In this document: positions 1-39,332 of the stretch, piece after piece
Position numbering within the stretch: position 1 is the first letter of the stretch
Layout of the letters: each line of letters begins with the position of its first letter
From: Burkholderiales bacterium
GTDB taxonomy: Bacteria > Pseudomonadota > Gammaproteobacteria > Burkholderiales > Casimicrobiaceae
Direction: 5' to 3'
Assembly: GCA_025927765.1 (NCBI GenBank)
Contig: JAICKU010000031.1
Coordinates: 1 to 39,332, forward strand
DNA: 39,332 nucleotides
Notes under the pieces: model-generated
Seen by the model: only the letters and a program-made list of their open reading frames with translations
What the model was told of the DNA's origin: nothing
Database searches by the model: none
Translations under genes and position numbers: made by a program

Positions 1-887
1 ACGATCTGCTCGCGATTGGAATTCGCGTTGTTGACGATCGTCGCAGTGTTCGCGTTGCTGGTGCTGATGATCGACGCGGTGTTCGCGTTGTTGTTGGTGA
101 TGATCGACGCCGTGCTGGCGTTGATGTCGTTCGCGATCGCCGTGGTCGCCGAGGTCTCGCTCGCCGTGATCGCCGTCTGTGCCGCGGAAAGGTCGTTGTG
201 GATGTGATCGAGGCGGTCGTAGCTCCCGATCACCGTGGCTGCCGTGTCGAGGCCGGCGCAAAAGCTGCGTACCGAGAAGAACGAGGAGGCGATGTCGTTC
301 GCGATCGCCAGCGGTATGCAGGCCGCGGAACCGTTCTCGCCGAGGATGTCCTCGTTGCACACCCGGGCGGCGGCCGCGAGGACGCCCGACGTCACCTGGA
401 ACGCGATCAGCGCGTCGTACGTGATCTGGTCGCCGTGCGGCGTGTTGTTGCAGGCGTCGATCACCGTCGGCTGGGACGGAAACGGCAGCGACTTCAGCAG
501 CGGCTTCGACTGCACCTCCTGATGGGAGAGCGCCGCGAGCCGTTGCATGGCGGCGGTCGCCGCCGCCATGTCCGGCGGCGCGGATCGCGAGAACACCTTG
601 GCGAGATCCTCGTTCTTGACGAGTTGCATCGCCGCCTTCGCCTTGGCCACCATGGCCTGCCCGCGGGCATCGCGCTCCTGGCCGTACACCTGATCGTACT
701 GGTCGAGCAGCCCGTTGTATGCGTTGCGGAAGGCCTGCGCCGATTGCAAAGAAGCGGCGGTCATGTCCGCGTCGGCGACCGCTCGCGTCGCGGCTTGCTG
801 AGCGACGCTGGGAAAGCCGATCATCGCAAGCCAAAGACCCACGAGTACGCCGATCGTCCTGCGCATCCTGCCGCAAGGCACATGCAT
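1..887 (-). CDS. Secreted protein of unknown function with Asn/Thr-rich repetitive C-terminus (3' truncated by window edge)
   Basis: Reading leftwards from ATG at 887 gives 295 open codons that run off the window. The N-terminus has a signal peptide (two Arg, then GVLVGLWLAMIGFPSVAQ). A predicted helical region with AYNGLLDQYDQVYGQERDARG follows, then a middle part with several cysteines (DACNNTP, ARVCNED, AACIPLA, SFCAGLD) that could form disulfides. From about residue 230 the sequence becomes low-complexity and repetitive: runs of Ile-Ala-Asn-Asp, Ala-Ser-Thr-Ala-Ser-Ile-Ile, Asn-Asn-Asn-Ala-Asn-Thr, as in elongated coiled-coil or fibre-like stalks. AAGGG seven bases upstream supports the 887 start over Met at 866. 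I do not recognise the family. It diverges from the propeller gene at 1094. Export is well supported; any surface-stalk role is inference. Confidence 0.75.
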   Translation of the reverse strand, partial: MHVPCGRMRRTIGVLVGLWLAMIGFPSVAQQAATRAVADADMTAASLQSAQAFRNAYNGLLDQYDQVYGQERDARGQAMVAKAKAAMQLVKNEDLAKVFSRSAPPDMAAATAAMQRLAALSHQEVQSKPLLKSLPFPSQPTVIDACNNTPHGDQITYDALIAFQVTSGVLAAAARVCNEDILGENGSAACIPLAIANDIASSFFSVRSFCAGLDTAATVIGSYDRLDHIHNDLSAAQTAITASETSATTAIANDINASTASIITNNNANTASIISTSNANTATIVNNANSNREQI

Positions 888-919
888 GGCTGACCCTTTT
901 GATTGGACTGGTATCGTGA

Positions 920-938
920 CCCGGCAAGGACTGCCGGG
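920..938. other. Perfect 7-bp stem-loop in the divergent intergenic region
   Basis: CCCGGCA (920-926) and TGCCGGG (932-938) flank a 5-base loop. There is no T-run, so it is not a standard terminator. It lies in the probable 5' untranslated leader of the minus-strand gene that starts at 887. Confidence 0.5.
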
Positions 939-1004
939 CCGCCCCTTCGTGCGGCATTTGAACGCTCGATCAAAGGCGCAGCGCCGAAAGTAAGGCGCGG
1001 GCCT

Positions 1005-1032
1005 CCCGATATTTGTTTTTATATTCAACAAC
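1005..1032. promoter_or_regulatory. AT-rich island between divergent genes, probable promoter zone
   Basis: In an otherwise very GC-rich window, this stretch is mostly A/T (TATTTGTTTTTATATTC) and sits between the divergent genes at 887 and 1094. TATATT at 1021-1026 resembles a -10 element, but I see no good -35 on either strand, so only a promoter zone is called. Confidence 0.3.
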
Positions 1033-1093
1033 GGCCGCTTTCGTCGATCGACCCAGTTGTAAGGTTTTTCGACACGATGAGGCTCAGCGAAGC

Positions 1094-3210
1094 ATGACCC
1101 GTTCCGCCCGATCGAGTCGCAGGCGTCTGCCTATCCTGATCGTTGCCGCCGGTGTCGCGCTCGGCATGCATCGGGCGTCGTTGGCCGAGACGGTCGTCGA
1201 GTACTACAACGCGTCGCTCGACCACTATTTCATGACGCCGCTTGCCAACGAAATCGCGGTGCTCGACGCGGGGCAGATTGCGGGCTGGATGCGCACCGGC
1301 CTCGTGTTCGACGCCTCCGCCACCGCGGGCAGCGGCTTCAATCCCGTCTGCCGCTTCTACATTCCGCCGGTGCACGGCGATTCTCATTTCTTCTCGGCAT
1401 CGACGCACGAATGCGCGGCCGTCGCCGCGAAGATCGGCGTCGACCCGAACTTCAGCGATTACATCGAGGAAACGCCTGCCGAGTTCTACATCGCGCTGCC
1501 CGACACGGCCTCGGGCGCCTGTCCCGCCGGCACGTCGCCGGTGTATCGGCTGTGGAACGGGCGTGCCGATTCGAACCATCGCTACACCGCCGATCGCGCG
1601 ACGCGCGATGCGATGATCTCGCGCGGATACATCCCCGAAGGCTATGGTCCGGACGGCGTTGCGATGTGCACGCCGCGCGCGGGGCTCGCCGATTCGCAGG
1701 TGAAGGTGACCGGGGCATCGCCGTATGCGCCGAATTGCGATGGCGTCGCGCCGACCGGCACGCTCTATACCGGCGCGGAGGTCGAGCCGCACATCGCGTC
1801 GTTCGGTTCCAACAACCTGATCGGCGTGTGGCAGCAGGACCGCTGGTCCGACGGCGGCGCACGCGGACTTCGTACCGGGTATTCGTTCGACGGCGGATTG
1901 ACGTGGTCGCTGTCGCAGGCGCCGTTCACGCGCTGCAGCGGCGGCAACGCAGGCAACGGCGGCGACTACGCGCGCGCGAGCGATCCCTGGGTCGCGATCG
2001 ATCCCAACGGCACCGCGTACCAAAGCGCCATCGCCTTCAACGGCGCCTCGTTCGCCGCGGGCTCGAACAGCGCCGTCCTCGTCAGCCGCTCGGTCGATGG
2101 CGGCCGCACATGGAGCAATGCGTCGACGCTGATCGCCGACGGCAGCAGTGCATTCAACGACAAGGAATCGATCAGCGCCGATCCGTTCCTGTCATCGACG
2201 GCTTACGCGGTTTGGGATCGCCTCGATCCGACCGGACACGGCGTGAGCTATTTCGCGAGAACCACGGACGGCGCCGCGACCTGGGAGCCTGCGCGGCCAA
2301 TCTACGATCCCGGCGGACGCAATCAGACCCTCAACAACCAGCTCCTGACGACGTACCTCTCGAGCCGCGGCAGCTTCCGGAAATGGGTCGACTTCTTCAC
2401 CGAATTCGACGTCGGCCAGAACGACCTCGTGACGGCACATCTTGCGTACGTGAGCTCGGACGATGCGGGCGCGACGTGGAGCGGTCCGAGCGTCATCTCG
2501 GACATGCGCGCCGTCGGCGCCTACGACCCGCAGAATCCCGACCGCAGGATTCGCGATGCCGCCAATCTCGCTTCGTTCGCGTCGGGCTACAGGACCTTCG
2601 TCGCCGTCTGGCAGGACTCGCGCTTTTCAGGAGGGCTGCGCGACGGCATCGCGTTCTCGCAGTCGACGGACGGCGGCGTCACGTGGAGCCCGCCCGTCGA
2701 GATCAACGCCGTCCCCGGCGTGCAGGCGTTCCTGCCCACGATCGCGTTCAGGGACGACGACCGTGCGATCGCGGTGACGTACTACGACATGCGCAGCGAC
2801 ACGGCCGACCCTCCCACCCTGCTCGTCACCCTGTGGCTCGCGACGTCCACCGACGGCGGCGTCACGTGGCAGGAGCATCACCTGGCCGGCCCGTTCGACC
2901 TCAACGTCGCGCCGGTGACCGAAGACGGCCTCTTCGTCGGCGACTATCAGGGATTCGTCACGGCCGGGGATACGTTCGCCGCGCTGTTCACGCGCACGAA
3001 CGAAGACCTCGCGAATCGCACCGACATCGTCGCCCCGGTCTTCCGCGGTCTCCCGTTGCCCCCCGTGGCCAAGAAGTATTTCGCACGAAGCGCGCCGGCG
3101 GCGGAGCTGACGCCGGCATGGCGGGCGAAGATCGACGCGGCCGCACGCAGGACGATGCAGCAGCGGCTCATGGGCGCGCCGAAGCCGACGCCGCCACGTC
3201 CCGCGATGCC

Positions 3211-3214
<4 letters not shown>
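1094..3214 (+). CDS. Secreted DUF5648 + six-Asp-box (BNR/sialidase-fold) beta-propeller protein
   Basis: A 706-residue exported protein. An Arg-rich n-region and hydrophobic core (LPILIVAAGVALGM) form the signal peptide. Residues ~35-200 match the DUF5648 pattern (VEYYNASLDHYFMT near the start, then paired HFFSAS and SNHRYTAD segments, with CRFYI, HECAAV and ACPAG cysteines). The rest has six Asp-box motifs of the form S-x-D-x-G-x-T-W: SFDGGLTW, SVDGGRTW, TTDGAATW, SDDAGATW, STDGGVTW (before SPPV) and STDGGVTW (before QEHH). Six is the blade number of sialidase-like propellers. Asp boxes are structural and do not prove sialidase activity; I see no clear Arg triad. An in-frame start at 1013 is possible, but ATG 1094 places the signal peptide correctly. 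The stop overlaps udgX by GTGA. Confidence 0.82.
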
Positions 3215-5858
<2,644 letters not shown>

Positions 5859-6494
5859 CTAACGGCCGCTGGTGCGATCTCGCCCCTCGTTGCTCGTGCC
5901 TCGTTCCTCGCGCGCTTTCGCGCGCGTCCGAAACGTCACCGAATACCGCAGTCCCTTCGTCGGCGCGATGCCGTGCTGCCACTGCCAGCGGATGTCGTCC
6001 TCCATCACGTACAGCGAGCGCGGCGCGAGCTCGAGCGCGACCACGGCACTGCGGTCGTGCTGGTTGTCGTACGGGCGAAAGCGCATCCGGCAATCGCTCG
6101 CGAACGAAATGCCGGCGACGCGCCCGTATTGCGGGCGATCGCGATGCCAGCCGATCGGCGTGCCGGGCCGGTATTCGGTGACGAGCGCGTGCAGGTAATC
6201 GTGCTCGTCGACGCCGCGAAATGCCGCAACCTTGCGCCGCAGCGCTGCGAGGAGCGGCGGCAGCGGCGCGATTTCGCGCCACGCGTGCTCGTCGGGCTCG
6301 TAATGGAACCCGAAGCGCACGACGCGCCGGCGCGCCGTGTATTCGCGAAACAGCGCTTCGCGAAACGGCAGCGTCGCGAAGAGCTCGAGGAGCGCCGCCT
6401 CCTCGTCGACCGCGAGGAAATCGGCGTGGTATTCGAGGCCCCGCGGCAGCGGTGGCGCGTCGAAGAGGTCGGCGGTGGTCAGCGCATGCGGCAT
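5859..6494 (-). CDS. alkB: Alpha-ketoglutarate-dependent dioxygenase, AlkB family
   Basis: 211 residues. AlkB-type Fe(II)/2-oxoglutarate dioxygenases oxidatively demethylate alkylated bases. The iron triad is His117-x-Asp119 (WHRDRPQYG) and His174 (WQHGIAP), followed by Arg183 and Arg189 (GLRYSVTFR), which bind 2-oxoglutarate and substrate. ALVTEYRPGTPIGWHRD and the SLYVMEDDIRWQWQHGI segment are typical of the AlkB2/ALKBH-like bacterial branch rather than the Ada-operon enzyme. The C-terminal ~20 residues are polar and probably disordered. No strong Shine-Dalgarno is seen before ATG 6494. Downstream of an orphan histidine kinase (54-base gap) and upstream of fadH (12-base gap). With udgX nearby, it makes two base-repair genes within 4 kb. 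Confidence 0.9.
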   Translation of the reverse strand: MPHALTTADLFDAPPLPRGLEYHADFLAVDEEAALLELFATLPFREALFREYTARRRVVRFGFHYEPDEHAWREIAPLPPLLAALRRKVAAFRGVDEHDYLHALVTEYRPGTPIGWHRDRPQYGRVAGISFASDCRMRFRPYDNQHDRSAVVALELAPRSLYVMEDDIRWQWQHGIAPTKGLRYSVTFRTRAKAREERGTSNEGRDRTSGR

Positions 6495-6548
6495 CCGGGG
6501 GCAGATGGTGCCGCGCGCCGGCGCTTCAATCGGTGCGCGCCCCGCGCG

Positions 6549-7838
6549 CTACGCCGCGGTGCCCGGTCCCACCGGCCGCGCGCCGGTGTGCTCGACGTTC
6601 GCGCCGACGAGGCACGACCTCGGCAGGCGACAGGTGAACGTGCTGCCGACGCCAAGCGCGCTTTGTGCCGTGATGCTGCCGCCGAGCACGCCGGCGAGGC
6701 GCCGGCAGATCGCGAGCCCCAGCCCCCAGCCCGGTTCGCGCTCGCCCGGCGCTGCGCCGATGCGCTCGAATTCGTCGAAGATGCGCTCGAGGCGCTCGGG
6801 GGCGATGCCGATGCCCGTGTCGCTGACACCGATCGTCACCGCATCGTCGTCGACGCCGACGGCGACGTGCACGGCGCCCGTGCGCGTGAACTTGACGGCG
6901 TTGGTGAGCAGATTGGAGACGATGCGACCGAGCTTCGTGCGATCGGTCGCAATCCAGACGAGCGCCTCGGGGGCCTCGATCTCGAGCTTCAGCATCTTCG
7001 CCTGCGCGAGCGGCAGCACCTCGCCGCATTTGGCGGCGACGAGCTCGCGGAGGTCGAACTCGCTCGGCCGGCACTGGATGTGGCCGGTGTCGATCGAGCC
7101 GATCTCGATCAGCTCCGACGCAACTTCGAGCAGCGACGCCGCGTTCGCCTGAAGGCGCTGCGCCATGCCGGGGACCTGCAGCGCGAGCTCGGGGTGCTTC
7201 ACGGTGCGCCCGATCACGTCGGCCATCAGCTGGATCGAGCTCAGCGGCGTGCGGATGTCGTGCGACACCGAGGCGATCAGCCGTGTCTTGCGTCCGCTCG
7301 CCTCCTCCGCTACTCGGCGGCGCTCGTCGAGCGCCTCATTCTGCGCGGCGATGTGCGCTTCCCGCTTCACCAGCTCGGCATTGGCGGCGGCGAGCTGCCG
7401 GTTCTTCTCGTCGAGCAGGCGCACCTGCATCTCGCGCACGTCGATCGAGCGCATCCAGACGTGGAGGATGCCCGCCGCGAGCACGATGCCGACGACGTCG
7501 AGCACGCGGTTGATGAAGTACGGCTCGATCAGCGAGAACGTAGCCGCTCCGATCTGCACCCCGTAGACGGCGAACGTCGCCACGACAAACGCCGCGGCGA
7601 GCAGCCACAGGAAGCGCCGGTTGCGCGTGAACGCGGCGAGGACGAGCGGGATCGGGTAGATCGACGAGACGTCGAGTTCGATCCACGTCGCGAAGTCGAC
7701 CGCGATCACGCAGGTCGCGACTGCGACGACCCCGGCGTATTGAATGCGGGGATCCGCGGAAATGCGCAACCAGGCAGTGGATGGGCGGATGGCGCTCCCC
7801 TCGTTGCACGAAGGGTCGACGAGCGGGCATGGTAGCAC
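6549..7838 (-). CDS. Orphan membrane-bound sensor histidine kinase
   Basis: About 429 residues from GTG 7838. The N-terminal third has four hydrophobic segments (about 35-50, 58-70, 76-92 and 113-128) and no obvious periplasmic domain. A charged helical linker follows (~130-180, likely coiled coil), then HisKA with the phosphoacceptor His193 (SVSHDIRTPLSS) and HATPase_c with NLLTNAVKFT (N box), DTGIGIAPE (G1) and GWGLGLAICRRLA (G2). No response regulator is adjacent, so the partner is unknown. The start is uncertain: GTG 7838 and TTG 7767-7769 are in frame, neither has a good ribosome site, and the only nearby ATG (7830) is in another frame. It diverges from prfC and heads the alkB-fadH strand. 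Confidence 0.85.
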   Translation of the reverse strand: MLPCPLVDPSCNEGSAIRPSTAWLRISADPRIQYAGVVAVATCVIAVDFATWIELDVSSIYPIPLVLAAFTRNRRFLWLLAAAFVVATFAVYGVQIGAATFSLIEPYFINRVLDVVGIVLAAGILHVWMRSIDVREMQVRLLDEKNRQLAAANAELVKREAHIAAQNEALDERRRVAEEASGRKTRLIASVSHDIRTPLSSIQLMADVIGRTVKHPELALQVPGMAQRLQANAASLLEVASELIEIGSIDTGHIQCRPSEFDLRELVAAKCGEVLPLAQAKMLKLEIEAPEALVWIATDRTKLGRIVSNLLTNAVKFTRTGAVHVAVGVDDDAVTIGVSDTGIGIAPERLERIFDEFERIGAAPGEREPGWGLGLAICRRLAGVLGGSITAQSALGVGSTFTCRLPRSCLVGANVEHTGARPVGPGTAA

Positions 7839-7870
7839 CGCGGCGGTGACCGCAAGCGCGCAGCGCCCGC

Positions 7871-7876
7871 TATAAT
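7871..7876 (+). promoter_or_regulatory. Consensus -10 hexamer (TATAAT) of the prfC promoter
   Basis: A perfect TATAAT stands 69 bases before the prfC ATG, in a GC-rich setting. The -35 is weak; GTGAC-like sequence lies at about 7846-7850. On the opposite strand the same AT patch may serve the divergent histidine kinase. Confidence 0.55.
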
Positions 7877-7883
7877 TGACGGC

Positions 7884-7901
7884 CCGCCGGACCTCCGGCG
7901 G
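7884..7901 (+). promoter_or_regulatory. GC-rich hairpin at the 5' end of the prfC leader
   Basis: CCGCCGG (7884-7890), loop ACCT, CCGGCGG (7895-7901) is a perfect 7-bp stem. If transcription starts about 7 bases after TATAAT, the hairpin lies almost at the mRNA 5' end. It is followed by CTTTCGTTT, a weak U-rich tract, so it could be a stabilising 5' stem or a weak attenuator. Confidence 0.45.
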
Positions 7902-7944
7902 CTTTCGTTTGGCCCGCGCCGCCCGCATCTTCCGGCGCATTCCC

Positions 7945-9564
<1,620 letters not shown>

Positions 9565-9568
9565 CGAG

Positions 9569-9599
9569 AGCGAAAGTAGGGTCGGACTCTACTTTCGCT
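9569..9599. repeat. Palindromic intergenic repeat, copy A (GTC-N-GAC family)
   Basis: A 31-base odd-length palindrome centred on G9584. All 15 base pairs form if one G-T is allowed. The core is GGGTCGGACTC with AAAGTA / TACTTT arms. It starts five bases after the prfC stop. The same core and arm pattern recurs at 22451-22479, 32717-32741 and 32777-32801. Transcribed, it would form a stable hairpin, but no U-run follows. Confidence 0.85.
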
Positions 9600-9659
9600 T
9601 GTGCGATCGAACAAACTGCGCAAGCTTCAGTCGAACGGGCGTACGACAGGAGACCCTCC

Positions 9660-10556
9660 ATGGAACGAGCCGAGCCGCTCACGCCGAATTCCGAATACAC
9701 GTCCGTCGACGATCCGCGACCGCCGCGGCGCACGAAGACGAACGTCCTGTTGCCGATCGTCATCGTCATCGCGCTCGCGATCCTCGCGGTCCTCGTGTGG
9801 CGCTTCCTGCTGCCCAACGCGGAGTTGCCGGGTACGCCTCCTGCGCAGCCGGCCGCAACCGCGCCGCCACCGGCGGCGCCCGCCCCGCCCGCCGCGGAAG
9901 CGACGCCGAAATACCCGATCGCGCAGGCGGCGGTTCCCACGCCCGCGGCCACGCCACCGCTGCCGAGCGTCGCCGACAGCGACGCCACGCTGCAGGACGC
10001 GATGGCGTCGCTCTTCAATGGCGTCGCGCTCGATCGCATCTTCCACCTGCAGGAGATCGTGCCGCGCTTCGTCGCGACGATCGACAACCTGCCCCGGCAA
10101 AGCGTCGCGCTCTCGAAGATGTCGACGAACCCCGTGCCGGGAAGCCTCGAAGTGTCGCGGTCGGACGGCAAGACACTGCTTCGCGCCGACAATGCCGAGC
10201 GCTACACGCCGTACGTGCGCGTACTCGAGCAGACCGACCCGCAGAAGCTCGTCGAGACGTACGTGCGCTACTACCCGCTATTCCAGAAGTCCTATCAGGA
10301 CCTCGGCTACCCGAACGGCTACTTCAACGACCGGGTCGTGCAGGTGATCGACCACCTGCTCGCGGCACCCGACGTACCGGCGCCGATCCCGCTCGCGCAG
10401 CCGAAAGTGCTCTACGAGTTCGCCGACCCGGCGCTCGAGCAGCTGTCGGCGGGCCAGAAGATGATGATCCGCATGGGCCCGGTGAACGAATCGCACGTGA
10501 AGGCGAAGCTGCGGCAGATCCGCAAGGCGCTCACCGGCCAGACGCTGCCGAAGTAG
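9660..10556 (+). CDS. DUF3014-domain inner-membrane protein
   Basis: 298 residues. A short cytoplasmic N-terminus is followed by one membrane segment (residues ~28-46, VLLPIVIVIALAILAVLVW), a Pro/Ala-rich linker (~55-100) and a globular C-terminal domain with SLFNGVALDRIFHLQEIVPRFV, PYVRVLEQTDPQKLVETYVRYYPLFQ and LGYPNGYFNDRVVQVIDHLLAAP. This layout matches the DUF3014 family of proteobacterial membrane-anchored proteins of unknown function. AGGAGA six bases before ATG 9660 fixes the start. The globular domain should face the periplasm (inference from the single N-terminal anchor). It ends convergently, nine bases from the next gene. Confidence 0.85.
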   Translation: MERAEPLTPNSEYTSVDDPRPPRRTKTNVLLPIVIVIALAILAVLVWRFLLPNAELPGTPPAQPAATAPPPAAPAPPAAEATPKYPIAQAAVPTPAATPPLPSVADSDATLQDAMASLFNGVALDRIFHLQEIVPRFVATIDNLPRQSVALSKMSTNPVPGSLEVSRSDGKTLLRADNAERYTPYVRVLEQTDPQKLVETYVRYYPLFQKSYQDLGYPNGYFNDRVVQVIDHLLAAPDVPAPIPLAQPKVLYEFADPALEQLSAGQKMMIRMGPVNESHVKAKLRQIRKALTGQTLPK

Positions 10557-10565
10557 CGGCGCCGG

Positions 10566-11258
10566 CTACACGTCGAAGCCGCCGTCGCGGCGAAGCCTCG
10601 TCGCTTCTTCACCGGCGAGCCTTGCGGCGAACGCGCGCGCAAGCTCTCGCGAAGGCGCATCCGTCGCCACCGCCAGCGCATAGCGCGTGGAGAGCTCGAA
10701 CGGCGCCGGCAACGCCGCCACGAGCGTCACGCCGGGCGTGTAGCGGATTTCCGTCACCTGCGTGCAGCCAAGGGCACCCGCCCGGCGCTCCTGCGCCAGC
10801 TCGGCCATCGCCGCAGCACCGTTCGCGTATGCGCGTAGCTTCGCCTTTGACGACTTGTCGATGCCGAGCATCGTCAGCACGCGCATGAAATGCCCGCCCG
10901 CGGTCGATCGCACGGTGTCGGGACAGTACAGGGCTGGCGCGGCGACGAGCGCGTCGCGCAATGCGTCCGCGTCGCCGATGCACGGCGAAACGTCGCCTTC
11001 GCGCACGGCAACCCCGGTGGCGACGACGCCGAGCGGCGCGAACGTCGACCGATCGACGCGATTCGAGGCGGCGAGCGCCTCGAGCATGGCGTCGGGGAGA
11101 ATCACCAGATCGGCGTCTCGATCCTGCTCGAACGCGCTTCGGATCGCGCCCGCGGCGTCGAACCTCGCATCGACCCGCGCGCCGGTCGCGCGCTCGAAGT
11201 CGCGCGCGAGCGCACGCACGGCGGCCTTCCCCGCACCCGCGGAGAGGATGCGCAGCAT
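10566..11258 (-). CDS. ModA-like periplasmic-binding-fold protein lacking a signal peptide
   Basis: About 230 residues from ATG 11258. The fold resembles type II solute-binding proteins of the molybdate (ModA) group: LRILSAGAGKAAVRALARDFERATGARVDARFDAAGAIR, DADLVILPDAMLEALAAS, and GALGCTQVTEIRYTPGVTLVAALP. Normally such proteins are exported, but here the binding domain starts within a few residues of the Met with no hydrophobic leader, so it is probably cytoplasmic. An in-frame GTG at 11300 would add 14 polar residues and overlap the upstream gene by 20 bases; it would not create a signal sequence. It sits directly downstream of a Bug-type binding protein, 22 bases from its stop. The ligand is unknown. 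Confidence 0.75.
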   Translation of the reverse strand: MLRILSAGAGKAAVRALARDFERATGARVDARFDAAGAIRSAFEQDRDADLVILPDAMLEALAASNRVDRSTFAPLGVVATGVAVREGDVSPCIGDADALRDALVAAPALYCPDTVRSTAGGHFMRVLTMLGIDKSSKAKLRAYANGAAAMAELAQERRAGALGCTQVTEIRYTPGVTLVAALPAPFELSTRYALAVATDAPSRELARAFAARLAGEEATRLRRDGGFDV

Positions 11259-11280
11259 CGTCACGCGCGAGGCGTGATCG

Positions 11281-12246
11281 TCAGCGATCGGCGCGCGCAC
11301 CCGAGATCTTCACGACGTGCGCCCATTTGACGATATCGTCGTCGAGGAATTTGCCGAACGCCGCGGGCGTCATCGTCATCGGCACCGCACCCTGCTCGGT
11401 CCACTCGGCCTGCGTGTCCGGACGCGACACGATCTTCGTGATCTCGGCGTTGAGCCGTTCCACGACGGCTTGCGGCGTGTTCTTCGGCGCGACGAGCCCG
11501 AGCCAGATCACCGCCTCGTAGCCGGGCACGCCCGCCTCCGACAGCGTCGGCACGTCCGGCATCACTTTCGATCGCTCCTTGCCGCTCGTCGCGAGCGCGC
11601 GCACCTGGCCCGCCTTCACGTGCTCGTTCATCACCGTGACGGCGTCGAACATCATTTCGACCTGGCCGCCGAGGACGCCGGTACGCGCCGCCGAGCTCGC
11701 CTTGTACGGCACGTGCACGATGTCGAGTGCCGCCATCGCCTTGAAGAGCTCGCCGGCCATGTGATACGGCGTGCCAGGCCCCGACGACGCGTAGTTGAGC
11801 TTGCCCGGTTGCGCCTTGGCGAGCGCGATCAGTTGCGCGAGCGTCTTGGCGGGCACCGACGGATTCACGACGAGGACCAGATCCGACGAGTTGATCGGCG
11901 CGACCGGCACGAAATCGCGCATCAGCGCGAACGGCTTGTGCGCCATCAGCGACTCGTTGACCGTATGCGTGTTCGAGATGAGCAGCAGCGTGTAGCCGTC
12001 GGGCGCGCTCTTGGCGGCGATGTCGGTGCCGACGACCGATCCGCCGCCTGGCCGGTTCTCGATCACGAACGGCTGGCCCATCGACTGCTGCAGGCGCTCG
12101 CCGAGGAAGCGCGCATAGACGTCCGCCGGTCCGCCCGCCGCGAACGGCACGACGATCTTGACCGGGCGCGCCGGATAGTCGGCGGCGGCCGCGCTCAGCG
12201 TGAACGCGGCGGCGAGCAGGGCGAGAAAACCACGAACGTAGCGCAT
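11281..12246 (-). CDS. Bug-family tripartite tricarboxylate transporter substrate-binding protein
   Basis: 321 residues. Bug (TctC-type) proteins are periplasmic receptors for carboxylates and other small molecules, and are greatly expanded in Burkholderiales. Signal peptide: MRYVRGFLALLAAAFTLSAAAA. The mature start YPARPVKIVVPFAAGG is the family signature, followed by FVIENRPGGGSVVGTDIAAKSAPDGYTLL, GKLNYASSGPGTPYHMAGELFK, VHVPYKAS and VPTLSEAGVPGYEAVIWLGLVAPKNTP. Most Bug genes are orphans without TctAB membrane partners, and none are seen here. GGGAGGA lies four bases before ATG 12246. A ModA-like gene follows. Confidence 0.93.
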   Translation of the reverse strand: MRYVRGFLALLAAAFTLSAAAADYPARPVKIVVPFAAGGPADVYARFLGERLQQSMGQPFVIENRPGGGSVVGTDIAAKSAPDGYTLLLISNTHTVNESLMAHKPFALMRDFVPVAPINSSDLVLVVNPSVPAKTLAQLIALAKAQPGKLNYASSGPGTPYHMAGELFKAMAALDIVHVPYKASSAARTGVLGGQVEMMFDAVTVMNEHVKAGQVRALATSGKERSKVMPDVPTLSEAGVPGYEAVIWLGLVAPKNTPQAVVERLNAEITKIVSRPDTQAEWTEQGAVPMTMTPAAFGKFLDDDIVKWAHVVKISGARADR

Positions 12247-12305
12247 CGCATCCTCCCGCGAAGACGAGGTGGACGGCGATCGTACGCCGCTTTGAAGCAG
12301 GCCGC

Positions 12306-13676
12306 CTACTTCGACGCCTGCATTTCGCGCAGGAATGCGCTGCGATCCTGCGTGCCGATGTGCTGTGCGACGAGCTCGACGAACTCGGCGCAGTCGCGCG
12401 CCTCGCGCGCCGCGTTGCGCGCCACGACGCGGGCGATGGGCCCGATGTAGACGGCGAGGCGCGATGTCGTGTGCTCGATGAACGCCGGCTCCAGCGGGCG
12501 CGACGCGTCTTGCGTCGGTGGCCGGGAAGCCGTGCTCGCGCCGCCCGTGCGCAGCGGCGCAGCCGCCGCGTGACTGCCGCTCGCCTGCACCGGCTGGGTG
12601 TCGGATGTGAAGCGCTCGCGCTCGCGCGCGTCGCCGATGTGCGTGCCGAGCATCGCACGCAGTTCGCGCACGTCGTGCGCGCGCGTCGCCGCCTGCCGCA
12701 CGAGAATGCGCGCCAGGGGACCGACGTGGCGGACGATCTGCCGCTCGATCGTCGCGAGCGTCGCGTCGTCGAACGCGGTGCGCGTGGGTTCGGCGAGCGG
12801 CACGTCGGTGAGATTGACGAGCGTCGGCTCGCCGCCGCCCGCAAGCGGCGCTTCTCCCGCCAGCGCCTGACGCAGCGCGGCCGCGAACGTGCGCGCATCG
12901 GCGAAGCGGTCGGCCGGATCCTTCGCGAGCGCCCGGTCGATGAGCGCGTCGAGCGCGGGCGGCACGGGCATTGTCGCGAGCTCCGAGGCCGGCCGGTGCC
13001 GCTCGTGGCAGATGCGGTACGCGATCGCCTCCATCGAGCCGTCGAACGGCCGCGTGCGGGTCAGAAGCTCGTAGAGCACGACGCCGACGCTGAAGAGATC
13101 CGAGCGCGCATCCGTCGCGAGCCCGCGGCATTGCTCGGGCGACATGTACGACGGCGTGCCCATCACCATGCCGGTCAGCGTGAGCGTCGTGGCATCGATG
13201 CGCGCGATGCCGAAGTCGGCGACCTTCAGCGTGCCCGTCGGCGTGAGGATCAGGTTCGCCGGCTTCACGTCGCGATGCACGACCCCCTGCGCGTGTGCAA
13301 ACGCGAGCGCGTCGAGCAGCTGCGTGACGATCGCCGAGATCTGCCCGAGCGTGAAGTGCGCCCGGCGGTTCAGGTACTCGCGCAGGCCCGCGCCGTCGAC
13401 GAATTCCATCGCGATGTACGCGACGGCGTCGTCCTCGCCGTATTCGTAGATGGCGACGATGTTGGGGTGGTGCAGGCGTCCGGCGGCGCGCGCCTCGTTG
13501 CGAAAGCGCGCCATGAACTGCGCGGCGAGTTCCGCGTCGAGCACGTCCTTGCGCACGGTCTTGATCGCCACCGAGCGCTCGATGTGCGGGTCGCGCGCCT
13601 TGTAGACGATGCCCATCGCGCCCTTGCCGAGCACCGCCTCGACTTCATACTTGCCGAGCCTGTCGGGCTGGATCAC
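12306..13676 (-). CDS. Soluble Hanks-type Ser/Thr protein kinase with two C-terminal repeats
   Basis: 456 residues. Kinase domain ~9-270: GKGAMGIVYKA (glycine loop), Lys39 (VAIKT), HRDVKPANL with catalytic Asp136, DFGIAR with Asp154, GTPSYMSPEQ (activation loop) and SDLFSVGVVLYELLT. No membrane segment follows, so it is cytosolic and lacks PASTA or another sensor. The C-terminal part holds two related ~50-residue segments, about 307-356 (IERQIVRHVGPLARILVRQAA) and 400-449 (TTSRLAVYIGPIARVVARNAA), each ending in a GTHIGD/AQHIGT-type turn, joined by a low-complexity linker. GTG 13676 overlaps the TGA of the haem-sensor gene (GTGA), so the two are translationally coupled. The divergent cyclase has an FHA domain that could read its phosphothreonines. 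Confidence 0.92.
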   Translation of the reverse strand: MIQPDRLGKYEVEAVLGKGAMGIVYKARDPHIERSVAIKTVRKDVLDAELAAQFMARFRNEARAAGRLHHPNIVAIYEYGEDDAVAYIAMEFVDGAGLREYLNRRAHFTLGQISAIVTQLLDALAFAHAQGVVHRDVKPANLILTPTGTLKVADFGIARIDATTLTLTGMVMGTPSYMSPEQCRGLATDARSDLFSVGVVLYELLTRTRPFDGSMEAIAYRICHERHRPASELATMPVPPALDALIDRALAKDPADRFADARTFAAALRQALAGEAPLAGGGEPTLVNLTDVPLAEPTRTAFDDATLATIERQIVRHVGPLARILVRQAATRAHDVRELRAMLGTHIGDARERERFTSDTQPVQASGSHAAAAPLRTGGASTASRPPTQDASRPLEPAFIEHTTSRLAVYIGPIARVVARNAAREARDCAEFVELVAQHIGTQDRSAFLREMQASK

Positions 13677-14542
13677 GACTCGAGCATCTTCATCGCCTGC
13701 ACGAGGCTCGTCTTCATGCGGCCGATCGCCTCGGTCAGCACGCCGATCTCGTCGCGGCTGCGCGCCTTGAACTCGCTCGCGTCCATGTGCCCGAGGCTCA
13801 CCTGGTCGGCGGCCTTCGCGAGGCGCGTGACGCGCCGGATGACCATCACGTGCAGCATCGCGTCGAGGAGCAGGAACGTGACGATGAACACGCCTGCGAG
13901 CGACAGCATGAACGTGCGGAAGGTCTGGTTCGCGCGCGCTATGGGCACCGACATCGGCACCGACACCACCTGCGCGCCGATCACCTCGTTCATCTTCCAG
14001 CCGAAGCCGTTCGCCGGTCCGTAGAGGTCGACCATCGTCTTCGGCGCGACCTCGATGGAGCTGTGGCAGACGAGGCACGTGCCGGTCGCCTGGATCGGCC
14101 GCGCGAGGTAGAGCGCACGACCCGTCGGCGTATCGCGCTCGCCGACGACCTCCTTGTTGTCAGGCGACGCGCGGAACACGTTGACGATGTCGGCCTCCCA
14201 GTCGCTCGCGCGGTCGCGCGGGTTCGTCGGGTTGAGCGTCGCCTCCTTGTAGACGTAATCCGGATGCTTCTTGCGCATCTCGTTGAAGAGCTCGGTCGCC
14301 GCATACGCGGGCACCGTCTGCGGCAGGAACACGTACTTGAGCTGCGTGTCGAGCAGCGGCTTCACCTGCGCCGTGGTGTACGTGCGCGACGACAACGCGG
14401 CTTCCATCATGAGGCGCGCGTTCTGCACGATCTCCTCGCGCGCGTTCGCCTGCAGCACGCGCCACGACACGACGCCCGCGATGGCGAATCCCAGCAGGAA
14501 GATGCCGAAGAGCAGGAGGTTGAACTTCCAGATCAGTTTCAT
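13673..14542 (-). CDS. Membrane sensor: Tll0287-like (DUF3365) domain with CxxCH haem site plus HAMP
   Basis: 289 residues. TM1 (8-30) is followed by a periplasmic Tll0287-like domain. Cys156-Leu-Val-Cys159-His160 is a c-type haem attachment motif. Then come TM2 (~210-232) and a cytoplasmic HAMP-like segment (233-285, RRVTRLAKAADQVSLGHMDASEF, RSRDEIGVLTEAIGRM), with no output domain after it. The sequence ends with the stop that overlaps the Ser/Thr kinase start, so the kinase is the likely output partner, in effect a split receptor kinase (inference). Periplasmic c-haem domains of this sort are thought to sense redox state or small gases. It follows the FecR-domain gene by 15 bases. Confidence 0.87.
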   Translation of the reverse strand: MKLIWKFNLLLFGIFLLGFAIAGVVSWRVLQANAREEIVQNARLMMEAALSSRTYTTAQVKPLLDTQLKYVFLPQTVPAYAATELFNEMRKKHPDYVYKEATLNPTNPRDRASDWEADIVNVFRASPDNKEVVGERDTPTGRALYLARPIQATGTCLVCHSSIEVAPKTMVDLYGPANGFGWKMNEVIGAQVVSVPMSVPIARANQTFRTFMLSLAGVFIVTFLLLDAMLHVMVIRRVTRLAKAADQVSLGHMDASEFKARSRDEIGVLTEAIGRMKTSLVQAMKMLES

Positions 14543-14557
14543 GGCTTCCGCATCCGT

Positions 14558-15340
14558 TCAGGGTTCACGCCGCCCGACATGCGACAAGCGCCGCGCGAGC
14601 GCGGATTTCGTCGCGCCGGTGAGCCACGGCTCGGCTTCTTCCGCGTTGATCGTACGACCCGCGTCGAGCGGCGGCGCCGGCGCGTCGAAACGCTTGACGA
14701 GGATCGGCAGCGGGTCGCGCAATTGCGGCGGCATCGCCGTGACGAACGCGCGCGGCGCGCGATCGTCGGTGGTCGGCACCCGCGTCCGCTCGCGCGCCCA
14801 GTACTCGCCCTCGGGCGTTTCGTGCACGGCCGCCCTGCCCCGCATCGCCGAGGCCGTGGCCGTCGCACCGCCGCGCTCGATGAACATTTCCGAGCGTGCG
14901 GCGTCGTCGTGCACGACGGCGATGCCGTCGGTCACCCGCACGACGGCATTGGGCAGCGTCAGCACCATCGGTACGCCCTTCGGCGTATCCGACAGCTTGA
15001 ACCAGCCGCGCAGCAATGTGAATTCGTGCGCACGGTGCGCGCCCGTCGCCGATCCGAGCGCGGTTACGTAGGCGAGCGCCGGTCCGGTGATGCGCAGGAC
15101 CTCGCCTTGCGGCAGCTCGAGCTGCACTTCGCCGTGCTCGCCGGCGTCCACGATGTCGCCGTTCTCGACGCTCGCGCCCGGCTCCAGCCGATACCACGTC
15201 ACGCCGCGCAGCACGCGTGCGGGCGCATCGGCGATCGTGTAGACCGCCCGCCCGGCCGCGCCCGCGACCGGGATCGCGAGCATGGCGGCGAGCAGCGTCG
15301 CGGCACAGCCGAGGTTGCGCCAGGGCAATGTCGAAATCAT
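14558..15340 (-). CDS. Secreted FecR-domain protein
   Basis: 260 residues. The signal peptide (CAATLLAAMLAIPVAGAAG) is followed by GASVENGDIVDAGEHGEVQLELPQGEVLRITGPALAYV and GWFKLSDTPKGVPMVLTLPNAVVRVTDGIAVVH, a FecR-type beta-sandwich. Unlike true FecR it has no cytoplasmic anti-sigma N-terminus and no sigma factor nearby. My recollection is that such FecR-domain proteins often travel with cyclase, FHA or kinase genes. ATG 15340 lies inside the second-transcribed copy of a tandem duplication (15319-15392). In frame, the ORF extends 25 codons further upstream, but those codons are the duplicated leader read out of phase, so the signal-peptide Met is preferred. First gene of the FecR, haem sensor, Ser/Thr kinase operon. 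Confidence 0.8.
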   Translation of the reverse strand: MISTLPWRNLGCAATLLAAMLAIPVAGAAGRAVYTIADAPARVLRGVTWYRLEPGASVENGDIVDAGEHGEVQLELPQGEVLRITGPALAYVTALGSATGAHRAHEFTLLRGWFKLSDTPKGVPMVLTLPNAVVRVTDGIAVVHDDAARSEMFIERGGATATASAMRGRAAVHETPEGEYWARERTRVPTTDDRAPRAFVTAMPPQLRDPLPILVKRFDAPAPPLDAGRTINAEEAEPWLTGATKSALARRLSHVGRREP

Positions 15341-15392
15341 CGGCGCCGATACTAAGGCCAGGGCAATGTCGAAATCATCGGCGCCGATACTA
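15319..15392. repeat. Tandem 36-bp direct repeat (period 38) across the FecR-gene start
   Basis: Bases 15319-15354 and 15357-15392 are identical over 36 positions, separated by 2 bases. Each copy contains the 12-base palindrome ATCGGCGCCGAT (15339-15350 and 15377-15388), the minus-strand start ATGATTTCG and a TAGTAT patch. The upstream (right-hand) copy therefore encodes a mini-ORF, MISTLPWP, stopping at 15352, that mimics the first seven codons of the real protein. Confidence 0.9.
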
Positions 15393-15424
15393 GGCTTTCG
15401 CCTCCTTTGCCGCAAACGCCCGGC

Positions 15425-15454
15425 GTGTCAGCCGAGCGCCCGCGCTCGTATACT
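15425..15454 (+). promoter_or_regulatory. Probable sigma70 promoter of the cyclase-FHA gene
   Basis: GTGTCA (15425-15430), an 18-base spacer and TATACT (15449-15454, 5/6 to consensus). A start near 15461 would leave a ~26-base leader before GTG 15487. Confidence 0.5.
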
Positions 15455-15486
15455 CGCCGCTCCGTCTTTCCTTTGCCCAGGACACC

Positions 15487-16362
15487 GTGACGCCCGACCT
15501 CGCCGTGCTCTTCGCCGACGTCGCCGGCAGCACCCATCTCTACGAGACGCTCGGGGACGAGCGCGCGCTCGCGACCGTCGGACGCTCGGTCGCCGCGATG
15601 GGCGACGCCTGCCTCGCACAAGGTGGGCGCGTGGTCAAGACGATCGGCGACGAAGTGATGGCGGTGTTCGCGACGGCGGACGCCGCCGCGCAGGCAGCGA
15701 TCGCGATGCAGGCGCGGATGGCCGCCGAGACCGACGCAAGCGAGCGCGTGGCGATCCGCGTGGGCTTCCACGCCGGCCCTGCGATCGAGCGCGATGGCGA
15801 CGTGTTCGGCGACTCGGTCAACGTCGCGGCACGGCTCGTGGGCCTCGCACGCGCGTCACAGGTGATGACGTCGAAGGCGAGCGCGTCACGGCTCGCGCCG
15901 TGGCTGCGCGCACGCACGCGCGCACTCGGCGCGCTGGCCATCAAGGGGAAGCTCGACGACCTCGACGTGTGCGAGCTCTTGTGGCAGGACACCAACGACG
16001 ACCTGACGACGCTGTCGACACGCATCGAGGCGCCGCTCGCGTGCATGCGCCTCCGCCACGGCGCGCGCGAGATCGTGCTGGGCAACGGGATGCGCGCGCT
16101 CGCGTTCGGCCGCGATCCTCAGAACGACGTGGTGATCGCCGACCGCCTCGCGTCGCGCATGCACGCGCGCATCGAGCGGCGGCGCGATCGTTTCGTGCTC
16201 GTCGACCACAGCTCGAACGGCACGTTCGTCACGCGCGAGGGCGAGCCCGAATTGCGTTTGAGGCGCGAGGAGCTCGTGCTGCGCGGGCGTGGCCGAATAA
16301 GCTTCGGCCATGCGCACGCGGCCGATGCCGGCGAGATCGTCGAGTTCGACTGCGAACCCTAG
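15487..16362 (+). CDS. Class III adenylate cyclase with C-terminal FHA domain
   Basis: 291 residues, no membrane segment. The cyclase domain (~5-175) has metal-binding Asp11 (LFADVAGST) and Asp55 (KTIGDEVMAVF), purine-selecting Lys51 and Asp109, and transition-state Asn112/Arg116 (GDSVNVAARL). The Lys/Asp pair predicts ATP rather than GTP. The FHA domain (~190-285) has AFGRDPQNDVVIAD, SRMHARIERR and VDHSSNGTFV, which supply the Arg, Ser-x-x-His and Asn-Gly residues that hold phosphothreonine. AGGA five bases before GTG 15487 supports the start. It diverges from the FecR, haem-sensor and Ser/Thr kinase operon, so phosphorylation-dependent control of cAMP synthesis is a natural hypothesis. It ends two bases from the convergent LigD gene. 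Confidence 0.92.
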   Translation: MTPDLAVLFADVAGSTHLYETLGDERALATVGRSVAAMGDACLAQGGRVVKTIGDEVMAVFATADAAAQAAIAMQARMAAETDASERVAIRVGFHAGPAIERDGDVFGDSVNVAARLVGLARASQVMTSKASASRLAPWLRARTRALGALAIKGKLDDLDVCELLWQDTNDDLTTLSTRIEAPLACMRLRHGAREIVLGNGMRALAFGRDPQNDVVIADRLASRMHARIERRRDRFVLVDHSSNGTFVTREGEPELRLRREELVLRGRGRISFGHAHAADAGEIVEFDCEP

Positions 16363-16364
16363 AA

Positions 16365-17243
16365 TCAGGCGTGCACCGCGCGGCGCATCGATGCCGACAG
16401 CGTCTGCCGCGAATGCTCGTAGTCGGCCCACGGGTCGTGGCGATGCGCGAGCGTGTCGACCGCGTTGTCGATGTTGAAGTGGTCGCCGCGCACGTCGCGG
16501 TCGAGCTCGTCGAACGCAATCGGCATCGACACCGGCAGGCCAGGCCGCGCGCGCAGCGAATACGCGGCCACCGCGGTGGCGCCTTCCGCATTGCGCAGGT
16601 AGTCGACGTACACGCGGCCGGGACGCGCCTCGCGTGCAGCCTTCGCGGTGAAGAGCGAAGGTGCCGCGCCCACGAGCGCGTCGGCGAGACCGCGCGCGAA
16701 TTCGCGGATCTCGAGCCACGTGTGGCGGCGCGTGATCGGCAGCACGAAATGCAGCCCCTTGCCGCCGGTGGTCTTCACGAACCATTTGAGACCGAGCCGG
16801 TCGAGCAGCGCGTGCATCTGGCCGGCGGCTTCGCGCACCAGACGCCATGGCAGCGAGCCGTCGGGATCGAGGTCGAGCGTGATGCGATCGGGACGCTCGA
16901 GCCGCGGGAAGCTCGCGCCCCACGTGTGGAACTCGTACGTGCCGTTCTGCACGGCGCGCACGACGTCGGCGATGTCGGCCACGCGCATGAACGGCGGCGA
17001 ATCGTCGAGATCGGCACGCGGCCCGCGCGACGGATGCTTCTGAAAGAAGCAGTCGTCGAAGCGGCCTTCCATGCATTTGACGACCGCGATGGGACGCGGC
17101 GCGAGCTGCGGCATCAGCCATGCGGCCACAAGCTCGTGGTAACGCACGACGTCGAGCTTCGTATGGCCGGGCGCCTCGACGATCGGCCGCTCCGGATGGC
17201 TGATCGCGATGCCGGCAATGCGCGGTGAACCGGGGGAAAGCAT
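16365..17243 (-). CDS. Stand-alone LigD-type polymerase (primase-polymerase) domain protein
   Basis: 292 residues, only the LigD polymerase (AEP superfamily) domain. Motifs: AVVKCMEGRFDDCFFQKH, GTYEFHTWGAS, DLDPD with metal ligands Asp124/Asp126, LKWFVKTTGGKGLHFVLPI, and RVYVDYLRNAEGATAVAAYSLRARPGLPVSMPI. In multidomain LigD this module fills gaps and adds ribonucleotides during non-homologous end joining. Here no ATP-dependent ligase, phosphoesterase module or Ku lies in the window. Separate-gene versions exist in Proteobacteria, so this need not be a broken LigD. Function (NHEJ or another repair) is therefore left open. Confidence 0.9.
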   Translation of the reverse strand: MLSPGSPRIAGIAISHPERPIVEAPGHTKLDVVRYHELVAAWLMPQLAPRPIAVVKCMEGRFDDCFFQKHPSRGPRADLDDSPPFMRVADIADVVRAVQNGTYEFHTWGASFPRLERPDRITLDLDPDGSLPWRLVREAAGQMHALLDRLGLKWFVKTTGGKGLHFVLPITRRHTWLEIREFARGLADALVGAAPSLFTAKAAREARPGRVYVDYLRNAEGATAVAAYSLRARPGLPVSMPIAFDELDRDVRGDHFNIDNAVDTLAHRHDPWADYEHSRQTLSASMRRAVHA

Positions 17244-17435
17244 CGATGAGCGATCGTTTCAAGACGAACGCATTGCGGCGCGCAAGCGTCGTACCATGCG
17301 CTTTTCGCGGCGCGATTCAGGTACTTGCGGATGCTCTCCGAGCCTTCTCGCGCAAGGTTTACCGGAGCCGCCCGGCACAATTTGCCGTCCCCCCGGGCGC
17401 GGCGTGAACGTCGGCGCGCGGTTTCGCTCTACACT

Positions 17436-17452
17436 CGAAGATTCTTCGGAGG
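17436..17452 (+). promoter_or_regulatory. Ribosome site deciding the 17463 start, with abutting mini-hairpin
   Basis: GGAGG (17448-17452) is 10 bases from ATG 17463 but only one base from ATG 17454, so 17463 is chosen. CGAAG-ATT-CTTCG (17436-17448) forms a 5-bp hairpin touching the first G of the site. Confidence 0.45.
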
Positions 17453-17462
17453 AATGACCACC

Positions 17463-17867
17463 ATGGCAACCGATCCCGGTGCACGTGCCGTCGACGCGGC
17501 GATGGACGAAACGTCGCTTTACCGCGAAGAGATCTACACCGACCGCAGGATCGGCACGTTGCGCGTGCTGCTGCCGGTCAAGTCCGACGGAAGCGCCGAC
17601 ACCGCGCGGCCCACCGTCTACCAGGGGGAAGCGCAGCTGATGACGAACGTGGGCCCGCTACCCGTCAGCTTCGACATCGAGGCCACGAGCCTCGCCGACG
17701 CCGTCGCGAAGTACGGCGAAGCGACGAAGGCCGGCATCGAACGGGCGATGCGCGAGCTGCAGGAGATGCGGCGACAGGCATCGTCGTCGATCGTACTGCC
17801 GCCGGCAGGCGCGTCGCTCGGCCCCGGCGGTACGCTGTCCGGCGGAGGCAAGATCCAGATCCCGTAG
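17463..17867 (+). CDS. Conserved hypothetical cytoplasmic protein
   Basis: 134 residues, no signal peptide or membrane segment. The conserved-looking core is LYREEIYTDRRIGTLRVLLPVKSDGSAD, VYQGEAQLMTNVGPLPVSFDIEATSLADAVAKYGEATKAGIERAMRELQEMRR, ending in a Gly-rich tail (SLGPGGTLSGGGKIQIP). I recall similar proteins in many betaproteobacteria without an assigned function. The beta-strand region followed by a long amphipathic helix and the C-terminal Gly-rich extension are all that can be said. The start is set by GGAGG at 17448. It precedes the GST gene by 70 bases, possibly in the same unit. Confidence 0.75.
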   Translation: MATDPGARAVDAAMDETSLYREEIYTDRRIGTLRVLLPVKSDGSADTARPTVYQGEAQLMTNVGPLPVSFDIEATSLADAVAKYGEATKAGIERAMRELQEMRRQASSSIVLPPAGASLGPGGTLSGGGKIQIP

Positions 17868-17937
17868 CGCGCGGATCTGTCGCGCGGCGCCCGAGGTCCA
17901 ACGTCGGTCGAACCTCGAACTGACAAGGAGACCTCGG

Positions 17938-18534
17938 ATGAAGCTCTACTACGCGCCGGGCGCATGCTCGCTCGCCAGCCACATCGCGCTCGAAGCCGTC
18001 GGCGTGCCCTACGAGCTCGTCCGCGTCGACCTCCGCGAGCACAAGACTGCATCGGGGCAGGACTATTACGCGATCAACGCCAAGGGCTACGTGCCCGCCC
18101 TCGAGCTCGACGACGGCGAGCGGCTGACCGAAAACGCCGTCGTCCTCCAATACATCGCCGACCGCAAGCCGGGCACGATCGCGCCGGCCTTCGGCGGCAT
18201 GCCGCGCTACCACGTGATGGAGTGGCTCAACTTCATCGCGACCGAATTGCACAAGGGCGTGGGCCCGTTGTGGAAGCCCAGCACGACGGAGTCGCAGCGG
18301 ATGGACGTGCTGCAGGCGCTCGGGCGGCGCCTCGATTACATCGCGAATGCGCTGCGCGATCGCAAATTCCTGTCCGGCGAGCAATTCACGATCGCGGACG
18401 CTTACCTGTTCACGATCCTCAACTGGCGCAAGGCGCTGCGCTTCGATCTCGATCGCTGGCCCGCAATCGCCCAGTACCAGGATCGCGTCGGCGCATTGCC
18501 GGCGGTACAGAAAGCGATGGCGGCGGAGGCCTGA
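17938..18534 (+). CDS. Beta-class glutathione S-transferase
   Basis: 198 residues. The N-terminal thioredoxin-fold domain begins MKLYYAPGACSLASHIALEAVG, with Cys10 as the beta-class catalytic cysteine, then GYVPALELDDGERLTENAVVLQYIAD (cis-Pro and Glu-Asn glutathione contacts). The C-terminal helical domain includes FLSGEQFTIADAYLFTILNW, with the N-capping box Asp. It conjugates glutathione to electrophiles or handles mixed disulfides in the cytosol. AAGGAG eight bases before ATG 17938. No special genetic partner. Confidence 0.93.
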   Translation: MKLYYAPGACSLASHIALEAVGVPYELVRVDLREHKTASGQDYYAINAKGYVPALELDDGERLTENAVVLQYIADRKPGTIAPAFGGMPRYHVMEWLNFIATELHKGVGPLWKPSTTESQRMDVLQALGRRLDYIANALRDRKFLSGEQFTIADAYLFTILNWRKALRFDLDRWPAIAQYQDRVGALPAVQKAMAAEA

Positions 18535-18549
18535 CGCTTACCCCCTCGC

Positions 18550-18576
18550 TTGTCAGGAAATCGCCGACGCGATAAT
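18550..18576 (+). promoter_or_regulatory. Candidate sigma70 promoter for the lipoprotein gene
   Basis: TTGTCA (18550-18555) and GATAAT (18571-18576), each 5/6 to consensus, but the spacer is only 15 bases. It lies between the GST stop and the lipoprotein at 18644. Confidence 0.35.
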
Positions 18577-18643
18577 CGGCCCGCTGCCGATCCAAGCGCT
18601 CGCACTCGGCGCCTAAACTGGCACGACATTCGCGGAGGTGAAG

Positions 18644-19084
18644 ATGAAGGTGCGTGCAGTCGGGGTGTTGGTCGTCGCGTTCGCCGCGCTGCTCGGCGGT
18701 TGCGCCTATCCCGAGCCCTATCCCGTCTACGGCCGCCCCGTCGTCGCGCAGCGCACCGAGTATGGCGTCGTGGAAGCCATCGAGATGTATCGCGGCGGCA
18801 ACAACGCGCCGATCGGCCTCGGCGCGATCATCGGCGGCGTGGCCGGCGGCATCATCGGCCATCAATTCGGCGGCGGCAGCGGCAACACGGCGGCCACGAT
18901 TGCCGGCGCAATCGCGGGCGGCGCCATCGGCAACCAGGTCGAGCGAACGCAGGCCGGCGAGCGCTTTCGCGTGATCGTGCGCCTCGATTCGGGCGGCTCG
19001 GTCGCGCTCGATCAGGTGGGTCAGGGCGAGTTGCGCGTCGGCGATCGCGTGCGCATCGTCAACGGGCGCGTCTACCGGATGTGA
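18644..19084 (+). CDS. Glycine-zipper 2TM outer-membrane lipoprotein (SlyB/Pcp-like)
   Basis: 146 residues. A lipoprotein signal peptide ends in the lipobox LLGGC with Cys20. The centre holds a glycine-zipper repeat, GLGAIIGGVAGGIIGHQFGGG and AATIAGAIAGGAIGNQVE, the Rick_17kDa/2TM hallmark. The C-terminal beta-rich part (FRVIVRLDSGGSVALDQ, LRVGDRVRIVNGRVYRM) matches the SlyB C-terminus. Such proteins stabilise the outer membrane and are often induced by envelope stress. GGAGG five bases before ATG 18644 fixes the start; the GTG at 18638 overlaps the ribosome site. Confidence 0.9.
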   Translation: MKVRAVGVLVVAFAALLGGCAYPEPYPVYGRPVVAQRTEYGVVEAIEMYRGGNNAPIGLGAIIGGVAGGIIGHQFGGGSGNTAATIAGAIAGGAIGNQVERTQAGERFRVIVRLDSGGSVALDQVGQGELRVGDRVRIVNGRVYRM

Positions 19085-19129
19085 ACGGCACCATCGCAGG
19101 GCACGTCTAACGACGAGAAGGAGGACGAT

Positions 19130-19324
19130 ATGGCACAACCGACCGACATCGAACGCAGGCACATCGAATGGCCCGCGACGCCGGGTGATTCCTGCGCGTT
19201 CCCCCTCGTCGACACGCCCGAGGATCACGGCGCGGACGCGCTGATCGACTGGATCGAGGATTGCGAAGTGCCGGCGCGCTTCATTCCCGACTGGGCCGAC
19301 GAACCGGTCAGGAACGCCGCCTGA
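19130..19324 (+). CDS. Small acidic protein of unknown function (64 aa)
   Basis: An AGGAGG-type ribosome site precedes ATG 19130 at good spacing and a terminator follows 17 bases after the stop, so this is a real small gene. The protein is acidic, with Trp and Pro scattered (IEWPATPGDSCAFPLVDTP, ALIDWIEDCEVPARFIPDW) and two cysteines about 25 residues apart. No signal peptide, membrane segment or recognised domain. Cytoplasmic; function unknown. Confidence 0.65.
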   Translation: MAQPTDIERRHIEWPATPGDSCAFPLVDTPEDHGADALIDWIEDCEVPARFIPDWADEPVRNAA

Positions 19325-19341
19325 CCCTCCGATTCCGACGC

Positions 19342-19373
19342 AAAAAGGCGGCCGAAGCAGGGCCGCTTTTTTT
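19342..19373. terminator. Bidirectional rho-independent terminator
   Basis: GCGGCC (19348-19353), 7-base loop and GGCCGC (19361-19366) are followed by seven T and preceded by five A, so it works on both strands. It separates the small acidic gene from the convergent UPF0149 gene. Confidence 0.88.
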
Positions 19374-19388
19374 GTCGTGAACTGGCGT

Positions 19389-20111
19389 TCAATGCAGCCG
19401 GTGCCGGTTCTTCCGCGCGGCTTCCCGGCGTTCGCGGCGATTCCCGCCTTCGTGCGTCTCGGGTGACTTGCGCCGTTCCAGCCAGAAGCGATAGATGAGC
19501 ACCGACGCGAGCGGCAACTCGTCGACGAGGCTCGCGCGCTTTTCCGAGTCGTCGACCCACTCGGCGAACTCCGCCTCCTGGTCGCCGAACGCAAGCGCTT
19601 CGATCGGGAACATCCAGTCGCGTGCGTCGGCGGCGTCGTACAGCGGCTGCCACTCGTCGTTGCGCATCTTCACGCCCGCCATGTAACCCTCGCACCACGC
19701 CGACGCCTCGGGGGGCGACTTGTCGTTGCCGCGCGCCTTCTCGTCGGGCATGTACAGGAGCGGGCGGAAGCGCGTTGGCGATTCGTCGAGCGTGCGCTGG
19801 ATGCCGACCATGTGCCGCAGCATGAGGCCGAGGATGTGCTGCGCCTGCTCGTTGTCGGCGAACACGGGATTCGACGAGCGCGCGCCGTCGCTCCACACCT
19901 GCGGCAGCCACTCCGACGGCTGCACGTTGTCGGGACCGCTGACGATGGCCGTGAGGAAGCCATCGAGCATTTCGAGGTCCATGCAGTCCTGCGGCACGAG
20001 GTCGGAGGCGAGGAAGCCCTCGAGTTCGTCGAGTTCGGGATCGGACAGCGGTTCGTCGAGCGCGCGCATTTCGGCCATGGGGCTTGGACCTCGAATGGGT
20101 GAGTTCGTCAT
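19389..20111 (-). CDS. UPF0149/YecA-family protein
   Basis: 240 residues. The UPF0149 core is clear: LSDPELDELEGFLASDLVPQDCMDLEMLDGFLTAIVSGPDNVQPSEWLPQVW, followed by a helical region with WCEGYMAGVKMRNDEWQPLYD. It lacks the C-terminal SEC-C zinc motif of long YecA proteins and instead ends in a very basic tail (RRERREAARKNRHRLH). ATG 20111 overlaps the ctaA stop as ATGA, supporting this start over Met12. The role of the family is unknown. Being coupled to heme A synthase is unusual and may only be operon economy. Confidence 0.85.
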   Translation of the reverse strand: MTNSPIRGPSPMAEMRALDEPLSDPELDELEGFLASDLVPQDCMDLEMLDGFLTAIVSGPDNVQPSEWLPQVWSDGARSSNPVFADNEQAQHILGLMLRHMVGIQRTLDESPTRFRPLLYMPDEKARGNDKSPPEASAWCEGYMAGVKMRNDEWQPLYDAADARDWMFPIEALAFGDQEAEFAEWVDDSEKRASLVDELPLASVLIYRFWLERRKSPETHEGGNRRERREAARKNRHRLH

Positions 20112-21181
20112 CGGAGCGCGTGCGCGACGTTGAGCGCGAGCGCGAAGACGACGAGCGCGCCGGCCTGATGGAGTGCCGCGAGCGGCAGCGGCACGACGTT
20201 GACGAGCGTGGCGATGCCGAGTGCCAGTTGCACGGCGACCATGGCGACGAGCGCGATCGCGCCGCGGCGCGCACGCAGCGGCGCCGCAGCGTGCGCGAGC
20301 ACGCGCCAGCCGAACAGCGGCACGACGAACGCAAGCAGCCAGCCGACGATGCGATGATCGAACTGCACGGTCGCCATGTTCCAGAAGAAATTGCGCCACC
20401 ACGGCTCGAGCATCGTGATCTCGGGCGGCACGAACGCGCCGTTCATCAGCGGGAACGTGTTGTACGCAAAGCCGGCACGAATGCCGGCGACGAGGCCGCC
20501 CAGCAGCACCATGAAGAACACGAGCACGGCGAGCGCGCGCGACGCCGCCCGCACGCCGCGCAGATCGCGCGCGACGCTGCGCGAGGGAAACGACAGCGAC
20601 AGCGCGGTCCAGAACATTGCGGCGAAGATCGCGAAGGCGAGGCCGAGGTGTGCGGTCAGCCGGAACTGCGACACGCGCGGATCGTCGACGAGGCCGCTCT
20701 TGACCATCAGCCAGCCGACGAGCCCCTGCAGCGCGCCGAGCGCGAAGATGCCGGCGAGCGGCCACGCGTAGCCGCGCGGTACGCGATTGCGCAGCAGGAA
20801 CCACAGGTACGGCAGGAGGAACACGCCGCCGATCGCGCGGCCCAGCAGCCGGTGGAAATACTCCCACCAGAAGATGCCCTTGAACTCGGCGAGGGTCATC
20901 GCGTGGTTCACCTGCCGGAACTCGGGCGTCTGCTGGTATTTCGTGAACGCCTCGTTCCAGTCCGCGGCCGACAGCGGCGGAATCGTGCCGACGATCGGCT
21001 GCCACTCGGTGATGGAGAGTCCCGAATGCGTGAGGCGCGTGACGCCGCCGACGACGACCATCGCGAACACGAGCGCGCAGCAAAGCGCAAGCCAGGCGAC
21101 GATCGCGCGCGGCGAGCCGGCGTGTGCCGACGCGCGCGATCGCGAAAGCGTGAGGTCGGGCGCGGAAACGGCGATGTTCAA
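20108..21181 (-). CDS. ctaA: Heme A synthase (COX15/CtaA)
   Basis: About 357 residues with eight predicted membrane helices. The enzyme oxidises the C8 methyl of heme O to give heme A for cytochrome c oxidase. Family motifs: VVVGGVTRLTHSGLSITEWQPIVGTIPPLS, FKGIFWWEYFHRLLGR (haem His), LTAHLGLAF, AFNTFPLMNG-like FAYNTFPLMNGAFVP, FDHRIVGW (haem His) and ALHQAGALVVF. The start is uncertain: TTG 21181, 13 bases after the upstream stop, is chosen; ATG codons at 21220 and 21235 overlap the PCu(A)C gene. The pair with a copper chaperone points to cytochrome oxidase biogenesis. Confidence 0.93.
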   Translation of the reverse strand: MNIAVSAPDLTLSRSRASAHAGSPRAIVAWLALCCALVFAMVVVGGVTRLTHSGLSITEWQPIVGTIPPLSAADWNEAFTKYQQTPEFRQVNHAMTLAEFKGIFWWEYFHRLLGRAIGGVFLLPYLWFLLRNRVPRGYAWPLAGIFALGALQGLVGWLMVKSGLVDDPRVSQFRLTAHLGLAFAIFAAMFWTALSLSFPSRSVARDLRGVRAASRALAVLVFFMVLLGGLVAGIRAGFAYNTFPLMNGAFVPPEITMLEPWWRNFFWNMATVQFDHRIVGWLLAFVVPLFGWRVLAHAAAPLRARRGAIALVAMVAVQLALGIATLVNVVPLPLAALHQAGALVVFALALNVAHALR

Positions 21182-21194
21182 GGTGGTAACCGAT

Positions 21195-21707
21195 TCAATG
21201 CTTGTTCGGCGTGGCGGCATCCGCCGCTTCGACATAAGCGAACACCTGCACCGGGCCGGCCTTCGCGAACGTGAGCGTGAGCGGCACCTGATCGCCGACG
21301 GCGAGCGGTCGCGCGAGGCCGACGAGCATCACGTGGTAGCCGCTCGCGCCGAGCGTGACGCTCTTGCGGGGCGGGATATCGAGCGCCTTCACCGGGCGCA
21401 TCTTCATCAGGTTGCCGTCCATCGTCATCGAGTGGAGCTCGACGCTCCGGGCGGCCGGCGAGGCGACCTTCACGAGTTGATCGTCCGTAGCACCCGTGTT
21501 TCGTACGGTGAAATACACGGCACCGGTGCGGGCGCCGGGCGGCGTCGGCCGCGCATACGGGTGGTCGACCTTCAGGCTGCCGATCGTGAAATCGTGCGCG
21601 AACGCAGGCAGCGTCACCACCGCGAACAGTACCCACGCGAGCGCACGCGCAAAGCGAATGGGGCCGATCGCCGCGGCGAATGCGGCGGGACGCAGTGCAA
21701 CGGGCAT
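21195..21707 (-). CDS. PCu(A)C-type periplasmic copper chaperone
   Basis: 170 residues. A signal peptide ends near LPAFA-HDF. The copper site follows the family formula H(M)X10MX21HXM exactly: His92, Met103, His125 and Met127 (ELHSMTMDGNLMKMRPV and GYHVML). PCu(A)C proteins hand Cu(I) to the CuA site of cytochrome c oxidase. ATG 21707 is 79 bases from the divergent response regulator, so the shared intergenic region with the PmrA-like box may affect this gene too. Upstream of ctaA with 13 bases between. Confidence 0.92.
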   Translation of the reverse strand: MPVALRPAAFAAAIGPIRFARALAWVLFAVVTLPAFAHDFTIGSLKVDHPYARPTPPGARTGAVYFTVRNTGATDDQLVKVASPAARSVELHSMTMDGNLMKMRPVKALDIPPRKSVTLGASGYHVMLVGLARPLAVGDQVPLTLTFAKAGPVQVFAYVEAADAATPNKH

Positions 21708-21729
21708 GCCGCATTTTACCGCGGGCGCC

Positions 21730-21762
21730 CTAAAGGCCCGCTTAAGGTTGCGTCGGTAGAAT
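21730..21762 (+). promoter_or_regulatory. PmrA/QseB-like operator and promoter of the response regulator
   Basis: CTAAAG-N5-CTTAAG (21730-21746) is a direct repeat of the PmrA-box type. TAGAAT (21757-21762) follows 10 bases later as a -10. The box covers the -35 position, as in activator-dependent promoters. The htrA promoter at 23876 has the same arrangement. Confidence 0.6.
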
Positions 21763-21786
21763 CGAACGATCGATCGGGGGGCTCTG

Positions 21787-22446
21787 ATGCGCATCCTGCT
21801 CGTCGAAGACGACGCGATGATCGGCAAGACGCTCGCGCAGGCGCTGACGCAGGACGGGTACGCGGTCGACCACGTGGTCGACGGCGTCGCGGCGCGCGCG
21901 GCACTCGACGTCGCGCCAGACGTCTATGCGCTCGTGCTGCTCGACCTCGGGCTGCCGCGCAAGAGCGGACTCGAACTCCTGCGCGAGCTGCGCGCCGCGG
22001 GCAATCGCGTGCGCGTGCTGATCGTGACGGCGCGCGACGCGGTCGCCGATCGCGTCGCGGGACTCGATGCGGGCGCCGACGACTACCTGACGAAGCCGTT
22101 CAGCCTCGACGAGCTCGCGGCGCGCATGCGCGCGCTGCTGCGCCGCGACATCGCGCGCGAAGGCAACGTGCTGCGCCATCGCGAGCTGACGCTCGACACC
22201 GCCACGCGCGAAGTGACGCAAAGCGGCCGGCCGGTGGACGTGTCGGCGCGCGAATTCGCGCTGCTCGCGGCGCTGCTCGAGCGCCCGGGCGCCGCGCTCT
22301 CGAAGGCGCAACTCGAGGAGCGCATCTACCGTTGGGGCGACGAAGTCGAGAGCAATGCCGTCGAGGTGCACATCCACAACCTGCGCAAGAAGCTCGGCAG
22401 CGAGACGATCCGCACGTTGCGGGGGGTCGGCTATGCGCTCGCGTAG
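21787..22446 (+). CDS. OmpR-family response regulator (PmrA/QseB-like)
   Basis: 219 residues. The receiver domain has the acidic pocket (VEDD), phosphoacceptor Asp53 (LLDLGLPRKSG), Thr81 and Lys103 (DDYLTKPFSLDEL). The winged-helix domain (~125-219) ends in the usual EVHIHNLRKKLGSETIRTLRGVGYALA. Sequence style and partner kinase place it in the PmrA/QseB/TctD branch. A box of the type bound by PmrA lies in its own promoter, suggesting autoregulation, and again before htrA. A palindromic repeat separates it from its kinase gene. Confidence 0.93.
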   Translation: MRILLVEDDAMIGKTLAQALTQDGYAVDHVVDGVAARAALDVAPDVYALVLLDLGLPRKSGLELLRELRAAGNRVRVLIVTARDAVADRVAGLDAGADDYLTKPFSLDELAARMRALLRRDIAREGNVLRHRELTLDTATREVTQSGRPVDVSAREFALLAALLERPGAALSKAQLEERIYRWGDEVESNAVEVHIHNLRKKLGSETIRTLRGVGYALA

Positions 22447-22450
22447 CACA

Positions 22451-22479
22451 CGAAAAGTAGGGTCGGACTCCACTTTTCG
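22451..22479. repeat. Palindromic intergenic repeat, copy B, abutting the kinase start codon
   Basis: A 29-base palindrome centred on G22465: 13 of 14 positions pair, counting one G-T. The core GGGTCGGACTC is identical to copy A. It begins four bases after the regulator stop and ends on the base before ATG 22480. Confidence 0.85.
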
Positions 22480-23829
22480 ATGATGAACTCCATCAGGAGA
22501 ACGCTTCTCCTCTGGCTCCTCGCCGGCCTCGCCGCCATCGCGCTCGCCACGAGCAGCGTCACCTACCTCGCCGCTCGCCGCGAAGTTGGCGAACTGCTCG
22601 ACCTGCAACTGAAGCAGCTCGCGTACTCGACGCGCATCGACGACCTGCTGCGCGGGCAGCGCCCGGGCTTCGCCACGCGGCCGACACCGCACACGTCGGG
22701 CGTCACCGAGCTCGTCACGCAGATCTGGGATCGCGACGGCGTGCTCGTGTACTGGACGCAGCCCGGCATGGGCCTGCCGGTGCCGGCGACCCAAGGCTAC
22801 GCGACCGTTCATCACAACGGGCGCGACTGGCGCGTGTACACGCTCGTCGAAGGCACGCATGCGCTGCAGGTGGCGCAGCCGCAGGACGAGCGCGCTGCCA
22901 TCGCGCGCCAGACGGCGCTGCGCACGCTGGTGCCGTTCCTCGCGCTGATTCCGTTCTTCGGCGCGTTGATGTGGGTGGGCGTCGGCTGGGGTCTGGCGCC
23001 GCTCGAGGCGATGTCGAAGGCGGTGGCCAAACGGCGCCCGAATGCGCTCGAGCCCCTCGACGGGCGCCGACTGCCCGACGAGCTGCAGCCGCTCGCGCGG
23101 AACCTGAACGAGCTCCTGGCGCGCCTCGACGCAGCACTCGCCTCGCAGCGCCGCTTCACGGCCGACGCTGCGCACGAGTTGCGCACGCCGCTCGCCGCGC
23201 TGACGCTGCAGCTCGACCTCGCGCGCCGTGCGACCGATCCGCACGACGTGGCCGTCGCGCTCGACGATCTCGAGTCGGGCGTCGCGCGCGCATCGCACGT
23301 CGTCGAGCAATTGATGACGCTCGCGCGCGTGGAGCCCGAAGCGATGGCGCAACGGCGCACGGCGAGCGATCTCGTCGCGATCGCCAAGGACGCGATCGTC
23401 GCGCGTGCAGCGCTCGCTGCCGACAAGGGCATCGACCTCGGTCTTGCGAAGGCAACGCCCGCGATCGTGATGGGCGACCCGACGAGCCTCGGCATCCTGC
23501 TCTCGAACCTGCTGGACAACGCGCTGCGCTACACCCCGCGCGCCGGCCGCATCGACGTGACGATCGACGCCGACGCGAACGGCGCCGCGCTGATCGTCGC
23601 CGACACCGGCCCTGGCATTCCCGAGGAGGCGCGCGAGCGCGTGTTCGATCGCTTCTACCGCGGCGACGACGTCGCGACGACGGGTAGCGGTCTCGGCCTG
23701 TCGATCGTCAAGCGCATCGTCGATGCGCACGGGGCTTCGATCGAGCTCGGCGTGCCGGCGGAGGGCAATGGGCTCGTGGTGACGGTGCGCTTCGCGCGGG
23801 TCCAGGAGCAAGGATTCAGGGGCCCGTAA
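22480..23829 (+). CDS. Sensor histidine kinase (PmrB/QseC-like)
   Basis: 449 residues. TM1 ~8-30, a periplasmic sensor of ~115 residues (LDLQLKQLAYSTRIDD..., QIWDRDGVLVYWTQPG, WRVYTLVEGTHALQVAQP, the QseC/PmrB-type pattern), TM2 ~151-170, then HisKA with His232 (ADAAHELRTPLAAL) and HATPase_c with NLLDNALRYT, DTGPGIPEEA and GSGLGLSIV. It should phosphorylate the regulator encoded just upstream. Two adjacent ATGs (22480, 22483) start right after palindrome B, so the usual ribosome site is replaced by the repeat arm. Expression relative to the regulator may therefore be reduced or structure-dependent. Confidence 0.93.
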   Translation: MMNSIRRTLLLWLLAGLAAIALATSSVTYLAARREVGELLDLQLKQLAYSTRIDDLLRGQRPGFATRPTPHTSGVTELVTQIWDRDGVLVYWTQPGMGLPVPATQGYATVHHNGRDWRVYTLVEGTHALQVAQPQDERAAIARQTALRTLVPFLALIPFFGALMWVGVGWGLAPLEAMSKAVAKRRPNALEPLDGRRLPDELQPLARNLNELLARLDAALASQRRFTADAAHELRTPLAALTLQLDLARRATDPHDVAVALDDLESGVARASHVVEQLMTLARVEPEAMAQRRTASDLVAIAKDAIVARAALAADKGIDLGLAKATPAIVMGDPTSLGILLSNLLDNALRYTPRAGRIDVTIDADANGAALIVADTGPGIPEEARERVFDRFYRGDDVATTGSGLGLSIVKRIVDAHGASIELGVPAEGNGLVVTVRFARVQEQGFRGP

Positions 23830-23875
23830 GAAAAGCGCGAACAGCGCGGCGTCCCTGGCCCCGGAATCCCGGCCT

Positions 23876-23908
23876 CTTAAGGCTCGTTTAAGCGCGCAGT
23901 CGTACAGT
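23876..23908 (+). promoter_or_regulatory. PmrA-like operator and promoter of htrA
   Basis: CTTAAG-GCTCG-TTTAAG (23876-23892) is a hexamer direct repeat with a 5-base spacer. TACAGT (23903-23908) follows after 10 bases, exactly the geometry of the response-regulator promoter at 21730-21762. Confidence 0.62.
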
Positions 23909-23957
23909 GACCCTGCCGCCTCGCACCACGAGGCCCTCGTTTCCAAGGAGCGATCGC

Positions 23958-25442
23958 ATGCAATTCAAATCCCACATGAAGCAGGTCACCGTGGCGCTCG
24001 CGGCCGCGGGCTTCGGCCTCGCCGTCGGCGCCGGCTACAACCGGCTCGATGCGCCCGCACTGTCCCTCGCGAACGCGGCCACGACGCCGCCCGCGATTTC
24101 GGCGCCCGTCGCGAGCACGGCCGCTGCGCGCCTGCCCGACTTCACGTCGCTCGTCGACAAGGTCGGCCCCGCGGTCGTCAACATCAGCGTCGTCGGCACC
24201 ACGAAGACGACGGCGCTCGGCGAGGGCGACGACGAAGACAATCCGCTGAACGAATTCCTGAAGCGCTTCGGCATGCCGAACGGGCAATTCAACATCCAGC
24301 CGCGCGCGGTGCCTTCGCGCGGCGTCGGCTCGGGCTTCATCGTGAGCCCCGACGGCTACATCGTCACCAACGCGCACGTCGTCGACGGTGCGAAGACGGT
24401 CACCGTCAAGCTCACCGATCGCCGCGAATTCACGGCGAAGGTGATCGGCGAAGACAAGCGCACCGACATCGCGCTGATCAAGATCGACGCGAAAAAGCCG
24501 CTGCCCGCGCTCGATCTGTCGAATCCCCCAACCGCGAAGCAGGGCGAATGGGTGATCGCGGTCGGCTCGCCGTTCGGCTTCGAGAACAGCGTCACCGCGG
24601 GCATCGTCAGCGGCGTGCACCGCGCGCTCCCCGGCGGCCAGATGACGCCGTTCATCCAGACCGACGTCGCCGTCAATCCCGGCAATTCCGGCGGCCCGCT
24701 GCTCAACACCGCAGGCCAGGTCGTCGGCGTCAATTCGCAGATCTACAGCCGCTCGGGTGGCTTCATGGGCCTGTCGTTCGCCATCCCGGCGAGCGTCGCC
24801 GCAAACGTTGCCCAGCAGTTGAAGGAGCACGGCCACGTCAATCACGGCCGCCTCGGCATCGGCATCCAGGGCCTGAACCAGTCGCTCGCCGAGAGCTTCG
24901 ACCTGCCCGATTCGAACGGCGCGCTCGTCGGCACGGTGGAGAAGGACAGCCCCGCCGACAAGGCCGGCTTCAAGACCGGCGACGTCATCCGCAAGATCAA
25001 CGGCCAGGAAGTGACCGACAGCACCGACGTCACGAGCCGCATCGGCAACATGGCGCCGGGCACGAAGGCCAACATCCAGGTCTGGCGCGACGGCAAGCCC
25101 GTCGATCTCGTCGCGACGATCGGCTCGTACGACAACGCCGAGAAGGTGGCGAGCAACGACAACAGCCAATCGAGTGCGCACGAGAAGCTCGGCCTCGCCG
25201 TGCGGCCGCTGACCGCCGAAGAGAAGCAGGAAGTCGGACATGGCGGACTCGTGGTCGAGAACGCGAACGGCCCCGCGGCGCTCGCCGGCATCCAGCCGGG
25301 CGACGTGATCGTGAGCGTCGGTGCGAACAAGGTCACCACGATCGAAGGCCTGCGGCAGCAGGTGGACAAGGCCGGCAAGAACATCGCGCTTCTGATCGAG
25401 CGCAACGGCCAGAAGATCTTCGTGCCGGTGCGCGTCGGCTAA
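23958..25442 (+). CDS. htrA: HtrA/DegP-family periplasmic serine protease
   Basis: 494 residues. An N-terminal hydrophobic segment (VTVALAAAGFGLAVGAGY) acts as signal or anchor. The trypsin-like protease domain has the full triad: His140 (TNAHVVDG), Asp170 (RTDIALIKI) and Ser244 (NPGNSGGPLLN). An acidic Q-linker-like insert (EGDDEDNPLNEFLKRFGMP) precedes the protease core. Two PDZ domains follow (~285-380 and ~400-490; GRLGIGIQGL, GDVIRKINGQEV, and GDVIVSVGANKV). It degrades or refolds damaged envelope proteins. AAGGAG seven bases before ATG 23958. The upstream PmrA-like box and position beside the two-component system suggest control by that system. Confidence 0.96.
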   Translation: MQFKSHMKQVTVALAAAGFGLAVGAGYNRLDAPALSLANAATTPPAISAPVASTAAARLPDFTSLVDKVGPAVVNISVVGTTKTTALGEGDDEDNPLNEFLKRFGMPNGQFNIQPRAVPSRGVGSGFIVSPDGYIVTNAHVVDGAKTVTVKLTDRREFTAKVIGEDKRTDIALIKIDAKKPLPALDLSNPPTAKQGEWVIAVGSPFGFENSVTAGIVSGVHRALPGGQMTPFIQTDVAVNPGNSGGPLLNTAGQVVGVNSQIYSRSGGFMGLSFAIPASVAANVAQQLKEHGHVNHGRLGIGIQGLNQSLAESFDLPDSNGALVGTVEKDSPADKAGFKTGDVIRKINGQEVTDSTDVTSRIGNMAPGTKANIQVWRDGKPVDLVATIGSYDNAEKVASNDNSQSSAHEKLGLAVRPLTAEEKQEVGHGGLVVENANGPAALAGIQPGDVIVSVGANKVTTIEGLRQQVDKAGKNIALLIERNGQKIFVPVRVG

Positions 25443-25491
25443 CCTCTCCAGGCGAGGACCCGGTCCACTTCCGGTTCCAAGTTGCCCCCAT

Positions 25492-25519
25492 GGCCGCGGT
25501 TGATCCGCGGCCTTTTTTT
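25492..25519 (+). terminator. Rho-independent terminator of htrA
   Basis: A perfect 8-bp stem, GGCCGCGG (25492-25499), loop TTGAT, CCGCGGCC (25505-25512), then seven T. It lies 50 bases after the htrA stop. Confidence 0.93.
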
Positions 25520-25743
25520 CGGGGTGCGCCGTCGTGGCGGTCGATCCCCGCGCCGCCAGCGAATCGTCAGGATCGCTAAAGGCTCCCGCAAGCCTCGGGG
25601 CGAGCCTGTTGCGTTCGCCGCACTCCAGACGGCGATCTCGGACGGCCGGCGGGCGCGCGGCTTGTCGAGACCCGATGTCACGAAGCACCTTTGAGTCGAG
25701 GCCGCAGCGGACCCGCTCGGCCCATCGAGCCAGGAGGAAGTCC
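25520..25743 (+). promoter_or_regulatory. Porin upstream region with a weak PmrA-like box
   Basis: The ~225 bases between the htrA terminator and the porin hold no convincing gene. CTAAAG-GCTCC-CGCAAG (25576-25592) matches the PmrA-type pattern in the first half and 4/6 in the second, without a clear -10 after it. A strong AGGAGG at about 25731-25736 serves the porin. Confidence 0.25.
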
Positions 25744-27219
25744 ATGCAAGTGCGAAACTTTGCGCTCACCGCGTGCCTGGCGGCGTTCGTCGCATCGGGT
25801 GCCGCGCACGCCGACGACGTCACCGATCTCAAGGCGCAGATGGAGGTGCTGCAGAAGCAACTCGACCAGGTCAAGACGCAGCTCTACAACCTGCAGGAAG
25901 CGAAGAAGAAGGAGCAACCCAGGGAGGAAGGACAGCCCTTCATCCGGCGCAAGCCGAACGGGGGCTTCGCCTTCGAGGTCGGCAAGGGCGAGGTGCAGAT
26001 CTACGGCCACGCGGACCTCTCCGCGGACTACGTCGACAACGGCCTCAAGGACCGCTTCGGCGCAACCGGCAGGAACGGCTGGCTGCTGCAGGAAGCGAGC
26101 AACCTGTCGTACTTCGGCATTCGCGGCTCGCGTCCGCTCGCGACGAACATCACGGGCATCTTTCAGTTCGAGACCGAAGTCGCGTACGTCAACACGCCCG
26201 GCCCGACGAGCGACGCGCAGGTCAAGCAGGGTCTCGGGTCGCGCAACAGTTTCGTGGGGCTCGAAGGCTCGTGGGGCGCCGTCAAGATCGGGAAGTCCGA
26301 TGCGCCCTACAAAACGTCGACGTCGCGGATGGATCCGTTCTCGTCGAGCGTCGGCGACTACAACAGCATCCTGGGCAACAGCGGCGGCGACAACCGCGCC
26401 GAGTTCGACACGCGCATATCGCACGCCGCCTGGTACGAATCGCCCCGCTGGAACGGGCTCAACGTCAACGTCATGTTCTCGCCGGGCCAGAATCGCGCCG
26501 ACGACAACAGCATCCAGGCGCGGGGCGAGCCGAACTGCACCGGCGGCAACCAGCCGCCGTGCGGCGACGGTTCCTTCGGCGACCTGTGGAGCACCTCGCT
26601 CACCTACACGAACGGACCGTGGTACGCGATCATGGCGTACGAGCACCACGCGAAGGTCAACCGCACCGGTGACGAAGGCGGCTCGGCGGTCGAAGGCATT
26701 CCGCCACCGGGCGCGGTCGGCGTCGCGGACGAGAGTGCGTTCAAGGTCGGCTTGCAGTACCAATACGTGCCGACAGGCACGACGATCAACGCCATCTACG
26801 AGCGCCTGCACCGCAATGCGCCCGACAGCAACTACAACGAGCGCACGCGCAACCTCGCTACGTGGCTCGCGGTGACCCAGAAGATCACGCCCGTCGACGA
26901 CATCAATGTCGGCTGGGCGCACGCAGGCAAGACGCAGGGCGATCCGGGCGCCGCGGTCAACTCGACGGACAGCCTCGACAACTTCGCCGGCCCGATCGAC
27001 AACGAGGCGAACATGTTCGCCGTGGGGTACAAGCACCACTTCGACAAGCAGACCACGTGGTATGCCGTGTACGCCGAGCAGCACAATCATCGCGGCGCGC
27101 ACTACGACCTCGGTGCGAGCGGCCACGGCAACGTCGTGGACTGCCACGACGCGGCCGGCGTGTGCTTCGCCGGGGCTATACTGCGCGCGGTCTCCGTCGG
27201 CATCACGTACGACTTCTGA
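25744..27219 (+). CDS. General porin (outer-membrane trimeric beta-barrel, Gram-negative porin family)
   Basis: 491 residues. The signal peptide ends near GAAHA-DD. Residues ~24-55 form a heptad-like helix (VTDLKAQMEVLQKQLDQVKTQLYNLQEAKKK), a periplasmic coiled coil seen in some long porins. The barrel starts at GEVQIYGHADLSADYVDNG, continues with SYFGIRGSRPLATNITGIFQFETEVAY, SFVGLEGSWGAVKIGKSDAPYKTSTS (strand and constriction-loop region) and ends with the outer-membrane C-terminal Phe (VGITYDF). Two Cys pairs (NCTG/PPCGD and DCHD/VCFAG) may form loop disulfides. Upstream of a TctDE-like two-component system, consistent with regulated solute uptake. Confidence 0.92.
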   Translation: MQVRNFALTACLAAFVASGAAHADDVTDLKAQMEVLQKQLDQVKTQLYNLQEAKKKEQPREEGQPFIRRKPNGGFAFEVGKGEVQIYGHADLSADYVDNGLKDRFGATGRNGWLLQEASNLSYFGIRGSRPLATNITGIFQFETEVAYVNTPGPTSDAQVKQGLGSRNSFVGLEGSWGAVKIGKSDAPYKTSTSRMDPFSSSVGDYNSILGNSGGDNRAEFDTRISHAAWYESPRWNGLNVNVMFSPGQNRADDNSIQARGEPNCTGGNQPPCGDGSFGDLWSTSLTYTNGPWYAIMAYEHHAKVNRTGDEGGSAVEGIPPPGAVGVADESAFKVGLQYQYVPTGTTINAIYERLHRNAPDSNYNERTRNLATWLAVTQKITPVDDINVGWAHAGKTQGDPGAAVNSTDSLDNFAGPIDNEANMFAVGYKHHFDKQTTWYAVYAEQHNHRGAHYDLGASGHGNVVDCHDAAGVCFAGAILRAVSVGITYDF

Positions 27220-27339
27220 CGTCTCCCCGGTCGTGCGCCTCTCTCCTCCGGCGCGCGGCAGCAGCAAGGCAGGCGTGGTGGCGGCGATCGGGACCGCTGC
27301 CGCCGCGTCGGCCTCCCGGCACTACGCGGCTCTGCTTGC

Positions 27340-28017
27340 ATGGCCCAGCGCATCCTCGTCGTCGAAGACGATCCCCTGCTCGCGGAGAGCCTCGTTCGCG
27401 CGTTGCAGCAGCAGGGGTATCGCATCGGACACGCTCGCCGCGGGCACGACGCGGAAATGCTGCTGCGGTCGCAGCGTTTCGATCTTCTGCTCCTCGACAT
27501 CGGGCTCCCTGACATCGATGGCTTCGAGCTGTTGCGCAGGCTTCGCGCACGCGGCGATGCCACGTCCGTGCTCGTCGTCACCGCGCGCGAAGCCGTCGAC
27601 GAGCGCGTGCACGGCCTCGATCTCGGCGCCGACGACTACCTGACGAAGCCCTTCTCGCTCGCCGAGCTCGAGGCGCGCGTGCGCGCACTGCTGCGCCGAA
27701 CCCGCCCGGCGCCGGCGGCGAAGGTCGTCGTCGGCGGCCTGACCATCGAAGCCGCCGCGCACAGCGCGAAGATCGACGGGCGGCATGTGGAGCTCACGGC
27801 GCGCGAATGGGCGCTGCTCGAACTGTTCCTGTCGCGACCCGGACACGCGTTGTCGAAGCTCACGATCGCGCAGACGATCGGCGATTCCGACGCTGCCATC
27901 GCGCCGAATACCGTCGAGGTGTACGTGTCGAGGCTTCGCGCGAAGCTCGAGCCGGCGGGCATCGTGATCCGTACCGTGCGCGGCTTCGGCTACCTGTGGG
28001 AGCAACCGCATGCGTGA
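27340..28017 (+). CDS. OmpR-family response regulator (TctD-like)
   Basis: 225 residues. Receiver domain with VEDD pocket, Asp53 (LLLLDIGLPDIDG), Thr81 and Lys103 (DDYLTKPFSLAEL). The winged-helix C-terminal domain ends PNTVEVYVSRLRAKLEPAGIVIRTVRGFGYLW. Its stop overlaps the kinase start by eight bases, so the two are coupled. It is 120 bases downstream of the porin on the same strand. The pair resembles TctD/TctE, which control carboxylate uptake genes; control of the adjacent porin is an inference. Confidence 0.93.
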   Translation: MAQRILVVEDDPLLAESLVRALQQQGYRIGHARRGHDAEMLLRSQRFDLLLLDIGLPDIDGFELLRRLRARGDATSVLVVTAREAVDERVHGLDLGADDYLTKPFSLAELEARVRALLRRTRPAPAAKVVVGGLTIEAAAHSAKIDGRHVELTAREWALLELFLSRPGHALSKLTIAQTIGDSDAAIAPNTVEVYVSRLRAKLEPAGIVIRTVRGFGYLWEQPHA

Positions 28018-29419
28018 CCGTGCGGTAGCCGGCACCCTTCAGGCGCGGCTGTTGCGCGTGCTGATGGTGTCGCTTTGCGGGCTCCTGCTGCTCGGCGTCG
28101 GCGTCACCTGGTTCGTCGCGTTTCGCGTCGCGAACGACGCTTACGACCACGCGCTGCTCGACCCGGTGATGGACATCGTGCAGAACGTGCGCGAAGGGCC
28201 ATCGGGACCGGCGCTCGAGCTGTCCGCCCGCGAGCAGCAGGCGCTGCTGTTCGACGGCTCCGATCGCGTGTTCTTCGGCGTGCGCGACGCCGCGGGGCGG
28301 TGGTACTCCGGCGCCGCGGCGTCGATCCCGCCGCCGCACGAGCGCCTCGTGCCGCGCGTGCCGCTCTTCTATTCGGCGACCGTCAACGGCGCCGAGGTGC
28401 GCATCGCGTCGATGCTGACCGACGCGGGCTTCGAAGTCTATGTCGCGGAGACGACGAACAAGCGCGACCGGCTCGTTTGGGAAGTGATCCTCACGAGCCT
28501 CGTGCCGTCGCTCGCGGTGGTCGTCGTCGCCGTCGCGCTGGTGTGGTTCGGCGTGAGCCACGGCCTTTCGCCGCTTCGCCGATTGCATGACGAGCTCGCG
28601 CAACGCTCGCCCAACGATCTGCGCGCCGTCGACGTGTCGCAGGCGCCCGCCGAAGTGCGTCCGGCGATCGTCGCGCTGAACCGTCTGCTGCTGCGCATTC
28701 GCGAAACGAGCGAATCGCAGCGGCGCTTCCTGGCCGACGCCGCGCATCAGCTGCGCACGCCGCTCGCGGGGCTGCAGATGCAGCTCGAGCTCGAGTTGCG
28801 CGCGTCGACGTCGCCGTCGCTCCGCGCGACGCTCGCCAAGATGCGCGATGCCGTGCTGCGCACCGGCAATGTCACCAATCGCCTGCTCGCGCTCGCGCGC
28901 GCCGAGCAGTCGGCGCCCGCCGCACGCGACGCGGCGATCGACCTGCAGGAGCTCGTCGAGCGCGTCGGCGCGCAATGGATCGCGCCTGCGCTCGATCGCG
29001 GCATCGACCTCGGCTTCGAGCTCGCACCGGCGAGCGTGCATGGGGACGCCGCGCTCATCGCCGACATGCTGCAGAACCTGATCGACAACGCCGTCCGCTA
29101 TACCGATGCGGGCGGCACGATCACGGTGAGCTGCGGCGACGATGCGCGCGGCGCCTGGTTCGCCGTCGAGGACAGCGGGATCGGCATTCCGGCGGAGGAG
29201 CGCGAACGCGTTTTCGAGCGCTTCTACCGCGGCACGGCGGCCGGCGGCGATGGTTGCGGACTCGGCCTTGCCATCGTCAAGGAAGGCGCCGATCGCCACC
29301 GCGCAAGCGTGTCGATCGACGACGCATCCGCGGGCGCCGGCACGCTGATCACGGTGCGCTTTCCCGCGCCTCGCGCATCCAGGCTTGCATCCGCGCCCGC
29401 GTCGTACGAAACGGCGTAA
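28010..29419 (+). CDS. Sensor histidine kinase with 2CSK_N-type periplasmic domain (TctE-like)
   Basis: 469 residues. TM1 ~14-38, then a periplasmic segment (RVANDAYDHALLDPVMDIVQNV... DRVFFGVRDAAGRWYSG ... GFEVYVAETTNKRDRL) of the 2CSK_N type found in TctE. TM2 is ~158-181, followed by a HAMP-like linker. HisKA has His246 (ADAAHQLRTPLAGL, with the Gln typical of TctE-like kinases), and HATPase_c has NLIDNAVRYT, DSGIGIPAEE and GCGLGLAIV. Starts at ATG 28010 inside the regulator gene. Likely stimulus: a small carboxylate or related solute passing the neighbouring porin (inference). Confidence 0.93.
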   Translation: MRDRAVAGTLQARLLRVLMVSLCGLLLLGVGVTWFVAFRVANDAYDHALLDPVMDIVQNVREGPSGPALELSAREQQALLFDGSDRVFFGVRDAAGRWYSGAAASIPPPHERLVPRVPLFYSATVNGAEVRIASMLTDAGFEVYVAETTNKRDRLVWEVILTSLVPSLAVVVVAVALVWFGVSHGLSPLRRLHDELAQRSPNDLRAVDVSQAPAEVRPAIVALNRLLLRIRETSESQRRFLADAAHQLRTPLAGLQMQLELELRASTSPSLRATLAKMRDAVLRTGNVTNRLLALARAEQSAPAARDAAIDLQELVERVGAQWIAPALDRGIDLGFELAPASVHGDAALIADMLQNLIDNAVRYTDAGGTITVSCGDDARGAWFAVEDSGIGIPAEERERVFERFYRGTAAGGDGCGLGLAIVKEGADRHRASVSIDDASAGAGTLITVRFPAPRASRLASAPASYETA

Positions 29420-29557
29420 TCGACGACACCCGCGCGTCGGTGCGGCGTACACGCGCGTGCTTCATTGCCGCCTACAGCGGTATCCGCGGGTGCCCGGCAG
29501 GCGCAACGGCTGCGTCGTTTCATCCTGATCGGTCGTGCATCACCTATGGAGCACACC

Positions 29558-30121
29558 ATGAAAACCAGGCATTGGATGCAACTCGCCGCCATCGCGTCGG
29601 CGATCGGAATCGCCGGCTCCGCGGTCGCGGCCGACGCGGGCATGAGCACGTCGCAAATGCAGAACGGCGGACCATCACCGGCCGGCAGCGTGCAAGGCGC
29701 GGTTCCACCGAACGCGGCGGCGGTCGGCGGTACGGAGCGCTTCGACAACTCGAACGGCATTCCGCTTTCGGACGCCGCGCGTGCCTACGCGCAGCGTAAC
29801 GGCGGCAACCTGCCTCCTGTCGTCGTGATGGACCGCGACGGGACGGCGTGGGACGTCGTGGGCGTCGAACCGTACGACCACACCACCGCGAATTCGCCGC
29901 AGGTGATTCTCCTTCGGCCGCACGGTCAGGCGGCGACGGCGATCGTCGCACCCGACGGCACCGAAACCGTCTATGTGCAACCAAACGGCGATCGCGTCGT
30001 TTATCTCGCTCCGAACAACGACCCCACCGCCCACAGGATGGACATGGCGCCCCCGGGCGCCGGCGGCCTGCAGCCCTCGCCGCCGGGCTACATGGGCGAG
30101 AACAGCGACAAGGGTCAATGA
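29558..30121 (+). CDS. Secreted protein of unknown function
   Basis: 187 residues. Signal peptide MKTRHWMQLAAIASAIGIAGSAVAAD. The mature part is Gly/Pro/Asn-rich at both ends, with a central beta-like region of three similar short strands: VVMDRDGTAWDVVGVEP, AIVAPDGTETVYVQ and NGDRVVYLAPN, each built on a D/N-G-(T/D)-x-x-V turn, suggesting a small repeated hairpin fold. GGAG six bases before ATG 29558 favours it over ATG 29546. I do not recognise the family. It follows the TctDE-like pair by 138 bases and its last seven bases overlap the convergent fructosamine-kinase gene. Confidence 0.7.
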   Translation: MKTRHWMQLAAIASAIGIAGSAVAADAGMSTSQMQNGGPSPAGSVQGAVPPNAAAVGGTERFDNSNGIPLSDAARAYAQRNGGNLPPVVVMDRDGTAWDVVGVEPYDHTTANSPQVILLRPHGQAATAIVAPDGTETVYVQPNGDRVVYLAPNNDPTAHRMDMAPPGAGGLQPSPPGYMGENSDKGQ

Positions 30122-30987
30122 CCCGTGAGTAGCGAGGCGAGCGTATGCCGCGTGCGCGCGGCATACGCTGCGCCGAAGAGATTCAGGTGATTGAGCAGGT
30201 GGTAGAGGTTGTAGAGTTCGAAGCGGCGCGCGTAGCCGTGGTCGAGCGGCAGCACGTCTTCGTAAGCGCGTCGGAACGCTGAACCGAAACCGCCGAAGAG
30301 CTCGGTCATCGCGAGATCCGCTTCGCGATCGCCCACGTACACTGCCGGGTCGAATACGACGCCGCCCCCTGATGCGAGCGTGGCGGCGTTGCCGGACCAC
30401 AGGTCGCCATGCAGGAGCGATGGCTTCGGTTCATGCGCCGAAATCAGCGACGGCAACGCTGCGAGCAGACGTTCGCCCTCTTTCGCGATCGCGGTGAATC
30501 CATTGCCAGCGGCGAGCGCCAGTTGCGGCGCGAGCCTGCAGTCGCGGAAAAACGCGCCCCAGTCGACGCTCCATGCATTGACCTGCGGCGTGGCGCCGAG
30601 CCAGTTGTCGCGATGCCAGCCGAAACGCTCGCCCCGTGGACCCGCGGGCGGCGTGGCGGCATGAAGTCGTGCGAGTGACGCGCCGAGCGCGCCCGCGGGC
30701 GGATCGGCCCCGAGCGCAAGCCATTCCAGCACGAGCCAGGCGTCGTCGCCCTCGACACCGCTTACGATCACGCGCGGCACGCGCACCGTGTTCGTCGCGG
30801 CGAGCGCCTGCAGTCCGTCGGCTTCGCACGCAAGCATCGTCGGATGGCGCGCGATCTTCACGAAGTAGCGCGCGGAACCGGCGCGCAGCGACCATGCGCT
30901 CGCCCACGGGCTCGTGCCGACCTTCTCCCATGCCGGATCGCGCGCGCCGACACCTGCGGCGATGGAGTTGCGCAGCGAATCGTTCAC
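30115..30987 (-). CDS. Fructosamine/ketosamine-3-kinase family protein
   Basis: 290 residues. These aminoglycoside-phosphotransferase-fold kinases phosphorylate protein-bound or free ketosamines, starting their removal (deglycation). Features: RYFVKIARHPTMLACEADGLQAL (ATP Lys and helix-C Glu), AWLVLEWL, RFGWHRDNWLGATPQ (family-specific), catalytic HGDLWSGN (193-200), FDPAVYVGDREADLAM with metal-binding Asp213 in the DPA motif, and YNLYHLLNHLNLFGAAY. GTG 30987 lies 17 bases after the stop of the GNAT gene, so the two probably form an operon. Confidence 0.92.
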   Translation of the reverse strand: MNDSLRNSIAAGVGARDPAWEKVGTSPWASAWSLRAGSARYFVKIARHPTMLACEADGLQALAATNTVRVPRVIVSGVEGDDAWLVLEWLALGADPPAGALGASLARLHAATPPAGPRGERFGWHRDNWLGATPQVNAWSVDWGAFFRDCRLAPQLALAAGNGFTAIAKEGERLLAALPSLISAHEPKPSLLHGDLWSGNAATLASGGGVVFDPAVYVGDREADLAMTELFGGFGSAFRRAYEDVLPLDHGYARRFELYNLYHLLNHLNLFGAAYAARTRHTLASLLTGH

Positions 30988-31004
30988 GGCACGACGCGCC
31001 GGCG

Positions 31005-31604
31005 TCAGCGCGTGCGCTCGAGCAGGTATTGCAGGTGGCGCTTCGCGGCCGGCCATTCGCCGTCGATGATGCTGAACACGACGGTGTCGCGGCGGCTGCC
31101 GTCCGGCAACAACTGGTGGTTGCGCAGGATGCCATCCTGCTTGGCGCCGAGACGCGCGATCGCCGCACGCGACGCCTGGTTGAACCAGTGCGTGCGGAAT
31201 TCGACGGCGATGCACCGCAGCGCTTCGAACGCGTGCGTCAGCAGCAGCAGCTTGCACTCGGTGTTGACCGCCGTGCGCTGTACGCGCTTCGCATACCACG
31301 TGCTGCCGATCTCGAGCCGGCGGTTCTTCCCATCGACGTGCATGTAGCGCGTGCTGCCCACGATCTCGCCCGTCGCATTCAGCACCACGACGAAAGGCAG
31401 GTCGCCTTCGCGCTCGCAGAGGTCGAGCGCGGTCGTAAGCCAGGCGTCGGTGCGGTCGGGCGGCGGCACCGACGTATACCAGAGGTTCCACAGGTCGCCG
31501 TCCGCTGCGGCGCTGCGAATGGCGGCAAGGTGCTCGCGCGAAAGCGGCTCGAGCGTGACGTGCGTGCCGCGCAACGTGACGGGTTCGACGAAGCGTGCGG
31601 TCAT
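31005..31604 (-). CDS. GNAT-family N-acetyltransferase (RimJ/RimL-like)
   Basis: 199 residues. An Acetyltransf_3-type fold: VTLRGTHVTLEPLSREHLAAI at the N-terminus, VVVLNATGEIVGSTRYMHVDGKNRRLEIGSTWYAKRVQRTAVNTECKLLLLTHAFE (central strands with the acetyl-CoA region; the classic R/Q-x-x-G-x-G/A is replaced by RVQRTAVN) and ALRCIAVEFRTHWFNQASRAAIARLGAKQDGILRNH. This YJDJ/RimL subgroup acts on amino groups of small molecules or protein N-termini; the substrate is unknown. Co-directional with the fructosamine kinase. Confidence 0.9.
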   Translation of the reverse strand: MTARFVEPVTLRGTHVTLEPLSREHLAAIRSAAADGDLWNLWYTSVPPPDRTDAWLTTALDLCEREGDLPFVVVLNATGEIVGSTRYMHVDGKNRRLEIGSTWYAKRVQRTAVNTECKLLLLTHAFEALRCIAVEFRTHWFNQASRAAIARLGAKQDGILRNHQLLPDGSRRDTVVFSIIDGEWPAAKRHLQYLLERTR

Positions 31605-31635
31605 GACGGGCCTTCGCTGGAACGTCGCTCGGATG

Positions 31636-31971
31636 TTATCGAACGTGCGACAGCGCGAATTGCAGCGTCCACAACACCGCCATCCCGGTCGCGAGCGTGC
31701 CGAGTGTGCTGCGCGTGAAGAACGCGACCACGCCTGCCGCGAGCGATGCGGCGATGCGCGGAAGCGAAACGTGCGGTGTCTCGCCGGAAGCCGTCACGAC
31801 CATCGGCAGCACGAGCGCGGTCAGCATCGCCGCAGGGACGTAGCGGAACGCGCGCGCGAGCAGCGCCGGCACCTGCCTGCGGGCGAAGATCGCGATGAAC
31901 GACAGCCGCGACAGGTAGTTGAGGACGCCGACGATCGCGACCACGAGCCAGAGCTTCAGCGCGACGTCCAT
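31636..31971 (-). CDS. azlD: AzlD-family branched-chain amino acid export subunit
   Basis: 111 residues with four hydrophobic segments. MDVALKLWLVVAIVGVLNYLSRLSFI, RAFRYVPAAMLTALVLPMVV and the terminal helix LGTLATGMAVLWTLQFAL match the AzlD small subunit. AzlCD exports branched-chain amino acids and analogues. ATG 31971 overlaps the end of azlC by 16 bases, a common azlCD arrangement. Confidence 0.93.
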   Translation of the reverse strand: MDVALKLWLVVAIVGVLNYLSRLSFIAIFARRQVPALLARAFRYVPAAMLTALVLPMVVTASGETPHVSLPRIAASLAAGVVAFFTRSTLGTLATGMAVLWTLQFALSHVR

Positions 31972-32684
31972 CGCTCCTGGGCGAAATCCGCGATCGTGCC
32001 CGCGACGATGCCCGCGATGCCCGCGACGATCAGGCTCAACTTCATCGGCAATGCGGCGAGCGCGAGCACGCCACTGCCTGCGACGAGTGCGGCGACGATC
32101 GTCGGCGACGTGCGAAGGTGTGGCGCGACGAGCGCGATGAAGCAAAGCGGCACCGCGAAATCGAGGGACCAGCCGGCGGGAATGAGGTTGCCCGCGAAGT
32201 AGCCGAGCACGTTCATCACCTGCCAGAACGCCCACAGCGCAAAGCCGCTGCCGAGGAAATGCCGGCCCGCGGCGTGCGAATCGCCGCCGGTGTCGAAGCG
32301 TCGCACCGCAGCCGCGAACGCCTGGTCGGTCAGCAGGAACGCGAGGCTCTTCTGCCAGCGCGCCGGCAGCGGCCGCAGGTACGGCGCCATGGCCGCGCTG
32401 TAGATGACGAAGCGCAGGCCCGCGACGAAGCACGTGAGCACGATCACCGCGAGCGGCGCGCCCGCGGCGAGCAGTTGCACCGCGAGGATCTGCGCGGCGC
32501 CCGAGAAGACGATCGCCGACAATCCGATCGCGCCGGCGAGCGACGCACCCGCCGCCTCTGCGCCGACGCCGCATACGAGACCGAACGGCGCGAGCGCGAG
32601 CGCGGCCGGCAACATGTCGACGAAGCCGGCGCGAAAATCGGAATCGGTGGCGATGCGGCGCAACGGAGCGCGGCGGGCGGGCAA
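31956..32684 (-). CDS. azlC: AzlC-family branched-chain amino acid permease
   Basis: Up to 242 residues, about seven membrane helices. Family signature near the N-terminus, FRAGFVDMLPAALALAPFGLVCGV, then SAIVFSGAAQILAVQLLAAGAP, LRFVIYSAAMAPYLR and FALLTDQAF-like FLLTDQAFAA. The only start that retains the whole first helix is TTG 32684; the next is ATG 32615, which would cut into it. TTG 32684 has no ribosome site, only a T-tract, and palindromic repeats C/D plus a tandem 15-mer lie immediately upstream. The repeats may have displaced the original initiation region. Confidence 0.9.
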   Translation of the reverse strand: MPARRAPLRRIATDSDFRAGFVDMLPAALALAPFGLVCGVGAEAAGASLAGAIGLSAIVFSGAAQILAVQLLAAGAPLAVIVLTCFVAGLRFVIYSAAMAPYLRPLPARWQKSLAFLLTDQAFAAAVRRFDTGGDSHAAGRHFLGSGFALWAFWQVMNVLGYFAGNLIPAGWSLDFAVPLCFIALVAPHLRTSPTIVAALVAGSGVLALAALPMKLSLIVAGIAGIVAGTIADFAQERWTSR

Positions 32685-32698
32685 AAAAAGGGAGGCGA

Positions 32699-32728
32699 GA
32701 CGAAATGGGGGTCGACGAAATGGGGGTC
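32699..32728. repeat. Tandem 15-bp direct repeat
   Basis: GACGAAATGGGGGTC occurs twice back to back (32699-32713 and 32714-32728). The second copy is the left arm of palindrome C, so the duplication looks like a slippage product at the edge of the repeat element. Confidence 0.88.
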
Positions 32729-32802
32729 AGACCCTCATTTCCACACGGCAACGCGGCAATCGCTCGGTCGTCGATGGAAATGAGGGTCTGACCCCGATTT
32801 CG
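32716..32802. repeat. Paired palindromic repeats, copies C and D, in inverted orientation (BIME-like)
   Basis: Copy C (32717-32741) is a 25-base palindrome with core GGGTCAGACCC. Copy D (32777-32801) has core GGGTCTGACCC. Bases 32723-32743 and 32775-32795 are perfect inverted repeats of 21 positions, extending to 28 with one mismatch (32716-32743 and 32775-32802), around a 31-base spacer. The element fills the gap between the cytochrome c stop (32803) and azlC. It shares the GTC-N-GAC centre and A/T-rich arms with copies A and B. Confidence 0.88.
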
Positions 32803-33306
32803 CTACTTCTGCGGCGGCGCGGGGAACTGCACGTACGGGCCCTTCGGCTCCTGCCCCGGGGGCAAGTACGCCGGCGCTTCCTGGCCCGCAGGACCGAGGC
32901 CCTTGATGAAACGATACAGCGCGCGAAGGTCGCTGTCGCTCATCTCGTTCAGGCTCCAGAACGGCATCGGCGGCCGCGCCGTCAGCTTCTTCGCCTTCGC
33001 GACCCATGCGTTCTCGTCGAGGTGCTGCATGTAGAGTCGCAGGTTCACCGGATACGTCGTACCCCACGGACCGCGCCACCCGAGCGCATCGCCGGTCAGC
33101 CATTGCTTCTCGGGCACCTTGCCGCCGGACATGGCAAAGCCCGGCGTATGGCAGTCGTTGCACCCGCCGATCATGGCGATGTAACGCCCGCGCGCATGCG
33201 GATCCTTCTTGGCCTTCATCTCGGTGGCCAGACCGGCGCTCGCCGCAAGCACGAGCGACACGCCAACGACGGCCGCGATGCTTGCGACGCCCAGCATTTG
33301 CTTCAT
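32803..33306 (-). CDS. Periplasmic monohaem cytochrome c
   Basis: 167 residues. Signal peptide or anchor VASIAAVVGVSLVLAASAGLA, then the haem c attachment site Cys49-Asn-Asp-Cys52-His53, preceded by GRYIAMIGG as in class I cytochromes. A Met in the PPMPFWSLNEMSDSDLRALYRFIKGL region is the probable sixth ligand. The C-terminus is Pro-rich (LPPGQEPKGPYVQFPAPPQK). The electron partner is unknown. A GGAGGAGGAG ribosome site precedes ATG 33306. The stop codon lies one base from palindrome D. Confidence 0.9.
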   Translation of the reverse strand: MKQMLGVASIAAVVGVSLVLAASAGLATEMKAKKDPHARGRYIAMIGGCNDCHTPGFAMSGGKVPEKQWLTGDALGWRGPWGTTYPVNLRLYMQHLDENAWVAKAKKLTARPPMPFWSLNEMSDSDLRALYRFIKGLGPAGQEAPAYLPPGQEPKGPYVQFPAPPQK

Positions 33307-33380
33307 CGTCTCCTCCTCCAGGGACCGCGCGGCGCGCGGAATCTGGCGGATAGTGCGGCAATTCGTACAATGCGTGCAAG

Positions 33381-34289
33381 ATGTCCACGATCGAGCTCGC
33401 GACGAAGACTGCACGCATCGCGATCGCGCCGGCGATCGGCGGCGCGATCGCGTCGTTCGCTGTGCACGGCCGTGCCGTGCTGCGCCCGACGCCGGGCGAC
33501 GCCCTCGCCGAAGGCGACGTGCGCCGGATGGCGTGCTTCCCGCTCGTGCCGTACTCGAATCGGATCCGCCATGCACGGCTCCATTTCGACGGCCATGAAT
33601 TCGCGCTCGCACGCAATTTCGGCGCGTCGCTCGAATCGATCCACGGCGTCGGCTGGCAGCGAGCGTGGCGGGTCGCGGACGCCGGCGGCCAACACGCGCT
33701 GCTCGGACTCGTGCACGACGCGCGTGGCGACGATGCGCACGCCTGGCCCTGGCCGTTCGCGGCGTCGCTCGCCTATCGTCTCGTCGACGTCGAGGACGCC
33801 ACGCTGCTCGGCGTCACGCTCTGCATTCGCAACGTCGGCGACGCGCCGTTCCCGTTCGGGCTCGGCTTCCACCCGTACTTCCCGAAGCAACCATCGACGC
33901 GCGTCGGCTTCCGGGCCGACGCCGTGTGGCAAAGCGACGCCGCCGTGATGCCGATCGCGAAGACCGCGATCCCCGGGCCGTGGCACTTCGATCCACCGCG
34001 AGATGTCGGCGAAGCGGTGCTCGACAACGTCTTCACCGGATTCCAGGGCACGGCGCTCGTCGACGATGCGCTCACCGCGCGTCGCATCGACGCCGATACC
34101 GCGCTCGCGTTCGCGGTCGTGTACGCACCCGAGGATCGCGACTTCCTGGCCGTCGAACCGGTCTCGCACGAAACCGACGCGTTCAACCGCGCAGCGCAGG
34201 GGGCGAACGACACCGGTACGCGCGTCCTGCGGCCCGGCGATGCCTTTTCTTGTACGATGCGCATCACCGCACGCGCGCTCGCTCCGTGA
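33381..34289 (+). CDS. Aldose 1-epimerase (mutarotase) family protein
   Basis: 302 residues, beta-sandwich fold of the galactose mutarotase family. Signature elements: GGAIASFAVHGRAVLRP, FPLVPYSNRIRHARLHFDGHEFAL (Asn-Arg substrate contacts), GFHPYFP (catalytic His region) and FLAVEPVSHETDAFN (catalytic Glu). It interconverts alpha and beta anomers of aldoses. First of three sugar-related genes on this strand, 7 bases before the SMP-30 gene, so it is probably co-transcribed with it. Confidence 0.92.
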   Translation: MSTIELATKTARIAIAPAIGGAIASFAVHGRAVLRPTPGDALAEGDVRRMACFPLVPYSNRIRHARLHFDGHEFALARNFGASLESIHGVGWQRAWRVADAGGQHALLGLVHDARGDDAHAWPWPFAASLAYRLVDVEDATLLGVTLCIRNVGDAPFPFGLGFHPYFPKQPSTRVGFRADAVWQSDAAVMPIAKTAIPGPWHFDPPRDVGEAVLDNVFTGFQGTALVDDALTARRIDADTALAFAVVYAPEDRDFLAVEPVSHETDAFNRAAQGANDTGTRVLRPGDAFSCTMRITARALAP

Positions 34290-34296
34290 AGCTTCG

Positions 34297-35178
34297 ATGA
34301 CTGCACACACCGCGTTGTCCTGCGTGCTCGACATCGGCGCGAGCCTCGGCGAATGTCCGCTCTGGTCGGTGCCGGAGCAGGCGCTCTATTGGGTCGACAT
34401 CAACGCGCCGTCGCTCAACCGCTTCGATCCGGCCAGCGGCCGCAACATCGCGATGCCCATGCCCGAGTCGATCGGCAGCTACGCGTTCCGCGAAGGCGGC
34501 GGTTTCGTCGTCGCCCTGCGCAGCGGCATCTGGCTGTGCGACGCGAACGGCAAGCTCGAGCGGCGCGTCGTCGAGGCCCCGTACGACACGCGGCACTATC
34601 GATTCAACGACGGCCGCTGCGGCCCCGACGGTCGCTTCCTGGTGGGCACGATGCACGAGCGCCGCGACACGCCGACGGCCGCGCTGTATCGGATCGATCA
34701 CGATTTCAGGATCACCGAGCTCTTCTCCGGCATGACGATCAGCAACGGGCTCGCGTGGAGTCCCGACGGGCGCACGATGTATCACGCCGATACGCCGACG
34801 CGCACCGTCGAAGCGTTCGACTACGACGCGGCCACCGGGACGCCGAGCCGGCGCCGAGTGTTCTCGCAGTGGACCGGAGCGAACGAGCGTCCCGACGGCG
34901 GCACCACCGACAGCATCGGCCATTACTGGGCCGCGCTCTACGGCGACGGGCGCCTCGTCGAGCTCGCACCCGACGGCACGACGGTGGCCGAGCATCGCCT
35001 GCCCGCGAGGTGCCCGACGATGTGCGCATTCGGCGGCCCGGACCTTCGCACGCTCTACGTCACCACCGCGCGCCAGCATCGCAGCGCCGACGAGCTCGAG
35101 CACTTTCCGCAAAGCGGCGGCATCTTCGCGATGCGCGTCGGCTCGCCCGGACGGCCCGAAGTGCACTTCCGCGGCTGA
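34297..35178 (+). CDS. SMP-30/gluconolactonase-family sugar lactonase
   Basis: 293 residues, six-bladed propeller with one divalent metal. Metal ligands: Glu in SLGECPLWSVPEQALYWVDI, Asn in ISNGLAWSPDGRTMYHADT, and Asp in PDGGTTDSIGHYWAAL (family consensus PDG-x-x-x-D). RFNDGRCGPDGRFLVGTM is the substrate-contact region. It hydrolyses aldonolactones to aldonic acids in oxidative sugar catabolism. The usual VDAEG after PDG is TDSIG here, keeping the Asp. Seven bases after the epimerase and ten before the GH31-like gene. Confidence 0.93.
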   Translation: MTAHTALSCVLDIGASLGECPLWSVPEQALYWVDINAPSLNRFDPASGRNIAMPMPESIGSYAFREGGGFVVALRSGIWLCDANGKLERRVVEAPYDTRHYRFNDGRCGPDGRFLVGTMHERRDTPTAALYRIDHDFRITELFSGMTISNGLAWSPDGRTMYHADTPTRTVEAFDYDAATGTPSRRRVFSQWTGANERPDGGTTDSIGHYWAALYGDGRLVELAPDGTTVAEHRLPARCPTMCAFGGPDLRTLYVTTARQHRSADELEHFPQSGGIFAMRVGSPGRPEVHFRG

Positions 35179-35188
35179 CCTCGCCCCG

Positions 35189-37351
35189 ATGCACATCGAT
35201 TCCGCGGATTACCTGCGCCTCGACGTCGTGCACGCGCTCGGCGCAAGCGCGACCGGGGCGTCGTTCGCGACGTCGAGCGGCGACGTGCTCGATGCGCAAT
35301 GCCATGGCGAGGGCGCGTTCCGCCTGCGCGTCGGGCCGTCGACACGGCCCGATTACGGCCTCGTCGTGTCGCGGCCGAAGGGCTGCACGACGTCGCAGCC
35401 TGCGCCGCAAACGTGGGCGATCGCATGCGGCGACACGCGGCTCGAGATCCGCGCCGCGCCGCTCGACATCCGCCTCCTCTTCAAGGATCGCGTCGTGCTG
35501 CGCTCGGCGACCGACCGCCTGCCTGACGGCAGCTTGCGATTGCCTGCGATCGGTCGGCTTCGCCAGGGCGGCTTGTGGTCGGCGGCGTTCGCGCTCGAAA
35601 GCGGTGAGCCAGTGTACGGGCTCGGCGAGAAATTCGGCGCGCTCGACAAGCGCGGCCAGCTCGTGCATTCGCAGGTGCATGCACCGCAGGACGTCAACAC
35701 CGGACGCTCGGGTGCGAACGTCCCGTTCGCATGGAGTGCCGGCACCGGACACGGGGCGTGGGGCGTGTTCGTGCATACGACCGGCGCGGTGACGCACGCG
35801 CCGGGACACGCGGAATGGTCGCATCGCAGCTACGGCGTGATGGTCGACGACGAAGCGCTCGACCTCTTCGTGTACGCCGGCGCGAACGGCGCATCGATCG
35901 TGGACCTGTTCACCCAAACCACGGGCCGCCCCGCCATCGTGCCGCGCTGGAGCCTGGGCCTCGTGGTCGCGCGGCCGGCTTCCGAGCCGTTCGCACAGAC
36001 GCTCGCAGCCGCCTCGCGCTTGCGCGAGCGGAAGCTGCCCGTCGACACGTTGGTCGTGACCGTACCGGACAACCATTCGTCGCTCACGAAGCTCGCCGCG
36101 CAATCGTTTCACGTGTGCGTGCGCGAAAGCGCGGAGGTGCCGGTCGATTCGCCGCGCTTCCAGGAACTCGCGTCGCACGAATTCCTGCTCGCCACCGACG
36201 AGGGCGAGCCGTACGTCTGCGCGGCCACCGATGGCGTGCGCGGCGACGCCCAGAACGACGAATGGCGCGAGTTCGCGCTCGTCGACTTCACGCATCCCGA
36301 CGCGTTCGCCTGGTGGCGCGACAGTCTCGCCGCGGTGTTCGAGCAAGGCGCCGATGCGATCGCGGCGAGCGGCAGTGCGAGCGTGCCCGGGGATGCGAGC
36401 GTATGGAACGGCGACGCCACCGCGCGGCTGCACAACGTCTATCCGCTGCTCCATGCGCGTTGCATCCAGGAGGCGACCGCCCGCTATCGCGCACCCCGCG
36501 CGGGCGTGCCGGTCGCGCTGTCCGACGCGGGATGGACGGGCAGCCAGCGCTATCCGGTCATCGCGGGCCCGGACGGCCAGCGAGACTGGGAAGGACTCGC
36601 GGCGACGTTGCGCGGCGCGCTTTCATCGGGCATGAGCGGCTTCGCCCTCTGCGCGGCGAGCATCGGCGGCGGCTACGGCGAATCGCAGTCCGCGGAGCTA
36701 TTCGTGCGCTGGCTGCAGGCCGCGATCTTCTTCTCGCACGTGCAACTGCCGGCGAGCGCGGCACGCGAGCCATGGACGTTCGGCGCCGAAGCCGAGGGCG
36801 TGCTGCGCAAGTGGCTCGCGTTGCGGTATCGGCTGATTCCGTATTTCGAGCGCGCGATCGCCAACGCTGCGGCGACCGGCATGCCGCTCGCGCGCGCGAT
36901 GCCGCTCGCGTTCCCCGAGAGCCGGCTCGTGCGCGATTTCGAGACGCAGTTCATGTGCGGCGACGCGCTGCTCGTCGCGCCGATCCTGCGCGACGGCGGC
37001 GAAGGGGACATCGCGCTGCCGCCCGGCGCGTGGTACGACCTCAACACGCGCGCACGCTACACGGGCTCGCAGGTGCTGCGCTATGCGGCGAAGCTCGACC
37101 AGTTTCCCGTGTTCGGACGCGAAGGCTTCGCGCTGCCGCTCGGTCGCGCCGTGCAGCACACCGGCGAAATGCACGACGAGTTGCCGGTCGAAGCGCTGTG
37201 GGTGTTCGGCAGGCCCGCGCATCCGCTCGAAGGATTCCGGCAGGTGAAGATCGAGGCGGACCGCGCCGCGGGGCATGTTGTGCGCGCGATGCTCAACGTC
37301 GACGTGCAGGTGTTCGGCGACGCGCCGGGCATCAGCGTGCTGCCGCTCTGA
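35189..37351 (+). CDS. GH31-like protein with a degenerate active site (predicted pseudo-glycosidase)
   Basis: 720 residues along the full GH31 architecture: N-terminal beta-sandwich (PVYGLGEKFGALDKRGQ), barrel opening (TTGRPAIVPRWSLGL), QGADA...NGDATARLHNVYPLLHA, GWTGSQRYPV, LRGALSSGMSGFALC and C-terminal FETQFMCGDALLVAPIL. Compared by eye with E. coli YicI, catalytic positions are lost: nucleophile Asp in KTDFGE is Ser394, substrate-binding Asp in HFDCFW is Thr291, Arg in RSGW is Asp446, and His-Asp in SHDIGG are Ala490-Ser491. The acid/base Asp (Asp462) remains. No frameshift is seen and the frame is intact, so this is a maintained protein, perhaps sugar-binding. Its TGA shares one base with pdxA's ATG. 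Confidence 0.85.
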   Translation: MHIDSADYLRLDVVHALGASATGASFATSSGDVLDAQCHGEGAFRLRVGPSTRPDYGLVVSRPKGCTTSQPAPQTWAIACGDTRLEIRAAPLDIRLLFKDRVVLRSATDRLPDGSLRLPAIGRLRQGGLWSAAFALESGEPVYGLGEKFGALDKRGQLVHSQVHAPQDVNTGRSGANVPFAWSAGTGHGAWGVFVHTTGAVTHAPGHAEWSHRSYGVMVDDEALDLFVYAGANGASIVDLFTQTTGRPAIVPRWSLGLVVARPASEPFAQTLAAASRLRERKLPVDTLVVTVPDNHSSLTKLAAQSFHVCVRESAEVPVDSPRFQELASHEFLLATDEGEPYVCAATDGVRGDAQNDEWREFALVDFTHPDAFAWWRDSLAAVFEQGADAIAASGSASVPGDASVWNGDATARLHNVYPLLHARCIQEATARYRAPRAGVPVALSDAGWTGSQRYPVIAGPDGQRDWEGLAATLRGALSSGMSGFALCAASIGGGYGESQSAELFVRWLQAAIFFSHVQLPASAAREPWTFGAEAEGVLRKWLALRYRLIPYFERAIANAAATGMPLARAMPLAFPESRLVRDFETQFMCGDALLVAPILRDGGEGDIALPPGAWYDLNTRARYTGSQVLRYAAKLDQFPVFGREGFALPLGRAVQHTGEMHDELPVEALWVFGRPAHPLEGFRQVKIEADRAAGHVVRAMLNVDVQVFGDAPGISVLPL

Positions 37352-38373
37352 TGGCCCGCCATCCGACGATTGCGATCACGAGCGGCGAGCCCGCCGGCAT
37401 CGGCCCCGAGCTCGTCGCGCGCCTCGCAGTTCGGCATCGGGAACAGCCGTTCCCCGCGCGCCTCGTCGTGGTCGGCGATGCACAGCTGCTCGCCGCGCGC
37501 GCGTCGCGCATCGGCCTGTCGCCGCGCTACGTGCCGTACGATCCGCTCGCGTTCGCACCGTACGGCGGCCCGGTCGAAGTGTGGAACGTCCCGCTCGCGG
37601 CGCCCGCGGTTCCCGGGCACCCCGATGCGACGAACGCCCGCAGCGTGCTGTCGATGCTCGAGGCGGCATGCGACGGGTGTGCGACCGGCGCCTTCGCCGC
37701 CCTCGTCACCGCGCCCGTGCAGAAAGGCGTGATCCAGGACGCCGGCATTCCGTTCATCGGCCACACCGAATTCTTCGCCGCGCGCACCGGCACGCCGCGC
37801 GTGGTCATGATGCTCGTGAGCGGTGCGAACGACGATGCGCTGCGCGTCGCGCTCGTCACCACGCACCTGCCGCTGCGCGACGTCCCCGGCGCGATCACGC
37901 ATGAAGCCGTCGTCGAGACCGTCGCGATCGTGCAGCGAGAACTCGCGGCGCGGTTCGGCATTGCACGCGCGCGCATCGGCGTGTGCGGATTGAACCCGCA
38001 TGCCGGCGAGAGCGGGCATCTCGGCGTCGAGGACCGCGACGTGATCGCACCGGCGCTCGCCGCTGCGCGCGAGCGCGGCATCGACGTGACCGGCCCGATG
38101 CCGGCGGATACCGTGTTCGTGCCGGACATCGCGAAACGTTACGACGCGATCGTCGCGATGTATCACGACCAGGGCCTGCCCGTGCTGAAGTCGGTGAGCT
38201 TCGGGCACGGCGTGAACGTGACGCTCGGGCTGCCGTTCGTGCGGACGTCGGTCGATCACGGGACGGCGCTCGATCTCGCCGTGGATGCTGCTCGCGCGGC
38301 GAGCGCCGACGTCGGCAGCCTCGTCACCGCGCTCGAGCTCGCAATCGCGCTCGCCAATCGAACGTCCGATTGA
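37351..38373 (+). CDS. pdxA: 4-hydroxythreonine-4-phosphate dehydrogenase
   Basis: 340 residues. It catalyses NAD-dependent oxidation and decarboxylation of 4-hydroxythreonine phosphate in pyridoxal phosphate synthesis. Signatures: ITSGEPAGIGPEL at the N-terminus, LVTAPVQKGVIQDAGIPFIGHTEFFA (metal His), VCGLNPHAGESGHLGVED (metal His) and VAMYHDQGLPVLK (third metal His). ATG 37351 overlaps the GH31-like stop by one base, and the stop overlaps the ksgA start by four. pdxA-ksgA adjacency is classical; the link to the sugar genes upstream is local. Confidence 0.96.
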   Translation: MARHPTIAITSGEPAGIGPELVARLAVRHREQPFPARLVVVGDAQLLAARASRIGLSPRYVPYDPLAFAPYGGPVEVWNVPLAAPAVPGHPDATNARSVLSMLEAACDGCATGAFAALVTAPVQKGVIQDAGIPFIGHTEFFAARTGTPRVVMMLVSGANDDALRVALVTTHLPLRDVPGAITHEAVVETVAIVQRELAARFGIARARIGVCGLNPHAGESGHLGVEDRDVIAPALAAARERGIDVTGPMPADTVFVPDIAKRYDAIVAMYHDQGLPVLKSVSFGHGVNVTLGLPFVRTSVDHGTALDLAVDAARAASADVGSLVTALELAIALANRTSD

Positions 38374-39182
38374 TCCACGGTCATCGGCCGCGGAAGCGCT
38401 TCGGTCAGAACTTCCTCGCCGACCCGCACTACGCGCAACGAATCGTCGACGCGGTCGACCCCAAACCCGGCGACAACCTCGTCGAGATCGGGCCCGGACT
38501 CGCCGCGCTGACCGATTCACTGATCGAACGCGCGGGCCACATGAGCGCCGTCGAGATCGATCGCGATCTCGCTACGCGCTTGCGGGAACGGTTTGCTGCA
38601 GATCGCCTGACGCTGTACGAAGCCGACGCGCTGACGTTCGACTTCGCGACGCTCGGCGATGCGCTGCGCATCGTCGGCAACCTGCCGTACAACATCAGCT
38701 CGCCGCTGCTGTTCCACCTCGCGACGTACGAAGCGCGGCTGCGCGACATTCACGTGATGCTGCAGCGCGAGGTGGTGGCGCGGATGACGGCATCGCCCGC
38801 GACGGCGGATTACGGACGGCTGTCGGTGATGCTGCAGGCCCGCTTTCGCGTGACACGATTGTTCACCGTCCCCGCGGGCGCCTTCCGGCCGGCGCCGAAG
38901 GTCGAATCGGCCGTGGCGCGGCTCGCGCCGTTGCGTGAGTCGCGTCCCGTGATCGTGGACGAAGCGCTGTTCGCGCGCATCGTGGCGGCGGCGTTCGGCC
39001 AGCGGCGGAAGACGTTGCGCAATGCGCTGTCCGCGCTCGTGGACGAATCGGCGCTGCGATCGGCAGGCATCGACCCGGGCTCGCGCGGCGAGACGCTGTC
39101 GGTCGACGATTACGTGCGGCTGACCAACGCGCTTGCAGGACCGACCGGACCGCGGGGCGCTACTTCACCGCCCCGACGGTAA
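38370..39182 (+). CDS. ksgA: 16S rRNA (adenine1518-N6/adenine1519-N6) dimethyltransferase
   Basis: 270 residues from a TTG start. It dimethylates A1518 and A1519 in helix 45 of 16S rRNA late in 30S assembly. Motifs: HRPRKRFGQNFLADPHYAQ (N-terminus), VEIGPGLAALT (SAM motif I), VEIDRDLATRL, NLPYNISSPLLFHL (catalytic motif IV) and RFRVTRLFTVPAGAFRPAPKVESAV. TTG 38370 overlaps the pdxA stop (TTGA) and gives the expected short N-terminus (IHGHRPRKRFGQ); no better start is available. No ribosome site is visible, so translation probably depends on coupling to pdxA. Confidence 0.96.
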   Translation: MIHGHRPRKRFGQNFLADPHYAQRIVDAVDPKPGDNLVEIGPGLAALTDSLIERAGHMSAVEIDRDLATRLRERFAADRLTLYEADALTFDFATLGDALRIVGNLPYNISSPLLFHLATYEARLRDIHVMLQREVVARMTASPATADYGRLSVMLQARFRVTRLFTVPAGAFRPAPKVESAVARLAPLRESRPVIVDEALFARIVAAAFGQRRKTLRNALSALVDESALRSAGIDPGSRGETLSVDDYVRLTNALAGPTGPRGATSPPRR

Positions 39183-39216
39183 ACCCCGCGACGAACCGGT
39201 CGACGAACGCGCGTTG
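39160..39216 (-). pseudogene. Possible 3' remnant of a carbohydrate ABC-transporter permease
   Basis: The minus strand reads RAFVDRFVAGFTVGAVK then TAG, very like the C-terminus of MalG-type sugar permeases (consensus R-x-x-V-x-G-x-T-x-G-A-V-K). Following the frame upstream gives Arg/Ser-rich sequence with no ATG, GTG or TTG before a stop at the window edge, while another minus-strand gene ends at 39278. The permease body is therefore missing. The match is short, so confidence is limited. Confidence 0.4.
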
Positions 39217-39277
39217 TCGTGCCGATGTGACCGGATGCTGCCGCGTTGGATTCTTGCTTCTGCGGCAATGCTCCGTT

Positions 39278-39332
39278 TCAAATGAAGAGGCGTGTGGCCG
39301 AGCTCTCGAGCCACGGCACGATCGTGATCAGC
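39278..39332 (-). CDS. C-terminal end of an unidentified protein (partial)
   Basis: The minus strand reads LITIVPWLESSATRLFI and then TGA at 39278-39280. Only 17 residues are visible; no family can be assigned. It is called because no other explanation fits the strand and the permease-like tail lies in a different frame. Confidence 0.3.
   Translation of the reverse strand, partial: LITIVPWLESSATRLFI

Follow-up and report, generated by a model that had tools for sequence, protein, structure and literature searches.

The protein encoded at positions 35189 to 37351 of the window, by which we mean the whole stretch of 39,332 nucleotides analysed here from a Burkholderiales bacterium, has the fold of a GH31 glycosidase without its catalytic nucleophile, and comparison with its orthologues leads us to read it, with a probability of roughly 0.55, as a GH31 pseudoenzyme that would be kept for a function not using the active site. 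Within the family of this genome the pocket has been lost several times independently, and the dead GH31 genes are under purifying selection. The order on one strand is mutarotase, SMP-30 lactonase, GH31, pdxA and ksgA, with the following features.

33381..34289, + strand: aldose 1-epimerase (mutarotase), from Pfam PF01263 (1.3e-36) and alignment
34297..35178, + strand: SMP-30/gluconolactonase-type lactonase, from Pfam PF08450 (3.4e-84) and alignment, start read from the sequence
35189..37351, + strand: GH31-fold protein without nucleophile, 720 aa, from ORF, Pfam and alignment
36059..36064, + strand: codons of T291-V292, site of an in-frame deletion, from alignment
36368..36370, + strand: codon of Ser394, at the place of the nucleophile YicI D416, from alignment, codon place computed
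36572..36574, + strand: codon of Asp462, at the place of the acid/base YicI D482 and kept, from alignment, codon place computed
36749..36751, + strand: codon of Pro521, at the place of the -1 subsite His YicI H540, from alignment, codon place computed
37351..38373, + strand: pdxA, from TIGR00557 above cut-off and sequence
38370..39182, + strand: ksgA (16S rRNA adenine dimethyltransferase), start approximate, from Pfam PF00398 (1.9e-63)
Residues 38-200 of the GH31-fold protein: N-terminal mutarotase-like domain
Residues 248-553: barrel
Residues 564-646: C-proximal domain
About residues 647-720: C-distal part

The GH31 frame runs from an ATG at 35189 to a TGA at 37349-37351 with no internal stop. 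Pfam recognised the barrel (1.6e-45), the C-terminal domain (2.1e-18) and the N-terminal domain (1.6e-11), all above cut-offs, and these three GH31 domains are shared with YicI, the E. coli alpha-xylosidase, entries for which were the best PDB sequence match, in two aligned stretches covering residues 136-656. On the YicI-type alpha-xylosidase model NF007940 the protein scored 278.7 bits, below the curated cut-off of 606. Two structure predictions, made from alignments of only 2 and 4 rows, had mean pLDDT values of 30.7 and 40.4 and were discarded. Separately, scans of viral contigs found three contigs with YicI-type genes, one gene being 100% identical to E. coli YicI.

Active-site positions were read from the alignment with E. 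coli YicI, and YicI numbering is used as reference. The nucleophile D416 is aligned to S394, and the -1 subsite residues D306, R466, D511 and H540 are not retained, their places being held by T291, D446, S491 and P521. Likewise W345 is replaced by R312, K414 by A392, and H510, which precedes D511, by A490, at a position that is S or T in canonical sequences of the window's family. PMC9061262 places two Asp, a Trp and a His at the -1 subsite of another GH31, in addition to its catalytic pair; YicI D306, D511 and H540 are, we infer, their counterparts. Furthermore, about 19 residues are absent in frame between T291 and V292, where relatives have a strand and loop after D306. In the sense of an enzyme homologue that has lost catalytic residues, the protein counts as a pseudoenzyme by its sequence, the nucleophile and subsite being lost and the acid/base kept. 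The preliminary description, which had reported an intact frame of 720 residues with GH31 landmarks, Ser394 in place of the nucleophile and replacements at Thr291, Asp446 and Ala490-Ser491, was correct in every one of these observations, whereas its interpretation is only partly supported. In particular, it had restricted the loss to the active site, and while the loss is concentrated there, a barrel segment has also gone; the damage is wider than stated, with one catalytic residue (D462) retained.

The family of the window genome comprises 64 genomes in 7 genera, 48 of which had a match, and 40 regions from 38 matching genomes were compared, the ten of the 48 that were left out all belonging to genus g2. 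We counted a GH31 gene as a locus orthologue if mutarotase, lactonase or pdxA, or more than one of them, lay next to it, which gave 31 genomes including the window's, 21 from its own genus and 6 and 4 from two others. pdxA adjoins GH31 in 28 of them, while G021, G029 and G035 are cut by contig ends in or beside the gene. The nucleophile Asp is absent in 13 of the 31 orthologues and its place is taken by Ser in the window, G019 and G039, by Thr in G003 and G007, by Gly in G005, G012 and G017, by Ala in G013 and G015, and by Glu in G006, G011 and G018, all three of which are also without the acid/base Asp and R466. Four more (G001, G010, G025 and G045) have kept the nucleophile and lost the acid/base Asp, and we refer to these 17 together as dead; the other 14 keep the nucleophile, the acid/base stretch of G029 lying outside coverage. 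The three proteins with Glu still have a carboxylate at the nucleophile place. Full length (720-759 aa) is preserved in 16 of the 17 dead sequences, the exception being G011, which is split at contig ends.

Among 300 genomes of the order searched with PF01055, 36 had a match, of which 35 were over the cut-off. From the best-scoring matches we drew 26 control GH31 loci (L095-L109 and L111-L121, five from the window's family), and all 26 keep D416, D482, R466, D511 and H540, with D306 aligned to Ser in seven, in a set that leans canonical because of the way it was drawn. Against this background the replacements in the window protein are more than chance variation. L110, the window genome's own copy on C93, was left out of the controls, as were L134 and L135, which had no match to YicI, G008 or WIN.

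When 20 chosen genomes were searched with PF01055, 17 had one GH31, G000 and G008 had two, and G011 had two contig-end pieces; in 14 of the 16 dead-locus genomes searched (G001 was outside the set) the locus copy is the sole GH31. The window genome has a second GH31, the C93 copy, which is canonical, shows 46-49% identity and lies beside ABC transporter genes. This copy, and the hexamers in which YicI-type GH31 assemble according to PMC9061262, would suit a dead protein that acts as a regulatory subunit in a joint assembly with an active GH31 paralogue. However, a hetero-oligomer of this kind lacks its second GH31 in those 14 genomes, while G011, with its gene split over two contigs, counts neither way, and we consider it very improbable.

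The recurrence of loss was counted on maximum-likelihood trees built without active-site columns and without the fragments G011x and G020x. A careful tree of 39 rows has 6 nucleophile-state changes, all 6 forced by well-supported branches, and a second careful tree of 33 rows, from which the long outgroup rows (five g2 rows and G027) were left out, again has 6. The window forms a group with the dead G018, G011, G005, G012 and G017, nested among live sequences and with the live G021 as sister, and further dead placements are G003 with G007, G006 with G013, G019 and G015 (with the Asp-keeping G001), and G039. This count is blind to the direction of change, and for G019, G015 and G001 a loss plus a regain would give the same number as two losses, although a regain seems unlikely. 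Counting the loss of either catalytic Asp gives 7 changes. A quick tree of 8 dead and 5 live locus rows with long branches from a second family, f4, gave only 3 changes, 1 of them forced, and joined G003 with G039; we place more trust in the fuller careful trees.

By simple dN/dS, close dead pairs gave 0.106 (G012-G017), 0.153-0.163 (G005 with G012 and G017), 0.195 (G003-G007) and 0.20-0.24 (G018 with two G011 pieces), G001-G015 and G015-G019 gave 0.364 and 0.378, pairs with the window 0.325-0.39, and seven live pairs 0.085-0.234. In pdxA the same pairs gave 0.13-0.21 (close dead), 0.27 and 0.38 (G001-G015 and G015-G019) and 0.26-0.30 (window), and the close dead GH31 pairs, at 0.11-0.24, are similar to this neighbouring gene.

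A custom branch codon model was run on small subsets of rows. For G003 and G007, omega was 0.105 on the background, which contains G010 (itself without acid/base), 0.273 on the stem and 0.087 in the crown; an omega of 1 was rejected for the crown (2 delta lnL 409) and for the stem (15.2), while equality of crown and background was not rejected. Within the window clade the background had 0.085, the stems 0.151, the dead tips G005, G012 and G018 together 0.088 and the window 0.203. For these dead tips an omega of 1 was rejected (2 delta lnL 550) and equality with background was not, whereas for the window branch both an omega of 1 (by 47.6) and equality with the dead tips (by 15.8) were rejected. 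Likewise, G006 and G013 had values of 0.23 and 0.11, with 1 rejected by 48.8 and 41.2. A cruder three-taxon count gave 0.58-0.68 for the window branch (bootstrap limits 0.42-0.93), 0.57 for G003, 0.64 for G007, 0.73 for G006 (0.56-1.02), 0.77 for G039 (0.51-1.39), 0.46 for G013 and G025, 0.40 for G018, 0.34 for G015, 0.31 for G019 and 0.15 for G012, compared with 0.13-0.25 for the live G021, G009 and G004. Several dead branches, the window's included, are therefore more relaxed than live ones, the codon-model omega of the window being 2.3 times that of the dead branches in its own clade. One reading of the raised omega is a burst once catalysis was lost, with constraint returning later, a pattern seen in the stem and crown of G003 and G007; since the window branch is relaxed and a barrel segment has been lost, the window copy may also be partly decaying.

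Carried to its end, decay would make the gene a relic on its way out, with a frame persisting through high GC and recent loss, and both the raised omega of the window (by codon model and by simple counting) and the 19-residue deletion point in this direction. Set against these are the rejection of neutrality on the window branch and on dead branches in three subsets, the full length of nearly all dead sequences, and the presence of a match in 22 of 22 genomes of the window's genus, at this locus in 21. For the dead clades the relic is strongly disfavoured, and for the window we hold it to be rather unlikely. The selected non-hydrolytic role put forward in the preliminary description has fared better, and is supported by both the omega of 0.20 and the six forced changes.

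Eight genomes of family f4 with a match in the 300-genome search were without the canonical residue set. Searching this family with the f4 protein, we obtained matches in 243 of its 268 genomes, spread over 40 of its 43 genera. Seven of the 243 matches, in genus g10, were weak, and three that were examined are a different GH31 keeping all five residues. The f4 GH31 is absent from the nine 0.7-0.9 Mb genomes listed, other g10 genomes and a few larger ones (e.g. G380 and G523), and is present at a genome size of 1.6 Mb. In 56 rows (G504, G490, G493, G461b and G399b were left out) D306 and W345 are each kept once, H540 and D511 three times, D482 five times and R466 six times; an Asp stands at the place of D416 in 36, a His at H510 in 55 (all but G115) and a Gln at H540 in 39. 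G461b, a second GH31 copy in an f4 genome, keeps D416, D482, R466 and D511 and has Asn at H540. The f4 proteins form one clade apart from the window's locus on a quick tree of 27 rows with long branches, and their loss may therefore be a single event.

In 56 of the 57 f4 loci, among which one genome counts twice, the GH31 gene is preceded on its own strand by an mnmC-like gene, and dN/dS is 0.06-0.17 in nine pairs. With G115 and G564 left out, the entropy of the C-distal part in 25 f4 rows is 0.40, whereas elsewhere in these rows it is 0.99-1.92, and the C-distal part of a more diverse live set has 2.02. Over the last 45 codons, 15 pairs had pN of 0.00-0.10 and pS of 0.29-0.92, compared with a pS of 0.29-0.82 in the rest of the gene; since pN is near zero and pS normal, the constraint is on protein and not on DNA. 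The tail alone had no match to Pfam families or PDB chains, and it was not found in the C-distal part of the window protein. Since the tail is missing there, and since 36 of the 56 f4 rows keep an Asp at the nucleophile place, the function in f4 may differ from that in the window's family.

Where constraint lies in the protein was assessed from mean column entropy over the locus orthologues, 16 of them dead and 13 live, G017 (96% identical to G012) and G029 being left out. Dead and live values were 1.19 and 0.99 for residues 1-135, 0.85 and 0.53 for 136-247, 1.36 and 0.77 for 248-340, 1.96 and 0.92 for 330-362, 1.05 and 0.51 for 363-560, 0.64 and 0.55 for 561-646, and 1.33 and 1.21 for 647-720. 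The barrel is the most strongly released part and the C-proximal domain the best held, and the N-terminal domain (136-247) is somewhat released as well. Live rows are invariant at 306 columns, of which 129 are also invariant in dead rows and 55 fall below 70% there, among them D416, F417, R466, W479, D482, D511 and H540; the window protein retains 230 of the 306. Columns conserved in dead and variable in live rows number only 6, with none at a catalytic position.

This pattern, with the barrel most released and the C-proximal domain best held, argues against a role through the old pocket. The sugar sensing or lectin-like function that the preliminary description had offered for the window protein is likewise not upheld, because the subsite residues have been replaced and pockets differ between dead lineages; sensing through the old pocket appears unlikely from the aligned residues. 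In a broader version, the pocket would have been remodelled and the protein would signal that a sugar or another small ligand is bound there. The fold is kept by sequence, G005, G012 and G017 retain D306, W345, R466 and D482, G013 retains D306, R466, D482 and H540, and in f4 the His at H510 and Gln at H540 recur, all of which would favour such a ligand sensor. Nevertheless, we judge it unlikely, as the window has D306, W345, K414, R466, D511 and H540 replaced and a barrel segment deleted, and the barrel is the part most released in the dead set.

The same residues bear on a different or weak residual chemistry, in which Asp462 would act as lone acid or base in transfer, phosphorolysis or a lyase reaction. 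Glycosynthases are made by changing the nucleophile to Ala, Gly or Ser. The acid/base Asp is retained in the window, G005, G012, G013, G015 and G017. G006, G011 and G018 have Glu, and an insect GH31 with Glu is described in PMC8063059 as having a catalytic nucleophile. However, 11 of the 17 dead rows, including all three with Glu, no longer have the acid/base Asp, and the few dead-specific conserved columns avoid the catalytic positions. The retention of D462 is thus what remains of the different chemistry raised at the outset; no result points that way, and we regard it as quite improbable.

At the locus itself, the GH31 stop codon and the pdxA ATG have one base in common (TGATG, 37351). A simple scan for sigma-70-type promoters found no site in 33000-39332, where shuffling gives an expectation of only 0.3. 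The catalytic motifs of the mutarotase and the metal-site motifs of the lactonase, as we take them to be, appear intact by eye, and the idea that the whole operon consists of pseudo-enzymes is for this reason less likely. The preliminary description had placed GH31 in an operon with these two genes, which is correct for the window; at dead loci, however, both are often gone while GH31 stays. Among scored genomes, 11 of 16 dead ones and 1 of 12 live ones have no mutarotase at the locus, and the lactonase is missing there in 7 of 17 and 0 of 12 (Fisher p 0.002 and 0.023, with relatedness ignored and the locus only considered). Five tree-independent pairs, too few to decide, ran in the same direction or showed no difference, and never the opposite. 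An association of GH31 death with the departure of mutarotase and lactonase from the locus is suggestive only, and the picture is one of a sugar pathway decaying at the locus while the GH31 protein persists; because the two genes are gone in many dead lineages, they are unlikely to explain the present role of GH31. In G248 (family f23), a canonical relative, the sugar cassette consists of an ABC transporter, GH31, lactonase and a short-chain dehydrogenase.

The overlap with pdxA in the window and the adjoining pdxA in 28 of 31 orthologues could also mean that the frame is kept solely in cis, for ribosomes to reach the pdxA start by translational coupling. Coupling would preserve an open frame and not an amino-acid sequence, whereas omega is about 0.09 in two dead groups, and the GH31 gene of f4 sits downstream of mnmC. 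Upkeep of the frame by coupling alone is accordingly the most doubtful of the explanations considered.

Canonical orthologues occupy this very locus and surround the dead ones on the tree, from which it follows that the ancestor was a canonical YicI-like glycosidase. Since the active site has been lost repeatedly and the protein is still under selection, a second, non-catalytic job is very likely, and the best reading is that the window protein is probably a former glycosidase with such a second role, as a protein-binding scaffold or regulator. On this reading, the GH31 gene would have been placed before pdxA-ksgA in the ancestor of three genera, and the ancestral protein may already have been bifunctional, combining hydrolysis with the second role. 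Decay of the sugar pathway, whose mutarotase and lactonase have often left the locus, would then have released the pocket. The protein left over would serve in structure or regulation, most likely as a multimeric scaffold binding another protein via beta domains outside the pocket, for which candidate partners are encoded next door: PdxA and KsgA in the window's family and MnmC in f4. We further propose, tentatively and at slightly less than even odds, that the GH31 lineage of this order has a second, unrecognised non-catalytic function that survived the loss of chemistry on several occasions in the window's family and on one across most of f4, where one clade carries a near-core gene beside mnmC with a near-invariant tail.

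The closest precedent is found in fungi, where, according to PMC8097288, Ssd1/Dis3L2 pseudonucleases acquired active-site mutations at least 4 times in active orthologues from a bifunctional ancestor. Both cases involve repeated active-site loss in active orthologues, and there the second, non-catalytic function is conserved; Ssd1/Dis3L2 is nevertheless an unrelated eukaryotic nuclease, and its second function is RNA binding, whereas here the second function is a proposed one. The glycoside hydrolase pseudoenzymes of beetles (PMC6549527) are likewise carbohydrate-active enzymes without catalysis, but are said to have arisen by gene duplication, while here orthologues at one locus were converted in place, mostly without a second GH31. 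No catalytically dead bacterial GH31 was reported in the titles and opening lines of abstracts searched in the full-text literature, which is weak evidence as most subscription papers lie outside it.

Gene duplication is a frequent explanation for pseudoenzymes. In this family, by comparison, conversion in place has happened repeatedly and under selection to orthologues at one locus, most of which have no other GH31 in their genome. Live and dead orthologues thus stand side by side as a clean natural experiment, in which a non-catalytic role is separable from catalysis by comparison. As a further caution, genes that bear the name alpha-glucosidase or alpha-xylosidase in these bacteria may be devoid of that activity, and one such gene is present in most f4 genomes.

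In the second family of the same order (f4), the GH31 protein that has lost most of its pocket residues is encoded by what is nearly a core gene. Its final 45–75 residues are almost unchanging, whereas the synonymous sites of the same segment vary, and comparison of this tail with Pfam and PDB returned no match. The relevant features, together with the other GH31 gene of the window genome, are as follows.

L126:5346-7553, example of the f4 GH31 without most pocket residues, adjoining an mnmC-like gene
L126:7320-7553 and its equivalents, C-terminal tail of the f4 GH31
L035:7751-9757, on contig C93, second GH31 of the window genome, canonical, adjoining ABC transporter genes

Several GH31 copies were recovered in pieces. 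In G011, a genome of the window's family, overlapping pieces of the gene lie on two contig ends (L055 and L056), one with E and the other with G at the nucleophile position, which perhaps reflects two strains or an assembly fault. The copies at L183 and L189 in the f4 genome G399 and at L067 in G029, of the window's family, gave matches divided among multiple pieces or frames, which are either true breaks or assembly errors; these copies were kept as separate pieces.

The protein encoded at L089, on an IMG/VR contig filed as viral (IMGVR_UViG_2609460218_000014), shows 100% identity with E. coli YicI across residues 1–771, and the contig therefore contains bacterial DNA.

Within the window's family, the mirror case of nucleophile loss was also observed: the copies in G025 and G045 (L021 and L030) have lost the acid/base Asp, the Arg and the His, with the nucleophile Asp retained.
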